A stretch of DNA of 64,000 nucleotides, taken from the NCBI GenBank assembly GCA_034928305.1, contig JAYFOZ010000002.1, positions 248,001 to 312,000 on the forward strand, written 5' to 3'. A program made the translations under genes and the position numbers. Origin of the DNA: Methanomassiliicoccaceae archaeon. Lineage in GTDB: Archaea; Thermoplasmatota; Thermoplasmata; Methanomassiliicoccales; Methanomethylophilaceae. The notes under the pieces were generated by a model that saw only the letters and a program-made list of their open reading frames with translations, was not told the origin of the DNA and did not search any database. Positions 1 to 64,000 of the stretch are shown piece after piece. The stretch's first letter is position 1. The number at the start of each line of letters is the position of its first letter.

Positions 1-478
1 CCCAGATGACGGAGCCGTAGATCCGTTCGCCGACATCGGGGGTCGCGGCGTTCATCGTGACGGTAAGGAACCTTACGCCGAGATCGTAGAGCTCCTGTGC
101 ACGTTTCGGCAACATAAGGCCGTTGGTGGAAACGCATGACGTCAGTTCCGGATATTCCTCTTTTATTAGTTTCAGGGTCTCGAAGGTTTCTTCGTTCGCC
201 AGCGGGTCGCCCGGACCGGCGATTCCCAACACCTTGAGGTTCGGGATCTTCTCCAGGACGAATTTGACCTTATCGGCGGCCTGCCTGGGGGACAGGACCT
301 CACTGGTAACGCCCGGACGCGATTCGTTGGAACAGTCGTACCTTCGGTTGCAGTAATTGCACTGAATATTGCACTTGGGAGCAACGGGAAGATGCATCCT
401 AGCAAATTTAAGGTGGGCCTCCTCATTATAGCAAGGATGGGCATCCAAAGCCTTTCTGATATCTTCCTCCCGGTCCAT
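1..478 (-). CDS. nifB: NifB-type radical SAM protein, N-terminal part (truncated by window edge)
   Basis: Only the first 159 or so residues are in the window; the 3' end lies off the left edge. The ATG at 478 is the only reasonable start because an in-frame stop lies immediately upstream (484-482). A GGGGAG lies about 13 bases before it. The N-terminus has the NifB-style phrase HPCYNEEAH, then the radical SAM cysteines in CNIQCNYC and the GIAGPGDPLAN stretch. NifB uses S-adenosylmethionine to build the 8Fe-9S-C core of nitrogenase cofactors. No nitrogenase structural gene is in view, and methanogens also carry NifB-like proteins outside nif clusters. The family call is firm and the nitrogenase role is not. 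A NifX-like protein and an Mrp ATPase occur 33 kb away. Confidence 0.8.
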   Translation of the reverse strand, partial: MDREEDIRKALDAHPCYNEEAHLKFARMHLPVAPKCNIQCNYCNRRYDCSNESRPGVTSEVLSPRQAADKVKFVLEKIPNLKVLGIAGPGDPLANEETFETLKLIKEEYPELTSCVSTNGLMLPKRAQELYDLGVRFLTVTMNAATPDVGERIYGSVIW

Positions 479-527
479 GAGTCATTATGTTCTCCCCTTT
501 ATTATAACATGATTGGCATTATGGAGC

Positions 528-929
528 ATGGACCGATACACAGGGTTTGTGGGATCGATATTGTCAGAGTGCAACTCGAACATCCCGGTCTCCCGCCGAA
601 CCTTGATCGACCATTTGGAAAATGGAGATTATTTTTATCGGACCCGCAGCGGAGAGGTCTTCGACATGGACCCATTGGAACTCAAGGGGATCGCCGATAT
701 TTGCACCGATGCCGAGAAGGTCAGGCTCCGGATACCGATCATAGTAAGCACGGACACCTCGGCCGAGGGCGGAGCATGGAAGGTGGACGGCGAGACGGAG
801 ACTTCGGTGATGTCCAAGATCCTGGGCAAACGTCCGTACAGAACGGATATGTTACGATTTTACAACCCAAATCTTGCCGATCTACGCCGGAAATACCCCA
901 CTGCGGTGGTGCTGGCCTTCATTCCGTGA
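528..929 (+). CDS. UPF0216 (DUF61) family protein
   Basis: A 133-residue protein of the archaeal UPF0216 family, whose function is unknown. The match rests on the pattern IPVSRRTLIDHL, then an acidic and aromatic middle, then LRIPIIVSTD about halfway, which is how these proteins are built. I prefer ATG 528; an in-frame TTG at 513 would add five residues. It is divergent from nifB with about 50 bases between them, so the two promoters share that gap. It ends in TGA, and the 23S rRNA leader begins about 150 bases downstream on the same strand. Confidence 0.7.
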   Translation: MDRYTGFVGSILSECNSNIPVSRRTLIDHLENGDYFYRTRSGEVFDMDPLELKGIADICTDAEKVRLRIPIIVSTDTSAEGGAWKVDGETETSVMSKILGKRPYRTDMLRFYNPNLADLRRKYPTAVVLAFIP

Positions 930-1070
930 GTGGAAATTCCCAAACCTTAAATATGGAATGAATATAGTGGGGTTGCTCGATTCGAATGGGTCGAGTTGCT
1001 CGGGCCTGGTGACCCGACGGGGGACCGTCGCGGATACCATGCCAGGGTGGGAAACCGTGACGCTGGGAGG

Positions 1071-1080
1071 TATTATATAC
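1071..1080 (+). promoter_or_regulatory. Probable TATA box of the 23S rRNA gene
   Basis: TATTATATAC lies about 155 bases before the mature 23S start. Transcription would begin near 1100 and leave a leader long enough to carry the processing stem. A second AT-rich candidate, TTAAATAT near 949-956, lies further upstream. The stretch 930-1230 holds no gene; it is promoter and rRNA leader. Confidence 0.5.
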
Positions 1081-1136
1081 TTCTTCAGTCTACGGTGATT
1101 TCGCCAAGTTCGGCAACGAAAATATGGCATTAATCT

Positions 1137-1208
1137 AAATGACATGCACCCGGAGAGAGATCCTCTTTCGGGGAAGAGGTGGAAGGGCCCCGTTAATGGA
1201 GGATGAGA
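1137..1208 (+). other. 5' half of the 23S rRNA processing stem
   Basis: Two leader segments are exact complements of the 3' flank of the 23S gene: 1137-1146 pairs with 4230-4239 (10 bp), and 1201-1208 pairs with 4223-4230 (8 bp). Between them is a local hairpin with CCTCTT and AAGAGG arms. Archaeal pre-23S rRNA is normally cut from such a flanking helix. The 3' partners of the two segments abut and share base 4230, so the leader can form a two-step stem. Confidence 0.6.
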
Positions 1209-1227
1209 TCGGACAAGCTCGATGATC

Positions 1228-4221
<2,994 letters not shown>

Positions 4222-4242
4222 TTCTCATCCATGTCATTTGCC

Positions 4243-4275
4243 TATTTTTTTATCTTTATCTTTTAGCGTTTTTTC
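4243..4275 (+). terminator. T-rich terminator after 23S rRNA
   Basis: Several T runs (ATTTTTTTATC, CTTTTAGCG, TTTTTTC) follow the 3' processing stem without a hairpin, which is the usual archaeal terminator form. Confidence 0.5.
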
Positions 4276-4319
4276 ATTCTACGTTAAACGTTAAATATGA
4301 TTATCAACTGGCATTATCG

Positions 4320-4955
4320 ATGACGATATACCGGTTAGGTTCTTTCGTTCCCTATGATTCCAACATGTTTTTGATCATAGGAGAGCGCACCATGCTAATT
4401 GATACAGGGTCCGGAACTGTTTCCGGCCCGATCATCGAATATATCGCCAATCTTCTTAACGGAAGGAGGCTAGATGCGCTCATCCTCACACACCGCCACT
4501 ATGATCACATAGGCGGTCTAAAAGACATTGTCCCGGCGTTCCGTCCAACGGTATTCGCCGGTTCCAGGGACGCTGACGCAATACGTAAGGGCGGCAAGGA
4601 CAGGATCTCCGGCATGGACCTGATGCCCTGTCCTGCAGAGGTCCATGAGCTTTCGGAGGGGAACATAATAGATCTGGGAGGGCACGTTATGAAAGTAATC
4701 GAGACTCCCGGACACACCGAAGGTTGCATATGCCTCTACGATACGGAGACCCATGCCCTGTTCTCGGGCGACACGGTTTTTTCCAACGGTGTCGGCCGCA
4801 CGGACTTCAGGGGCGGGAATATCGACGACCTCAGGGCGTCGCTTTACAAATTAAAAGAACTTGATATCAACGGCCTTTATCCTGGCCACGGACCGTGCAT
4901 GGAGCGCGGAGGCAAGGAAGCTATTATCAACGGATTCAGATACACGGGTGAATAA
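4320..4955 (+). CDS. MBL-fold metallo-hydrolase (glyoxalase II-like)
   Basis: A 211-residue metallo-beta-lactamase fold protein. The metal-binding motif THRHYDHIGG is near residue 60, the next metal histidine is in ETPGHTEGC near 125, the bridging aspartate is in FSGDTVF near 145, and the last histidine is in YPGHGP near 195. This set fits a two-metal hydrolase of the glyoxalase II-like group; the substrate cannot be read from sequence. It starts at ATG 4320 after an AT-rich stretch. One base separates its TAA from the sua5 ATG, so the pair is co-transcribed with map. Confidence 0.85.
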   Translation: MTIYRLGSFVPYDSNMFLIIGERTMLIDTGSGTVSGPIIEYIANLLNGRRLDALILTHRHYDHIGGLKDIVPAFRPTVFAGSRDADAIRKGGKDRISGMDLMPCPAEVHELSEGNIIDLGGHVMKVIETPGHTEGCICLYDTETHALFSGDTVFSNGVGRTDFRGGNIDDLRASLYKLKELDINGLYPGHGPCMERGGKEAIINGFRYTGE

Positions 4956-4956
4956 G

Positions 4957-5595
4957 ATGAAGATCCTAAGATGTAATTCGGGAAATGAATTGGACGAAAC
5001 CACCATGTCTGCCGTAGCTATTGCGGCAGAAGACATCGCCGCGGGAAGGCTCGTGGTATACCCTACCGAAACGGTATACGGAATAGGCGCTGACGTCTTC
5101 AACCAGAAGGCCGTGAAAAAAGTATTTATGGCCAAGAACAGGCCGTTCGACATGCCACTCTCCGTCGCTGTAACAGACAAGAAGATGATGGAACAGGTCG
5201 CCGTTCTGAATGAGAATGCGGACAGGTTGATCGATGCGTTCCTTCCAGGTCCCCTCACAATTATAATCAAAAAGAATACGCAGATATCCGACATGGTCAC
5301 CGCCGGGTCCGATAAGGTAGGCGTGCGCATTCCCGACAATCCGATAGCTCTCGAACTCATAAGGCGTTGCGGCCCGATCGTTGCGACATCGGCGAACGCG
5401 CACTCCCATCCCGACGCGATCGTCGTTGATTCCGCGATCAAGGACCTGGGCGACAAAGTCGAAACATATCTTGATTCTGGCCAGTCATCGCTCGGAAAGC
5501 CGTCGACCATCGTTTGGCTCTTCAAGGGAGAGGTCGAGATCGTCCGTCAGGGTGCGATATCCAGGGAGCAGATAGAGGAGGCTTTGCGTTGCTGA
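4957..5595 (+). CDS. sua5: Threonylcarbamoyl-AMP synthase (Sua5/YrdC family)
   Basis: A 212-residue YrdC-domain protein that makes threonylcarbamoyl-AMP from threonine, bicarbonate and ATP, the first step of the t6A37 tRNA modification. Visible motifs are VVYPTETVYGIG (residues 31-42), KNRPFDMPLSV, the FLPGPLTIII segment, VGVRIPDN and ATSANAHSHP. It lacks the C-terminal Sua5 domain and so is the short form. ATG 4957 follows the MBL stop by one base; a longer upstream reading would overlap that gene by about 95 bases and adds no homology. Its TGA overlaps the TTG start of map. Confidence 0.9.
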   Translation: MKILRCNSGNELDETTMSAVAIAAEDIAAGRLVVYPTETVYGIGADVFNQKAVKKVFMAKNRPFDMPLSVAVTDKKMMEQVAVLNENADRLIDAFLPGPLTIIIKKNTQISDMVTAGSDKVGVRIPDNPIALELIRRCGPIVATSANAHSHPDAIVVDSAIKDLGDKVETYLDSGQSSLGKPSTIVWLFKGEVEIVRQGAISREQIEEALRC

Positions 5596-6479
5596 CCGAG
5601 AGCGAACTTTCTAAACTAAGAAAAGCAGGCAAAGTGTCCGCCGAGGCCCGTGAGATCGGGCTCGGCATGATACGGCCGGGCGTTAAGCTGTACAATGTAG
5701 CCCAGGAGGTAGAGGGATACATCAGGGAGAAAGGTTGCGGACTCGCTTTCCCATGCAACATAAGCATAAACGAGATCGCCGCGCATTACACTCCCAGCGT
5801 TGCGGATAAGAAGGTCTTCGAGCTGGGAGATGTAGTCAAGGTAGACTGTGGCGCCGAGATAGACGGATGGGTCGGAGATACGGCGGGCACTGCCGAGGCG
5901 GGAACCGGAAGATACACTAAACTTATTCAGTCTTCGAAACGCGCCAGGGATACGGTTGCCGAGTTCGTCGGCGGCGGGTGTTCGTTGCGTGAAATCGGCG
6001 GCGTGGTCGAGACGAGCATCACTCAGGACGGATTCCGTCCTATCCGAAACCTATGCGGACATCAGATCGCGCAGTACATCCTTCATGCAGGGATGTCGGT
6101 CCCCAGTTACGATAACGGCGACAAGACGACCATACCTCTGGGAACAATACTGGCTGTGGAGCCATTCGCTACCAATGGTTCAGGGGAAGTCATCAATGGA
6201 CCGCCCGGAAACATTGTGCGCATACTGAGGGAGAGGGAGATAGAGGATCCGGCAACGAAGGAGTTTTTCGAGTACGTGAAAGGCGAGTTCAAATCGTTTG
6301 CGTTCTGTGCCAGGAGCTGTGACTTTCCCAATGCGGAAAAGCACGTGAATGCATTGATCCGCCGCGGAGTGCTCTCGAGCTACGCCCAGCTTATAGAGGC
6401 CAAAAAAGGGATAGTATCTCAGCATGAATACACATTCTACGTGTCTGGCGACCGGGCGGAAGTGACCACTCTTCCGTGA
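5589..6479 (+). CDS. map: Methionine aminopeptidase, type II
   Basis: A 296-residue archaeal/eukaryotic type II enzyme that removes the initiator methionine from nascent proteins. Metal ligands appear in KVDCGAEIDGWVGDTA (two Asp), in LCGHQIAQYILH (His), in AVEPFAT (Glu) and in SQHEYTFYV near the C-terminus (Glu). The helical insert typical of type II lies before the last ligand. The start is inferred as TTG 5589, overlapping the sua5 stop. A GAGGAGG sits eight bases upstream, and the reading begins MLTESELSKLRKAGK, where family proteins begin. This start is not ATG and should be viewed as likely rather than certain. Confidence 0.9.
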   Translation: MLTESELSKLRKAGKVSAEAREIGLGMIRPGVKLYNVAQEVEGYIREKGCGLAFPCNISINEIAAHYTPSVADKKVFELGDVVKVDCGAEIDGWVGDTAGTAEAGTGRYTKLIQSSKRARDTVAEFVGGGCSLREIGGVVETSITQDGFRPIRNLCGHQIAQYILHAGMSVPSYDNGDKTTIPLGTILAVEPFATNGSGEVINGPPGNIVRILREREIEDPATKEFFEYVKGEFKSFAFCARSCDFPNAEKHVNALIRRGVLSSYAQLIEAKKGIVSQHEYTFYVSGDRAEVTTLP

Positions 6480-6482
6480 GGT

Positions 6483-6490
6483 TTATTTAC
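6483..6490 (+). promoter_or_regulatory. TATA box of tRNA-Leu
   Basis: TTATTTAC lies about 25 bases upstream of the mature tRNA 5' end. Confidence 0.55.
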
Positions 6491-6512
6491 AACCGCATTC
6501 TACATCATCTGA

Positions 6513-6597
6513 GCCGAAGTTGCCAAGCCAGGTCAAAGGCGGCAGACTCAAGATCTGTTCCCGCAGGGGTTCGCCGGTTCAAATCCGGCCTTCGGCA
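6513..6597 (+). tRNA. tRNA-Leu (anticodon CAA)
   Basis: An 85-base class II tRNA with a long variable arm. The acceptor GCCGAAG pairs with CTTCGGC; the T arm is GCCGG-TTCAAAT-CCGGC. The anticodon loop CTCAAGA has CAA at 6549-6551, reading UUG. The discriminator base is A 6597. The CCA end is not encoded, and there is no intron. Confidence 0.95.
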
Positions 6598-7080
6598 CTA
6601 ACACTAGATAAAGCGGCACTGGCCTATCGATATGACGGGGTGCAGAAAATAACGTCAAAGGCATGCGCTGCCGGCTTTCGAGACGCTGTTTCTCGCGGCG
6701 GCGGCCTTTGCATCGGGAGATTCGGCGATATTGTTCTATTCGCCCCCAGTCATCATTTCAATGGCGCGTCGATTAAATTTTCATTTTTTTCGTACAGGCG
6801 GTCATTCCCGCATATGCGTATTCATTCAAAGTAAAACGTAAGCATTTTGGAAAAGAGACACTTTATTTCGATGTTTATGCTGCAGAATGAGAGAATGCGA
6901 TCCCAGAAACAGGGTTTTCGGATACGAGGCCGGGACCAAAGGCGATGGGAGGGACAGTTTAAATTTCCAGGGATCGGGCACCATTATCTTGCAGGACACT
7001 ACCGGGGTGAGGGGCAAAATTCATTCTATCGGAGATATCAAACAGCAGGCCGGCGGTCTTCAATCTGAAATCAGATGCCG
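6598..7080 (+). other. Intergenic stretch, no intact gene seen
   Basis: No open reading frame here has a recognisable product or a supported start. One 71-codon frame (6887-7102) contains GSGTIILQDTTGVRGKI, which reads like the beta-rich part of an exported archaeal protein. It ends at tandem stops and has no ribosome site, so I take it as part of the decayed material that continues to 7735. Confidence 0.4.
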
Positions 7081-7082
7081 AG

Positions 7083-7728
7083 ACGAGGATGTTAAACCGT
7101 GATAAAGTCGAGGACGGAGACAAGAGGCGCATTGATAACAAGGGGAGGTCCCAGGCAGACCAATAAGCTGTAGATAAGGATAAAAAGATAAAGATTTCTG
7201 CAACAATCATATAGCTGGCACTTTTCATAGTTGCCTCAAATCCGACACTCTTCAGCGACACGGTGGCCAGCATGGGATCAGGTGTAGCGATACTTCGTCA
7301 TTCTTCATTCATCTGGCAGTTACGACGTTCCATAGGTTCTGGAACAATGACGGGCAATTTCCAAGAGACATCCCCGGCAAGAATGTCAAGAGTTCCATGC
7401 GCCCGCAGCCTCGGTAAAGATGGCATTTTTCTGGGACGGACGTTTCTGCCGATATGGGCGAAGACGGCTTGAAGTCGACGGCGCCATTCATCGATGAAGA
7501 TGTGCCACATACAGAAATAACGTCGGTGTGGATCCGAGAGGAACCGACGTTCGAAAGCGGAGTTTCTACAGCTACACGTCGGGAGAGGTTTCATATGCGG
7601 CACACAACCATGTCGCCCGGAAGACAATCGTGGAACGCTCGGGCGGGGCCCTTGTTTTTAATCCGAATCGCATGTCCACGGCGGCGGTCGTCTACAGCCA
7701 GACAATCTTGTCGATGATGTCGTCGTGA
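7083..7728 (+). pseudogene. Decayed exported (pilin-like?) protein gene
   Basis: Protein-like text moves between all three plus frames. A signal-like hydrophobic segment (KKIKISATII, a TAG, then LALFIVASNP) occurs around 7165-7250 in frame 3. Frame 2 carries FWNNDGQFPRDIPGKNVK and ADMGEDGLKS at about 7290-7560. Frame 1 carries SFYSYTSGEVSYAAHNHV and VERSGGALVFNP at 7528-7728, similar in style to the tail of archaeal pilin-like proteins. The stops and frame changes mean no full product. The family is a guess from texture only. Confidence 0.3.
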
Positions 7729-7756
7729 TGCGCTTAATAATTGGGCGCACAAATCA

Positions 7757-7767
7757 TTTTAAATAAA
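7757..7767 (+). promoter_or_regulatory. TATA box of the rpsM-rpsD-rpsK-rpo3 operon
   Basis: TTTTAAATAAAG is a strong archaeal TATA element. Transcription would begin about 7788, leaving a leader of roughly 95 bases before rpsM. Confidence 0.6.
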
Positions 7768-7832
7768 GAGCCCATCGACCCATTACGCAAACTCAGGACC
7801 CGCCATAAGCGAACACTGAGAGCAGACCTACC

Positions 7833-7877
7833 ATGGTCGCGCTTGATGAATTCCTTTCGGAACATTTGCGGAGGTAA
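7833..7877 (+). CDS. Possible 14-codon leader peptide before rpsM
   Basis: ATG 7833 opens a frame reading MVALDEFLSEHLRR and stops with TAA at 7875-7877, four bases before the rpsM ATG. The rpsM ribosome site (GGAGG, 7870-7874) lies inside its last codons, so translation of one could influence the other. It has no clear ribosome site of its own. It could be chance; comparison with relatives would settle it. Confidence 0.3.
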   Translation: MVALDEFLSEHLRR

Positions 7878-7881
7878 CAAA

Positions 7882-8355
7882 ATGGCAAAAGCAAAGAAAG
7901 AGGCACCAAAGGCCGAGGACGAGAACTTTAACTTTATCGTCCGTGTCGCAAACAGCGATATAGACGGTCACAAGAAGACTATTATCGGTCTCCAGAGCAT
8001 TAAAGGAGTGGGGGCCAGAGTAGCCCACACTATTGCACACAAAGCAGGCATTGAACAGTCCGCCAAGATCGGTACACTCAGCGACGAGAAGGTCAAAGAG
8101 ATCGAGAACTTGGTATTGACGTACGTCGAGTACGCTCCCTCATGGGCAGTCAACAGGCAGCTGGACTACGAGTCCGGAGCCGACATGCACCTCATCGGGA
8201 ACGACCTGGACATGGTCCAGAAAGACGACATCAACAGGATGAAGATGATACGCTGCTACCGCGGAATCAGGCACGAGACCCACCACAAGGTCAGGGGCCA
8301 GAGGACAAGGTCTAACGGAAGGAAAGGACTGACTCTCGGAGTCAAGAAGAAGTGA
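7882..8355 (+). CDS. rpsM: Ribosomal protein uS13
   Basis: A 157-residue small-subunit head protein that contacts P-site tRNA and the large subunit. Family text is FIVRVANSDIDGHKK, the helix-hairpin-helix segment LQSIKGVGARVAHTI and the basic C-terminal tail CYRGIRHETHHKVRGQRTR. ATG 7882 is preceded by GCGGAGGTAAC. It is the first gene of an archaeal S13-S4-S11-Rpo3 operon, an order conserved across archaea. Confidence 0.97.
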   Translation: MAKAKKEAPKAEDENFNFIVRVANSDIDGHKKTIIGLQSIKGVGARVAHTIAHKAGIEQSAKIGTLSDEKVKEIENLVLTYVEYAPSWAVNRQLDYESGADMHLIGNDLDMVQKDDINRMKMIRCYRGIRHETHHKVRGQRTRSNGRKGLTLGVKKK

Positions 8356-8365
8356 GGTGTTTTAA

Positions 8366-9016
8366 ATGGGAGATCCTAAATTTTCACGTAAGGCCTACGA
8401 CACACCTTCTCACCCTTGGCAGGGAGAGAGGATCAAAGCCGAGCACGAGGTCGTCGTAGAGTTCGGCCTAAAGAACAAGACAGAAGTCTGGAAAGCCCAG
8501 TCGATTCTGAGGAACTACAGGAAACAGTCCAGGGAGCTTCAGGCACGCCTCAGGGGTAACGATGCCCAGGCGAGCATCGAGGCCAACAATCTCATCTCCA
8601 AGTGCAGCCGTATGGGCATCCTGCCCTTGTCGGGAGGAGACCTCAACGACATCCTGATACTCAAAGAGAGGGATCTGCTTTCAAGACGCCTGCAGACCAT
8701 TGTTTTCGAGAAAGGTCTCGCCAGCACCATCAAACAGGCGAGGCAGATGATAAACCACGGGCACATATTCCTCAACGGCCACAGAGTGACCGTTCCCGGA
8801 TACATCGTTCTCAGGAGCGAGGAGCCCACCGTCGAGTACGCGCCGGCATCTGCGTTCACGGACGATATGCACCCCATGAGGGTTTCCACGGACGCTATAG
8901 TGGCTAAGACCGAGGCAAAGGCAGCGGTAACCGAGAAACACTTCGAGAAGAAGGCCAAGGCGGCCAAAGAAGATGCCAAAGAGGCAGGAATAACAGTAAA
9001 GGACGGTGAGATCTGA
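8366..9016 (+). CDS. rpsD: Ribosomal protein uS4
   Basis: A 216-residue 16S-binding assembly protein. The S4 RNA-binding domain is clear in the middle: [18 protein letters not shown], then [19 protein letters not shown] (about residues 112-160). It lacks the bacterial N-terminal zinc finger and ends in a lysine- and alanine-rich, charged tail of about 35 residues. It starts 10 bases after rpsM, and its TGA overlaps the rpsK ATG by one base, indicating coupled translation. Confidence 0.97.
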
Positions 9017-9402
9017 TGGCATCCAAATGGGCAATAGCAAACATATTTGCCAGCTACAACAACATCATGATCACGCTTACTGACATAACCGGTGCGGAAA
9101 CGATCGGAAAGGTCACAGGCGGAATGGTGGTCAAGCAGGCGAAGGACCAGTCCTCGCCCTATGCGGCACAGAGGGCGGCAGAGAAGATCGCCGAGATCGC
9201 AAGAGAGAGGGACATCGCCGGCATTCACGTCAAGGTACGTGCCCCCGGAGGAAACAAAGCGACCTCGCCCGGACCCGGTGCGCAGTCAGCGATCCGCGCC
9301 CTCGCAAGGGCAGGCATCAAGATTGGACGCATCGAGGACGTTACTCCAATACCCCACGACGGTACCAAGAAGAAAGGCGGACGCAGAGGACGCAGGGTCT
9401 GA
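9016..9402 (+). CDS. rpsK: Ribosomal protein uS11
   Basis: A 128-residue platform protein of the small subunit. Signature text is [18 protein letters not shown] at the N-terminus, [18 protein letters not shown], and the C-terminal [20 protein letters not shown]. It overlaps rpsD by one base (ATGA-type junction) and is followed after nine bases by rpo3. Confidence 0.97.
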
Positions 9403-9411
9403 GGGACGGAC

Positions 9412-10251
9412 ATGGAAATTGAAATCATCGAAATGGCTGAGAGGAAGGCCAAGTTCATACTGAAGAATTCCTCGCCCGCCATGGCTAACGCGCTCAGAAG
9501 GACCATGCTGTCTGACATACCCAAAATGGCAATAGACAAGGTCGAGTTCCATCTCGGCCCGATCATGGCCAACGACAAAGAGTATGAGAGCGTTACGCCC
9601 CTGTTCGACGAGATCGTTGCCCACAGGCTCGGATTGGTCCCGGTCCCCACGGACCTGGACCTTTTCACACCACAGGACCAGTGCGTCTGCGGCGGAGACG
9701 GATGCCCTAACTGCACCATAATGTACAGCTTGAATAAAATCGGGCCCGGTACAGTGCTGTCAGGCAATATGATTCCCCTCGGGAACCCGGATCTTAAGGT
9801 TAAGGACGAGTTCATCCCGATCGTAGAACTGACAGACGGACAGGCGGTCCTGATCTACGCTACGGCCGTGATGGGCACTGCAAAGAAGCACGTGAAGTGG
9901 CAGGTCGCAAACGGAGTGGGTTACAAATATCTGCCCAAAATCAAGGTGGACCCCGCAAAGGCCTCCTCCGAAGGCGCCCTCAACTGCATGAAAGTCTGCC
10001 CCAAGGACGTATTCGACGTATCTAACGGCAAACTGGTGGTAGCGCGCCCCAGGGACTGCACTCTCTGCAAGTCGTGCATGGACTCTGTAGAAAACGATGG
10101 GTCCATCGTTGTCGAGGGCGATGATAAGAACTTCTTGTTCACATTCGAGACAGACGGTTCGCTCACGGCAGAGCAGACCCTCAACAAGGCGGCCGAGATT
10201 CTCTCCAAGAATGCTTCTGCTCTGTCCGAAGAGATCGCACAGCTGATTTAA
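9412..10251 (+). CDS. rpo3: RNA polymerase subunit Rpo3 (D) with ferredoxin-like insert
   Basis: A 279-residue alpha-like assembly subunit that pairs with Rpo11 to seed RNA polymerase assembly. The alpha-type dimer motif NALRRTMLSDIP lies at residues 26-37. Four cysteines (91, 93, 98, 101) form a likely metal site. A ferredoxin-like segment follows with cysteines 192, 196, 216, 219 and 222 (CMKVCP and CTLCKSC), enough for one [4Fe-4S] cluster. Such Fe-S-containing D subunits are known in some archaea, where the cluster supports folding. It ends in TAA just before a hairpin terminator and converges on polC. Confidence 0.95.
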   Translation: MEIEIIEMAERKAKFILKNSSPAMANALRRTMLSDIPKMAIDKVEFHLGPIMANDKEYESVTPLFDEIVAHRLGLVPVPTDLDLFTPQDQCVCGGDGCPNCTIMYSLNKIGPGTVLSGNMIPLGNPDLKVKDEFIPIVELTDGQAVLIYATAVMGTAKKHVKWQVANGVGYKYLPKIKVDPAKASSEGALNCMKVCPKDVFDVSNGKLVVARPRDCTLCKSCMDSVENDGSIVVEGDDKNFLFTFETDGSLTAEQTLNKAAEILSKNASALSEEIAQLI

Positions 10252-10259
10252 ACATCTCA

Positions 10260-10291
10260 AGGGGCACCCGCCCCTATTTTATCTTTTTTTT
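10260..10291 (+). terminator. Hairpin terminator between rpo3 and polC
   Basis: AGGGGC and GCCCCT arms (10260-10265 and 10270-10275) enclose an ACCC loop and are followed by a T-rich run ending in eight T. It can serve the ribosomal operon; the polC stop lies five bases further on. Confidence 0.6.
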
Positions 10292-10295
10292 GATT

Positions 10296-13200
10296 TCAGA
10301 AGAAATCTGACAGAGTGCACTTCTTCACTTTGTCGTTGTTGAAAACGGAGTTCATGCTCATCTCCAGAATCTCTATTCTGTCGCGAGTGTAGGCATCAAG
10401 TCTGTATTCCTCGCTTATTCTCTTAGAGACTGCCAGATATTTCATGACACTGGCCTTGTGGACCGTCATTGTGAGGCCGTTACCGCACTTCTGGCACTTT
10501 CCTGTGATGGGTATGCGCCTGTATTTTTCACCGCATTTGGTACACCTGAACTTCTGGGCCGAGAAACTTCTCAGATTTCCAGCCATGTCTGGCAGGAAGT
10601 GCTTGTTGATGACTCTGGTCGCTACATCTCTTTCATCGACGGCCCTGATTTTTTTACCCAACAAAAGTTGTGCATCCATCTTGTCCGCCATGGATTCGAG
10701 GGTGATATAGGCCGAATATCTGGGACCTTCGGAAATATCATCGGTGTCGTTTGTGAATCCCAGCCCTTGGTACTGGGATGGAGTCCCTATGCGTCCGGCG
10801 ACCAGATCCATAATCTTATCGATGCTTTTTGGATCTGCCATATCCATGGCCGCATTATACAGCTCAAGGGGATACTCCCTCAGGCAGTCCACGTTGTGGG
10901 CCTCCTTATCGATCTCATTAGGGTCCAGTCTTGTGGTCAGAACGAGAGGGGCGTCCATAAGTCCGCCCCGCCTGTCCGGCAGGAAGCTGAAAGAGAAATT
11001 AAGCAAAGCATCCATCGCGAGAATGATGCAATCTTCGTCACCGTCACAGTTTCTTCTCTTGGCCGCATGGAAGAACGGGTGCCCAAAACATCCCCTTGCG
11101 GTCGAATATCCGATGATGCGGCACAAAATCCCGCCGGAAGTATGAGGTGCCAGTCCGAATACGATCTGTCCGATCAGCTGTTCCCTCCCGGTTACGCTAT
11201 AGTAACGGCGCAATTTGTAAAGCTGTTCGAGCTCGTCGTCCACGAACGTAGCAACTTTCACCATGAAGTCGCCGCATTCCCTTGGGGGAACGATATCCTG
11301 AACCTTGAGCTCGCAGATCTGGTTCGGGTCTGTCAGCGGAGCGCCGTTCCAGTCATGTGTATATCCCAGCCGGATGGCCTTCTCGACGCTGAGTTCGATC
11401 TCCTTCGGTTTGAAATGGGTGAGAGGGATATCCGTCATATCGTAACGTACGGTGCCGTCCTTGTATGTGGTGACGCCGTTCTTAGCTCTGAGTATGCCCT
11501 TCTCAAGTGCCTCTGGCACCTTCTTTTTCGATGTCAAACCCTTAACGCATTTAAGCGCCTTTGGTTTGCTCTCGCCGATAAGTTCGCAAGCGGCCGCAAG
11601 CTCCGCATCCAGGTTCACCGGCATGGTATGGGCACCGCCCGTCTGGTTGGACGACCTGTGCTTGGGATCATAGGCCGCGTGCGCCTGGCACTCTCTGCAC
11701 CAGGACCTCCAGGTGATCTTTCCGCACTTGGTGCACCTTCTGGCACCCACCTCGAGCTGTATATCTGTGTTCGAGGACCTTGCGCCGCTGGCCGATTTCC
11801 TGGAAGATGCAATGGCGGACATTATCTCGCGGTTTGCGTCCATATCCATCCCGACCGGGAACAGGCTGTGGACACTAGGGGTCATCTCCCTTGCGTCTGC
11901 CTTCTCGGGACGTCCCATTCTCATTCCTATGCGAGTGCCGCCGCGGCCCCTGACTTCGAATCCGGCGGCAGAGCTAACGGCCTCAAGTGCTGTTTCCCCG
12001 CCGAAGTCCCCTCTTTTGACTATTTTTCCGTCGCGAACCGAAAGACCCAGGCAGTCTAAAATGGGTTCCCCGTATCTGTCGGTTATCGCTATACGTCCGT
12101 TCCGGAACCTGTGCAGGGCTCCAAGATTCTCAAGTGTTTTCTTTATCTCCTTCTCAGAGGGGATCGATATGTTGCCTGTGTCGAACGAACCATTTTCGGC
12201 TATGTAATCTCTCAGCCCGCTTAGTGCGGAGACATCGAAATCCGACCAGAAAAGATTATAACGAGGGTGCAACGGCACTCCGAGATCGATGCTCATCTCT
12301 TTCGCCCTGGCATATGTCGGTTCTTTCCAGTCTTCGGGAATTGCTCCTTTGGATTTCAACTCCTCCCTGTGCCATTCTATGCAGTATCCCGGCGGAACAA
12401 GTTTCTGATTGTTCTCGCAGAATTCGCCGAATGGTACCAGGACCTCTCCGCTGTCGACTATGCTAACGACTCTTTTCCTGATTTCCTGAACTTCATTCTT
12501 TGTCGCGCAGTAGACCAGGTCTCCGTTGTCCAGAAGGACGATCGGCCCCTCCAGCTGGTCGCAGGGCGTGACGACGCACGCCTTCCCAGGCCTTTCGGTC
12601 TTCAACTGTGTGCCTATGGCCATGAACTCCTCCATGGCGTACATGCTTGCCGGGCTGAACGCAAGGGCGGCGAGCCCTGCCGTCCTTGCCCTGCCGTATC
12701 TGAGCCTGAATCCCCCAGCCTTGCTGGGATGCCCAAATATGGGCCTTCCGGCGACGATATCCATAAGATACGTGTCCTTCGGCTGCACCGTCTTGACGGT
12801 ATCTTCCTCTTCCTCTGACTTGGCCGGCGCGTGGGCCTCGAGATATTTGCCTATAAAGTCCCAGCCATCAATTTTCAGGGTATCGACGTGCTTCTTCAGT
12901 TTTGCCGCTTTTTGACACAATCCCTCCGCTATGACAAGGCAGGCTCCCCCGCGTACATGGTTTGTCTCGATGCGCGGAAGGTCCCGGAAACCCGATATCT
13001 CTACGTCCTCCGTTCCTTCACCATCGATCATGATCGGACAGTTCCTAACGATGAGGTCTATCTCTTGGGAAGTTGGAGAGTACTGAAGATGCTGGGACTG
13101 TTTATAAAGCGGAATTTCCTCGTCGAAACGGGCAATTTCCTGGTCTGTCGGAGTGTACTTTCCGAGGTTCAGTTCTCTTCTTACAACGTCTGCGATCAAA

Positions 13201-13685
13201 ACGCTCATGGCCTGCGCAGTACCGCCGGCGGCCCTTATGGGTCCGGCGAACAGGAGGTCCACGAACTCGGTGCCGTCGTCGTTCCTCTTGATCCTAACGT
13301 CAGCAATTCCTTCCAGCGGGGCGACCAATATCCCCTCTGTCAGAACGGCCAACCCCACCCTGATGGCTCTTTCAAGCGCTTTTTCGGTACTTTCGGCCGG
13401 ACGGTGGGCAATCTCTTTCGCCACCATAAGAGAGACGAGTTCGCGGTTCTTGTATTCCGATGTTAGCCGTCTTATATCCTCGGCCACGCCTCCGACGTCG
13501 TAATCGTGCAGAAGCTCCTCGACGCGCGAGGCCAGGTCCTCCGCCTGGGGGATTTCCACGAAAGGCTCGGGATCTATACCAAGCATCCTTGCCTGTTGGG
13601 CAACGGTATAACAAATGTCCTTTTGCCTTGAAAGTTCGGAGAAGTAATCGTACATCTCCTTGCTCGCGACGGGACCGTCACTCAT
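10296..13685 (-). CDS. polC: DNA polymerase D large (catalytic) subunit DP2
   Basis: An 1129-residue catalytic subunit of the archaeal replicative family D polymerase. The N-terminal region begins with the SEMYDYF-like segment of the family. A zinc site (CTKCGKITWRSWCREC) lies in the middle. The catalytic motif NCDGDEDC is at about residues 879-886, with no intein inserted. A second CxxC pair follows near residue 1048. The last residues KKCTLSDFF look like a PCNA-binding (PIP) box. It starts at ATG 13685, inside the end of nog1 (8-base overlap), so it is co-transcribed with nog1. The small subunit DP1 is not in the window. Confidence 0.96.
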   Translation of the reverse strand: MSDGPVASKEMYDYFSELSRQKDICYTVAQQARMLGIDPEPFVEIPQAEDLASRVEELLHDYDVGGVAEDIRRLTSEYKNRELVSLMVAKEIAHRPAESTEKALERAIRVGLAVLTEGILVAPLEGIADVRIKRNDDGTEFVDLLFAGPIRAAGGTAQAMSVLIADVVRRELNLGKYTPTDQEIARFDEEIPLYKQSQHLQYSPTSQEIDLIVRNCPIMIDGEGTEDVEISGFRDLPRIETNHVRGGACLVIAEGLCQKAAKLKKHVDTLKIDGWDFIGKYLEAHAPAKSEEEEDTVKTVQPKDTYLMDIVAGRPIFGHPSKAGGFRLRYGRARTAGLAALAFSPASMYAMEEFMAIGTQLKTERPGKACVVTPCDQLEGPIVLLDNGDLVYCATKNEVQEIRKRVVSIVDSGEVLVPFGEFCENNQKLVPPGYCIEWHREELKSKGAIPEDWKEPTYARAKEMSIDLGVPLHPRYNLFWSDFDVSALSGLRDYIAENGSFDTGNISIPSEKEIKKTLENLGALHRFRNGRIAITDRYGEPILDCLGLSVRDGKIVKRGDFGGETALEAVSSAAGFEVRGRGGTRIGMRMGRPEKADAREMTPSVHSLFPVGMDMDANREIMSAIASSRKSASGARSSNTDIQLEVGARRCTKCGKITWRSWCRECQAHAAYDPKHRSSNQTGGAHTMPVNLDAELAAACELIGESKPKALKCVKGLTSKKKVPEALEKGILRAKNGVTTYKDGTVRYDMTDIPLTHFKPKEIELSVEKAIRLGYTHDWNGAPLTDPNQICELKVQDIVPPRECGDFMVKVATFVDDELEQLYKLRRYYSVTGREQLIGQIVFGLAPHTSGGILCRIIGYSTARGCFGHPFFHAAKRRNCDGDEDCIILAMDALLNFSFSFLPDRRGGLMDAPLVLTTRLDPNEIDKEAHNVDCLREYPLELYNAAMDMADPKSIDKIMDLVAGRIGTPSQYQGLGFTNDTDDISEGPRYSAYITLESMADKMDAQLLLGKKIRAVDERDVATRVINKHFLPDMAGNLRSFSAQKFRCTKCGEKYRRIPITGKCQKCGNGLTMTVHKASVMKYLAVSKRISEEYRLDAYTRDRIEILEMSMNSVFNNDKVKKCTLSDFF

Positions 13686-14658
13686 CTTCCGACACCACCA
13701 GAGCTCTTAGCTTGCTGATGATGAGGTCTTTAATCTCTTCCATGTTCTCTCCGGTCTGCGCAGAGAAGAAGAGATTTCCGCTGTCCGTCTTCAAAATGTC
13801 TGATTTGCTTTCGGCAATTATTATATCAACACCGACGAAACCCTGCTGTATGGATCTGAGCAGGGCAGTCTGTTTTTCCATCGAGTAACCGCAGCTCTCC
13901 GACGGGTCGAGAACGAATATCATGACGTTGGTAAGATATCTGAGGGCCAGTACCGCCTGTTTCTCAATGTCGTTGCGCTCCTCGAAGCTTCTGTCCAAGA
14001 GGCCGGGCGTGTCGATTATCTGGAACTTCCTCCAGTCGTCCTCGATGTGTCCTATGATTATTCCTTTGGTAGTGAACGGGTACGGCGCTATTTCGGGCGT
14101 TGCTGTGCTCACCGCCTTTACCAGGCTGCTCTTACCGACATTCGGGAACCCTGCGACCACTATTGTCGGAATGTCGGGCTGTATCGCCGGCAGATGTCTG
14201 AATTTATTCTTGGCCTCCTGCAGGAACAGCAGGTCCTTGGATATTTGGCGGATATACGAGGACATCCTTCCGTAGAAGCTGGTCCTTATCGAGTCGATAT
14301 ATGAGATGTCCTTGCTGCGCCTTATCTCGCGGAGGCTTTCATTCTTTAGTTTATCGGTACGCCCGGCCGCCCAGTTCAGTGCACCCAGGGCTTTTTTGTA
14401 TTGGTCGATGCCGATCACCAGGTCAACGAGCTGAGGGAAGAAATCCTCCTCTTTGTCCATCCTGGGGAAGCGGCTTACATATCCGTTGAGAGTAGTCACG
14501 ACGATGTCGCCCGAAGCGGTCACCTTCGCCAAGGTCGTTTTCTTCTTGCCGTCCAGGGCGTTGGTGCCGTTCTTTGTGATCTTAGATGCTCTGCTGTACG
14601 CCTTATCCATCAACTCCTCGGAAGTGAGGACGGTCGGTATTTTGCGTTCCAGTGAAGC
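13678..14658 (-). CDS. NOG1-family GTPase (Obg/translation factor superfamily)
   Basis: A 326-residue archaeal homologue of nucleolar GTP-binding protein 1, which acts in large-subunit assembly in eukaryotes. G1 is AGFPNVGKSSLVKA (about 168-181), the TTKGI switch follows, G3 is DTPGLLD, and a degenerate NKxD appears as AESKSD. A helical N-terminal domain of about 160 residues precedes the G domain, as in NOG1. I use the methionine at 14658 (MASLERKIP); a longer reading to 14694 would run through the promoter. TTTATTATA (minus strand, about 14684-14692) is a likely TATA box for nog1-polC. Confidence 0.85.
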   Translation of the reverse strand, partial: ASLERKIPTVLTSEELMDKAYSRASKITKNGTNALDGKKKTTLAKVTASGDIVVTTLNGYVSRFPRMDKEEDFFPQLVDLVIGIDQYKKALGALNWAAGRTDKLKNESLREIRRSKDISYIDSIRTSFYGRMSSYIRQISKDLLFLQEAKNKFRHLPAIQPDIPTIVVAGFPNVGKSSLVKAVSTATPEIAPYPFTTKGIIIGHIEDDWRKFQIIDTPGLLDRSFEERNDIEKQAVLALRYLTNVMIFVLDPSESCGYSMEKQTALLRSIQQGFVGVDIIIAESKSDILKTDSGNLFFSAQTGENMEEIKDLIISKLRALVVSEDE

Positions 14659-14702
14659 CATAAAAGAGTGATGGGAATCGCGTATAATAAACAACCCCCG
14701 CG

Positions 14703-17700
14703 TCAGGACTCCCCTATAATCGCTCTTATAAGCCAGAGGTCGGACTTCAAATCGGGGTCAGTGCTCATTTTCGAAGGGATGAGCGCGGACGGACAGTCCT
14801 CGATCAGCACCCCGGCAGTGACCGACCATTTTCCAATGTCGTTTCCGAATATCGTGCAAAGCCCGGAGATATTACTGGAGATATATACTCCGAGTTTCAC
14901 GTCCGGTATGCTGTCTGTCTTTGCAAGTATTTTGGGCGCTTTCATGCCGGTGTACGCTGTCATGGCGAGATCGATGTTGTCATAGAACATCGTGCTGCCG
15001 TCAATACCGTAGGGATTCTCCATGTTGAACAGCAAGGTCTCTATCTTTCCGACAAGATACTTGATCGTATCTCCGACCGTCTTAGAATCTATCGACAAAG
15101 CGACCCTGATGCCGGTGGCCGTTGCACCAACGGCGTCCGAGACCTCGAACGAAATGAAAATCGAGGCCTCCACAAGGCATCCAGCGATCATTTCTATCGA
15201 AGTCGTTATAGCATCCTGTATTGCCCTCTGGAGGAACTCGCTAAGGTCTTCGGTGCCATTCAGGACGCCGTCCATGTCCTCCAGGGTTTTCATGGCCGAC
15301 TCCTTGAAAATATTCTTTATATGCCCTTTGACAAGGTCCCCGTTCACCAGTCCTCCGCAGTTGCCGGTCAGCGGCGTCCCCTTCGCGAACGTCCAATCCA
15401 ATGCGCCGTCGGCCACCCTTTGCCACGTGTAGCTACTGTTTTGCGTGTCCTTTGCCACGGGGGTCCTGTCGATCTCGATGCCCTCGCGGTCCCTGAGGAT
15501 GATACATTCCCCGGACAGGGAATCGTTTTTGTCGTTCAGCAGCCTTACATTTTTATCCAGCATTATAAGCAGCCTCTCATGGGGAACCATCTCATGATTT
15601 TCTAATTTCATCACTTTCATTTTCTCGTTGGATCCCGCGCAAATGCTGAATCCCGATATGTCGGCCGAACGGTTCGATGAGTTGTAAAGCTCGACCCACT
15701 CCTCGCCCGAATCCTCTCCTGCAGGATTTGATTCGAACTCGTTAACAACGACGCCGGACTCGAATGGGATGTTGTATTTCAGGTTCAGCCCCGCGTCGAG
15801 GCTCCCCTTAAGTCCAAGGGCAGGAAGAGGTATGTTCGAAAGAACAGCACCTATCCCCTCTATGTCAGAAAGGCAAATGCTGGCCTCCCTGTACTGTACG
15901 ATATCCGGCATCACAATATCAAAGGAAGTTCCACGGACACTCCCGTTGATGGTGACCAGGTGGTCCGTTGATTTCATCAACGGATCGAAATCGAGTTCCA
16001 GGTCCCAATCTTCCCCCACTACCTCGGCCTCGCCGGTTATGAAATAATCCCTTTCGCCTCTAGTGTCCTTTTCTTTTACGGTCATGCCGCAATCTATTTC
16101 CAGGCCGCTGATATCGCCAGAAAGCCTGACGGTGAGAAGGTTTCTTACGCTTTTGACAAAAGACACGACGTCGGTGGAGAATGTGAGGGTCAGGCCCATG
16201 AAGGACATTCCGACCGTCTGCTTCTTCATTGTCACGGCGAATATGAACTGGATAATGTCAGCGAACCCTCCAATCGTCCGGTTCATAAGGGTGTTGAGCT
16301 GTTCATCTACGAATTTCTTCAGCTCCAATAAAGGCCCCATTATAGATTCGTACAGCCTTTCGATCACCTTTGAGACATACTTGGAAACATCGAGAAGTGC
16401 CGAGTTGATGAGAACGACAACCTCGCGTACCATGGCGAAGATCTTAGTGAGCGGTTCCAAGAGCGGCTCCACGGCTTTCATGAGCAGTTTCCATCCGTCG
16501 CTGAAGATGCTGTTGCTGGCAATGTAAGACGAAACCCCAGAAAGGCCCCATCCGCTGATCACTATTATCTTGATATTCAAAGAAACAGGCACTGTGCCAG
16601 ATATGGAGGAATCGTTAATTCCCAGCAGAGAAGCTATTGTACCTGTGCCTTCGGCGGTGTAATCGATCGTATCTTTGAGACCAACTCTGAAAACCGTACA
16701 ATACGAGGCGCCTTTGTTTTCGTTGAATCCCACAAAGTGGACGCAATCAGCAAGATTTTCGTTCGGGCCGTATACCCTGATATCGGGGGACAGGCCGTCC
16801 GTTATCGATATGGTCTCTTTAGCTGTACCGTCTAAGCCCGTTAGCGTGAAAGATCCCTCCGCAGGAATGTCGATTATGCCGCAATACGGATTCATATACA
16901 TATTCTGGCACATTTCGTTGCAAAGGTTGTTCATCCTTTCCGGGATATCATTAATGACCGCGAGCATAGGCATGGCCTTTTCGCAGATCATCGTAAGGAA
17001 CTTTTTGATAAGGCCGCATTGTCCGTCCGAGACGTTCATGAGGGCGTCGAACTTCTTCAGCATTTCATGTGCGGCCCTCTCGTAATCGGAGACTATCTCT
17101 TCGTAGATCGATGCGGATCTCAGGGATTCCAAGAGGTAATCTTTCTCTTCATCGTTCAATTGGTATGTTTCCAGCGTTCTCTCGATTTCGTCGAAATCAA
17201 TGGCTTTCATAACGTCATTTTTCAACTGATCCACGCCGAAGGCGTTTTCGAAGTTGCGGGTCAGCTTATCGCAGATGGCCGAATAGAACGGATCATAGAT
17301 CGTCTGGTCGCGGATAGAGCTGTTCACGACCTTCTCGACATCTGAGTCCAATTTAGAAAGGGAGCCGTTGAGGCACCTCCTTATTTCATCGGTGAACGGT
17401 TCTCCATCGTTTTCATCTACCGATATAGAGATGCACCCCATCGAGCGATCGGCCCCGATATTTATGGCCGCCGTGTTAAGGACGCTTCTTATCCATTCGC
17501 GTACTTCGTTGCTCTGAAGTCTATATTCGCTCTTGAAATGGCTCAGCCCGTCCCATTTCAGAATGTCGACGTCCGGATATTCGATATGGGCGCTGTATCC
17601 TCCCACGCTGAACGTCTTCTGTTGGCCTTCTATCTCCTTTGTCACAGTGAACTCGGGCACGTAATAGTCTGTGGACTTATTGTTCCAAAGGTACCTGTAT

Positions 17701-18758
17701 TCAGCCTCGGAATATCCCTTAGACTCCATTATCTCCCGGATGTACGGCGAAGCCGACATCGTATCTTTGCCGGTGAAGAAGTTAACGATGGAGTCCCAGG
17801 CGTTCCTAACACTGTCGGACGCGCCGTCCAGGAAATCGATCACAAGGTTGCCGCAGAAGTAATCCGCCCACTGCAATACGATATCGTCCAGAACAGATAT
17901 CAGGGCCTGTGCATAGACGGCCCCTAGGTCGATGCTTATTTTTCCGTCTTTTGCTGCAAGGGCGTCGGCCAGGTCCAGGCCGCCTGTGCCGCTTACAGGC
18001 CCCTCGGAAGAGCTCCTGAAGCTCATCATCTCTATCGCGGAAACACAGCACCTGTATGATTCCATGACGTCTTCATCGGTTATTATCTGACGGGTGCCCA
18101 TGCTCCCGACCGCCGCCGCAGACCCATACCCATTTATGACCCTCTGTTGTGCCAGTGCCGTGAGCTGATAGGTCATCATCTGCGAAAGTACCGAACCTTC
18201 CCCGCTAAGGCAAAGCTCGAACAGAGAGCCCTGCTCGGCTACAAGCGGCAGTGCGCAGCTTCCGTCGGATGATATTATGACCGTTTTTTCTGCGGATCCG
18301 GAATCGCTTTCGTATCTGGCGGTAAAAGAGCCGGTCGCTTTCAAGTAGGTAGGCATGTAGCCTCCCCCGTCGACGTTAATATTCTCGGAGGTCATGCCCA
18401 CATCGAAATCCAGGGCCGTTATGCGAACGCATCCGTTCACAGATGGGAATTGAGATCCTATCCATTTTTTCGCCGAACTGGCGAAGAGCTCCGATCTGGA
18501 AGAGATCGTGCCCGCTCCCGGGTCTTTACCGATGGATGCTATTATCTCGCCCATTCCCCTGTTGACGAAGATCTCGGTATCCCGTACGGCATTTCCTATG
18601 GATTCGATTTCTTCGGCGACGTCTCCCGCGTTCTCCTCGGCCCTCTCGGTCTGAGCGCTGACCACCGAATATGCCAGAGTTATGGCCAATATCGTAACTG
18701 CAATTATTGCGAAGGGCATGTTGCCGCGTCTGCTGTTCCTGACCGCGATTTTTCTCAT
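14703..18758 (-). CDS. Large exported protein with lamin-tail domain
   Basis: A 1351-residue protein of no described function. After a short basic lead (RKIAVRNSRRGN) comes one hydrophobic helix (about residues 14-35) that resembles a type IV pilin or Tad-type signal-anchor. The body is mixed alpha/beta with long helical stretches (for example 430-640 and 760-860). A lamin-tail domain lies at about 1003-1136, starting VVVNEFESNPAGEDSGEEWV, with the typical WVELYN and LDWTFAKGTP pieces. About 215 further residues follow. Most of the protein should face the cell exterior. Lamin-tail domains in prokaryotes occur in surface and nuclease proteins. It is monocistronic, 45 bases behind nog1 and divergent from tes. 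Confidence 0.75.
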   Translation of the reverse strand: MRKIAVRNSRRGNMPFAIIAVTILAITLAYSVVSAQTERAEENAGDVAEEIESIGNAVRDTEIFVNRGMGEIIASIGKDPGAGTISSRSELFASSAKKWIGSQFPSVNGCVRITALDFDVGMTSENINVDGGGYMPTYLKATGSFTARYESDSGSAEKTVIISSDGSCALPLVAEQGSLFELCLSGEGSVLSQMMTYQLTALAQQRVINGYGSAAAVGSMGTRQIITDEDVMESYRCCVSAIEMMSFRSSSEGPVSGTGGLDLADALAAKDGKISIDLGAVYAQALISVLDDIVLQWADYFCGNLVIDFLDGASDSVRNAWDSIVNFFTGKDTMSASPYIREIMESKGYSEAEYRYLWNNKSTDYYVPEFTVTKEIEGQQKTFSVGGYSAHIEYPDVDILKWDGLSHFKSEYRLQSNEVREWIRSVLNTAAINIGADRSMGCISISVDENDGEPFTDEIRRCLNGSLSKLDSDVEKVVNSSIRDQTIYDPFYSAICDKLTRNFENAFGVDQLKNDVMKAIDFDEIERTLETYQLNDEEKDYLLESLRSASIYEEIVSDYERAAHEMLKKFDALMNVSDGQCGLIKKFLTMICEKAMPMLAVINDIPERMNNLCNEMCQNMYMNPYCGIIDIPAEGSFTLTGLDGTAKETISITDGLSPDIRVYGPNENLADCVHFVGFNENKGASYCTVFRVGLKDTIDYTAEGTGTIASLLGINDSSISGTVPVSLNIKIIVISGWGLSGVSSYIASNSIFSDGWKLLMKAVEPLLEPLTKIFAMVREVVVLINSALLDVSKYVSKVIERLYESIMGPLLELKKFVDEQLNTLMNRTIGGFADIIQFIFAVTMKKQTVGMSFMGLTLTFSTDVVSFVKSVRNLLTVRLSGDISGLEIDCGMTVKEKDTRGERDYFITGEAEVVGEDWDLELDFDPLMKSTDHLVTINGSVRGTSFDIVMPDIVQYREASICLSDIEGIGAVLSNIPLPALGLKGSLDAGLNLKYNIPFESGVVVNEFESNPAGEDSGEEWVELYNSSNRSADISGFSICAGSNEKMKVMKLENHEMVPHERLLIMLDKNVRLLNDKNDSLSGECIILRDREGIEIDRTPVAKDTQNSSYTWQRVADGALDWTFAKGTPLTGNCGGLVNGDLVKGHIKNIFKESAMKTLEDMDGVLNGTEDLSEFLQRAIQDAITTSIEMIAGCLVEASIFISFEVSDAVGATATGIRVALSIDSKTVGDTIKYLVGKIETLLFNMENPYGIDGSTMFYDNIDLAMTAYTGMKAPKILAKTDSIPDVKLGVYISSNISGLCTIFGNDIGKWSVTAGVLIEDCPSALIPSKMSTDPDLKSDLWLIRAIIGES

Positions 18759-18848
18759 ATCGACATGATTCTTCGCCTACGGACTTAAAGTTCCCAACAG
18801 CAATTAGCATATACAACAGGCCAAATGTCGCCCTCGGTCAGTCACGGA

Positions 18849-18873
18849 GTATTATTAATAAGAAGAATAATAC
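18849..18873 (+). promoter_or_regulatory. Inverted repeat in the tes promoter
   Basis: GTATTATT (18849-18856) and AATAATAC (18866-18873) are perfect 8-base arms with a 9-base spacer. They overlap the only good AT-rich TATA candidate and lie 27 bases before the tes ATG. This is a candidate operator controlling the lipid operon. Confidence 0.45.
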
Positions 18874-18900
18874 GTGTGCATTAATTCGAAGAGGATAACC

Positions 18901-20523
18901 ATGTCTTCAACAACACAACCTAGCGCACTCAAGAAGGGGCTTCCCAAGAAGACGGAATCACTTTGTCCGGAATGCGGAAAACTCATAGAGGCGAACATCT
19001 ACGAAAAAGATGGTAAAGTATTCATGGAAAAGGAATGTCCCGAGCACGGGCATTTCTCCGATATATACTGGTCAGATGCCGAGGCATATCTCAGGGCCGA
19101 GCACTACGCATACGACGGCGTCGGTCTCAGGAACCCCCATGACGCGTCTCTCGCCAAAGGAGAGAACGTCAATTTCCTGGTCGACGGCAAGAGGTACGAC
19201 ATGCTGTCCTGTACCGCTCTGGCTCTGATAGACCTTACCAATAGATGCAACATGAACTGTCCCATCTGTTTCGCCAATGCGAACCAGTCCGGATACGTCT
19301 ACGAACCTTCTTACGACGAAGTGGTCGCAATGATGGAGGCCCTGCGCGCCGAGGAGCCCATAAAGTGCACTGCAATCCAGTTCTCCGGAGGGGAGCCGAC
19401 GGTCCACCCCAGACTTGTCGACATAATAAAGAAATCGAAGGAGCTCAAATTCGCGCAGGTCCAGGTAGCCACCAACGGAATAGTTTTCGCAAAGGACTAT
19501 GAGAAGCTGAAGGCATGCAAGCTGGCAGGCCTGAATTCCATCTATCTTTCTTTCGACGGTGTCAGCGACGACGTGTACCTTCAGGCGAGGGACAGGAAGA
19601 TGTTCGACGTAAAACTGAAGGTCATAGAGAACTGCAGGAAGCTCAAGGAGGAAATAGGGCACTCGCCGTCCATCGTCCTCGTGCCCACATTGGTAAGGGG
19701 CGTCAACGACCATCAGGTCGGGGCCATAACGGAATTCGCATTCGAGCACTCCGACGTTATCCGCGGGGTAAATTTCCAGCCGGTGGCGTTCACGGGCAGG
19801 ATAACCAGGGAAGAAGTTTCCAAGGGAAGGATAACGCTGACCGATCTGGTCCACAAGTTCGGTGAACAGACCGGATACACAGTGCCGGAAGACTGGTACC
19901 CGGTCCCGGTGGTCGCTCCCATCTCCAACTTCGCTTCGGAGTTCCTTTCTCAGAACAAGGTCACGTTCACGGCACACCCGCACTGCGGGCTTGCCACATA
20001 CTTGTTCCAGTCGGAGGACGGCAAGGTCACGCCGCTTCCGAGATTCGTCGACATAAGAGCGTTCTCCGACGGAATCAACGAGATTGCAGGGAAGATGGAA
20101 GGCTCCAGGTTCAGGAAACTGAGGGCGATCAGCCTACTGAGGTTGCTCAACAAGTGCGTAGACAGCAGCAAGATGCCCCCGGGAATGACCAAGAAGAAGT
20201 TCATCGAAGCAATAACAAGTATTGTAGGAAGCAAATCCAAGAAGACCCTTGCTAAGTTTTCATGGAAGATGATGTACGTCGGCGCTATGCATTTCCAGGA
20301 CTCGTTCAACTACGACGTCGCAAGGGTCGAGCGTTGCGCGATCCACTACATAACGCCGGACCTGAAGATCATACCATTCTGCGCCTACAACGGCGGACCG
20401 GAATACCGTGACGAGGTCGAGGCTAAGTTCTCGATCCCTCTCGCGGAATGGAAACAGCGGAACAAGGAAGAGGCGAAAGCGCTGGAAGAAGCAATGGTGG
20501 TCCCTGAAGACCAGAGGGCCTGA
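18901..20523 (+). CDS. tes: Radical SAM tetraether lipid synthase (Tes family)
   Basis: A 540-residue member of the radical SAM family that couples the ends of two archaeol chains to make tetraether (GDGT) lipids. The N-terminus has a rubredoxin-like CPEC (22-25) and CPEHGHF. The radical SAM cysteines are 116, 120 and 123 in NRCNMNCPICFANA, and the SAM-binding FSGGEPT follows. A C-terminal region with further cysteines (HPHCGL, VERCAIHYI, IIPFCAYN) could bind extra Fe-S clusters. I choose ATG 18901 over an upstream ATG at 18874, which lies at the inverted repeat. A ferredoxin and geranylgeranyl reductase follow at once. Family assignment is good; activity is inferred from homology and context. 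Confidence 0.82.
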   Translation: MSSTTQPSALKKGLPKKTESLCPECGKLIEANIYEKDGKVFMEKECPEHGHFSDIYWSDAEAYLRAEHYAYDGVGLRNPHDASLAKGENVNFLVDGKRYDMLSCTALALIDLTNRCNMNCPICFANANQSGYVYEPSYDEVVAMMEALRAEEPIKCTAIQFSGGEPTVHPRLVDIIKKSKELKFAQVQVATNGIVFAKDYEKLKACKLAGLNSIYLSFDGVSDDVYLQARDRKMFDVKLKVIENCRKLKEEIGHSPSIVLVPTLVRGVNDHQVGAITEFAFEHSDVIRGVNFQPVAFTGRITREEVSKGRITLTDLVHKFGEQTGYTVPEDWYPVPVVAPISNFASEFLSQNKVTFTAHPHCGLATYLFQSEDGKVTPLPRFVDIRAFSDGINEIAGKMEGSRFRKLRAISLLRLLNKCVDSSKMPPGMTKKKFIEAITSIVGSKSKKTLAKFSWKMMYVGAMHFQDSFNYDVARVERCAIHYITPDLKIIPFCAYNGGPEYRDEVEAKFSIPLAEWKQRNKEEAKALEEAMVVPEDQRA

Positions 20524-20532
20524 GGTGATAAT

Positions 20533-20703
20533 ATGACGATATTGGTTGATTTTTACAAATGCCTGCACTGCGGGGGATGTGCCGGGTCATGCCCGAAGAA
20601 CGCGATATTCCTGAACGACTTTGTTCTCGAATTCAACGATAAATGCAATTCCTGCGGAAGATGCGTTAAAATATGCCCGGTCGCGGCGCTCAGGATGGAA
20701 TGA
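20533..20703 (+). CDS. Small dicluster 4Fe-4S ferredoxin
   Basis: A 56-residue protein with two ferredoxin motifs, CLHCGGCAGSCP and CNSCGRCVKICP, enough for two [4Fe-4S] clusters. ATG 20533 follows the tes stop by nine bases and is preceded by GAGGTGATA. Its TGA ends four bases before the geranylgeranyl reductase ATG. This position makes it the probable electron donor to one or both neighbours. Ferredoxin next to geranylgeranyl reductase is known from other methanogens, where it supports double-bond reduction. Confidence 0.92.
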   Translation: MTILVDFYKCLHCGGCAGSCPKNAIFLNDFVLEFNDKCNSCGRCVKICPVAALRME

Positions 20704-20707
20704 TAAT

Positions 20708-21901
20708 ATGAAAATCTACAACTGCGACATAGTGATCGTCGGTGCGGGACCGGGCGGCAGCATGGCCGCCAAATTCTGTGCACAGGCAGGGCTGGATACG
20801 ATCATGATCGAAAAGAAGGCCGAGATAGGCGCACCCCTGAGATGCGCCGAAGGCGTATCGAAGAAATGGCTCGCGGAGGTCGGGATAGAGCCTGACCCGG
20901 CATGGATCTGCGCCGATATGGCCGGAGCCGTGATCAGGTCCCCCAGCGGATATACGTTCCAGCTCGACGAGAGCAGGGCGGGGTCCGAGGTCGGATACGT
21001 GCTCGAGAGACACCTGTTTGATAAGGCCCTCGCCAGGGACGCTGCGGAAGCAGGCGCCAAGATAATGATGCGCACCTCGTGCACCGACGTGATAAAGAAG
21101 GACGGAAAGCTGGTAGGCATCAAGGCCAAGGTCATGGGAGAGCCCATCGAGATCTATGCAGATTGCGTCGTCGCGGCGGACGGATATGAGTCCCAGGTGG
21201 CAAGATGGGCAGGCGTAGAAACGACTCCAAAGATGAACGATATCGATACATGCATACAGTACAGGATGTCCAACATCGATATCGATCAGAAGTACTGCGA
21301 GTTCGTCATAGGCAACGAGATAGCGCCGGGAGGATACCTGTGGATATTCCCTAAGGGAAACCGCTCCGCCAACGTCGGTATCGGCGTAATGGCCAAGCGC
21401 TGTAAGAAGCCGGGCGACCCCAAATTCTATCTTGACAAATTCGTCGCAGGCGACGACCGCCTGAAGGACGGGCAGATCCTGGAGATCGTAGGAGGCATGG
21501 TATCCACCTGCCCCGGACTCGACTCCGCCACCGCCGATAACCTTGTGATCGTAGGGGACGCGGCAAGGATAATCGACCCGATCACCGGCGGAGGCATATG
21601 CCACGCCTGCAGGACAGGGATGTATGCCGGAAAGGTGCTCGCCGAATGCGCCAAAAAGAAGGATTTCTCGAAGGTTGCGCTTAAACCTTACGAGAAACTC
21701 TGGCGTGACAGGATGGAGGACAAGATATACAGGAATTGGATGGCCAAAGAGAGGCTCAACGAGCTCGATGATGATACGATCGACGATCTGATCAAGATCA
21801 TAAGCACGTCCGCCATCGAAGAAGTCAACGTGTATAACCTTCTGAAGGTCATCAAGGACAAGTATCCTAAGGTCGTCGAAGGCTTCGAAGACCTTATCTG
21901 A
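20708..21901 (+). CDS. Geranylgeranyl reductase (digeranylgeranylglycerophospholipid reductase)
   Basis: A 397-residue FAD enzyme that saturates the isoprenoid chains of archaeal lipids. The dinucleotide motif IVGAGPGGSMAA is at residues 10-21, with IEKK at the end of the second strand. The family segment CAEGVSKKWL lies near 51, and the second FAD motif NLVIVGDAARIIDPITGGGI near 278-298. ATG 20708 is favoured; a longer upstream frame runs through the ferredoxin gene. It is the last gene of the tes-ferredoxin unit, with a hairpin terminator right behind it. Confidence 0.93.
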   Translation: MKIYNCDIVIVGAGPGGSMAAKFCAQAGLDTIMIEKKAEIGAPLRCAEGVSKKWLAEVGIEPDPAWICADMAGAVIRSPSGYTFQLDESRAGSEVGYVLERHLFDKALARDAAEAGAKIMMRTSCTDVIKKDGKLVGIKAKVMGEPIEIYADCVVAADGYESQVARWAGVETTPKMNDIDTCIQYRMSNIDIDQKYCEFVIGNEIAPGGYLWIFPKGNRSANVGIGVMAKRCKKPGDPKFYLDKFVAGDDRLKDGQILEIVGGMVSTCPGLDSATADNLVIVGDAARIIDPITGGGICHACRTGMYAGKVLAECAKKKDFSKVALKPYEKLWRDRMEDKIYRNWMAKERLNELDDDTIDDLIKIISTSAIEEVNVYNLLKVIKDKYPKVVEGFEDLI

Positions 21902-21910
21902 AACAATTTT

Positions 21911-21935
21911 ACCGGCCGGAAGGCCGGTGTGATAT
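21911..21935 (+). terminator. Hairpin terminator between geranylgeranyl reductase and mevalonate kinase
   Basis: ACCGGCC and GGCCGGT (7-base arms) with a GGAA loop are followed by TATTTTTA. The site lies between two converging genes and may serve both. Confidence 0.6.
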
Positions 21936-21937
21936 TT

Positions 21938-22876
21938 TTATAAAGTTTTATCTACCGTCACGCCGGGCACACCGGTCTTGACGATCATGGGCGTACCGCC
22001 GTGCAGGCGGATGGTTTCGCAGACTTTTTTTGGTTCATCGGTCAGAGCGATCATGCTCCCGCCTCCCCCGGCACCAGTCAGCTTGGCACCGTAGGAATAT
22101 TCGGCCGCCGCATCAACCAGCCGGTTAAGTTCCGGGCTGGAGACCCCTAATATCGAAAGCAGTTTATGGTCGGCGGTCATGAGCTCGCCCAGCCTTACTC
22201 TGTCGTTCCTGCGCAACGCGTCAGTGCCCTCAAGAGTTACGGAGCCGATCTCATCCACAATATCTTTGGCAAAACGGTTGCGGTCCTTGTATCTGCGGAC
22301 CTTTTCCACCAGAGGGCCGGTCAGTGCCTTTATGCCCGTATATCCGACAACAAATGTCATTTCTGGCGCGTGGATGTCGCTGACCTCCCATCTATTGCCG
22401 TTGCGTTCTATGGTCCACAGCGGATCCTCATCACTGGGTATGTTCACCGCAATGCCTTTTCCGTGCACGGATGCAGAGGTATCCATCGGGCTTCCGATGC
22501 CTTGGGCGCTGAACTCGGCCTCATAAGCCTCGTTTATTATATCCTTCTCATCCGCGGGTTTTTCAATAAGGGTGCGTACAGCGCAGGAGAGCGCCGCCGA
22601 CAATGCAGCGGAGGAGCCAAGTCCGGACCCAGACGGCAGGTCGCTGTCCGTCCCGATACTCATGCTCCTTATTCCGTGTTCTTTAAGGATATGTCTCATG
22701 TGTGGGTGCAAGGACAGGTCATCGGGCATTCCGTTCAATAGGAGCCCGCTACTTTCCGTGACCGTACACCTGAAGCGTCTGTCTATCGCCAGTGCCACTG
22801 CGGGTTTTCCATATACGACAGCGTGCTCTCCCAGTACTACGAACTTCCCCGGAGCAGATGCGGTCACCGATATCAT
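21938..22876 (-). CDS. mvk: Mevalonate kinase
   Basis: A 312-residue GHMP kinase that phosphorylates mevalonate in isoprenoid synthesis. Motif 1 is SAPGKFVVLGEHAVVYG at the N-terminus. The ATP-binding loop LPSGSGLGSSAALSA is near 85-99. The catalytic aspartate is in GIGSPMDTSAS. Motif 3 is KLTGAGGGGSMIAL near the C-terminus. It converges on the lipid operon, which uses the same isoprenoids, although it is transcribed separately. Its ATG overlaps the stop of the preceding gene by four bases (ATGA), so it is translationally coupled with the two genes upstream. Confidence 0.95.
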   Translation of the reverse strand: MISVTASAPGKFVVLGEHAVVYGKPAVALAIDRRFRCTVTESSGLLLNGMPDDLSLHPHMRHILKEHGIRSMSIGTDSDLPSGSGLGSSAALSAALSCAVRTLIEKPADEKDIINEAYEAEFSAQGIGSPMDTSASVHGKGIAVNIPSDEDPLWTIERNGNRWEVSDIHAPEMTFVVGYTGIKALTGPLVEKVRRYKDRNRFAKDIVDEIGSVTLEGTDALRRNDRVRLGELMTADHKLLSILGVSSPELNRLVDAAAEYSYGAKLTGAGGGGSMIALTDEPKKVCETIRLHGGTPMIVKTGVPGVTVDKTL

Positions 22877-23391
22877 TCGAGCAGCCCGTATTTCTTCATG
22901 CTTTCGGTTATAGCATCGTTAGGATTCCTCTGTCCGAGCAAAGGCTGAGGTATCGACCACCACTGTTCCTCGAACTCTCTGAGGGCGTCTTCATACTGCT
23001 TGTCATCGTTGAAAAGCTTCGGGTCGACGCTCAGGAGCGCTTTGTTCTGCTCTTTGAAGAGGTCCACGCCGTATTTCCTGTTGGTAAGTGCCACGCCTAT
23101 GTAGCTGTCGAAGGCGTACGTCATCTCTTCAGATATCTCGTCAGGTGTGGCCTCCATGATCATATCCAGGACGGAGTTGATGGCCATTTTGAATATCAGC
23201 TCGCGTTTAGCGTCCTCCGGCATCTTCTCAGTATCGATAGATTCCATCATTTCTTTGAAGATCAGGTCGCGGAGTGCCGAAACCCTGTTGGGGTTCTTGC
23301 CGAAAAGCTGTTTAGCCAGTATTTCCTCCTCAGATTCTTCTTCATCGTTTCCGAACAGTCCCGCGTTGGGGTCGTAATTGTCATCGTTCAT
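22873..23391 (-). CDS. Acidic protein of unknown function
   Basis: 172 residues; I do not recognise a family. The N-terminus is very acidic (NDDNYDPNAGLFG, then a run of Glu). The rest is predicted helical, with Met- and Glu-rich segments and no cysteine cluster, signal or membrane segment. It overlaps the aminotransferase upstream and mevalonate kinase downstream by four bases each, so all three are probably made together. It may be a small scaffold or partner protein; that is only inference from position. Confidence 0.75.
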   Translation of the reverse strand: MNDDNYDPNAGLFGNDEEESEEEILAKQLFGKNPNRVSALRDLIFKEMMESIDTEKMPEDAKRELIFKMAINSVLDMIMEATPDEISEEMTYAFDSYIGVALTNRKYGVDLFKEQNKALLSVDPKLFNDDKQYEDALREFEEQWWSIPQPLLGQRNPNDAITESMKKYGLLE

Positions 23392-24515
23392 TTTCTAAGC
23401 TCCTTGACAGTCTTTTCGAGTATATCCATTCCTGCTGATATTTTCTTCTCGTCGGCGGCGTATGAGAATCTCAGATGGCCTTCTCCATATTTTCCGAACG
23501 CAGATCCGGGAGTGCATATCAGACCTTTGGTAACCAGCGTGTTGGCAAGTTCCTGGGAGCTTATTTTTATGTCGAAAGACGGGAAGGCGTAGAATGCACC
23601 TTTGGGCGGAGCCATGCTCATTCCGTCAATATCGTTGATCCTCTCTGTTATCAGGTCGCGTCTGAATCTGAACACATTCCTGGCTTCCTCCAAGTACGTA
23701 TCGATCTCGGGAAGTGCGGCCAGCACACCGTATTGAGGTGGCATCGCAGGGCTGGCACATACGTGGTACTGCATCTTGATAAGGTCCGCCATGTACTCCT
23801 GGCTTGCACAGATGAATCCCAATCTCCATCCGGTGACGGCCATCATCTTAGAGAATCCGTTGACCACGACGGCGCGGTCGAGTCTGTTCATAAACGATAG
23901 GTGTTTCCCCTCGTAGACGAAGGAATCATAGACTTCGTCCGCAAGGATGCAGATGTTGTGATCATCGGCAACGTCTAGAAGCGCATTGTACGATTCTTGT
24001 GAAAGAACTCCGCCGGTCGGGTTCGAAGGATTGTTCACGACAATCATCTTTGTGCGGTCGGTAATCTTGCTCTGGATATCATCGATGTCAGGCTGGAAGT
24101 CCCCGTCGGTAAGCCTGTATTCTGAATATGTACCTCCGGCCAGAACTGAATGCGGCCCATAGATAACGAATCCGGGGCTCGGGACAAGCATCTCGTCGCC
24201 CGGGTCGATGAAAGACTGCGACACTTCCAAGAGGGCCGTGGAGCCGCTCGGAGTGATCATGATGTTCTCATCCGTTATTTCACCGTACATCCTGTATCTG
24301 TCGGCCACGGCCTTTCTGAGGCCGGGAATCCCAGCGGTCGGACCGTATTTGTTCTTTCCCTCGGACGCGGCCTTGTTCATTCCCTCAACGGCCGCCTTAG
24401 GAGGCTGAAGGTCCGGTTCTCCGAGTCCGAGGTTTATGGATCCCGGCCCCGCGAGGTCGAACATCTTTCTAATCCCGGACATCGGGATTGAAGACAGTCT
24501 CTTCGATGGTTTCAT
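23388..24515 (-). CDS. PLP-dependent aminotransferase, class I/II
   Basis: A 375-residue fold-type I aminotransferase of the aspartate/aromatic group. Family features are GLGEPDLQPP at the N-terminus, NPSNPTGGVLS (PLP/substrate Asn), ADEVYDSFVYEG and the PLP lysine in VNGFSKMMAVTGWRLGF. The arginine for the substrate carboxylate lies near LRFSYA at the C-terminus. The substrate cannot be fixed by eye; aspartate, alanine or aromatic amino acids are all possible. It is first in a three-gene unit with the acidic protein and mevalonate kinase. Confidence 0.9.
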   Translation of the reverse strand: MKPSKRLSSIPMSGIRKMFDLAGPGSINLGLGEPDLQPPKAAVEGMNKAASEGKNKYGPTAGIPGLRKAVADRYRMYGEITDENIMITPSGSTALLEVSQSFIDPGDEMLVPSPGFVIYGPHSVLAGGTYSEYRLTDGDFQPDIDDIQSKITDRTKMIVVNNPSNPTGGVLSQESYNALLDVADDHNICILADEVYDSFVYEGKHLSFMNRLDRAVVVNGFSKMMAVTGWRLGFICASQEYMADLIKMQYHVCASPAMPPQYGVLAALPEIDTYLEEARNVFRFRRDLITERINDIDGMSMAPPKGAFYAFPSFDIKISSQELANTLVTKGLICTPGSAFGKYGEGHLRFSYAADEKKISAGMDILEKTVKELRK

Positions 24516-24593
24516 ACGCCGTAATCGTGTGCGCTTCCTATATTATTTTAGCCACTAGCACTGATTTTATATCGTCATGACGTTGGGTGGTCG

Positions 24594-24854
24594 ATGGTCA
24601 GAGGCTTCAGATGGGTTTGGCTGGTTCTGAACGTTGTGGGAATCATCACAACAGTATTGGGCATGTTGGGCGTAATAGGCCTTATGGATTTCGAGGGAGG
24701 GTTAACAATGTTCATCGCCGGTACATCTCTGATAATGCTGTCGGCAGTTATCGTATTCTACGATGCCTTCAAGCTGGGCCTGCTCAAGGGGCCGGAAACC
24801 AAAGACGAGGCAGAATCCCCCGTCGAGGAAGAACAGGATAACGGAGACGATTGA
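24594..24854 (+). CDS. Small two-helix membrane protein
   Basis: 86 residues with two clear transmembrane helices (about 8-31 and 37-57) and a very acidic C-terminal tail. No family is recognised. ATG 24594 follows GGGTGG. The TGA is one base before the ATG of the HD hydrolase, so the two are an operon. It may anchor its partner at the membrane, but nothing in the sequence proves this. Confidence 0.7.
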   Translation: MVRGFRWVWLVLNVVGIITTVLGMLGVIGLMDFEGGLTMFIAGTSLIMLSAVIVFYDAFKLGLLKGPETKDEAESPVEEEQDNGDD

Positions 24855-24855
24855 T

Positions 24856-26001
24856 ATGGGAAACGCTCTGAACGCCGAGATGTTATATTTTATGTTCGAG
24901 TCGGCAAATATGCACAGGTGGAACGACCATCTCCGACCGCTCGACCTCACCGAACAGGATAAACAGGCTCACAAGGCTGCAATAGCCTGGGTCATTGCAA
25001 AATACGAGGAGGACGAAGGTAGGGAGATAGATTGGGCCGCCCTTATAGAGCACAATATTTTCGAATTAATAAGCCGTCTCGTACTGACGGATCTCAAGCC
25101 CCAGTTATATCACCGTATAGTCAAAGAAAAGTCCAAAGAGGTGAACGAGTACGTGATGGAGGAGTTCGACAGGTACGTACCCGATACCGACCAGGGTTTT
25201 CATGACCGCCTTTCCGAATACCTGAGCTCAAAACGGGACTCCAGGGAGGACCGCATAATAGATGCCGCACATTATCTTGCAACCAAGTGGGAATTCGATC
25301 TTATATTCGAGATGAACCGGGGGATGTTCGATGCGGAGAACACGAAAAAAAATATAGGCGGCAAAATTTCCCGATACAAAGAATTCGTAGGTGTAGAAAA
25401 GATCACGGACGACAAAGGCATCAAGGGATTCATCGACCTTTTTGGACAGCTAAGGTTCCAACAGAGATGGGCGAGAACTCCCAGGATACCTAAAACAACA
25501 GTGCTGGGACATTCGCTCATGGTGGCAAATTCAATGTTCTTGCACGATCTGGATGCAAAAATAACGGGCCGGCAGTTGTATTACGACTATTATTCTGCTC
25601 TCTTCCACGACCTGCCGGAAGTTCTGACCAAGGACGTAATATCGCCCGTTAAAAATAACGTGAGCGGTCTAGCAGTACTTTTGGAAAGTTATGAGCGGGA
25701 GCTGATCGAGTCCAATATAATGCCGCTGATCCCTGGGTCCTGGCACGACGAGATGAGATATATGATATGCGACCCCTTTGAATCATGCTGCAATTCAGAT
25801 CAAAGACCGCGTGACGGAAAGAGCATCAAGACATGCGACTTACTGGCGGCATACATGGAAGCCCATGTCTCTGCAAGCTATGGGATATCCTCGCAGTCGC
25901 TAACCGAAGGCGAGCAGGAGCTGCTCACGCGTCTGATGGACGCCGGTGGCGGAATCAATGCCAGAGAGCTAGTGATAAGGCTCGGTCGCATCAAGATTTA
26001 A
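24856..26001 (+). CDS. HD-domain hydrolase (YfbR/COG1896-like)
   Basis: 381 residues. An HD-type metal site lies in the second half: VLGHSLMVANSM (His), FHDLPEVLTKDVISPVK (His-Asp plus Asp), and a later Asp in KTCDLLAAYMEAH. This arrangement resembles 5'-deoxynucleotidases such as YfbR. The N-terminal 200 residues are helical and not part of that core; they may be a second, degenerate HD half. ATG 24856 is chosen because it directly follows the preceding stop. It converges on serS with a four-base overlap. Confidence 0.75.
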   Translation: MGNALNAEMLYFMFESANMHRWNDHLRPLDLTEQDKQAHKAAIAWVIAKYEEDEGREIDWAALIEHNIFELISRLVLTDLKPQLYHRIVKEKSKEVNEYVMEEFDRYVPDTDQGFHDRLSEYLSSKRDSREDRIIDAAHYLATKWEFDLIFEMNRGMFDAENTKKNIGGKISRYKEFVGVEKITDDKGIKGFIDLFGQLRFQQRWARTPRIPKTTVLGHSLMVANSMFLHDLDAKITGRQLYYDYYSALFHDLPEVLTKDVISPVKNNVSGLAVLLESYERELIESNIMPLIPGSWHDEMRYMICDPFESCCNSDQRPRDGKSIKTCDLLAAYMEAHVSASYGISSQSLTEGEQELLTRLMDAGGGINARELVIRLGRIKI

Positions 26002-27266
26002 TTGCCGATGGTCTCCTGGCCGCCCATGTAAGGTCTGAGCACTTCCGGTATGGTTACGGTGCCGTCCCCGTTCTGATAGTTTTCCAGTACTGCCACCATT
26101 GTCCTAGGCAATGCCAGACCTGAGCCGTTGAGCGTATGCACAAACTCGCTCTTAAGGTGAGGTTCTGGACGATATTTGATCCTGGTCCTGCGGGCCTGGA
26201 AGTCAGTAAAGTTGGAGCACGAAGATGCTTCGAGCCAGGCCTCTTTTGCCGGTGCGAATATCTCAAGGTCGTAGCATTTGCTGCACGAGAAGCTCATATC
26301 CCCCGTGCAGAGAAGCAACACCCGGTATGGAATTCCTAGGCCTTTGATAAGGTCCTCGGCGTTTCCTCTCAGATCTTCGAGCACATCATAGGATGTGTCC
26401 GGAAGAACGAATCTGACCATCTCCACTTTGTTAAACTCATGGACCCGGATTATCCCCCTGGTGTCTGCGTGCTTTCCGACCTCCCTGCGGAAAGAAGGAA
26501 GATATGCCGTAAACAATACAGGAAGGTCCTCTTTCATCAGTATCTCGTCCTGTAGCATATTGGTGAGCGGAACTTCGGCAGTAGGGTTCAGGTACAGGTC
26601 ATCCTTCTCCATGTAGTACATGTCATCCTTCAGGTTCGGGTACTGTCCAGTTCCGGTCACTGCTGCCTTGTTGACTACTACAGGCGGGAAAACTTCCTTG
26701 TATCCCTGTTTTCCGTGAACATCCAAAAAGTAGTTGATAAGCGCTCTTTCCAGTCTTGCGCCGTCGCCTTTAAGGCAATAGAAGCCGCTTCCTGCGACCT
26801 TTGCGCCCCTCTCGAAGTCGATGATGTCCAGGTCCTCTCCGATCTCCCAGTGCTCTTTAGGCTTGAAATCGAATTTTCTTTTCTGTCCCCACTCATAGAT
26901 GACCACGTTCTCGGTGCTGTCTTTTCCTATCGGAACGCTGTCGTGAGGAATGTTAGGTATGTTAAGGACGCATTCGTTCCTTATTTCCTCCAGCTCGGAC
27001 ATCCTTGCATCGTTGGCTTTGATCCTATCGCCTATTTCTCTCATCTCGGCGATCATCGCATCCTTTTCTTCGCTCTTTTGAATTTTGGCGATCTTCGCGG
27101 ATACTTCGTTGCGGATCTTCCTGAGCTCATTGTTTTCGTTGGTGAGGATTCTCCATTCGGAATCGGCCTCCAAGAATCTGTCGAGAATGACAGTTTCCTT
27201 ATTTCTGTCGACGAGCATCTTTCTAATTTTTTCGGGTTCAGACCTTATGATGTTGACATCAAGCAT
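25998..27266 (-). CDS. serS: Seryl-tRNA synthetase (conventional type)
   Basis: 422 residues of the common SerRS, not the rare methanogen type found in some other orders. The N-terminal coiled-coil arm (about 28-105) holds tRNA-Ser. Class II motif 2 is FRREVGKHADTRGIIRVHEF near 275-295, and motif 3 is GSGLALPRTMVAVLENYQ near 385-402. Serine-pocket text TAEVPLTNML is present. It starts nine bases after the CRM-protein stop on the same strand and so probably belongs to that operon. Confidence 0.95.
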   Translation of the reverse strand: MLDVNIIRSEPEKIRKMLVDRNKETVILDRFLEADSEWRILTNENNELRKIRNEVSAKIAKIQKSEEKDAMIAEMREIGDRIKANDARMSELEEIRNECVLNIPNIPHDSVPIGKDSTENVVIYEWGQKRKFDFKPKEHWEIGEDLDIIDFERGAKVAGSGFYCLKGDGARLERALINYFLDVHGKQGYKEVFPPVVVNKAAVTGTGQYPNLKDDMYYMEKDDLYLNPTAEVPLTNMLQDEILMKEDLPVLFTAYLPSFRREVGKHADTRGIIRVHEFNKVEMVRFVLPDTSYDVLEDLRGNAEDLIKGLGIPYRVLLLCTGDMSFSCSKCYDLEIFAPAKEAWLEASSCSNFTDFQARRTRIKYRPEPHLKSEFVHTLNGSGLALPRTMVAVLENYQNGDGTVTIPEVLRPYMGGQETIGN

Positions 27267-27275
27267 CCTATCATC

Positions 27276-27569
27276 TCAGAATTTTTTTTGGCACAACGAA
27301 TTCCATGTACGTTTGTCTGTCAGCACGATCACGCCACCGCGGACATCCACTGCGACGGAATCGGTTGCTTCTGTAAGTTCCGCAGCGATTTTTGAAGTAT
27401 CGCTTTCGGAGTTGGGGAGAACCTTGACCTTTATCAGCCTGTTTTTCTTCAGCTGTTTAACGATCTCTTCCGTTAGACCTTCGTCCGTACCTTCCTTCCC
27501 GACGTGAACTGTCGGATTCAGCTCATTGGCGCGTCTCATCAGCTCTTTTCTGGCTTCTTTCTCGGTCAT
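27276..27569 (-). CDS. CRM/YhbY-domain RNA-binding protein
   Basis: A 97-residue single-domain protein of the YhbY/CRM family, which binds pre-ribosomal and intron RNA. The GxxG-like loop appears as VHVGKEGTDEGL, and the hydrophobic strands RLIKVKVL and VDVRGGVIVLTDKR follow. ATG 27569 lies inside the end of the Rpp21 gene (47-base overlap). This start is needed for the usual family N-terminus. Its neighbours are RNase P and aminoacylation genes, which suits an RNA-related role. Confidence 0.85.
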   Translation of the reverse strand: MTEKEARKELMRRANELNPTVHVGKEGTDEGLTEEIVKQLKKNRLIKVKVLPNSESDTSKIAAELTEATDSVAVDVRGGVIVLTDKRTWNSLCQKKF

Positions 27570-27885
27570 CTCTCTGTTCCCTCATATATGGAAGACGTTT
27601 CACGGCGCCACATTCCGTACACGTGATGCTGACCTTACTGTTGTTCAGCCTCACCGTGCAACTGACTCCCGGGACCAAAGGAACGAGGCACCCTTCACAA
27701 TATCGGAAATCCTTCGGGATTCCGGTGCGGGTCTTCATACCTATGCGCCTGGCGAGTTCAACGTAACGCCTTGCCCTATCCGCTCTCCCTTCCCTTGTGG
27801 CTTCCGAGGCCATGGACGTCAGAACACCTATGCGGTGCAGGCCCAGGTCAGTTGCCTGTCTGGAGGAGACGCGTCTCTTTGACAT
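27523..27885 (-). CDS. rnp4: RNase P protein subunit Rpp21 (Rnp4)
   Basis: A 120-residue zinc-ribbon subunit of archaeal RNase P, which matures tRNA 5' ends. Zinc ligands are C-E-G-C (RYCEGCLVPL) and C-T-E-C (ITCTECGAVKR), with the conserved basic helix around RARRYVELARRIGMK. The start is ATG 27885 (MSKRRVSSRQ); the longer open frame upstream lacks homology. It heads the rnp4-CRM-serS unit. Confidence 0.88.
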   Translation of the reverse strand: MSKRRVSSRQATDLGLHRIGVLTSMASEATREGRADRARRYVELARRIGMKTRTGIPKDFRYCEGCLVPLVPGVSCTVRLNNSKVSITCTECGAVKRLPYMREQRDDRERSQKRADETRQ

Positions 27886-27931
27886 TGATTGGTCACAATG
27901 CGCGGGTGATATAAATATTAGGGAGAAAAAC

Positions 27932-28915
27932 TCAGAAAGGAACCAGCGACAAAAGGTATTCGCGTATTTCGATCTCCTCTTCACTCAGGCCGTCTTTGGG
28001 CTGTTCGACATATGTTTCCCATACAAACATAAAATAGTCGTGGAAGGCCGCGACGGCTTCGTTCCAGTTTGCTTTGGAAGCCGTAATTCCCACAAGGTCG
28101 TTAGTCAGCGTCCATTTGTGGGAAATTCTGTCGAAAGACACCTCGGCAGTCATAGGATTCAGGAGTGCCAGATCTTTATTGGGCGTAATGATGCGTTTGA
28201 ATACGATGCCTGGAAAATCACTCACTCCGCATACATCGCGTATCTCTATGATATTGTCGTTTTCGTCAAGAACCGCCATTCCGGAAACCAGGCACGCGCC
28301 CATCTGCAAACACACTTTGGCGTTCTTCTCGGAAAAATCCTTGCCGATTGCAATCTTTGAATTACGGTCTCCGGAATCTAGATAGTATGTGTTGCGTCCT
28401 TTCATATCGCTCTTCTTGTAAATCGCTCCGGCCAGAGCGCAAGTGAACATCTTTGTTTCAGTGCTGGCACTTTTCTGGAAACGTTCTGGACTGGCATTCA
28501 TAAGGTCCTTTGTCCTTCTTCCGCGTCCATAGCTCAGTCTGCATCCCTCAAGGTCGCTGCAAAGTTTCATAAGGTCTTTTGCGACTGCCGCCCTGTAGCG
28601 CGGATCTGCATAATTTTCAGAGAGCCAGCGGTTTATTATTTCACTACCTGCGACATCAAGGGTGTTCTCAAGTTTTCCCAAAGCTGCCCCGAGTATCGAG
28701 TTTTCTTCGGCCCGGTGACCCCTGGGATCTGTGCTTAGGTCGAATATTCTATCAAATCCCTCCGGCGGTCTCCCCTGCAGCCCCATCTCGGCAGTGACGA
28801 TAAACATGCCCACATGCGAAAGCATGCTTTGGATATCTCCCATTATCCGGTCCGCCTGTTCTGCAGAAATTTCTCTCCCTCCATCGGGGACCACCTTGAA
28901 AGTCAGATTATCCAT
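27932..28915 (-). CDS. Conserved-looking protein of unknown function
   Basis: About 327 residues from MDNLTFKVVPDGGREIS; a start seven codons earlier (28936) is also possible. No family is recognised and no signal or membrane helix is seen. The middle has a beta-rich block (NTYYLDSGDRNSKIAIGKD, ACLVSGMAVLDENDN, then a DVCGVSDFPG loop). The C-terminus is helical and rich in aromatic residues (FHDYFMFVWETYVEQ). It is encoded upstream of rnp4 on the same strand with a 46-base gap. Confidence 0.7.
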   Translation of the reverse strand: MDNLTFKVVPDGGREISAEQADRIMGDIQSMLSHVGMFIVTAEMGLQGRPPEGFDRIFDLSTDPRGHRAEENSILGAALGKLENTLDVAGSEIINRWLSENYADPRYRAAVAKDLMKLCSDLEGCRLSYGRGRRTKDLMNASPERFQKSASTETKMFTCALAGAIYKKSDMKGRNTYYLDSGDRNSKIAIGKDFSEKNAKVCLQMGACLVSGMAVLDENDNIIEIRDVCGVSDFPGIVFKRIITPNKDLALLNPMTAEVSFDRISHKWTLTNDLVGITASKANWNEAVAAFHDYFMFVWETYVEQPKDGLSEEEIEIREYLLSLVPF

Positions 28916-29071
28916 ATGGGCAAAAGCGCAATGCATTCCTTGTTTTTAACATGATTCCTGAAGAATGCGAACGACATCCGTCGTAGCAAGTTATTTAGCG
29001 CACCTGTATATCAAGTGACATCGAGAGTCACACAACCAGGTCTGCCTTTTATTAAAAGAAAAGACAGTAGC

Positions 29072-29083
29072 CCTTAAATATAA
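29072..29083 (+). promoter_or_regulatory. TATA box of rpl10e-dph2
   Basis: CCTTAAATATAA is a strong element 42-53 bases before the rpl10e ATG, giving a short leader with a GGTGGT ribosome site. Confidence 0.55.
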
Positions 29084-29124
29084 AATCAGGAATGTGTGCC
29101 CGTCGCAATCACTTGGTGGTGCAA

Positions 29125-29640
29125 ATGGTAAGAAAGCCCGCATCGATGTACAGAGAAATTAAAGGACAGGCGTATACTCGCCGCGAATACATGGGAGGAG
29201 TCCCCGCAAGCAGGATCAGCCAGTTTGAAATGGGCGACCTCACGGCAGAATTCCCGATCAAGATTACGCTCAGAGTGGAGAACAGAGTTCAGATAAGGCA
29301 CACGGCCTTAGAGTCCGGACGTATTGCCGCCAACAGGGTTCTCGGTAAGCTCGGATCAAGCAACTATCACTTCACATTGAGGACATATCCCCACATGGTT
29401 CTGAGAGAGAACAAGATGGCTACCGGAGCAGGTGCTGACCGTGTTTCAAGCGGAATGCGCAACTCGTTCGGAAAGAATGTAGGAACGGCCGCCAGGGTCG
29501 AGCGCGGACAGGCAATTTACACCATCCGCTGCACCCCTGCCGTGTTCAACTCCGCCAAAGATGCTCTTTGGAGAGCATCGATGAAAATGCCATCTCCCTG
29601 CTACATCGATGTAGAAGAGGGCAAGGAATACGCCAAGTGA
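29125..29640 (+). CDS. rpl10e: Ribosomal protein uL16 (L10e)
   Basis: A 171-residue large-subunit protein near the peptidyl-transferase centre and the A-site tRNA elbow. It begins MVRKPASMYREIKGQAYTRREY, as in archaeal L10e, and has the conserved loop around RENKMATGAGADRVSSGMR and FGKNVGTAARV. ATG 29125 is used rather than an ATG at 29092, which lies close to the TATA box. Its TGA overlaps the dph2 ATG by one base. Confidence 0.96.
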   Translation: MVRKPASMYREIKGQAYTRREYMGGVPASRISQFEMGDLTAEFPIKITLRVENRVQIRHTALESGRIAANRVLGKLGSSNYHFTLRTYPHMVLRENKMATGAGADRVSSGMRNSFGKNVGTAARVERGQAIYTIRCTPAVFNSAKDALWRASMKMPSPCYIDVEEGKEYAK

Positions 29641-30623
29641 TGTTCGACCTGGAGTTTGAACGGACCACCGACTGGATAAAATCTAACGGTTATTCCAGGG
29701 TGGCAGTTCAGCTCCCGGAAGGACTTAAGCTCAGGTCGTCGGATATTTCCGACGCCCTGAGTTCCGCAGGCGCCGAGGTAATAATAATCGGGCGCCCATG
29801 TTATGGTGCCTGCGACTATTATTCTGATTACAAGAAGATTGCCGATGCATTGGTGCATTACGGTCATTCTGCAATGCCTTCTCTCGGCAACGATCCGGAT
29901 GTACTTTTTATCGAAGCCCGCGCCGATTGCTCCATTACCGGTCCGCTCAACGAATCGGTTGTGAAACTTCCACAAAACGTCGGAGTTTTGGCATCAGTCC
30001 AGTACATAGGCCTCATCGATGAGGCCGTAAAGATAATCGAGTCGTCGGGCAGGAAGGCCTTCGTCTCGGGCGGAGACAAACGCATAACGTATCCGGGACA
30101 GGTTCTGGGCTGTGACTGCAGCGCAGCAGAAGCAGTGTCGCAGTCTGTAGACGGATTCCTTTTCTTGGGCGAGGGGGACTTTCACCCACTCGCCGCCGCA
30201 TTCGGAACCGAAAAGGCACTCTTCGTCCTGAATCCGGTCACGGGCGAGATGAGAAATATCGACAGCATCAAGGACCGTATCCTCAGGAAACGATTTGCCG
30301 CTATTACGGTCGCATCCGAGGCAAAGGCATTCATGGTAATCGTATGCAGCAAAGTCGGACAGAACCGTTCCTCAGAAGCGGAAACGATTACAAATAAGAT
30401 AAGGGGCGCAGGAAAAAAGGCATATATCATGCTTTTAGATGAGATTAACCCTGAAACTCTGGCACATTACCGTGTGGACGCTTTTGTGAACACCGCGTGC
30501 CCGCGTATCGCCATGGACGAATCAGCGAGGTTCAACAAACCCATACTTACGGTCCCGGAGGCCGAGATCGCACTGGGCCTCCGTGACTGGGAAGATTACG
30601 AGTTCGATGCAATACGTAAATGA
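29640..30623 (+). CDS. dph2: Diphthamide synthase Dph2 (radical-type)
   Basis: 327 residues. It transfers an aminocarboxypropyl group from SAM to a histidine of elongation factor 2, the first diphthamide step, using a non-classical [4Fe-4S] cluster. The three conserved cysteines sit in RPCYGACDYY, LGCDCSAAE and NTACPRIAMDE, one per domain. It is translationally coupled with rpl10e, an apt pairing of a ribosomal protein and an EF2 modification enzyme. Confidence 0.93.
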   Translation: MFDLEFERTTDWIKSNGYSRVAVQLPEGLKLRSSDISDALSSAGAEVIIIGRPCYGACDYYSDYKKIADALVHYGHSAMPSLGNDPDVLFIEARADCSITGPLNESVVKLPQNVGVLASVQYIGLIDEAVKIIESSGRKAFVSGGDKRITYPGQVLGCDCSAAEAVSQSVDGFLFLGEGDFHPLAAAFGTEKALFVLNPVTGEMRNIDSIKDRILRKRFAAITVASEAKAFMVIVCSKVGQNRSSEAETITNKIRGAGKKAYIMLLDEINPETLAHYRVDAFVNTACPRIAMDESARFNKPILTVPEAEIALGLRDWEDYEFDAIRK

Positions 30624-30678
30624 TATTGTTCTGCCGGTGGCCGAGTACCTTAAAATAATCCCGAAGTAATGGTCACCC

Positions 30679-31422
30679 ATGGTAACGTCGGAAGAGTTCC
30701 TTTCCGGGCCTTTGCCCGATGCCCGCGTCGGCATCGGCCGCGGGTCGGACCAAGGAAATGTGGAGAGGAGCGCTGAAGCATTCAAAAGCGGCTGCGTCAC
30801 AATATACGACGATCCTCCGAAACTGGTGGAAGATCTGGTGTCTGGTAAGATAGATGCCGCTGTGCGGGGAGATATGTCGTCATCCGTCCTATTGCCTCTG
30901 GTAAAACAGGCACTCGGTTTAAAGACCCTTGAAAGAGTGGTTCTGATGGAGCCCCCCGGAGGAAAGCTTTTCCTTTTATCTCCCGTGGGAATCGATGAAG
31001 GTTGGACCGTACAGCAGAAATTCGGGCTGGCCGTAAGTTCGGTAGGCCTTGCACGGAAGATAGGCCTCGGAACAAAAATCGCTGTCATGTCGGGAGGCAG
31101 ATGCGAGGATTACGGACGTTGTAAGGCCGTGAACAGCAGCATAGATGATGCTCGATCGTTGGTAAAAATGTTGAAAGAGAGAGGGTACGATGCATACCAC
31201 TCTCAAATATTGATAGAAGATGCAGTTAAGGAGGCCGACATAGTTATCGCGCCTGAAGGCATATCCGGCAATCTGCTTTTCAGGGCAATGCACCTTGTCG
31301 GTAACACTATGGCGCTAGGAGCACCCATAGTAAACGCGGAAAAAATATTCATAGACACGTCCAGGGCGAAAAAGGACTATCGCGACTCTATCGCCCTGGC
31401 ACTAAGACTTACGGAGAGATAA
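30679..31422 (+). CDS. Methanogenesis marker protein 4 (MtxX/phosphate acyltransferase-like)
   Basis: A 247-residue protein resembling the MtxX/methanogenesis marker 4 family, distantly related to phosphate acetyl- and butyryltransferases. Visible pieces are VGIGRGSDQGNVE, KIDAAVRGDMSSS, KIAVMSGGRCEDYGRC and the C-terminal GNTMALGAPIVNAEKIFID, which is phosphotransacetylase-like. Its biochemical role is unknown. ATG 30679 lies about 25 bases after an AT-rich TTAAAATAA, so the transcript may be leaderless. Three bases separate it from queD. Confidence 0.75.
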   Translation: MVTSEEFLSGPLPDARVGIGRGSDQGNVERSAEAFKSGCVTIYDDPPKLVEDLVSGKIDAAVRGDMSSSVLLPLVKQALGLKTLERVVLMEPPGGKLFLLSPVGIDEGWTVQQKFGLAVSSVGLARKIGLGTKIAVMSGGRCEDYGRCKAVNSSIDDARSLVKMLKERGYDAYHSQILIEDAVKEADIVIAPEGISGNLLFRAMHLVGNTMALGAPIVNAEKIFIDTSRAKKDYRDSIALALRLTER

Positions 31423-31424
31423 AA

Positions 31425-31901
31425 ATGCAATTAGAGATCGATGGAGAATATTCGGGCATAAGGTTCTCGGCCTGCCATTTCATTCCGAGACATGACAAGT
31501 GCTCCAGGCTCCACGGCCATTCTTATGTGGTCCGTCTGAAGCTGGAAGGGGATATCGGAGAGAACGGTATGCTCATGGACTTCGTAGTCCTAAAAAAGGA
31601 GCTCCGCGAAATCATGATGTTGCTGGACCACAGGACTTTGTTGCCTTCAGCATCCGAAGACGTCATCATTACCTTGACCGAGACATCCGTCGAGGCTGTT
31701 ACATGCGGGAAGAGGTATGTGTTCCCGGCAGATGACGTGATTATATTGGATCTTCCAAACACCACGGCCGAGGAGATGGCCAAACTGATGGTCCACAAGA
31801 TGATCAACGATGTGAAGTTCCCGGAGAACGTAAGGGCTGTGTCAATAGGTCTGGACGAGGAGCGGGGACAGACAGCATGGTATACAGTGGAGATCAGATG
31901 A
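31425..31901 (+). CDS. queD: 6-carboxytetrahydropterin synthase QueD
   Basis: A 158-residue member of the 6-pyruvoyltetrahydropterin synthase family; it makes 6-carboxy-tetrahydropterin in the preQ0 route. The zinc histidines are in SACHFIP and LHGHSYVV, and the catalytic cysteine is in DKCSRLHGHS. In archaea preQ0 feeds archaeosine in tRNA. Its stop overlaps the queC start (ATGA), giving a tight queD-queC-queE operon. Confidence 0.9.
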   Translation: MQLEIDGEYSGIRFSACHFIPRHDKCSRLHGHSYVVRLKLEGDIGENGMLMDFVVLKKELREIMMLLDHRTLLPSASEDVIITLTETSVEAVTCGKRYVFPADDVIILDLPNTTAEEMAKLMVHKMINDVKFPENVRAVSIGLDEERGQTAWYTVEIR

Positions 31902-32566
31902 ATAAAGCGGTCGTCCTTCTATCCGGAGGATTGGATTCAACTACGACGCTGGCTCAGGCGATAGAGGACGATTGCGAGGTATATGCGGTCAGCTTCCGCT
32001 ATGGCCAGAAACACAGCAGGGAGCTTGTTTCCGCAACGGAAGTATGCAGGCACTACGGCGTGATGCATACTATCATCGATATAAACCTCACGTCTTTCAG
32101 GTCGGCCCTTACAAATCAGGATATCGATGTCCCGATGGACCGCGAAGGGTCCCTGGACGAAGTAATACCGATAACCTATGTTCCGGCGAGGAACATAATT
32201 TTTCTAAGCATCGCTGCCGGATTGTGCGAGTCTGTGGATGCAGACAAGATATATATCGGGGCCAACGTGGTCGATTATTCGGGATATCCGGATTGCCGCC
32301 CCGAGTTCTTCAGGTCGTTCGAGAACATGCTGTCAAAGGGGACCAAGGCAGGTGTCGAAGGAAATCCGATAAAGATCGTAACGCCGATCCTTCATATGTC
32401 CAAGGCGGATATTGTTCTTCTCGGCAAGAAGCTCGGCGCCCCTCTGAACCTGACCTGGTCATGTTACGAGGGAGGAGAGAAGGCCTGCGGCCATTGCGAT
32501 TCCTGCAGACTGAGGCTAAAAGGCTTCGAAGAGGCAGGATACAAGGACGAGATAGATTACGAGTGA
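31898..32566 (+). CDS. queC: 7-cyano-7-deazaguanine synthase QueC
   Basis: A 222-residue ATP-dependent enzyme that converts 7-carboxy-7-deazaguanine to preQ0. The PP-loop VLLSGGLDSTTTLAQ is at the N-terminus, the YVPARNIIFLSIAA segment is mid-protein, and the zinc site CGHCDSCRLR is near the C-terminus. The start at ATG 31898 overlaps queD by four bases; a longer reading inside queD has no support. Confidence 0.95.
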   Translation: MNKAVVLLSGGLDSTTTLAQAIEDDCEVYAVSFRYGQKHSRELVSATEVCRHYGVMHTIIDINLTSFRSALTNQDIDVPMDREGSLDEVIPITYVPARNIIFLSIAAGLCESVDADKIYIGANVVDYSGYPDCRPEFFRSFENMLSKGTKAGVEGNPIKIVTPILHMSKADIVLLGKKLGAPLNLTWSCYEGGEKACGHCDSCRLRLKGFEEAGYKDEIDYE

Positions 32567-32570
32567 TCCA

Positions 32571-33194
32571 ATGAAAATATGTGAAACATTCGTATCGTTG
32601 CAGGGCGAGGGCCTCATGATGGGGGTACCCACTCTTTTCATCCGCACGGTGGGGTGCAATCTCGACTGCTCGTGGTGCGACACCAAATATGCATTCAGCG
32701 GCGGATATGATGCCAGCATTGGAACTTTGGCAGAATCGGCCGCCGACATCTCCAATATATGTGTTACCGGCGGAGAGCCAATGCTACAGGACGAGCTGCC
32801 CGAACTCTTAGACGTTTTTCTCTCCGAGGGGAAGCATGTGGTTCTTGAAACCAATGGATCTATCGATGTGAGCGGACTTCCCAAGGATGAAAACCTGATG
32901 ATAAGCATGGACATCAAATGCCCCTCGTCCGGAATGACGAACTGCATGATGATGTCCAACATAGCCGTTCTCGGGAAAAAAGACCAGCTAAAATTCATCA
33001 TCAGCGACGATGCCGACTTTGAATTTGCCGTGGACGTGTTGAAAAAATATACGGTTGGGACCAACGTGATCTTCTCGCCGGTGGGGGGGATGGACCTCAG
33101 GCCGCTCGCTGAGAAGGTGCTGAGCAGAAAGCTCGAAGTCCGTGTGCTGCCCCAACTGCACAAGATCATATGGGGCGACAGGCGTTCAGTCTGA
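32571..33194 (+). CDS. queE: 7-carboxy-7-deazaguanine synthase QueE
   Basis: A 207-residue radical SAM enzyme that contracts the carboxypterin ring to 7-carboxy-7-deazaguanine. The cluster cysteines lie in GCNLDCSWCDTKYAF, the substrate loop is SLQGEGLMMGVPT, and the glycine motif is VTGGEPML. It starts four bases after queC. Its last nine bases overlap the convergent nifX-like gene. Confidence 0.94.
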   Translation: MKICETFVSLQGEGLMMGVPTLFIRTVGCNLDCSWCDTKYAFSGGYDASIGTLAESAADISNICVTGGEPMLQDELPELLDVFLSEGKHVVLETNGSIDVSGLPKDENLMISMDIKCPSSGMTNCMMMSNIAVLGKKDQLKFIISDDADFEFAVDVLKKYTVGTNVIFSPVGGMDLRPLAEKVLSRKLEVRVLPQLHKIIWGDRRSV

Positions 33195-33542
33195 ATCTTT
33201 TTGGGATTCGAATTTTTTCCTGTGCTCGTAGCGTCTTTTGAAATCTTTGATGCTTTCTTCGACGGTACCTTCCTCGTCGGTTGAAACGGTTATGCCGGCG
33301 GCAACGAGTTTATCATAGCCATGGTGACCTATGCCGCCCACGATTACGGCATCGACGCCGATGCCGACTATGGAATCCGCAACGAGCATACCGGCCCCGG
33401 AGGCAGCATCCTTGTGCTCGTTCTCCACAACAGTGAAGTCCAGCGTATCCATGTCGACGATCAGGAAGTAGGGTGCGCGACCGAAATCATCGGCCACGTA
33501 GGAATCCAGCGTGTCCCCCTCTGCAAGCACTCCTATTTTCAT
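33186..33542 (-). CDS. NifX/NafY-like (dinitrogenase Fe-Mo cofactor) family protein
   Basis: A 118-residue small ribonuclease-H-like fold protein of the family that binds nitrogenase cofactors or similar Fe-S clusters. Family text is MKIGVLAEGDTLDSYVADDFGRAPYF and VDAVIVGGIGHHGYDKL. Its start overlaps the Mrp ATPase stop by four bases (ATGA). With no nitrogenase in view, a general Fe-S cluster carrier role with Mrp is more likely than cofactor assembly. Confidence 0.85.
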   Translation of the reverse strand: MKIGVLAEGDTLDSYVADDFGRAPYFLIVDMDTLDFTVVENEHKDAASGAGMLVADSIVGIGVDAVIVGGIGHHGYDKLVAAGITVSTDEEGTVEESIKDFKRRYEHRKKFESQKDSD

Positions 33543-34366
33543 TTTGCCTCGACCGTCGCTATTATCTTTTTGATGATCGAGTTGAATGCTTTTGCGGATG
33601 CAGAGTCCGGGTCGCTCAGCACGGCAGGCATCCCGTTATCTCCCGACAGTGCAACAGAAGGTTCGATCGGCACTCTTCCAAGGAATTGGATGCCGAACTC
33701 TTTAGCGACATTCTCTCCGCCGCCGCTCTTGAAGATGTCGGTCTCCTGGCCGCAGTGGGGGCAGATGAATCCGCTCATGTTCTCCACGAGCCCGATTATC
33801 GGTATCTTCGCTTCGGCGGAGAAGGTGATAGTCTTGCGGCTGTCCATCAGGGAGACGTCCTGAGGTGTAGTGACGATGACGGCGCCGTCAGGTTTGGGAA
33901 TAAGCTGCATTATCGAAAGTGCCTCATCCCCGGTCCCCGGAGGCATGTCTATGACAAGATAGTCCAGGTCCCCCCATTCCACGTCCTCGATGAACTGCCT
34001 TATCGCGGTCATCTTAACGGGCCCCCTCCAGAGCACAGGCGTGTCTCTAGTGGGTAGCAGGAACGCCATGGACATGACCTTCAGGGAAGGCGGGACGATA
34101 ACCGGAATAAGTTTGTTGTTCTGAACGTCCAACTTCTCGTCCTCGATGCCGAACATCTTCGGGATGTTCGGACCAGTAATATCCACGTCCATTATGCCGG
34201 TATCATATCCCATGTTGGACAGGGCGCAGGCAAGGTTCGAGGACACGGTGCTCTTTCCGACCCCTCCCTTTCCGCTTAAAACGATTATGACATGTTTAAT
34301 CCTTCCGAGGCTGTCCTTGAGTCTGGTGTCCTCTTCTATCTTATTAGCGCTGATGACTCCTGCCAT
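33539..34366 (-). CDS. Mrp/NBP35-family Fe-S carrier ATPase
   Basis: A 275-residue P-loop ATPase that carries and transfers Fe-S clusters. The deviant Walker A motif is VLSGKGGVGKSTVSSNLA at about 29-46, Walker B is DYLVIDMPPGTGDE, and the cluster-binding CPHC is in NMSGFICPHCG near residue 203. It forms an operon with the NifX-like gene. SufCB lie 0.5 kb away on the same strand, so the region is an Fe-S assembly neighbourhood. Confidence 0.93.
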   Translation of the reverse strand: MAGVISANKIEEDTRLKDSLGRIKHVIIVLSGKGGVGKSTVSSNLACALSNMGYDTGIMDVDITGPNIPKMFGIEDEKLDVQNNKLIPVIVPPSLKVMSMAFLLPTRDTPVLWRGPVKMTAIRQFIEDVEWGDLDYLVIDMPPGTGDEALSIMQLIPKPDGAVIVTTPQDVSLMDSRKTITFSAEAKIPIIGLVENMSGFICPHCGQETDIFKSGGGENVAKEFGIQFLGRVPIEPSVALSGDNGMPAVLSDPDSASAKAFNSIIKKIIATVEAK

Positions 34367-34459
34367 TTCTATCGTCCCGTCAGCGACTCCGTCTTTTAAG
34401 AACTATCGGCCGTCAAATGTCAGCGCAATGGATTTATCTGAAAGAGGACATGGGAGGCT

Positions 34460-34864
34460 ATGCCCTTAGGTGATCCGCACGGCGGCGATTTCGAGTATAC
34501 TGACGAGGGACTTCCCAAGAACATAATCGCTGTCAGAATTCCAACAAGCGATCTCGACACCAGTATTGGTTTTTATTCCGATATGCTGGGCATGGAGGTC
34601 GTGGCCCGTAAGGAGAACCACGCGATCCTTAGGCGTAAAGAGGCTGTGATTCTGCTCGTCGTATCGTCTTCCACAGGCATCGATACGGGCTTCTACATAG
34701 GGGTGGACGATCCTTATGCGCTCCACAGGCGCCTGATCGACGAGGGTGTGGTCTTCATGGTAGATCCCGAAATGGGGCCCATCGGCGTATACACGTCTTT
34801 CCGCGACACCGACGGCAATGTGATCAGAGCGGTCGACAAGCACGCCGTGGACTCGTTCTTCTGA
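34460..34864 (+). CDS. VOC-superfamily (glyoxalase-like) protein
   Basis: A 134-residue vicinal oxygen chelate fold protein. Two beta-alpha-beta-beta-beta modules are visible: IIAVRIPTSDLDTSIGFYSDMLGME and GFYIGVDDPYALHRRLIDEG, ending with SFRDTDGNVIRAVD. The metal ligands are not all clear, so it could be an enzyme or a binding protein. GGGAGG precedes ATG 34460. It is divergent from mrp and converges on sufB, whose stop lies adjacent. Confidence 0.8.
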   Translation: MPLGDPHGGDFEYTDEGLPKNIIAVRIPTSDLDTSIGFYSDMLGMEVVARKENHAILRRKEAVILLVVSSSTGIDTGFYIGVDDPYALHRRLIDEGVVFMVDPEMGPIGVYTSFRDTDGNVIRAVDKHAVDSFF

Positions 34865-36082
34865 TCAATTGCCCAGATCGGCTATGTTCGTGGCCTCTTT
34901 GATCTTGGCCTCCAGCTGAGGCGGAAGTCCTGTAATTCCTCCGGAAAGGAAACCTCTGACGATCATGCTCACCGCTTCATCCTCCGAAAGACCCCTGGAC
35001 ATCAGATACTCTATCTGGTCCCTGGCTATCTTTCCCACCGCGGCCTCGTGGGTCATCTCAAGATCGGCTACGTTGGCTTCCAGCTCAGGGATGGCGAGAG
35101 TCGTTCCGCCGTCTTTGAGTATGATGCTCTTGCATTCAAGATGAGCCTTCACCCCGGGCGCGTTTCCTACGAGCCTCCCGCGGGCGATCATTCTGCCTCC
35201 CGCAGTTATACTTCTGCTGATGATCTCGGCGGATGTATCTTTGCTGTTCAGAGATACTATGGAGCCGCTGTCGATGTTCGACCCTTCGTGCGCGATGCAC
35301 ATGGAATTGAACTTGGCCGTCGCACCTGGTCCGTTGAGATTGGCTACAGGGTTGCTTTGGAGAGTTCCCACTTTATCGAGTATTACATAATTGTTGATGA
35401 AATTGGAGTTCTTCCCCACGTTGATGCCGGTCCTCGGCCTTACCGAGGTCTTGTCTCCCCAGTTATGGATCATCGAATACTTCAACGAGGAGTTCTCCCC
35501 TATGAACATCTCTGAAACGCCCACGTGTACAGACTCGTTGGCATGAGGGCTTGTGGCACATCCTGTTATCACGTCTATGGAGGCGTTGTCTTCAACAAAG
35601 ATCATATTGTGTACGTTCTGGATGACCTTGTTGGCGTTCAGGAGCATACATGATTGAATCGGAATATCGATGTGGTATCCCGATTTGACCCTGATGAAGT
35701 ATCCGTCCGACTGCTCAAGGTATGTGTGAGCCGTGAACTTGTCCTTGTCGGGTGCGACCGCAGTCCAGAAACGTTCCCGGACCCAGTCGTATTTCTTAAG
35801 GGCCTGCTGGGTGGTGATGACCTCAACGCCTTCCGGATTGCAGGTCGAGCAGTGGCTCAGCGAGTTGTCAATGAACATAATGGTTCCAGAACGGGCATCC
35901 TCATCTGTGGTCACGCCCACACTCTGCATCGTACCTTTGAACTCGTTCTTGGAGCTGCCCAGGTCCTCGATAACAGGGCCGTCTCTGGTGCCGGCCTCAT
36001 ACTTTGTGAGGTCCACGTCCTCGCCGTAAGTGGCCTTCTTCTTGAGGGCCTCTTTTATTCTATCGTTACTATTTGTTGACAT
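34865..36082 (-). CDS. sufB: SUF Fe-S cluster scaffold SufB
   Basis: A 405-residue SufB/SufD-family scaffold on which Fe-S clusters are built. The right-handed beta-helix core and its C-terminal part SRGLSEDEAVSMIVRGFLSG are typical. I start it at ATG 36082 (MSTNSNDRIKEAL); the longer frame is out-of-frame sufC sequence. It overlaps the end of sufC by 28 bases. No SufD, SufS or SufE is in view, consistent with the minimal archaeal SufBC pair. Confidence 0.93.
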   Translation of the reverse strand: MSTNSNDRIKEALKKKATYGEDVDLTKYEAGTRDGPVIEDLGSSKNEFKGTMQSVGVTTDEDARSGTIMFIDNSLSHCSTCNPEGVEVITTQQALKKYDWVRERFWTAVAPDKDKFTAHTYLEQSDGYFIRVKSGYHIDIPIQSCMLLNANKVIQNVHNMIFVEDNASIDVITGCATSPHANESVHVGVSEMFIGENSSLKYSMIHNWGDKTSVRPRTGINVGKNSNFINNYVILDKVGTLQSNPVANLNGPGATAKFNSMCIAHEGSNIDSGSIVSLNSKDTSAEIISRSITAGGRMIARGRLVGNAPGVKAHLECKSIILKDGGTTLAIPELEANVADLEMTHEAAVGKIARDQIEYLMSRGLSEDEAVSMIVRGFLSGGITGLPPQLEAKIKEATNIADLGN

Positions 36083-36810
36083 GAATCGCATTCTCCGTAT
36101 CCGTTCTTCTTGATAGTGTTGAGCAGGTCGGTCGGCCTTCCTGTGCATCTTATCTTTCCCTCGCCCATTACATAGGCCTTGTCCGCACCTATGTAATCCA
36201 ATATCTGGCCGGTATGGGTGATGACCAGTGCAGAAACATTCTTTGGGCCGCCGCTGCGGCATTTGGTCTGATCGTAAAGTAAGTCGTGCACCTTGCGCCC
36301 TATAAGGTCGATGCTCTGCAGGTCCACTCCGGATTCGGGCTCGTCCAGCATGAGGAAGTCGGGCCGCTGTGCGGTCAGCTGGAGAAGTTCTGACCTTTTG
36401 ATCTCTCCTCCCGAGAAACCGACATTGACATCGCGGTCCAGGAACCCGTCCATTCTGAAATCGTTCGCTTCAGAAAGAACCTCATCCGCACACTCTTCGT
36501 CAGCTGTCGTTCTGATAAGGTCGCCGAGAGTTACGCCCGTCACGTTGGGCGGCCTCTGCATCATCATTCCTATGCCCATCTTGGCACGATCATCGACCTG
36601 AAGATGTGTGATATCGACGCCTTTGAAGATGATCTGCCCCTCGGTTATGGTACAGGTGCTGTATCCCATTATAGCGGACAGAAGGGTCGATTTACCAGAT
36701 CCGTTAGGCCCGAAAAGGATGCAGGTTTCCCCCTCTTTCACAGTGAGGTCTACTCCCTTGAGTATCTCTCTGTTCCCTGCCACGGCGTGAAGATTCTTTA
36801 TTTCAAGCAT
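36055..36810 (-). CDS. sufC: SUF ATPase SufC
   Basis: A 251-residue ABC-type ATPase that drives conformational change in the SufB scaffold. Walker A is LFGPNGSGKSTLLSAI at about 33-48, the signature is NVGFSGGEIKRSELLQ, and Walker B is PDFLMLDEPESGVDL. The C-terminus carries a cysteine pair (ECDSCQQ). The start at ATG 36810 gives the usual MLEIKNLHA opening. It is first in the sufCB operon, with the promoter in the 114-base gap shared with the divergent flavoprotein gene. Confidence 0.94.
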   Translation of the reverse strand: MLEIKNLHAVAGNREILKGVDLTVKEGETCILFGPNGSGKSTLLSAIMGYSTCTITEGQIIFKGVDITHLQVDDRAKMGIGMMMQRPPNVTGVTLGDLIRTTADEECADEVLSEANDFRMDGFLDRDVNVGFSGGEIKRSELLQLTAQRPDFLMLDEPESGVDLQSIDLIGRKVHDLLYDQTKCRSGGPKNVSALVITHTGQILDYIGADKAYVMGEGKIRCTGRPTDLLNTIKKNGYGECDSCQQIVTIE

Positions 36811-36924
36811 GTTCCGTACCTTGAGCCCTGGGAGGTTATCGATTGCTAAATACTTGCCTATATTACGTTTTGCATTCAAGAGGCGGACAAAGAGATTATA
36901 CTGGGGCGGTGCACTTCTGGTTCT

Positions 36925-37506
36925 ATGAAGGTAATCGCGCTAAACGGCAGTCCGCGCCTGATCGGGAACACATCCAACATAGTAATGGACATGTTGGACA
37001 TGTTCTCCAAAGAGGGTATGGAGACCGAGCACGTCCAGTTGTATTCGTATAATTTCATTCCGTGCAACGACTGCAGGTCGTGCGAGATGAGGGGAGACGG
37101 GACATGCATAAACGGGGAAGACGGGTTCAATGAACTGCTCGACAAGCTGAGGGAAGCCGACGGCATAGTCTTCGCTAGTCCGTCTTACTACGGGGGTGTC
37201 ACCGGACAGATGAAGATATTCATGGAAAGGGCAGGCCTTTCATTCGAGACGGGAGACATGGGACTTAGGCACAAGGTCGGCGGAGCCATCGCGGTCGCAG
37301 CGCACGACGGTGCATCCGCTGCATATTCGCAGATGGTCAACTTCATGCTGAGGAACCAGATGATCGTTTGCGGATCGACCCCCCATACGACCTTCAGGGC
37401 ATTGAACCCCCCGCAGTTCTCAATGGACAAGGAGGCCGTAAAGGCCGTTTCGATCCTTGCCCGGGAGATGGTCTGGGCGATGGAAAGATTGTCTCAGAAG
37501 AAGTAA
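36925..37506 (+). CDS. Iron-sulfur flavoprotein / NADPH-dependent FMN reductase family
   Basis: A 193-residue flavodoxin-fold protein. The FMN phosphate loop is LNGSPRLIGNTSNI near residue 5. A compact cysteine motif CNDCRSCEMRGDGTC (about 48-62) matches the [4Fe-4S] site of archaeal iron-sulfur flavoproteins. The SPSYYGGVTGQMKIFMERA segment binds the flavin ring. It probably handles oxidative stress or ferredoxin-linked electron transfer. A TATA-like GATTATAC lies about 25 bases upstream of the ATG, so the transcript may be leaderless. It overlaps the next convergent gene by 13 bases. Confidence 0.88.
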   Translation: MKVIALNGSPRLIGNTSNIVMDMLDMFSKEGMETEHVQLYSYNFIPCNDCRSCEMRGDGTCINGEDGFNELLDKLREADGIVFASPSYYGGVTGQMKIFMERAGLSFETGDMGLRHKVGGAIAVAAHDGASAAYSQMVNFMLRNQMIVCGSTPHTTFRALNPPQFSMDKEAVKAVSILAREMVWAMERLSQKK

Positions 37507-38216
37507 AATCCGCACTTCTCCTTCGTGCAGATTCTGGCCACCGCCTCCATGCGGTCGACGGGACCGGAATATCTGCGTACCATCATCTTACCTTCTTCGG
37601 GAAGCGCCCTCCTCAGGACCTCGATTTCGTTTAGGAGCTCCGCGGCCTCTTCGGGAGAATATATTCTGTGCGAAGCTACGCCCTCGGGTACGGAGGCGGT
37701 GATTGCGCACGCATGCCTCCTGGCTATTTCGGGGAGCAGGCTGTCTTCCGGTCCGAATGAACCTATGCATCCTCGTCCCTTATCCCACGAAACCGAACAT
37801 CTGGCACATGTATCTTTCATTTCATCGAAGGATACCAGCTCCCATTCGGTTGTCCGGTTCTCCGGCAACGAATCATCGAGCGCCTTTTTACGGGAATCAT
37901 CGTCAAGCCCGTCAAAGTCAACCCATCCGGAGCAACAGCTCTCGGCCAGAGGCTCCAGGGCAGCGATGTCCTCCCGGTCGATGAGAAGGTCGATATGGAC
38001 AGTCTCGGTGTCCTTGCTGAGCTTGTTCCTTTTAAGGAATGCTTCCCAATTGTCTACCTTATCCTCGGCGCACGACTTTGGCACAGTGCAGTATACTTCT
38101 GCGGACTCCCCAAATTCCTCCGGGCGTCCCACGAGTACTCTGACCGTCTTCTTTTTCATTTCCCTGCAGAGGGCGCTGGGGCACTCCATTTCCCTTATCG
38201 CGATATTTATTCCCAT
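37494..38216 (-). CDS. Cysteine-rich protein of unknown function
   Basis: 240 residues, no family recognised. Eleven or so cysteines include SCCSG, CARCSVSW and GCIGSFG pieces in the middle and KEKCGFYFF at the end, which suggests metal or Fe-S binding. There is no signal or membrane helix. It lies 12 bases downstream of a membrane-protein gene on the same strand and is likely co-transcribed with it. A redox role alongside the adjacent flavoprotein is a guess. Confidence 0.7.
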   Translation of the reverse strand: MGINIAIREMECPSALCREMKKKTVRVLVGRPEEFGESAEVYCTVPKSCAEDKVDNWEAFLKRNKLSKDTETVHIDLLIDREDIAALEPLAESCCSGWVDFDGLDDDSRKKALDDSLPENRTTEWELVSFDEMKDTCARCSVSWDKGRGCIGSFGPEDSLLPEIARRHACAITASVPEGVASHRIYSPEEAAELLNEIEVLRRALPEEGKMMVRRYSGPVDRMEAVARICTKEKCGFYFF

Positions 38217-38228
38217 CTTTGATTCACC

Positions 38229-38768
38229 TCATTCGCTGAGTTTTTCGAGGTACTTTTCACGGTTGCTCTTATACACCGCGTATGCGAGTACCATTCTCAG
38301 CAGGATGAGTACAACCATTATTAGCATTATTCCCAGAATATCGAGGGCTAGGTCGATACTTTCCAGACTGAAGTCCCCGTCCGAGAACATTTCGGAAGTG
38401 TCTATGGAGAGAGGCAATACCCCGCCCTGGAAGATAAGGAAGAGCCAGGCTATCGAATATGCCAGGGTTATGATTTTGAACAAGAGCTTTGCCTTGTTGC
38501 CCTTCTGGTAGAATGCTGTGAAGAATGCCAGCACTATTACGGGTATACCGTAGATCATGTATCTCCAAACAGTCTCCGTAACAGTGTCCAAGATGCCTGC
38601 CATTTCGTCGCCGGCGCCCATTGTCGCAACTAGGTCTTTGACGAACCAGATGATGACCAGCGGTACTACGACGATGGAGACGAAGCTCAGGACCGCCGAG
38701 AGTATCCCCTTCCACCATACGCCGTGCCTCAGGTCCTGCTTAAGGGTTGTGTCTTCCGTCATGATCAC
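38229..38768 (-). CDS. Membrane protein of unknown function (about four helices)
   Basis: 179 residues with four predicted transmembrane segments: about 20-43, 66-88, 97-115 and 142-165. A loop rich in acidic residues lies between the third and fourth. No family is recognised. ATG 38768 forms a four-base ATGA overlap with the stop of the preceding exported-protein gene, so the two are translationally coupled and may form one membrane complex. Confidence 0.75.
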   Translation of the reverse strand: MIMTEDTTLKQDLRHGVWWKGILSAVLSFVSIVVVPLVIIWFVKDLVATMGAGDEMAGILDTVTETVWRYMIYGIPVIVLAFFTAFYQKGNKAKLLFKIITLAYSIAWLFLIFQGGVLPLSIDTSEMFSDGDFSLESIDLALDILGIMLIMVVLILLRMVLAYAVYKSNREKYLEKLSE

Positions 38769-39835
38769 GCACCTCCGCTTTCCATGACCTGCTTAATCAG
38801 ATCAATCATCTCGGCATACTGTTCTTGTGTCAGTTCGATTATTTCCGTATCCGGTCCAACTCCGACTTCTATCGTGTAATCGCCCTGGTCGTACTGGGCC
38901 TGAAGTTCGTCGACGATATCTACAGTGCCGTCGCCCATTTCCATGGAGAATCCTCCGGGGCCGTTCACTATGGTCACCTTGACCGCACCTATGAATGCGG
39001 TCACGTCAAGGTCGGAGGGAAGCTGATCGATGGGTTCCGTCGAAGTGACGGAAATCTGTGTGGCCGAAATATCAACGTCCGGTGCGGCGGTGGAAGATGT
39101 GAAAGCGGCCTTGGCATAGATGCTGGCCCCGGCAAGTCCGTAAAGGTATCTTCCGGAGATGTCGAATCCCATGTAGATGTCCATGGTGTCGCCGGACCCG
39201 GTAAGCATTATGAGTGCACTGTTCAGGCTGTTGATGCTTATATTTACAGGTATGACCTGGGTCTCCCCGGTCTTTATTGTGGTAGGCACGCTATCCACTA
39301 TCCTGTAACTGACCGTTCCGGTATCGTTAAGCTGGTCCACCCCTACCTCGATGTCTATCAAATCGTATCTAAGGCGATTTGTGATGGATATCTCGGTATA
39401 CATGTTGGTAGTGATCTCGTCGCTTTCCTTCATTATCATCGACTGTGTCAAAACCGTTCCGCCCTGGTCTTTCAGGGTTACCGTGGCGGTATCGGGATTG
39501 GATAAAGCATATGCCTTTACGCTTGCAACTGCCGCTGTCACGCTGGCGTCGTCGTCGGGATATATCGTCGTACCAGGGATCATATCGCCCTCTTCAGTGT
39601 ATGCGTCAGCCCGGTTTCCGTAACTGTTCACGGCGTCCGAGAAGTTATATTCAAGCACCCCGACAGGTTCCGAAACATCATAGGTGCTTTCTACTTCGAG
39701 TTTGAAATCCAACGGCGACTCCTCGGTGCTTTCGGGGATGAACCCGAAAGCAACGAAAAGAATAGCCCCAACAACCGCCAGAGCGTAGATAGCGTGCATT
39801 ATGACGCTGAAAGCCTTCACGTCTGTGTATTGCAT
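38765..39835 (-). CDS. Membrane-anchored extracellular protein of unknown function
   Basis: 356 residues with one N-terminal transmembrane helix (about 10-33, VIMHAIYALAVVGAILFVAFGF) and a beta-rich outer part with many Thr, Asp and Val. Two halves look similar in texture, each containing an alternating beta stretch ending near TGETQVIPVNIS and AVKVTIVNGPGG. Cysteines are absent. It is the first gene of a minus-strand unit with the four-helix protein and the cysteine-rich protein. It may be a cell-surface or lipid-sensing component; no function can be read. Confidence 0.75.
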   Translation of the reverse strand: MQYTDVKAFSVIMHAIYALAVVGAILFVAFGFIPESTEESPLDFKLEVESTYDVSEPVGVLEYNFSDAVNSYGNRADAYTEEGDMIPGTTIYPDDDASVTAAVASVKAYALSNPDTATVTLKDQGGTVLTQSMIMKESDEITTNMYTEISITNRLRYDLIDIEVGVDQLNDTGTVSYRIVDSVPTTIKTGETQVIPVNISINSLNSALIMLTGSGDTMDIYMGFDISGRYLYGLAGASIYAKAAFTSSTAAPDVDISATQISVTSTEPIDQLPSDLDVTAFIGAVKVTIVNGPGGFSMEMGDGTVDIVDELQAQYDQGDYTIEVGVGPDTEIIELTQEQYAEMIDLIKQVMESGGA

Positions 39836-39902
39836 TGGTAATTTAAATCATACGTCGAGCGATAGGAAAATATGATTACTTGACCGCCGATTAAGGTATT
39901 AG

Positions 39903-40394
39903 ATGTCTGACATAAGGATAAAGAAGAGGAAGAGGATGAGAGAGAAAGATGCGAAAATTCTTTCGTCCGTCCTCGAAGAAGCGGCAGGCGTCCCGGTATT
40001 CAGTGAAAGCGAGCCTGTGGACACCGCCGAGAGCACGGATTACGGATTGATATTCGTGGGCGGGGACATAATCGGCCTCGTCTTCGACGAAAAGCCATTT
40101 CTCACGATACGTGGGATACTTAAATACAGGCCGGTAAAGCGTTTTGTAACGGTAGACATGGGAGCCGTCCCGTACATATCCAACGGAGCCGACGTGATGG
40201 GTCCGGGCATAACCGATGCCGATCAGGAGATCAACGAAGGAGATATTGTCTGGATACGAGATGTGAAAAACGGCGCCCCCCTGGGCGTGGGCGTTGCGCT
40301 CCGCTCGGCCTCGGCAATTTCGGCCAGGGAGCCCGGCAAGGCGGTCAGGACCATACATTATATCGGCGACAAACTATGGAAGTCCGGTGAGTGA
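39903..40394 (+). CDS. PUA-domain RNA-binding protein
   Basis: A 163-residue protein with a C-terminal PUA domain (about 75-155), seen in the VTVDMGAVPYISNGADVMGPGI and EGDIVWIRDVKNGAPLGVGVA text. The N-terminal part is small and basic (DIRIKKRKRMREKDAK). The arrangement resembles archaeal MCT-1/PUA proteins linked to translation or tRNA modification. It overlaps the next gene by four bases (GTGA), showing coupling to sepF. Confidence 0.85.
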   Translation: MSDIRIKKRKRMREKDAKILSSVLEEAAGVPVFSESEPVDTAESTDYGLIFVGGDIIGLVFDEKPFLTIRGILKYRPVKRFVTVDMGAVPYISNGADVMGPGITDADQEINEGDIVWIRDVKNGAPLGVGVALRSASAISAREPGKAVRTIHYIGDKLWKSGE

Positions 40395-40747
40395 TCCAAT
40401 TGTTCGGAACCAAGCGCAGGAACATGGAAAAGAAGAAGGTATTCGTAGATCTGGAAGGTTATGCCGATCCCGGAGAAGAACAGATGCTGTGCGTCAAGGC
40501 GGTCGAACTTAGGTATTTCACCGATTTGAAGGCCGTGACGGACCTCGCATACCAGGACAACATACTCATAATAGAGACATCGCAGTTCGCTGACGGGGAT
40601 GAACGGCGCAAGGACGCCGTAAGTGCCATCAGATCTCTGGCAGAAGACAGGGGAGGATTGTTCTCCGAGGTTTCCGACCGTGTTATGGTTCTGACGCCCG
40701 CCGGCATAGGGCTCGACAAATGCCGCATAACCAGAAGGGGTAAATGA
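40391..40747 (+). CDS. sepF: Archaeal SepF-type cell division protein
   Basis: 118 residues. The DUF552/SepF core runs from VFVDLEGYADPGEEQMLCVKAVELRYF to DRVMVLTPAG. SepF anchors FtsZ to the membrane in archaea. GTG 40391 is taken as the start because it gives the short amphipathic leader MIQLFGTKRRN expected for membrane binding; ATG 40424 is the alternative. It is the middle gene of a PUA-sepF-HD operon, one base from the HD gene. FtsZ is not in the window. Confidence 0.85.
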   Translation: MIQLFGTKRRNMEKKKVFVDLEGYADPGEEQMLCVKAVELRYFTDLKAVTDLAYQDNILIIETSQFADGDERRKDAVSAIRSLAEDRGGLFSEVSDRVMVLTPAGIGLDKCRITRRGK

Positions 40748-42052
40748 ATGGTATTTAAGATCGTCCACGACCCGTTGCATGGCAGCATAGTGCTGGACGA
40801 TTTATTCTTAGATCTGGCCGACAGGCACGAGATGCAGAGATTGCGATCGATAAAACAGCTGGGAATGGGCAACTTGGTATTTCCGGGGGCCAACCACACC
40901 AGGTTCGAGCATTCTCTCGGAGTCTATCATCTTTCGGGCCGAATGGCTCTTTCACTGGGACTCTCGAAAGAAGAATCCGAAGCCGTGAGAGCTGCCGGGA
41001 TGCTGCACGACATCTGCCACCTGCCATATTCCCACACACTGAGCGAGATCGCCGAGATACGTTTTGGACTGGATCACATGGAAGCGGCCGGGATGCTCAT
41101 CAACGGAAGCCTAAAAACATACAGTGACAGGGACGAGAGGCTGTTCGGATCGGAAGGCCCAATCTCGGAGATGCTGGACGCAGCAGGGATCTCTTCCCGG
41201 AAGGTCTGCGACCTTATCGCCTATCCGGAATCCCCGAGCGTCGGTCTGGATGCGTTTTCGCAGGACAGCGGACAGTCGTATTTCAGATCCGGAGATTACC
41301 TGCATCAGATAATCCACGGCCCTGTGGACTCAGACCAGATGGATTATCTCGTAAGGGACGCCCACTATACGGGGGTGACGCACGGTGCCATCGATACCGA
41401 ACGCATAATCTCGATGATGCAGGTGTTCAACGACCGTATCGTTCTGAACAAAGGCGGGACAACCGCCGCCGAAGGGCTGATGGTATCCAGGTCCCTTATG
41501 TACACCTCGGTGTATTATCACGAGACCGTCCGCATCGCGGGGGCGATGCTCAACAAGGCGGTAGAAGCGTCCGACCTGGACCTAAGTGAAATGTACCTTA
41601 TGACCGACGCGGACCTCATATCGTTGCTGGAGGCCCACGGAGGGCGCCCCATGCGCATAGTGAGGGACCTGATGAACCGCAGACTGTACAAGAAGGCCGC
41701 AGTAGGATACGTGGCCGATCTCAGTGAAGATCAATCTTACAGCCTGGCACAATATACAGGATACTACGAGCGCAAGAAGCTTGAGCAGGAGATAGCCGAT
41801 ATGGCCGGAGCCGATGTATCGGAGGTCTCTGTAGATATCCCCTCGGAATCGGCTTTGCTCTCGAAAATCAGCATCGGAAAGACGGACGTGTCCATACTGG
41901 ACGGCGGCAGGGTCCGCAGCATAACAAAGCTTTCGACCATTGCAAAAGCTCTGCAGTCCCGAGATACTTTCAGGTGGGCCATCTTGGTTTCTGCACCGAA
42001 AGATAAGCGCGATGCGGTAGAGGCGGCCGCAAAAAAGATCATCGGAACATGA
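40748..42052 (+). CDS. HD-domain phosphohydrolase (SAMHD1/dNTPase-like, COG1078)
   Basis: A 434-residue HD-superfamily enzyme of the dNTP triphosphohydrolase group. Core residues are in RRFEHS-like NHTRFEHSLGVYHL, the HD pair in GMLHDICHLPYSH, and the last Asp in GPVDSDQMDYLVRDAHYTG. The opening KIVHDPLHGSIVLDD is characteristic of COG1078. It likely hydrolyses nucleotides, perhaps limiting dNTP pools. It directly follows sepF (ATG 40748 begins right after its stop). Confidence 0.9.
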   Translation: MVFKIVHDPLHGSIVLDDLFLDLADRHEMQRLRSIKQLGMGNLVFPGANHTRFEHSLGVYHLSGRMALSLGLSKEESEAVRAAGMLHDICHLPYSHTLSEIAEIRFGLDHMEAAGMLINGSLKTYSDRDERLFGSEGPISEMLDAAGISSRKVCDLIAYPESPSVGLDAFSQDSGQSYFRSGDYLHQIIHGPVDSDQMDYLVRDAHYTGVTHGAIDTERIISMMQVFNDRIVLNKGGTTAAEGLMVSRSLMYTSVYYHETVRIAGAMLNKAVEASDLDLSEMYLMTDADLISLLEAHGGRPMRIVRDLMNRRLYKKAAVGYVADLSEDQSYSLAQYTGYYERKKLEQEIADMAGADVSEVSVDIPSESALLSKISIGKTDVSILDGGRVRSITKLSTIAKALQSRDTFRWAILVSAPKDKRDAVEAAAKKIIGT

Positions 42053-42124
42053 TGTTCGATGATGTGTGAAAAATCGAATATTATTCGGCAGATTTCGATA
42101 CAATGTAATGCTGGCACATTGTTA

Positions 42125-42134
42125 ATATATAAAT
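42125..42134 (+). promoter_or_regulatory. AT-rich element upstream of the CadD-like gene
   Basis: TATATAAATA is a consensus-grade archaeal TATA box, but it lies over 200 bases before the downstream ATG. If used, it would make a leader of about 180 bases. The gap 42053-42340 otherwise holds no gene. Confidence 0.35.
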
Positions 42135-42276
42135 AGTCGGAATAATTTGTTCAGAGAATTATATGCTTTGGTGAAATCCGGGAGCATAAATAATATCTTG
42201 CGACAAAATAGGTGCAGTTTTGCTTTTTAGCACACGTCCTGCAGGCAAAGGAGTTGCGCCAGGGAAGGTACCCGAA

Positions 42277-42299
42277 CCTTCGTACGAAGGATATATATC
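42277..42299 (+). promoter_or_regulatory. Palindromic operator and TATA box of the CadD-like gene
   Basis: CCTTCGTACGAAGG (42277-42290) is a perfect 14-base palindrome. It directly abuts ATATATATC, a TATA candidate about 45 bases before the ATG. The palindrome covers the TFB recognition position, so a bound repressor would block initiation. A metal-sensing repressor is plausible given the downstream exporter. Confidence 0.5.
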
Positions 42300-42340
42300 A
42301 TATTCGTAAATCTCGAAAGGAGATCGGAGTTTTTTTTAAT

Positions 42341-42958
42341 ATGGATATAATCGGATCTATAATTCTGGCACTTTTGACGGTAGTGGCCACCAGTCTAGAC
42401 GAGGTTATTTTGTTGGCCATGTTCTACGGTACGGTGCCGGCGGACCCCTATGGAACCGACAGGCGCCGTGCGATAGGTCGGGGGTACATTGTGGGCAGCA
42501 TATTGGCCATTATGATATCCGCTACCGTGTCATTGGGGCTGGTACAGATCCCTGACCACAGTCTGCTTTCATGGATAGGTCTGATACCGATTATCATGGG
42601 AGTTTATTCTTTGATACGTCCCAAGGGCCAAAAAGATGAACTTGAAGTAGCGGGCACCGTTGCCGAGCATACGTCCGGCCTTGCGCCCACTCTTCAGTTC
42701 GTAATCCTCGCACTGGTGCTCAGCGTGGATGATTTTGGCGTATACATCCCGTTGCTGACCAGCATGGTTCTCGGGGAAGCACTCATCATGATCATAACGG
42801 CGATAATCTGTGTTTTTATCATAGCAATGATCGGAAGGCGTATAAGCGACATCTCATCCGTGAAGAGAATATTGGATAAGGTGGAGCGCTGGCTCGTCCC
42901 GGTTCTTTTCATAGCTATCGGAGCTTATACCGTATTGGACGGACAAATAGGCCTATGA
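42341..42958 (+). CDS. CadD-like cation transporter (LysE superfamily)
   Basis: A 205-residue membrane protein with six predicted helices. The first helix contains TSLDEVILLAMFYG and the fourth LVLSVDDFGVYIPLL; such charged intramembrane motifs are shared by the cadmium-resistance CadD family. It probably exports a metal cation. ATG 42341 follows AAGGAGATCGG; an open frame extends upstream through the operator but has no support. It converges on rtcB ten bases away. Confidence 0.75.
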   Translation: MDIIGSIILALLTVVATSLDEVILLAMFYGTVPADPYGTDRRRAIGRGYIVGSILAIMISATVSLGLVQIPDHSLLSWIGLIPIIMGVYSLIRPKGQKDELEVAGTVAEHTSGLAPTLQFVILALVLSVDDFGVYIPLLTSMVLGEALIMIITAIICVFIIAMIGRRISDISSVKRILDKVERWLVPVLFIAIGAYTVLDGQIGL

Positions 42959-42968
42959 ATCGATGGTT

Positions 42969-44420
42969 TCAGCCTTTGACCACGCCGATTGGCGAAAGTT
43001 TGGCTACTTTCGAAGATATTCCGGCACCACATACGACCTCTATCACGGTGTCTATATTTTTGTAAGCGTCGGGAGCTTCTTCGGTGAGCCCTTCGTCAGA
43101 CCCGCTCAGGAGCACGATATCCCTGTCGGCCAGGTCCTTCCTGATGCCAGCCGCTGTGTTCCCGTGCGACGCGGATGTCCTGGACATTTTTCTCCCAGCC
43201 CCGTGGCATGTGGATCCGAAGGTCTGTTCCATTGCACCTTTCTGCCCCAGAAGCACGTAAGTACCGGAGCTCATGTCCCCGGGTATTATAACGGGCTGCC
43301 CCACATCTCTGTACTTCTGCGTGATTTCCCTGTTTCCTGCCGCGAAAGCTCGAGTGGCCCCCTTCCTGTGGACGACAACCTCCATGTTGCTTCCATCGAC
43401 AGAATGCGTTTCCTTCTTTGCGATGTTATGTGCCACGTCATATACGAGCGCCATATCCATGTCCTCGGCGGGCATTTCCATTACCCTCTCGAAGGATTCC
43501 CTGACCCAATGCATTATCATCTGTCTGTTGGCCCAGGCATAGTTGGCCCCGCAGCACATGGCCTTGTAGTAATTATCTCCCGCTTTGGACTTGAGAGGGG
43601 CACAAGCCAACTGTCTGTCGGGAAGCTGTACCTTGTTTTCCGAAATGTAGCGTTCCATCTCCTGCAGATAGTCCGTCGCAATCTGATGGCCACACCCCCT
43701 GGATCCGCAATGTACCGTGATCGTCACCGTCCCCTTATCCAGACCGAAGGTTTTTGCTGCCTTCTCGTCGAAAATATTCTCGACCGCGTCAAGCTCCAGG
43801 AAGTGATTCCCGGAACCGAGGGATCCCAACTGAGGCAGACCTCTCTTCCTCGCCCTGTCGCTCACAAGCGAAGGATCGGCGTCCTTCATGCGTCCGCCTT
43901 CCTCCGTGGTTTCCAGATCGCTCTCCCAGCCGTAGCCGTTCTCGATAGCCCATTCGGAACCGCATTGTAGAACTTCGTCCAGCTCTTTGTTGCCGATCCT
44001 GGTCAGCCCCTTCGAGCCGAGACCTGATGGAACGTTGGAATAGAGCTCTTCCATCAGACGTTTTCTCTTATCCCCTATGTCTTTTACGGTAAGATTGGTT
44101 TTTATGAGGCGTACGCCGCAGTTGATATCAAAACCGATGCCTCCGGGAGATATGCTTCCCTCGTCAGCATCTACGGCCGCTACGCCCCCGATGGGGAAGC
44201 CGTATCCCCAGTGAATATCGGGCATTGCTAGAGAACTACCGACAATACCTGGAAGGCATGCGACGTTTGCAGCCTGTGCAGGTGCATTGTCAGAGCGGAT
44301 CTGAGGTATCATCTCTTCACTGGCATAGATCACCGCATCGGTGTGCATACATGGAACTTCGCCCATAGGTATGCGCCACCTGTATTTGTCGATCCTTTCA
44401 AGGGTGCCGTTCCATGCCAT
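42969..44420 (-). CDS. rtcB: RNA ligase RtcB
   Basis: A 483-residue GTP-dependent ligase that joins 2',3'-cyclic phosphate and 5'-OH ends, completing archaeal tRNA splicing. Metal ligands are in GIGFDINCGVRL (Asp, Cys), in LGSLGSGNHFLEL (His) and in VHCGSRGCGHQ. The guanylated histidine lies in STCHGAGRKMSR. No intein is present. The start at ATG 44420 gives the normal N-terminus; the longer frame crosses the tRNA. tRNA-His ends 23 bases upstream, so both may be one transcript. Confidence 0.95.
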   Translation of the reverse strand: MAWNGTLERIDKYRWRIPMGEVPCMHTDAVIYASEEMIPQIRSDNAPAQAANVACLPGIVGSSLAMPDIHWGYGFPIGGVAAVDADEGSISPGGIGFDINCGVRLIKTNLTVKDIGDKRKRLMEELYSNVPSGLGSKGLTRIGNKELDEVLQCGSEWAIENGYGWESDLETTEEGGRMKDADPSLVSDRARKRGLPQLGSLGSGNHFLELDAVENIFDEKAAKTFGLDKGTVTITVHCGSRGCGHQIATDYLQEMERYISENKVQLPDRQLACAPLKSKAGDNYYKAMCCGANYAWANRQMIMHWVRESFERVMEMPAEDMDMALVYDVAHNIAKKETHSVDGSNMEVVVHRKGATRAFAAGNREITQKYRDVGQPVIIPGDMSSGTYVLLGQKGAMEQTFGSTCHGAGRKMSRTSASHGNTAAGIRKDLADRDIVLLSGSDEGLTEEAPDAYKNIDTVIEVVCGAGISSKVAKLSPIGVVKG

Positions 44421-44443
44421 AGTGTTACTCCAAAGAAAGTAGG

Positions 44444-44518
44444 GGCCGGGACCGAGATTTGAACCCGGGTCGGGGGATCCACAGTCCCCCAGGATAACCA
44501 AGCTACCCTATCCCGGCC
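44444..44518 (-). tRNA. tRNA-His (anticodon GTG)
   Basis: Acceptor GCCGGGA pairs with TCCCGGC. The anticodon loop CTGTGGA reads GTG. The T arm has GGGTTCAAATC. G-1 is encoded at 44518 opposite discriminator C 44444, the special tRNA-His identity pair. CCA is not encoded. TTTATGTA on the minus strand near 44543-44550 is its TATA box. Confidence 0.93.
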
Positions 44519-44638
44519 ATGTACTGAGCGCTTGATAGATTTGATGTACATAAAGATTCTTGCCCTCTAGGTCTCAAAACGTCGATATTTGCGACATGAG
44601 GCAACACCCTTATTATATGGACAAAATCATTTCCGCCT

Positions 44639-45553
44639 ATGGCCAAGAGGGATCTAATATCAGTAGTGGACATGCAGGACAAATGGTCCGAGCTTGTCGA
44701 TCTGGCGATTCAGATGAAGCAGGAACGCGGAAATCACGGTGACCCGCTGGCAGGAAAGACCCTCGCAATGATTTTCGAAAAACCGAGCACGAGGACGCGC
44801 ATTTCTTTTGACGTAGCCATCACCGAGCTCGGCGGGCATGCACTTTACATCGACGAGTCCAAGATGCAGATGGACCACGGAGAGACCGTGGAGGATACGG
44901 CCAAAGTCATGAGCAGGTTCGTCCACGGGATAATGTACCGTGCCAGGGACTACAAGACCATGGACAAGTTCGGAGAGTTCGCGACAATCCCGGTGATAAG
45001 CGGCCTGGATAATCTGGAGCACCCGTGTCAGGCTCTGGCCGATATGGTCACCATCAAGGAGAAGAAAGGCGGATTCCGCGGCAAAAAGCTCGTATATCTC
45101 GGGGACGGCAACAACGTGTGTAATTCATTGCTCTACGCTTCGGCGATACTGGGGCTCGACATGGTCGCATGTTGCCCTGCCGTAAGGATGCCCAACGCAG
45201 AGATAATGCTGAAGGCCTCCCGTATAGCGGACCAGAACGGCAGTAAGATCATCGCGTCCCACGACCCTAAAGAGGCATGTGTGGACGCCGACATACTATA
45301 CACCGACACATGGATCTCCATGGGTGACGAGACGCCGGTGGAGGAAGCGATCAGGATATTCAATATGTACCAGATCAACAGCGACCTCCTTAAAATGGCA
45401 AAACCCGACTGCGTTGTGATGCACTGTCTGCCCGCCCACAGGGGCCAGGAGATAACTTCCGAGGTCATAGACGGGCAGCACAGCGTGATATTCGACCAGG
45501 CGGAGAACCGTCTCCACGCTCAGAAAGCAGTACTCTACATGTTGCTCAAATGA
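44639..45553 (+). CDS. argF: Ornithine carbamoyltransferase
   Basis: A 304-residue enzyme that makes citrulline from ornithine and carbamoyl phosphate in arginine synthesis. Carbamoyl-phosphate sites are FEKPSTRTRISFD (about 48-60) and HPCQALADM. The ornithine-binding loop is VMHCLPAHRGQE. The length is normal. It starts about 120 bases from the divergent tRNA-His and overlaps the DHH gene by eight bases at its end. Confidence 0.95.
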   Translation: MAKRDLISVVDMQDKWSELVDLAIQMKQERGNHGDPLAGKTLAMIFEKPSTRTRISFDVAITELGGHALYIDESKMQMDHGETVEDTAKVMSRFVHGIMYRARDYKTMDKFGEFATIPVISGLDNLEHPCQALADMVTIKEKKGGFRGKKLVYLGDGNNVCNSLLYASAILGLDMVACCPAVRMPNAEIMLKASRIADQNGSKIIASHDPKEACVDADILYTDTWISMGDETPVEEAIRIFNMYQINSDLLKMAKPDCVVMHCLPAHRGQEITSEVIDGQHSVIFDQAENRLHAQKAVLYMLLK

Positions 45554-46961
45554 CCTGGCAGGAAACAAGGTCCTCGACGATCTCGAGGAACTCTTCTTTT
45601 TTTTCAGGCGGGATGGTGGCCCCGGCGGCAACGCTGTGGCCTCCTCCGAAGCCTCCGACCAGCTCGGAGGCCTTCTTCATGACGGCCGATAAGTTCAGTC
45701 CCCTGTCTACCAGCGAACGGTCGGCACGTGCCGATACTTTGACGCCGTCGTCAGCGTCGGCGAATGCGATTATCGGAAGCCACCTTTTGCATTCGTCGGA
45801 GTTTAGCATCATTCCTGCGACTATGCCGACCACAGTTTCCTTTATCTGGTCGCCTGCGTCGAAGTATTGGATGAATCTGCTTTCGCGCATCAGATGGTTT
45901 TCCTTGATGTAGCAGATGGCGGCAGATATGTTGCGTCTGTGCTCGGTGCGGTTACGTTCCGCATCTTCCAATGCGGTGCGGTCGCCGCAACAGATCCTCA
46001 TTCCAGTCTCGGCATCTTCATATCTGCCGCAGGAGTTCAGTATTGTTGCAAATTCTTTGGCATCCCTTAGCCCGGTCCCAAGGTCGAAACGCGGCAGCGT
46101 GTAAACTTCGCCGTACAGATGTTTGGCGTCCGTGGGGTTTCCGAGCATCTTGAGGAGTTTAGAAGTCGCTTTTCCTTTTTCGGAGGGATCAAGGTCGTTC
46201 CACGATCTGGACCTCCCCTCAGAGTTAATGTCTATTCCGAGGTCGGAGTAGAATCTCACGCATGCATGTCCGGAGTTCGACAAACCCGGGAGCTCCGGAT
46301 CGTTACTGTATTGAAGGAACTGAACCAGGCTTCTGGTTTCTCTGCCGAAAAGTCTCAGGTCGTTCTCCGGCAAAATGTCCCCGGCCATTACGGCGTCTTC
46401 CACTATCATGCGGTTCAGGCTTATGAGCCCCGACTCTCTGCCGTCTTGGAAATCTCCAACGGCACCGATAAGTGCCAGATATGCCAAGTCGATGTTTCCG
46501 GGATCTATTTTCTTTGCAACGATGTAAGTAGATCCTGCGCCGCTGATCTCTATGGATCCATCCATTCCGAAGCAGTGCGGATTCACATGAAATGTAGCAG
46601 AAAAATCGTCAAGGGTCGCCTGTCTGCGCCTCTTTCTGGTATCTGGTACATGGTGGTCGGTGATAACGAGGCCGTTTTTATTGAACTCGGACAGGTATCC
46701 GCTTCCCAGATCGCATATCCAGACGATATCCTCCTTGCTCGAGTTGACCTTGTTCACCACTTCTTCGGTTATTTTCTTCTCGAAGATGACCGTATGATCT
46801 ATCCCCAGACGTCTAAGCGCGATGGATGCGATAGAGCCGGCCGCTATGCCGTCCGCATCGATGTGTGAAATCACAAGAGCGCTTTTTGCTTTTCTGATGG
46901 CGTTCGCCGCACGTTCCGCCGCGCCCTCGAACGACGGCAGGTCACCACACATATCCGGCAT
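45546..46961 (-). CDS. RecJ-like DHH-family phosphoesterase/exonuclease
   Basis: A 471-residue DHH/DHHA1 protein like the archaeal RecJ homologues (GAN type) that associate with the replisome. Motif I is VISHIDADGIAAGS (about 29-42), the DHH motif is GLVITDHHVPDT near 96-107, and the C-terminal DHHA1 signature is GGFGGGHSVAAGATI. It may degrade single-stranded DNA or short RNA. Its start overlaps the preceding exonuclease gene by 20 bases. Confidence 0.88.
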   Translation of the reverse strand: MPDMCGDLPSFEGAAERAANAIRKAKSALVISHIDADGIAAGSIASIALRRLGIDHTVIFEKKITEEVVNKVNSSKEDIVWICDLGSGYLSEFNKNGLVITDHHVPDTRKRRRQATLDDFSATFHVNPHCFGMDGSIEISGAGSTYIVAKKIDPGNIDLAYLALIGAVGDFQDGRESGLISLNRMIVEDAVMAGDILPENDLRLFGRETRSLVQFLQYSNDPELPGLSNSGHACVRFYSDLGIDINSEGRSRSWNDLDPSEKGKATSKLLKMLGNPTDAKHLYGEVYTLPRFDLGTGLRDAKEFATILNSCGRYEDAETGMRICCGDRTALEDAERNRTEHRRNISAAICYIKENHLMRESRFIQYFDAGDQIKETVVGIVAGMMLNSDECKRWLPIIAFADADDGVKVSARADRSLVDRGLNLSAVMKKASELVGGFGGGHSVAAGATIPPEKKEEFLEIVEDLVSCQVI

Positions 46962-47703
46962 GTTCTCTCACCAGTTTCGGATATATGACGTCCGCCACCT
47001 GCTTCAGATTGATGGTGTCCGCCCTGTTGTATTCGGTCAGTTTTTTCAGAGAATCCATATCCCCATGCTTGTTCCAGCGGTTCCACAGACGTACAGCCTC
47101 GAAGCCGTCGACGCCTTTGATGCCGTCATCCCTGGATATCCCGACCTCTATCTCCAGGTTCTTGAGGCCCCCCCTGTAACCGACCCTCCTGGAAGCGAAC
47201 CGCAGATCCAGATGAGGCATTCCCAGGTCAAGGGCGGGAAAGCTTTCTTTCAGGACGGGAAGGTCGAAGCAGCTGCCGTTGAATGTGACGAGCATCGATA
47301 CGTCTTTCAAGGCATCGGAGATTGTTCCTGCATCAAGGTCCTTTCCATGTATGAGGGTCACAGTGTCATCATTCTTATGAACGGTCACAACAGTAACCAG
47401 CGAATCTCTTTCGAGTCCGTCGGTCTCTATGTCCAGGTATGCGGCCCCGTCCCTGAAATCGCCGAAAAGGCGCCATTGTTCGGATTTTGGAAGGAGGTCT
47501 CTCAGGCCGGCCGCGTCCCCATCATCCAAAAGCTCATAGGCATTGGAAATAGCCAGATCGCATTCTTTCTTTCTGTATTCGGGCACAGAGCATACGCTAT
47601 TTGCGCTCAGGAAGTCGTCCCAATCGCGGACCCCCGACATCCAGATGGACCTCTCCTTCTTCATCCCGATGGAAGGGGCGATCCTGAAAGTGTGCCTCAT
47701 CAT
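46942..47703 (-). CDS. RNase H-fold exonuclease (COG3359/YprB-like)
   Basis: A 253-residue predicted 3'-5' exonuclease. The acidic residues are in AYLDIETDGLE (DED pattern, motif I), TFNGSCFDLPVL (motif II) and LTEYNRADTINLKQV (motif III). The start is probably ATG 47703 or 47700 (MMRHTFRIAPSIG); a frame open to 47742 reaches further. It is paired with the RecJ-like gene, so the two are likely a nuclease unit. Confidence 0.8.
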   Translation of the reverse strand: MMRHTFRIAPSIGMKKERSIWMSGVRDWDDFLSANSVCSVPEYRKKECDLAISNAYELLDDGDAAGLRDLLPKSEQWRLFGDFRDGAAYLDIETDGLERDSLVTVVTVHKNDDTVTLIHGKDLDAGTISDALKDVSMLVTFNGSCFDLPVLKESFPALDLGMPHLDLRFASRRVGYRGGLKNLEIEVGISRDDGIKGVDGFEAVRLWNRWNKHGDMDSLKKLTEYNRADTINLKQVADVIYPKLVREHAGYVW

Positions 47704-47774
47704 TGCAGGCTCATGTCCGAACCACTCAAAAAAACCTTGCATGCATCGGATTAATACGCCGCGACAGCATCGCG

Positions 47775-48503
47775 ATGCCTATGCGGACGCTCGAGATACT
47801 TCCGGACGTGAGGATCACCAGCGACAGGTGTGTTCTTCTCGAGAGCGGCCGGACGGCAGTGATAGGCGATCTGCATCTCGGTTATGAAAAAGCTCTCGAA
47901 GAAGAAGGAGTCTATCTCCCCCGGATAAACACCGGCACGATAAGGGACGCACTGAATCGCATCATCGGACGTTACGAGCCCGAGAGAATAGTCCTTCTCG
48001 GGGACATCAAACACGATTTCAGGCGTTCCGAACGCGCGGCCTCGTCCGAAGTACTCGGAGTACTCGATCTGCTGGGCGAGGCAGTGGAGACGCTGGTGAT
48101 AAAAGGCAACCATGACAATTATATTCAGAACATATTGGCGAGCAGAGACATGGTTGCAACAGATCACGTAGATGTCGCAGGCTATAGGCTTGAGCACGGA
48201 CACGTAGATTCGGGATTCCGTCCGGTGATAATCGGACACGAGCATCCTGCGGTCAGGATTCCCGGTTCGGGTTCAGGAGGGACAAAAATACACTGTTTCG
48301 TTCTGGCAAGGAAGGAAGGGGTACTGGTCCTGCCGCCGTTCAGCCCGTTTTCTATGGGCAACGACCTGCTTTCGGAGGGTTCGTCAATGGCGCCCGCATT
48401 GCGTGGATGCGACACAGGCAATGCGGAAATCTACGGGGTGTCTGACCTCGGGATAATGGAGCTGGGTAAGCTTTCCGGATTAGAAGATATGGAACTGGGT
48501 TGA
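47775..48503 (+). CDS. Calcineurin-like phosphoesterase (COG1407)
   Basis: A 242-residue metallophosphoesterase. Metal motifs in order are VIGDLHLGYE (about 30-39), LLGDIKHDF, IKGNHDNYI and IIGHEHPAV. The family member substrates are unknown; in archaea the gene often neighbours DNA-repair nucleases, as here. ATG 47775 is chosen over a longer frame that overlaps the divergent exonuclease. A second ATG at 47781 is also possible. Confidence 0.85.
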   Translation: MPMRTLEILPDVRITSDRCVLLESGRTAVIGDLHLGYEKALEEEGVYLPRINTGTIRDALNRIIGRYEPERIVLLGDIKHDFRRSERAASSEVLGVLDLLGEAVETLVIKGNHDNYIQNILASRDMVATDHVDVAGYRLEHGHVDSGFRPVIIGHEHPAVRIPGSGSGGTKIHCFVLARKEGVLVLPPFSPFSMGNDLLSEGSSMAPALRGCDTGNAEIYGVSDLGIMELGKLSGLEDMELG

Positions 48504-48535
48504 GATTTTGGCCCCCCTAACAATGCACACCTGAA

Positions 48536-48563
48536 CATTAAATAATAGTAGGTTATTCTAACC
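48536..48563 (+). promoter_or_regulatory. Promoter and inverted repeat of mtbA
   Basis: CATTAAATAATAG is a TATA box 30-45 bases before the ATG. GGTTA-TTC-TAACC (48551-48563) is a short palindrome near the transcript start. GCAGGAGAATT precedes the ATG. Confidence 0.4.
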
Positions 48564-48579
48564 GCAGGAGAATTAATCT

Positions 48580-49611
48580 ATGTCAATGACTCCAAGAGAA
48601 AGAGTGCTTGCAGCGATGAAACAAGAGACCCTCGACAGGCCGCCGGTAGCGATCTTCACACAGTCCGCCACTCTCGGACAGATGGACAAGGTCGGTGCCG
48701 CATGGCCCGAGGCCCACAAATCCGCTGAGCTTATGGCAAAACTGGGATCCGCACAGGCCGATGTATTCGGTTTCGAGTGCTGCAGGGCCCCCTTCTGCCT
48801 GACCGCAGAGGCCGAGAGGCTCGGATGCAACGTCGCCGTTGAAAAGAGAGACGCGGCCCCGATGATCAAAAAACACCCGTACAAATTCGACCCGATGACC
48901 GGCGAATATGACAGCCCCGACGGACTTATGGACCCCGAGGAGTTCATTGCAGGCGGCAGGCCCGCCGAAGTCATCAAGGCGATGGGCATCATGAAGAAGA
49001 CCCACGGCGAAAAATACTGCATCGTAGCAGGAAACACCGGACCCTTCTCTCTGGCCGGCCACATGGTCAGCACCGAGAACCTCGTTTTCGGAATGATGAT
49101 GGACCCCGACCAGGTCTCCAACTGGGTAAAAGGAGTTACCCCCGTGTGCAAGGCATACTGTCAGGCCCTCATCGATGGAGGAGCAGATATCATCCAGATG
49201 TCCGAGCCCACCGCGTCCACCGACATGATCGCCCCTGACATGTTCCACGATGCATCCGGAAAATACGTCTCCGAATCCCTCGCCTCGATAAAGGGCGGAT
49301 ACTCGGTGCTCCACATATGCGGAGACACCCTGCCCATCCTCGAAATGATGATCGAGACCGGCGTTACCGGACTGTCTATCGAAGAAAAGGTCGACCCCTT
49401 CAAAGCCGTAGAGCACGTCGGCGGAAAGACCGTACTCGTCGGAAACGTCGGATCCGTCAGACCCCTCTTCCAGGGAACCCCTGAAGAGGTCATCAAGGGA
49501 ACCCAGAATTCCGTCAAAGCGGGATTCAACGTCATCTCGTCCGGATGCGGTATCGCTACCGGCACCCCCGATGAGAACATGGCGGCCATGGTCAAGGCAG
49601 TCAAGGGATGA
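48580..49611 (+). CDS. mtbA: Methylcobamide:CoM methyltransferase, MtbA-like
   Basis: A 343-residue uroporphyrinogen decarboxylase-fold zinc enzyme that moves methyl groups from corrinoid protein to coenzyme M. Zinc ligands are in VLHICGDTLPIL (His, Cys) and SSGCGIATGTP (Cys). The text FTQSATLGQM, WPEAHKSAELMAKL, GPFSLAGHM and FQGTPEEV is closer to the methylamine enzyme MtbA than to the methanol enzyme MtaA, but this is by-eye. It supplies methyl-CoM to the Mcr encoded 1 kb downstream. The strong codon bias (gga, ctc, atc) and strong promoter suit a highly expressed gene. Confidence 0.85.
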   Translation: MSMTPRERVLAAMKQETLDRPPVAIFTQSATLGQMDKVGAAWPEAHKSAELMAKLGSAQADVFGFECCRAPFCLTAEAERLGCNVAVEKRDAAPMIKKHPYKFDPMTGEYDSPDGLMDPEEFIAGGRPAEVIKAMGIMKKTHGEKYCIVAGNTGPFSLAGHMVSTENLVFGMMMDPDQVSNWVKGVTPVCKAYCQALIDGGADIIQMSEPTASTDMIAPDMFHDASGKYVSESLASIKGGYSVLHICGDTLPILEMMIETGVTGLSIEEKVDPFKAVEHVGGKTVLVGNVGSVRPLFQGTPEEVIKGTQNSVKAGFNVISSGCGIATGTPDENMAAMVKAVKG

Positions 49612-49697
49612 GCTCGCTCAAACCCTGATCATTAAAACCTCTTACTTTTCCTTTCATTTTCATAATGTTTATTATCGCCGTTCCCGCTGTCGGGAGC

Positions 49698-50408
49698 ATG
49701 TCAAATTTTCTGGCCGACAACTCGGAATACGCCTCGAAGATCAAGTCCATATTAAAACTCAGGTACGAGCCGGTGGCCGTGAAACTGATACCTGCCGGAG
49801 AAGAGTTTCCCGGAGGGTACAGGAAACCGGAAGGTCAGATGTCACATTGCCAGGCGGTCATGCGTGCGAGAAAGGGCGAGTATATCACAATGAAGCTTGA
49901 GGACCAGAGCTGTCACGTCGGCTCGTCCGCATTGGGCATCGTTGAAACTCCCAAGATGGTCGCCGACGGTACGTTCCATTACAATGTCGGGGCATTCGAT
50001 TCGCCGGAAGCGGCGGCCAAGATGATATCCGACAGGAAGATCCCGAAGGGACGGATGGTCGGCGAGATAATCTGTCCGCTCAAGGATGCCGATTTCCAGC
50101 CTGACGTGGTCATAACGATCGACATTCCGGAGAGAATATACTGGATAGTGCCGCTTGCCACCGCCGAAAAGGGAGGGAGGGTCGAGTTCAGCACCTCCGC
50201 GTTCCAATGTGCATGCGAGGACGTGACAGCATACCCCTTGGTCACACAAAGGCCCAATGTATCTCTCGGTTGCTTCGGCTGCCGCAAGAAGACCGATATG
50301 GCTGCCGACGAGCTTGCCGCGGGTATCCCCTACGGCATGATTCCGGGTTTCGTAACGCATTTGGAGAAGTACGAAAAAGGCATGATGGAGAAGGCAAAAC
50401 GCGAATAA
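49698..50408 (+). CDS. DUF169-family protein
   Basis: A 236-residue protein of the DUF169 family, present in many methanogens and anaerobes, with no assigned function. Conserved-looking cysteines occur in MSHCQAVMRA, EDQSCHVG, QCACEDV and LGCFGCRKK, suggesting a metal site. I use ATG 49698; an open frame from 49665 would place the TATA element (TTTATTAT, near 49667) inside the gene, so the transcript is likely leaderless. It lies between mtbA and mcrBDGA on the same strand, which hints at a link with methyl transfer. Confidence 0.8.
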   Translation: MSNFLADNSEYASKIKSILKLRYEPVAVKLIPAGEEFPGGYRKPEGQMSHCQAVMRARKGEYITMKLEDQSCHVGSSALGIVETPKMVADGTFHYNVGAFDSPEAAAKMISDRKIPKGRMVGEIICPLKDADFQPDVVITIDIPERIYWIVPLATAEKGGRVEFSTSAFQCACEDVTAYPLVTQRPNVSLGCFGCRKKTDMAADELAAGIPYGMIPGFVTHLEKYEKGMMEKAKRE

Positions 50409-50612
50409 TTCGCGAAATAACGGCCCGGAAATACCGCAAAAATAATCTATTTAAATACTAGGTAACACTAAAACAGCATCAAGTACGCTGTTTTTTGTTA
50501 TTTTTTATCATTTCAACAGTGTTTAAGGGTTGGTTTTATATTAGGATAACAGGTTACGCGAAATGCAAGGGGCGCAGGACCCAATCCTGCAAAAATTGAA
50601 CGGAGGTAAAAA
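50409..50612 (+). promoter_or_regulatory. mcr operon promoter and leader region
   Basis: TATTTAAATAC near 50449-50459 and TTTTATATTA near 50533-50542 are both possible TATA boxes. A hairpin (AAAACAGC 50470-50477, GCTGTTTT 50487-50494) followed by T-rich sequence could end the DUF169 transcript. GGAGGT sits at the proper distance before the mcrB ATG. Confidence 0.5.
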
Positions 50613-51941
50613 ATGCCAAAATACGAGGACGTAATAGACTTGTATGACGACAACGGAAAACGCATTGCGAAAGATATTCCGTTGGAAGCCATCAGTCCGT
50701 TGCGCAACAAAGCGATCCAGAAGATCGGAGACCTCACCAAGAGGACATGCGCTGTCAATCTCACCGGTATCGAGAAAGCTCTCAAGACCGGCTCGATGAT
50801 GGGCATGACCATCAAGGGAAAAGAGATCGACATCCCCCTGGTAGCAAATGCTGAGAAGATCGCAGCTGCAGTTAAAGACATGATTCAGGTAACTCCCGAT
50901 GACGACACCATCGTTAAAGTCAAGTCCGGAGGAAAGAGCCTCATCGTCGTTCTACCCGTTGAGAGGGCGAACGTCGGTATCGAGTATACCACCGGATTCA
51001 CCTCAACCGCAGCCGCCGTTACAGAGGCGATCATTGACGAGTTCAAGATCCCTATGTACAAGGCAAACATGGTCAAGGGAGCAGTATGGGGAAGGTACCC
51101 CCAGACCGTCGACTTTTCCGGTTCTAACGTAAAATCCATCCTCGAAGTTCCCCAGAACAACGAAGGAGCAGGATACGCTCTCAGGAACATCATGTCCAAC
51201 CACGTCGTTGCACTGGTCAACAGGAACGCCATGCAGGGAGTAGCCCTGTCCGCGATCTTCGAGCAGACCGCTGCCTTCGAGATGGGAGACGCTGTAGGGC
51301 CCTTCGAGAGAGGACACCTCCTCGGACTCGCATACCAGGGACTCAACGCCAACAACATGCTGTACTCCATCGTTAAAAAGAACGGAAAGACCGGAACCGT
51401 CGGAACCGTTATCGAATCCCTCATGGAGAAGGCCATCGATGATAAGGTCATCCGCGTGAAAGAGACCCTCCCGTCCGGATACAAGGTGTACACGACCGAC
51501 GACCTCCCCCTCTGGAACGCATATGCGGCAGTGGGACAGGTCGCGGCAGTCATGGTAAACGTCGGAGCCGCAAGGGCCGCCCAGGGTGTGCCTTCTACGA
51601 TTCTGTACTACAACGACCTGCTCGAGCACGAGACCGGACTCCCCGGTGTCGACTACGGAAGGTCGATGGGTGTTTGCGTCGGAATGTCGTTCTTCTCTCA
51701 CTCCATCTACGGTGGAGGCGGACCCGGACTGTTCCACGGAAACCACGTCGTTACCAGGCACTCCAAGGGTGTTCTGATTCCAGCCGTTACAGCAGGAAAC
51801 TGCCTTGATGGTGGAACGCAGACCTTCTCTGCAGAGGCCACGTCCGGAGCCTTCAAAGAAGTCTTCGGTGACATGGACGAATTCCGCTACCCCATCCAGG
51901 TCGTAGCGGCTGAGGCAAAGAAAATAAAGAAGAAGGTCTGA
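50613..51941 (+). CDS. mcrB: Methyl-coenzyme M reductase subunit beta
   Basis: The 442-residue beta subunit of the enzyme that releases methane from methyl-CoM and coenzyme B. The opening [16 protein letters not shown] and the glycine-rich [25 protein letters not shown] region near 365-392 are family hallmarks. The latter lines the F430 and substrate channel. It is the first gene of mcrBDGA. McrC is not between mcrD and mcrG but lies 5 kb downstream. Confidence 0.98.
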
Positions 51942-51947
51942 GAATAA

Positions 51948-52376
51948 ATGTCGAGCAATCCCCCAGCGGAATATGCGGGCGTGCCCCTCCCTGAAGTGAG
52001 GATCACCACCACCCGTCTCCTGATCGCAGAGACAACCGAGAAGGTTCTCAACGGGTTCGAGGAGATCGAGCACATAAGACAGATCACGATGTCGGGCGAG
52101 AGCCTGCCAAGGAAGATCAACAGCGGACCCAACAAGGGACTTGATAACAACCACACACAGCGCCGCACCATCAAAGTCGGCGATAAAAATGTGGAGCTGA
52201 CAAGTTTAGTCGGCTACTTTTTCATCGAGCTCGATGTTGAGGACGGCAAGGTACTCGACGAGACCGTTGGAAAGATCAAGGCTGTTTGCGACGCTCACAT
52301 CGAGCACGGATTCAACCTTGAGATCGGAAGATACTCGAAATACAGACCTACTCTCATTGATTACAGAGGTGTTTAA
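51948..52376 (+). CDS. mcrD: Mcr operon protein D
   Basis: A 142-residue McrD, a chaperone-like protein that associates with Mcr during assembly but is not part of the final enzyme. Family text is PLPEVRITTTRLLIAETTEKVLN and GFNLEIGRYSKYRPTLIDYRG. It starts six bases after mcrB and ends two bases before mcrG. Confidence 0.95.
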   Translation: MSSNPPAEYAGVPLPEVRITTTRLLIAETTEKVLNGFEEIEHIRQITMSGESLPRKINSGPNKGLDNNHTQRRTIKVGDKNVELTSLVGYFFIELDVEDGKVLDETVGKIKAVCDAHIEHGFNLEIGRYSKYRPTLIDYRGV

Positions 52377-52378
52377 AT

Positions 52379-53152
52379 ATGGCATACAAAAGACAGTTCT
52401 ACCCCGGAACCACAAGCCCTGCCGTCGCAAGGCGCAGACTGATGGACCCCAAAGTAAAACTGCAGAAACTTCGCGAAGTCCCCATCGAGGACGTCGTCAA
52501 GCTCATGGGACACCGCAACCCCGGAGAGGACTACAAGTCTATTCACCCCCCCATCGAGGAGGGCTCCGAGCCGGACTGCCCCATCAGGAAATTGGTCACC
52601 CCCATCGACGGTGCCAAGCACGGAGACAGAATCAGGTACATCCAGTTTACCGACTCCGTATACTTCGCACCCGTGTCCCCCTACCAGAGGGCATGGATGT
52701 ATCTGTCCAGGTACAGAGGTATCGACACCGGTACCCTGTCCGGAAGGCAGATCATCGAAGTAAGGGAGAGAGACCTTGAGAAAATGGCGAAAGAGTTCAT
52801 CGAGAACGAGACCTTTGACGCCGCGCTTACAGGAATCAGGGGTGCGACCGTTCACGGTCACGCCTGCCGTCTCGACGAGAACGGACTTATGTTCGACGCT
52901 TGGCAGAGATACCTGTGGGACCCCAAGAGGAAAGAGGTCAAGTACGTGAAGGACCAGGTCGCGCTGCCCCTCGACAAGGAAGTCTTTGTCGGAGCCCCCG
53001 CATCGATGGAAGACCTCAAGAAGAGGACAACCATCTTCAGGGCCGACGGAGTCGACATGAGGGACGACAAAGAGGTCACAAAATACCAGCACAGGATCCA
53101 CAAACTCAGGACACTGGGCGGATACCAGCCTTTCAAAGTGAAGGGGGTGTAA
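52379..53152 (+). CDS. mcrG: Methyl-coenzyme M reductase subunit gamma
   Basis: A 257-residue gamma subunit of the alpha2-beta2-gamma2 complex. It begins [20 protein letters not shown], and [17 protein letters not shown] and [21 protein letters not shown] follow, as in all McrG. It is spaced two bases after mcrD and four before mcrA. Confidence 0.98.
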
Positions 53153-53156
53153 ATCA

Positions 53157-54815
53157 ATGGCAACAAAAGAGAAAATGTTCATGGAGGCCGTCAAGAAGAA
53201 ATTCAAAGAGGAGCCTACCGACATATCCACCAGCTACTACAAGTACGGCGGCTGGAAACAGTCTAAGAGCAAAGTGGAGTTCCAGGCAGCGGCTGAAAAG
53301 ATCGCGAAAGACCGTGGATTCCCCATGATGAACGAGGACATAGGAGTCCCCCTCGGACAGAGGTCGTGGATGCCCTACCAGCTCTCGCACACCGACATCT
53401 TCGTCGAGCCCGACGATCTCCACTGCATAAACAACCCTGCCATCCAGCAGGCGTGGGACGACATCAGGAGGACTATCCTTGTCGGTCTCGACTCTCCTCA
53501 CCAGACCATCGAGAGAAGGCTTGGTAAAGAGATCACACCCGAGACCATCAACACATACCTCGAGACGGTCAACCACACAATGCCCGGAGGAGCGGTCGTT
53601 CAGGAGCACATGGCAGAAGTCAACCCCGCACTGGTGTACGACTCGTATGTCAAAGTGTTCTCCGGAGACGATGAGCTGATCGACGAGCTCGACAAGAGAT
53701 TCGTCATCGACATCAACAAGCTCTTCCCCGCCGCACAGGCAAAGCAGCTGAAGGCAGCCGTCGGAAAGACCCTGATGCAGGCAGTCCGCGTCCCTTCCAT
53801 CGTTGGAAGGGTCATGGACGGAGCCACCACATCCAGGCATGCAGCAATGCAGATTTCGATGGCTTTCATCTCTGCTTACAAGCTTGCGGCAGGAGAGGCG
53901 GCTATCGCGGACTTCGCATACTCTGCGAAGCACCAGTCGATCAACATGGGAAGCATGATGCCCGCTAGGCGTGCCAGGGGACCCAACGAACCCGGAGGAA
54001 TCCCGTTCGGATTCATGGCCGATATGGCCCAGTCCGACCGTGTGTACCCCGATGACCCCGGACGCGCAGCACTTGAGGCTGTGGCGCTCGGAGCCATCGT
54101 CTACGATCAGATCTATCTCGGCGGATACATGTCCGGAGGAGTCGGATTTACCCAGTACGCTACTGCGGCATACACCGACAACATCCTCGAGGACTACGTC
54201 TACTACGGTATCGACCAGATCAACAAGAAGTACGGAGGATTCTGCAAGCTGGACCCCAACAACTACGACGAGCTCATGAACCTCGCCGAGGACGTTAACA
54301 GCTACTCCCTCGAGATGTACGAGAGGTACCCCGCTATCATGGAGACCCACTTCGGAGGATCCCAGAGGTCTACCGTCGCGGCCGTGTCCACCGGTATCGC
54401 CGGTGCGATGGCCACCGGTGTCGCAGACTGCGGTCTGAACTGCTGGTACTACTCCATGCTCGAGCACAAGGAGAGGGCCGGAAGGCTCGGATTCTACGGA
54501 TACGACCTCCAGGACCAGTGCGGTTCCGCCAACTCCTTCGCCTACAGATCCGACGAGGGTCTGCCGATGGAAGGCCGCGGACCGAACTACCCCAACTACG
54601 CAATGAACGTCGGTCACCTCTCCGGATACACCGGAATACCCAAGGCCGCACACGTCGCACGCGGAGACGCTTTCACAGCCAACCCGTTCATACGTGTCGC
54701 CTTCGCCGACCCATCGCTCCAGTTCGACTTCGCCAACGTGACGAAGGAGATCGGACGCGGCGGGCTCAGGGAGTTCGTCCCTGCAGGCGAGAGGACCGCG
54801 GTCATCAAGGGATGA
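53157..54815 (+). CDS. mcrA: Methyl-coenzyme M reductase subunit alpha
   Basis: The 552-residue catalytic subunit with Ni-F430. The thioglycine region [17 protein letters not shown] runs from residue 445: Tyr447-Gly448 match the axial Tyr and thio-Gly of the Methanothermobacter enzyme, Asp453 the didehydro-Asp, and Cys455 the methyl-Cys position. [10 protein letters not shown] contains the methyl-His site and [11 protein letters not shown] the methyl-Arg site. Whether each modification occurs cannot be read from DNA. The codon choice is strongly biased, indicating very high expression. Confidence 0.99.
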
Positions 54816-54819
54816 TCCC

Positions 54820-55098
54820 GTGCAGGTAGGAGATTTCGCGAAGTACCTTCCGACATCGACGGTCGGGAAAGTGACCGAGGTCAGAGAGAGCGGAGGCAAG
54901 GTCTGGTTCAGACTGGACTACACCGGGCTCTATTATGACCAGACGTTCCTGGTCCCGGCAGACGAATCGGAGTACAGCCCTGTCTCCTACAAGGATCGCG
55001 ACAAGAAGTTCGAAGGCAGAATGCAGACGATCGAAGATGCTGCGAAAACCGCACGCGACGTCGATATATCTGGATTTATGCCCTCGGGCGGCGGATAA
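54820..55098 (+). CDS. DUF2098-family protein
   Basis: A 92-residue protein of a small methanogen family (DUF2098) of unknown function. It reads MQVGDFAKYLPTSTVGKVTEV then LDYTGLYYDQTFLV, a small SH3-like barrel pattern. The start is GTG 54820, four bases after the mcrA stop, so it is probably part of the mcr transcript. A role in Mcr assembly is inferred from position only. Confidence 0.8.
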   Translation: MQVGDFAKYLPTSTVGKVTEVRESGGKVWFRLDYTGLYYDQTFLVPADESEYSPVSYKDRDKKFEGRMQTIEDAAKTARDVDISGFMPSGGG

Positions 55099-55112
55099 AC
55101 CACTTCCCCTAA

Positions 55113-55146
55113 TTTTCTTTTTTTACCGTTCTAACGGCGGTTTTTT
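55113..55146 (+). terminator. T-rich terminator of the mcr operon
   Basis: TTTTCTTTTTTT (55113-55124) and, after a short CCGTT-CTAA-CGG segment, TTTTTT (55141-55146) follow the DUF2098 stop. This is the only strong T-rich site behind the operon. Confidence 0.6.
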
Positions 55147-55148
55147 CT

Positions 55149-55162
55149 ATATCGTACGATAT
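55149..55162 (+). promoter_or_regulatory. Palindrome before the PRC-barrel gene
   Basis: ATATCGTACGATAT is a perfect 14-base palindrome ending nine bases before ATG 55172. It shares the TCGTACGA core with the palindrome before the CadD-like gene. Its outer ATAT may serve as part of a weak promoter. Confidence 0.4.
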
Positions 55163-55171
55163 CTGCCGGGT

Positions 55172-55732
55172 ATGGCAATGAGAATGTTCAGCTTCCTCAA
55201 GGACAAGTCGATAATCAGCAGCGACGCTTATGTCGTCGGCGATGTGATCGACGTGTACTACGAATCGGAATCGTGGGTCATACGCTCCATCGGCGTCCGC
55301 GGCTCTAAAGGCCTCGGAGAGGTGCTGGGCGTATCGGCTTTCAGGAAGCCGCAGTTTTCTCTGAACATAGGTGCATACGACATCAATGACGTGGTACTGA
55401 TTCCGGAGACCCGTGACCAGCTGCAAAAAGCGCTGGTGGCCGACAACACAGGGACCGACAAGGCGACCGCGCTGATGGGCAAGAAGGTCGTTACCTCGGA
55501 CCTTGTTCCCATCGGAACGATAGCCGATATAGGGATCGACCTCGACATGTGGAGGATCAATTCCTTTAAATTGAAGGTCGAGAAGAGCATGGCCGAAGCT
55601 CTGGACGTCAAGCTGGGACTTATCAATAAGACCGCTTCCGGGCTTCTGACCAGTCATATAAGTTCCGTTACCGATGTGGTCAGCCTCTCTCGTAAGGTAG
55701 AAGAACTGCGGGGAAATTTCACCTTAGACTGA
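55172..55732 (+). CDS. PRC-barrel domain protein
   Basis: A 186-residue protein with two PRC-barrel-like halves: about 20-95 (VVGDVIDVYY to ETRDQL) and about 105-160 (MGKKVVTSDLVPIGTIADIGID). PRC-barrels occur in RNA-processing and photosynthetic reaction-centre proteins; archaeal versions are mostly uncharacterised. An SFLKDKSIISSD lead precedes the first barrel. ATG 55172 is preferred, with ATG 55178 as an alternative. It is separated from the mcr operon by its terminator. Confidence 0.75.
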   Translation: MAMRMFSFLKDKSIISSDAYVVGDVIDVYYESESWVIRSIGVRGSKGLGEVLGVSAFRKPQFSLNIGAYDINDVVLIPETRDQLQKALVADNTGTDKATALMGKKVVTSDLVPIGTIADIGIDLDMWRINSFKLKVEKSMAEALDVKLGLINKTASGLLTSHISSVTDVVSLSRKVEELRGNFTLD

Positions 55733-56290
55733 TCAGCATTTGTTAAAGGCCACGAGGATCGAGGCGAGGCGCGGGTCATCTTCGTATCCGTAGTAATTCT
55801 TGATCATCAGATCGGAAGTGGGCGCAGGGCTGCACGAGATGACATCTTTGCATCCGTTGCTCTGATTGAGCTCCGGGAAAGATACCGGAGGCATTACGAA
55901 ACTCTCTGTCCCAATTCCCCTGACCTCGGGGAACACAATAAAGCCGTCGGATAGCCATACGGCGTCGTTACGGCCCTCGTACTCTTTAGCGTTGAACGGG
56001 AATACCTCGGTGCCCATTAGGTTGCCGCACGAATCTACCAATACCACGGTAGCCTCCGGCGGGGGTCTGAAGCGGGGATCTTTGATAATGCATATTATGT
56101 GCTCTCTCTTCAATGCCTGCGAGAATCCCTGGTTGTCGACCTGGATATTTCCGCCCCCTGCCCGTACGGTTGCTTCTTCGGCCCTCAGGTCATCAATTAT
56201 TTTGTCGTCCAGGTAAAAACCGTAGACTACGCCTCTGAGGCCCTTGACTATGCTTAGGGGGAGTTCCGGACACTCGTTTGTTATTGTCAT
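55733..56290 (-). CDS. Protein of unknown function in the DUF2111-regulator unit
   Basis: 185 residues with no recognised family. It is mostly beta with a central PRFRPPPEATVVLVDSCG stretch and ends near FNKC. The start is ATG 56290, preceded by AAGGAGAG; the open frame ten residues longer is less likely. It follows a 106-residue protein by 31 bases on the same strand, so it is the third gene of the regulator operon. No signal or membrane helix is seen. Confidence 0.7.
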   Translation of the reverse strand: MTITNECPELPLSIVKGLRGVVYGFYLDDKIIDDLRAEEATVRAGGGNIQVDNQGFSQALKREHIICIIKDPRFRPPPEATVVLVDSCGNLMGTEVFPFNAKEYEGRNDAVWLSDGFIVFPEVRGIGTESFVMPPVSFPELNQSNGCKDVISCSPAPTSDLMIKNYYGYEDDPRLASILVAFNKC

Positions 56291-56321
56291 TTTATCTCTC
56301 CTTGCTAGGTTTGAAATCAAA

Positions 56322-56642
56322 TCATTCGATTTTTATTGTAACGTCTCTTTTGAGACCCAGGTTTCCGGCGACTTCGATCGCTTTGACCATGCCGCATGGG
56401 ACCGGACAGGCCGCATGGGGCAGATATTTGCTGACCAGTTTATAGACCTCGGTCTCGCACATGGGCGCCTCCACCTCCGTATATGGACTGATGGGCTCCA
56501 TGTGCCAGGACATCATCAGGATATGGGGGCAATCGCTCTCGATCGCAAGCTCGATAAGTCCCATCTCATTTTCCCGGGCATTGATCACCGTGATCATTTT
56601 GCAGACGCCCGAATCCACCGTTACTTTGCAATGGTCAGTCAT
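56322..56642 (-). CDS. Small cysteine-containing protein of unknown function
   Basis: 106 residues from MTDHCKVTVDSGVCKM; a start four codons earlier is possible. Cysteines occur in HCKVTVDSGVCK, ESDCPHIL, MCETEV and HAACPVPCGM, enough for a metal or Fe-S cluster. The pattern resembles short proteins seen in methanogens, but I do not assign a family. It overlaps the end of the regulator gene by eight bases, so the two are coupled. Confidence 0.7.
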   Translation of the reverse strand: MTDHCKVTVDSGVCKMITVINARENEMGLIELAIESDCPHILMMSWHMEPISPYTEVEAPMCETEVYKLVSKYLPHAACPVPCGMVKAIEVAGNLGLKRDVTIKIE

Positions 56643-57597
56643 TTTCATCACCACTAAGTCTAATCAGATTGTCAACCCCTGCCATAGAACGTATGTCGAC
56701 CACACCTATGGCCGCGATGACACGGTTGTCCAGGTCAATAGGTGTCACAATGACCTTTATACCTTTGTACGGCCCGGAAGTGGCTATCTTTCGTATAGTG
56801 GTTCCCACCGTGATAACTTCCTCCAGGACTTGGCCGGTATATGCATTGTCTATCACCACGCCGTTCTCGATCCTTATTCCAAGGTTGTCACGGCTCTTGG
56901 CGCATACCGGAAGCCCCCCCACCAGGTCGTGGATCGCAAATGCGAGGGATATCAGTTCATTGCCGGTGCTCCGATGGGAAAGGATATCTTTGAGGTCCCT
57001 ATCGAATTGTAACCCTCCCAAGAGCGACAGGCCGGACATGATGGCCCCTTCTTCCGCCATATCGGGGGTCGAGGCGGTTCCGATGATTATGACGTCCTCG
57101 TTTCGAATCGTGATGCTCTTTCTCAGAATATCGTTCAGTTCGGGTTCTACGGTATATCCGGACCCAGGAAAAATAAGCCTGTCGTTGCTGCAGATAAGCG
57201 TTGTTGCGCCGGTCGCTCCGGCTTTTATGGCTATGTCTCGCTCCTCGCATCCATATTTCACCCTGCGGGCGATTTTCGGTATACGCACGGCGCAGTCAAA
57301 ATCGCCGATGGTGAGGCTTCCCATATCTATCGGTCTGACATCCATGGACATCGAATTGTAGCATCCGGAGCCTTTTTTGTTTATGGACACGCCGTTCTTG
57401 TCAATGTCGATCAGCCCGTGCTCCTGAAGTATGCTGAGAATAGTCCTTGTGCTGCCCTCGCCTATATTCAGGATCTGTGATAGTTTTTTCCTTCCTACGG
57501 GTTTGTTCTTGTTCAGGCAGTCCAATGCCTTCCAAATATGATAATCGCTGAATTTGGGTATTGGGCCGCCAGCCCCCCTGTGTTGTTGAATGGGCAT
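56635..57597 (-). CDS. HTH-DUF4443-DUF2111 transcription regulator
   Basis: 320 residues. An N-terminal winged helix (about 16-72) has the recognition helix near RKKLSQILNIGEGSTRTI. A middle domain (about 85-200) fits DUF4443. The C-terminus (about 215-310) fits DUF2111, seen in GVVIDNAYTGQVLEEV and KVIVTPIDLDNRVIAAIG. Both domain families occur mainly in methanogens. The fold suggests a small-molecule-sensing regulator. It lies divergent from atwA and downstream of the mcr operon, so a role in mcr control is likely but unproven. Its own promoter carries an inverted repeat. Confidence 0.75.
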   Translation of the reverse strand: MPIQQHRGAGGPIPKFSDYHIWKALDCLNKNKPVGRKKLSQILNIGEGSTRTILSILQEHGLIDIDKNGVSINKKGSGCYNSMSMDVRPIDMGSLTIGDFDCAVRIPKIARRVKYGCEERDIAIKAGATGATTLICSNDRLIFPGSGYTVEPELNDILRKSITIRNEDVIIIGTASTPDMAEEGAIMSGLSLLGGLQFDRDLKDILSHRSTGNELISLAFAIHDLVGGLPVCAKSRDNLGIRIENGVVIDNAYTGQVLEEVITVGTTIRKIATSGPYKGIKVIVTPIDLDNRVIAAIGVVDIRSMAGVDNLIRLSGDEND

Positions 57598-57599
57598 AT

Positions 57600-57628
57600 G
57601 GATGTATCATTCATCCATCTAAATAAAG
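57600..57628 (-). promoter_or_regulatory. Regulator promoter with inverted repeat
   Basis: GGATG-TATCATT-CATCC (57600-57616) begins three bases from the regulator ATG. CTTTATTT on the minus strand (57621-57628) is the TATA box, placing the transcript start at the repeat. This suggests leaderless mRNA and self-control. Confidence 0.45.
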
Positions 57629-57721
57629 TAATTGATTGGTATCGGTTCGAGATAGATATTAACGCCGTAAATACATGTTAACCTTAAGACGATCTATCTT
57701 TCTATACTGGATGTTCGCGCG

Positions 57722-57733
57722 TTTTTTATATCG
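57722..57733 (+). promoter_or_regulatory. Promoter of the atwA-mcrC-mmp operon
   Basis: GTTTTTTATATC is a TATA element about 25 bases before the atwA ATG. CGAGGTGG lies between them and could act as a ribosome site if transcription starts further upstream. Confidence 0.45.
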
Positions 57734-57751
57734 AGGTGGCTTTTATCACTT

Positions 57752-59371
57752 ATGGTTCAAAAGTCGGTCGACTTCGTTATTATCCAGAACGTTTCCAAAA
57801 AATTCGGGAACAAGACCGTCCTTAATAATGTGAGCGCCACAATCCAGACCGGCAAGATACTCGGGCTCATCGGCAAAAGCGCCGCGGGCAAGAGTGTTCT
57901 GATTATGATGCTGAGGGGAAGCGAAGATTACGCACCCGACTCTGGAAGAGTGCTGTATAGAGTTAACAGGTGTTCCAAATGCGGAAACCTCGATCTTCCG
58001 TTCGAAGGAACGCCATGCACAAAATGCGGCTGTGAAACCGAAACCATCACGGTGGATTTCTGGTCTCTAAAAGACGACGACCCTCTCAGGCGCCAACTTA
58101 AGGGTCGCATCGCGATAATGCTTCAGAGGACGTTCGCCTTGTTCGGGGACAAGACGGTCATAGAGAACATCTTCGAGGCGATCGGCGACCGCGCAGAGGG
58201 CAAGGCCCGGACAGACATGGCCCTCCACCTCTTGGAATTCGTGGGCATGACCCATAGGACGACGCACATAGCGAGGGACCTCTCCGGAGGAGAGAAGCAG
58301 AGGATAGTACTCGCAAGGCAGATAGCCAGGGACCCCCTTCTCTTTTTGGCCGACGAGCCGACCGGGACATTGGACCCGTATACAGCCGAATTAATGCACG
58401 AGCGGCTTGTAGATTATGTGGGCAAGAGAGGAATATCGATGGTCTTCGCGTCCCACTGGCCCGAGGCCGTGGACAAGATGGCGGACGAAGCTATTTGGCT
58501 GAATTCCGGGGATGTGGTGATGCAGGGTAAACCCAAAGAGATCACCGATAGATTCATGGAGGGATACACCTTCGAAAGAACCAAGGCCGCGGACCTGGGG
58601 GAGCCGATAATATCGCTCAAGAATGCAGAGAAGCACTTTTTCTCTATTGTCAGAGGAGTGGTCAAGGCGGTCGACGGAGTAACGTTCGACATCATGGAGC
58701 GCGAGGTGTTCGGCCTTGTCGGAAAGTCCGGTGCAGGAAAGACCACAGCATCAAGGATGGTCGCCGGTATGACGCCTGCCACCAAGGGGTCCGTCAAGAT
58801 AAGGATCGGGGACGACTGGGTGGACATGTCCGAAATGGGTCCGAGCGGCAAGGGCCGCGCCACACCGTACATCGGGTTCCTGCATCAGGAATACACTCTC
58901 TATCCCTTTGACAACATACTCAGCAACCTGACGACGAGCATAGGCACCAGAATGCCTGCGGAACTTGCAAAGTTCAAGGCGATACAGGTGCTTCAGAGCG
59001 TAGGGTTCGACAAGAAAAACATGGAGAGCTTACTTTATTCCTACCCAGATACCCTGAGCGTCGGAGAGTGCCAGAGGATAGCCTTCGCGCAGGTTCTGAT
59101 AAGGGAGCCCCGCATTATAGTGTTGGATGAGCCCACCGGGACGATGGACCCGATAACAAAGACGATAATCGCCAAATCCGTGATCCGCGCAAGGGAGACC
59201 CTCGGTGAAACGTTCGTGGTCGTCAGTCACGACATGGATTTCGTCGAGAATGTCTGCGACCGTGTCGCATTCATAAGGAACGGTGTCGTAGAGGACATGG
59301 GGACCCCCGATTCGGTGATCCAGAGGTTCGGGCTCAAGGAACTTCAGGACGACGATTCCGAGGGTGAATGA
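57752..59371 (+). CDS. atwA: Mcr activation component A2 (ABC-type ATPase)
   Basis: A 539-residue ATPase that energises reductive activation of Ni-F430 in Mcr. It has two ABC modules. The first has Walker A GKSAAGKSVLI (41-51), a zinc-like insert with cysteines 74, 77, 89, 92 and 94, and the signature LSGGEKQRIVLARQ. The second has GKSGAGKTTASRM, LSVGECQRIAFAQ and IIVLDEPTGTMDP. The insert is typical of AtwA. It heads a seven-gene operon whose genes touch or overlap, ending off the right edge. Confidence 0.95.
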   Translation: MVQKSVDFVIIQNVSKKFGNKTVLNNVSATIQTGKILGLIGKSAAGKSVLIMMLRGSEDYAPDSGRVLYRVNRCSKCGNLDLPFEGTPCTKCGCETETITVDFWSLKDDDPLRRQLKGRIAIMLQRTFALFGDKTVIENIFEAIGDRAEGKARTDMALHLLEFVGMTHRTTHIARDLSGGEKQRIVLARQIARDPLLFLADEPTGTLDPYTAELMHERLVDYVGKRGISMVFASHWPEAVDKMADEAIWLNSGDVVMQGKPKEITDRFMEGYTFERTKAADLGEPIISLKNAEKHFFSIVRGVVKAVDGVTFDIMEREVFGLVGKSGAGKTTASRMVAGMTPATKGSVKIRIGDDWVDMSEMGPSGKGRATPYIGFLHQEYTLYPFDNILSNLTTSIGTRMPAELAKFKAIQVLQSVGFDKKNMESLLYSYPDTLSVGECQRIAFAQVLIREPRIIVLDEPTGTMDPITKTIIAKSVIRARETLGETFVVVSHDMDFVENVCDRVAFIRNGVVEDMGTPDSVIQRFGLKELQDDDSEGE

Positions 59372-59992
59372 ATGAAGCAGCAAATAGGGCGCCACCTGAG
59401 TTTTGTAGAATGCAGGGAAGCCATGGGGCTGGGAGTCGGCGGCGCTCTGGCGCAGAGGGCCACGATATCGGACAGCGGAAGGGACGTGGTGGCAGTGGCA
59501 ATGGGGCCGGGAAAGAGGCACATAACCAAACCGGTCTGCGAGATAACTTATGCGCTCAGGGAAGAAGGCATCGATACCAGCGTCTTGGTAGTTAACGCAG
59601 GGTCGGGGGTGCCTTCGGACGCCCCGGACGTCAGCACAGGTTCGAGGTTCGGACTGGATCCTCTCGAAGTCGACCGCATGAGGCAGTTCAAGGTCGTGCT
59701 GATCCACCTGGGAAACGTGCGGAATCACATAGTATACAAGGCGAGGCTGATACTCAGGAATGTCGACCTGCCCACCATTATCGTAGCTCAATGCCCTGTG
59801 GATTTCGAAGATTTCGCTGCCATAGGGGTGAAGACCGCACACGTCATGCCTCCGGACGACGAGATACAGACCCAGGGAGAGATAGTGCATATCGTCACCG
59901 GGGTAATAAGGGGCGTTACCTGCCCGCAGGAAAAGCTCGATGAGATAGTTTCCAAGGTCCAGTCCATGCTTCCCAGCGGAGGTATGAGATGA
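59372..59992 (+). CDS. mcrC: Mcr operon protein C
   Basis: A 206-residue McrC, a component of the ATP-dependent Mcr activation complex. Family text is [39 protein letters not shown] and [14 protein letters not shown]. In many methanogens mcrC sits inside the mcr operon; here it is coupled to atwA. ATG 59372 directly follows the atwA stop, and its own stop overlaps mmp3 by four bases. Confidence 0.95.
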
Positions 59993-61503
59993 AGATAACC
60001 GTCAACGGGAGACCGAAGGTGCTGAAGGCCGGAGCCACGCTCAAAGAAGCTGTGACCGGCGAGCAATATTACGAAGGGGCGCTGGTGGCGGTGCATCTGT
60101 CGGTGGAGACCGTCACAGAGAAGACCAACGATTTCGAACTCACTACGCCGAGAGGGAACATGGTCCTTCATCTCGACGACAGCCCCGATGCTGAAAAATG
60201 GAGGTCGATGATCAGTACGGTGGAAGGAGTGACCGCAAGGTGGGTCACCCGTAAGATTGTTGCGTTGGGAGCATTTCCTTCGGACATAAAGTCAGACCCG
60301 GCCGACCGTCTTTACCGAAAGTTCGACTGTTTCTTCTCATTGGGAGGCGGTGACAATCAGACCACTTACATAATGGTCGCCAGGAACGATCACAGAGAAT
60401 CATACGGCGCAGGGCCGGGACGCATCGGACGCATAACTGTCGGAAGGCATCTGATCGACGAACTGCGCGAGGGCGAAGGCATCAGCGAGATACGCCCGGT
60501 GATGTCAGAAATAAGCACGGAGAACGTCGATGTAACATCGGACATGTCATATCCGATGGCCGAAGGATACTCGGTGGACACCAACGTGCTGATAAAATTG
60601 GATCCGGAGTCCCCGATAGCCGTCGAACACATACTCATCACGGCCTCGGACCTGAATCTGGAGGTCACCGATCAGACGGGTAGCTTCATTGCAAGCTCCG
60701 AGGACCTGGACGCCGATTTAAAATCCGAGAAGGCGGCGGTGAGGGAGACCGGTGCCGTAACGGTAAGGAATGAAGGTACCGGGAAGGGCAGGATATACAT
60801 TTACAAGGACAAGAGGCAGGTCGCTCAGTCGCACAGCTCGGCGGGCAAGGTCGAGCGCGGGTTGGCAATGATCTCGATGGCGAAAAAGGGCGACAGGATA
60901 TCTGTGGTAACCGAACCTCCCAGGACACTCTCGGTCGGAATGACCCAGAAGGCCGGCGGAGAGTTCCTTTCCAAGGCAGGTGTAGAACAGATCAGAAAGG
61001 GCGACACTTCGGACGGAGCGATAATAGTTGAACAGACCCCTGAACGCACCATCGAGGCCATGAAGGCCGGGGTCGTCGAAACATTCGCGGTACCCCGCGA
61101 CAGGATATACAGGATAGAGATCACCGCCAAGGACCAAAAAACGTCCTATTATTTCAGAAAGGTCACCGGCCTGAGCCACAAGCCGATAGGGACAATGAAG
61201 GTCCAGTTCACTTACGAAGGGGCTTCGATGATGACCTTCTACGGGGACGAGATGAGAGGCAAGCTCCTCCATCCGCAGGAGCTTTTCAAGAGGGTCAAGC
61301 GCGGGGACATCGGAGTTACCAACCAGGCCCGCCCATACTGCGGGCTGATGGGCATAAGGCTGCAGGACAGCAAGGAATACGGGCCCACAGGCGAGGAGCC
61401 GTACGGGACGAACATCATCGGCAGGTTTGCCGACGACCTCAGCAGGCTTCTTGCGGAAGCGGAGGAGGACAAGGTCATATACATCACGGAGGAGAACATA
61501 TGA
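59989..61503 (+). CDS. mmp3: Methanogenesis marker protein 3
   Basis: A 504-residue protein of the methanogenesis marker 3 family. It opens with a ubiquitin-like segment ([18 protein letters not shown]), and has [24 protein letters not shown] near 100 and [20 protein letters not shown] near 440. The marker 3 protein has been reported as part of the Mcr activation complex. It overlaps mcrC and mmp6 by four bases each. Confidence 0.9.
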
Positions 61504-61916
61504 GCGACGAAAGAGAGACAAGGCTGCTTATGATTTCACCGAACTCCATGCTCACGCCCGACCAGCTCGTCCGTTCGATACACGCGATGAACAAAGAGGT
61601 CAAGGTCAAGGAGACATGCTATGGTTGCCTTGTCGAGGGCAGAAAGGATGTCGTGAAGGAAGTATTGGACCAGGTACGCAAGAAATACACCAACGAGGTA
61701 TTCTCCAAGCGCAGGGCATATCCGGCAGGCGACCCGAGGAGATGCCGCGCCCAGCACGGCACAAGGCCCGGGTACTGCCAACTTGAGGCTGAATGGGCGT
61801 TGCTTTCCAACGTGCAGCACGGCCTGGATTGCGCCGACAGAGGCGAGACCGTTGAAAAGATTCCGGTGAAAGAACCTCTTTCGGTAAGAGATTTCAAAAA
61901 GATTTGTGAGGAGTAA
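61500..61916 (+). CDS. mmp6: Methanogenesis marker protein 6
   Basis: A 138-residue marker 6 protein. Typical text is ISPNSMLTPDQLVRSIHAM, the KETCYGCLVEGRKD segment and SKRRAYPAGDPRRCRAQHGTRPG. Its exact role is unknown; conservation only in methanogens and its operon place it with Mcr maturation. It ends two bases before mmp5. Confidence 0.9.
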   Translation: MSDERETRLLMISPNSMLTPDQLVRSIHAMNKEVKVKETCYGCLVEGRKDVVKEVLDQVRKKYTNEVFSKRRAYPAGDPRRCRAQHGTRPGYCQLEAEWALLSNVQHGLDCADRGETVEKIPVKEPLSVRDFKKICEE

Positions 61917-61918
61917 CG

Positions 61919-62356
61919 ATGAAAGTGTTCATAGACCCGCCGAACAGTCTGATACTGTTCGATATTGTAGAGAGATTCGGCCATGAGCCGCTCAGCGCCA
62001 TGGCCGCGATCCAGGAGAAGATCGACAACCTGGAGATAGACATGCCCCCGATGAACGTGACCCTGGACGACGTGGTCAGGGGCCTAAAGTATGCAGGCGT
62101 CGAAGTCCCCTCGGGAATCAGGGGAAGGATGGCGATGTGGGGGCCGATGATCGAGGAGGCGGAAGCGGCCATCATAATGGATAATGCGCCGTACAGTTTC
62201 GGATGCGTCGGGTGCGAGCGATCCAACGAAATGTTGAAATATCTGATTAAAAAGAGAAACATCCCGACACTTCACGTGGTATACCCTTCCAACGAGGAGG
62301 ACGCCAAGAACTTCGTCATCAGCGCCAAGGAGTTTCTGGAGGGACTAGGTAAATGA
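61919..62356 (+). CDS. mmp5: Methanogenesis marker protein 5
   Basis: A 145-residue marker 5 protein. It begins [24 protein letters not shown] and contains the cysteine motif [10 protein letters not shown] near residues 99-108, then [16 protein letters not shown]. It is of unknown biochemical role and overlaps mmp15 by four bases. Confidence 0.9.
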
Positions 62357-63576
62357 CAATAAAAATCGCAGAGCTGTCTTGCGGGACAGAATACAGCAGC
62401 GTGCAGCATGAGATCGAGAAGGCCGCCCTCTCGGTAGGCGCGAAGATGGTCTATCCGGATGTAAGCGTGGACGATGTGGACGATGCGGTCAAACGCTTCG
62501 GGTTCAACCCCCGTTCCAATCAACTTAAGTTAATGATCGCAAGGGCAGCCTCGTTGGCCGACGGAAAATACGATGCGGACGCGGTTTTCATATGCACATG
62601 CTTCAGGTGCGCCGAGGCCGCGTTGGTCAGGAACGAGCTTAGGAGGTTCATACAGGACAACACGAACCTGCCCGTCGTCACATACTCTTTCACGGAGAGG
62701 CTGAAGGCCTCTCAGATGCTCACAAGGATGGAGGCGCTCGTCACCATCGTTTCGAGGAAAGAGCTGTTGGCGAGGGAGAGGCAGACAGGGCTGACCGCGG
62801 GCCTGGACTCCGGTTCGAGCACCACCAAGGCCGTCATCATGCAGGACAATAAGATAATCGGAAAAGCTTGGACCGGGTCGGGGGACGTCGTCAAGTCCGC
62901 AGACCAGGTGCTTATGGAAGCGATGAAACAGGCGGGAATAGAGCTCAAGGACCTGGAGGCGATAGGGACAACAGGTTACGGACGCTACACCCTGGGGAAG
63001 TACTACAATGCCAAGCTGGTACAGGAAGAGCTCACCGTCAACTCGAAAGGCGCGGTCTGGCTGGCCAACAAGCAGAGGGGGGAGGCGACCATCCTCGATA
63101 TCGGAGGTATGGACAACAAAGCGATCACAGTCCGCGACGGAGTCCCGGACAATTTCACCATGGGAGGCATATGCGCCGGCGCATCGGGACGTTTCCTGGA
63201 GATGACGGCCAAGAGGATGAAAGTGGATATCGAGGACCTCGGCCCTCTCGCGATGAAGGGAGACTGGAGGAACGCCAAGATGAACTCCTATTGCTCGATC
63301 TTCGGAATCCAGGACCTGGTCACGCAGCTCGGAGAAGGGAAAACCTTCGAGGACGTCGCGGCCGCGGCATGTCATTCCGTCGCAGAGCAGGTATACGAAC
63401 AGCAGCTTCAGGAGATCGATGTAAGGCATCCGATCATCCAGGTAGGCGGCACATCGCTCATTTCCGGCTTGGTAAAGGCGGTCGGAGAAATACTCGGCGA
63501 GATGCCGATAGTCCCGCCGGACTCTCAATATATCGGGGCGGTCGGAGGAGCATTGCTGAGTTCGGGATTCCTGTGA
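62353..63576 (+). CDS. mmp15: Methanogenesis marker protein 15 (BadF/HgdC-like ATPase)
   Basis: 407 residues. An N-terminal domain of about 140 residues with CTCFRCAEA precedes an ASKHA ATPase domain. The ATP loop is [14 protein letters not shown], followed by GTTGYGR and [11 protein letters not shown]. The two cysteines that bind the bridging [4Fe-4S] cluster in 2-hydroxyacyl-CoA dehydratase activators appear conserved in [13 protein letters not shown] and NSYCSIFG. By analogy it may be an ATP-driven electron-transfer protein that supports Mcr activation. It ends nine bases before mmp17. Confidence 0.9.
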
Positions 63577-63585
63577 GGTAAAGAA

Positions 63586-64000
63586 ATGGACATCACGGTT
63601 CATGGATCGGACCCGTTCGGGAATGAGGGGTACAGGGTACTTTTCGGGAACATTATGAACGATCTGGGCGAGGCTCTGGCGATCGAGAAGGCAGAGCTCG
63701 TGCTCAAGGCGGAGATCCCGCTGTTCATATTCTCCGTCAGACTGCGCGCGCAGCCTGTCAGCAAAACGATAGCGGACGTCAGCAGCCTTCGCGAAGAAGG
63801 ATCCGGGGTCCATATAACCATAACGGACGAGCGATATGCGCCGGAGATACTCAAGGCGATGTGGTCAAAGTATGGCAGGAACAGCGTAGACCAACAGACA
63901 CGTTTCGACATGTCGGTATCTAACGCCGACCTCGAGACCGTCAGCAAGACAGTGGTCGCATCAGGCGAAGAAGTCATCAAGGAGATCATAGGCTCGGTAT
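63586..64000 (+). CDS. mmp17: Methanogenesis marker protein 17 (truncated at right edge)
   Basis: The first 138 residues are visible, of roughly 185 expected. It begins MDITVHGSDPFGNEGYRVLF and has a ferredoxin-fold texture typical of marker 17, which has been found in the Mcr activation complex. ATG 63586 follows GAGGTAAAG. The gene expected next in many relatives is mmp7, just beyond the window. Confidence 0.88.
   Translation, partial: MDITVHGSDPFGNEGYRVLFGNIMNDLGEALAIEKAELVLKAEIPLFIFSVRLRAQPVSKTIADVSSLREEGSGVHITITDERYAPEILKAMWSKYGRNSVDQQTRFDMSVSNADLETVSKTVVASGEEVIKEIIGSV

Follow-up and report, generated by a model that had tools for sequence, protein, structure and literature searches.

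A Thermoplasmatota form of the tes-ferredoxin-GGR gene cluster whose tetraether lipid synthase lacks the [Fe4S4]N ligands

The window, a 64,000-nucleotide stretch of a Methanomethylophilaceae genome (Methanomassiliicoccales), carries closely packed genes for a tetraether lipid synthase (Tes), a dicluster ferredoxin and a geranylgeranyl reductase (GGR), and its Tes has lost the conserved ligands of the surface cluster [Fe4S4]N. We consider it likely that the locus represents a known operon in its Thermoplasmatota form, in which the ferredoxin serves GGR and tes joined later, and that its Tes works, [Fe4S4]N being lost and dispensable. The tes-ferredoxin-GGR operon itself is not new. In Methanosarcina acetivorans, genes of the same families lie adjacent as MA_1486-MA_1485-MA_1484 (PMC8941075; Isobe 2014), and Zeng 2022 chose Tes partly because MA_1486 adjoins the ferredoxin MA_1485, which is required by the GGR MA_1484 (PMC8941075). 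The new part of the locus is the Tes without [Fe4S4]N ligands, for which we found no earlier description; loss of this cluster is not discussed in the papers searched, which cover part of the literature. The original prediction for this DNA was right about the enzymes and their tight clustering and overlooked the change in the cofactors of Tes.

Layout of the locus

The source genome (1.34 Mb, 98.9% complete) encodes one intact tes and one strong GGR. Open reading frames and profile matches agree with the original prediction, which covered 18849-21937, a span that starts in the upstream region and stops just short of the mevalonate kinase gene (mvk), and which had placed Tes, a 56-residue dicluster ferredoxin and GGR at spacings of 4 to 9 bases. 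The three genes share one strand, their reading frames in the window being separated by 9 and 4 bases, and their order is not due to chance, because it recurs in 71 loci. Tes reached 593.8 bits with the NF045702 equivalog (cut-off 450) and matched the structure of the M. jannaschii enzyme GDGT-MAS (7TOL) at 2e-145. The ferredoxin matched Fer4, with two CxxCxxCxxxCP motifs. For GGR, we obtained 224.6 bits against TIGR02032 (cut-off 158.8) and 113.1 bits for the catalytic domain PF22578; the closest solved structure is that of Thermoplasma acidophilum GGR (3OZ2, 7e-108), and the protein falls under the NF041160 equivalog cut-off (402.7 versus 780 bits).

Judging from the spacing and the terminator-like hairpin downstream of GGR, the three genes are probably co-transcribed. 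The hairpin (fold z-scores of -3.9 on the forward and -3.0 on the reverse strand) lies between GGR and mvk, whose product exceeded the TIGR00549 cut-off and whose near end is 36 bases from the GGR stop. Mevalonate kinase had been described as converging on the operon, and it does converge on GGR; mvk, behind a terminator-like hairpin that reads both ways, is outside the operon transcript. Conservation of this neighbour, in the same convergent position, extends across the order and no further. On the other side, a 1351-aa protein encoded on the reverse strand (14703-18758), with one Lamin Tail Domain and otherwise no family match, is divergent from tes and adjoins it across the order.

Table 1. 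Features of the tes locus (window coordinates).
Feature	Position (strand)	Details
tes, radical SAM tetraether lipid synthase, without [Fe4S4]N site	18901..20523 (+)	ATG 18901, stop 20523, 540 aa
Rubredoxin-type Fe site of Tes (C22, C25, C46, H49), kept	18964..19047 (+)	aligned to M. jannaschii (MJ) C9/C12/C33/H36 (PMC9433317)
Tes residues 78-103, region of the MJ [Fe4S4]N loop CPxxCGLCxxH; here NPHDASLAKGENVNFLVDGKRYDMLS	19132..19209 (+)	column comparison, model
Radical SAM CX3CX2C (C116-C120-C123), kept	19246..19269 (+)	alignment, PF04055
Putative [Fe4S4]C ligand span (C362, M463 as labile Met, C479, C494; conserved Y483), kept	19984..20382 (+)	alignment
Dicluster [4Fe-4S] ferredoxin, GGR partner	20533..20703 (+)	56 aa, Fer4, synteny with GGR
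Geranylgeranyl (digeranylgeranylglycerophospholipid) reductase, GGR	20708..21901 (+)	397 aa; TIGR02032, PF22578 GGR_cat, 3OZ2
Hairpin, GC-rich with T-rich flank, between GGR and mvk	21910..21929	terminator-like in both directions
Mevalonate kinase (mvk), convergent neighbour outside the operon	21938..22876 (-)	TIGR00549

Synteny of the ferredoxin

The original prediction had held that the ferredoxin feeds both Tes and GGR, and had proposed comparing tes and GGR synteny across archaea, a comparison already published for Methanosarcina (PMC8941075). We gathered tes loci from the order, the phylum and other archaeal phyla, counted distinct loci with enough flank, and called tes and GGR linked when a same-strand GGR lay no more than 1 kb downstream. 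A dicluster ferredoxin was located between tes and GGR in 71/71 linked loci (69 scored by script; L048 and L100 by reading the intergenic DNA). In contrast, none of the 57 tes loci without a linked GGR had a same-strand ferredoxin within 1 kb of tes. GGR loci were then taken from 32 genomes, mostly with GGR unlinked to tes (L203 is a linked Methanosarcina locus), and in 28 of the 29 unlinked loci the ferredoxin was immediately upstream of GGR (L205 scored by reading), the sole exception being the ANME-2 locus L216. Such ferredoxin-GGR pairs without tes were seen in Methanobrevibacter, Methanofollis, Methanoperedens, Bathyarchaeota, a DPANN archaeon, Archaeoglobi and others. The loci are phylogenetically non-independent, and the contrast of 0/57 versus 28/29 is insensitive to the exact counts. 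Because the ferredoxin tracks GGR and never tes alone, ferredoxin-GGR is the old, constant unit: the ferredoxin is the partner of GGR, and tes is a later addition. Since this holds irrespective of tes, the synteny argument for a ferredoxin feeding Tes falls, although the protein may also donate electrons to Tes.

These data fit what is known of the pair. GGR-ferredoxin synteny is largely conserved in Euryarchaeota according to a 2022 review (PMC9385802), with the ferredoxin directly beside GGR as in the window, and our survey extends it to Bathyarchaeota, a DPANN archaeon and Archaeoglobi metagenome-assembled genomes. Compared to the plain pair, Thermoplasmatota and Methanosarcina have tes added upstream. 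In Methanosarcina spelaei (L150), order and strand are as in the window, with a wider gap between tes and the ferredoxin; the Methanosarcina cluster differs from that of the window in a Tes with an intact [Fe4S4]N motif and in having no convergent mvk. As the review relates, GGR is more active in E. coli when the ferredoxin encoded next to it is present (Isobe 2014, via PMC9385802), and by analogy the window's GGR may saturate its lipid in a ferredoxin-dependent manner.

Loss of the [Fe4S4]N ligands

In the M. jannaschii enzyme, [Fe4S4]N is a surface auxiliary cluster bound by C73, C77, C80 and a conserved histidine (PMC9433317); we did not count this site among the defining features of Tes. 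The window's Tes shares 50% identity and the same fold with this protein (GDGT-MAS, MJ0619; 7TOL, 7TOM; PMC9433317) and resembles it in the ligands of the rubredoxin iron, [Fe4S4]RS and [Fe4S4]C, whereas C73/C77/C80/H83, and with them the Cys triad of CPYDCGLC, are missing from the alignment and a predicted hairpin stands in their place. By its position, the lost H83 would be the published histidine ligand. The columns of [Fe4S4]C were aligned to MJ C338, C455, C470, Met439 and Tyr459 (PMC9433317), and the conservation of C338, C455 and C470 suggests that these cysteines are the cluster ligands. To define what had been lost, we compared 496 aligned positions for residues at least 90% conserved in motif-bearing Tes and at most 10% in the clade of the window's Tes (32 sequences): only C73, P74, C77, C80 and H83 (MJ numbering) behaved in this way, and all residues known for Tes catalysis are kept. 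An AlphaFold model of the window's Tes (pLDDT 90.7, pTM 0.92) superimposed on 7TOM with a TM score of 0.91 normalised by the target and an rmsd of 3.1 Å, indicating that the GDGT-MAS fold is kept, and it placed a confident predicted β-hairpin (residues 91-94/97-100) where the [Fe4S4]N loop would be. Within the replaced loop, three Tes of the same family (L046, L166, L240) have a Cys pair that may be a remnant or form a different metal site; other residues could still bind metal in some genera without the motif.

We next mapped the motif across archaea, using the group codes f1 to f33, where f1 is the window's family, Methanomethylophilaceae. M. jannaschii has the motif, as do the examined Tes of Methanosarcina, Methanoperedens, Methanomicrobia, Methanobacteriaceae, Bathyarchaeota, Hadesarchaea, Hydrothermarchaeum and DPANN and those of four Methanomassiliicoccales families (f2, f3, f5, f6). 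It is absent from all examined f1 Tes, including those of the best 30 of 102 genomes searched, and from f4 Tes. In a Tes tree built without the columns of this trait, the f1 and f4 proteins group together as a single clade of 25 tips (SH-aLRT 99), which branches within motif-keeping Tes. The whole tree shows four state changes without L174, a protein truncated at a contig edge that had first been scored as motif-less and was left out of the count, and five with it, at least three of these being forced by well-supported branches. That the loss is unique to the window's family was rejected, as it recurs in f8, f16 and f20; in f12/f33, one [Fe4S4]N Cys and the rubredoxin Cys are lost. Three Tes relatives (L116, L117, L118) show roughly the reverse of the window's case, lacking the rubredoxin Cys and carrying CGLCxxH. 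On a long branch among Thermoplasmatota Tes lies a protein from a contig filed as Bryobacterales bacterium (L201, PLRS01000094.1), which reflects a transfer or a binning error.

The f8 genome G125, a single contig of 1,486,778 bp encoding a single Tes, which lacks the motif, is presumably Aciduliprofundum boonei T469. The loss elsewhere in Thermoplasmatota thus probably includes Aciduliprofundum. Later papers attribute to A. boonei the synthesis of tetraethers (Schouten 2008, via PMC5572230, PMC11186832), and, provided that G125 is this species, Tes lacking [Fe4S4]N works in vivo.

Further tes copies were recorded alongside. A frameshifted 3' remnant of a second tes lies on contig 1 of the window's genome (G000, 208882-209063; L073, about 9383-9564), between a gene for an ATPase/VWA-domain chelatase-like protein and a nifS-iscU-cysteine synthase gene group. 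We rejected it as the counterpart of the second tes in G033, which is in a different place. Full-length second copies occur in G033 (G033:C1:552408-553895, L044) and G026 (G026:C1:261144-262610, L066), neither with an adjoining ferredoxin or GGR. Most Methanomassiliicoccales also encode a shorter Tes-like radical SAM protein of ~460 aa, aligning to positions 2-314 of the Tes profile (for example G001:C1:131012-131950 and G016:C1:604065-604997), a possible lipid or pterin enzyme; it is absent from the window's genome, and none was seen in genera g3-g6.

Proposed function of a Tes without [Fe4S4]N

In the mechanism that we propose, reduced ferredoxin would deliver electrons to the FAD of GGR, which would saturate the geranylgeranyl chains of the diether lipid, a step supported by work on Methanosarcina. 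Tes would join the saturated phytanyl tails into biphytanyl chains using [Fe4S4]RS and [Fe4S4]C: a 5'-deoxyadenosyl radical would abstract a terminal hydrogen, the substrate radical would be parked on [Fe4S4]C, and the second tail would be coupled to it (PMC9433317). The surface [Fe4S4]N, presumably swapped for a short hairpin in Methanomethylophilaceae and the neighbouring family, would not be needed for this chemistry, and electrons may reach the radical SAM cluster via the remaining surface rubredoxin iron or directly. As Tes couples saturated substrates (PMC9433317), the coupling of saturation to tail joining that had been read from the operon makes sense for the pathway.

The alternatives concern the electron supply and the competence of Tes. 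The original claim of a ferredoxin acting as common donor of GGR and Tes appears doubtful: across 71 loci the three genes keep their order and close packing, radical SAM enzymes require low-potential electrons, and a ferredoxin can activate the radical SAM enzyme MiaB, as cited in PMC10470005, but the synteny counts run against it, and MA_1486 Tes expressed alone in M. maripaludis made GDGT (PMC8941075). We regard as very improbable the related view that Tes became dependent on the operon ferredoxin when it lost [Fe4S4]N, the ferredoxin now reducing the radical SAM cluster directly. In the clade without the cluster tes does stay beside the ferredoxin, and the outer auxiliary cluster of PapB mediates external electron transfer (PMC10470005). 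However, the tes-ferredoxin linkage predates the cluster loss, because cluster-keeping Methanomassiliicoccales families have the same operon, and f20, without the cluster, has tes away from GGR and without a ferredoxin. A tie between cluster loss and ferredoxin linkage was likewise rejected, since a cross-table shows both cluster states with and without linkage.

We think it improbable that Tes in the window's family has switched product or substrate, making for example just macrocyclic or single-bridged lipids, or that its function is being lost. In favour of this reading, one cluster is lost, a truncated and frameshifted tes remnant persists elsewhere in the genome, and MA_1114, the second homologue in M. 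acetivorans, yielded no more than traces of macrocyclic archaeol (PMC8941075). Yet tes is found in nearly every member of f1, including 45/45 low-contamination genomes that are at least 90% complete, the known catalytic residues and the operon are kept, and Aciduliprofundum, which probably lacks the cluster, is described as making tetraethers (PMC5572230). We therefore favour a working Tes in the Thermoplasmatota form of the operon: the window's enzyme is predicted from its sequence to form biphytanyl chains and GDGT, and, because on this proposal Tes without [Fe4S4]N still works, the cluster looks dispensable for tail joining. In the literature searched, we found no lipid analysis of any Methanomethylophilaceae member. 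Whether an entire family within Thermoplasmatota makes tetraethers with a Tes that lacks one of three [Fe4S4] clusters and keeps the other conserved positions is, in our judgement, evenly balanced.

The synteny counts correct an easy over-reading of the operon, as the ferredoxin goes with GGR. For Tes, the two CxxxCxxC motifs have been proposed as possibly two active sites (PMC8941075), and the structure paper suggested a possible role of the auxiliary cofactors in adjusting potentials and electron transfer (PMC9433317). On the proposed mechanism, the loss of [Fe4S4]N speaks against the two motifs representing two active sites. If our reading is true, the first CX3CX2C motif would not be a second active site, and electrons for the radical SAM cluster would take another route, through the rubredoxin iron or a docked donor such as the operon ferredoxin. 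The window's Tes is a natural test of the purpose of [Fe4S4]N: with a natural enzyme that lacks the first motif, the reduction of Tes and the roles of its surface metal centres would be directly testable without mutagenesis.
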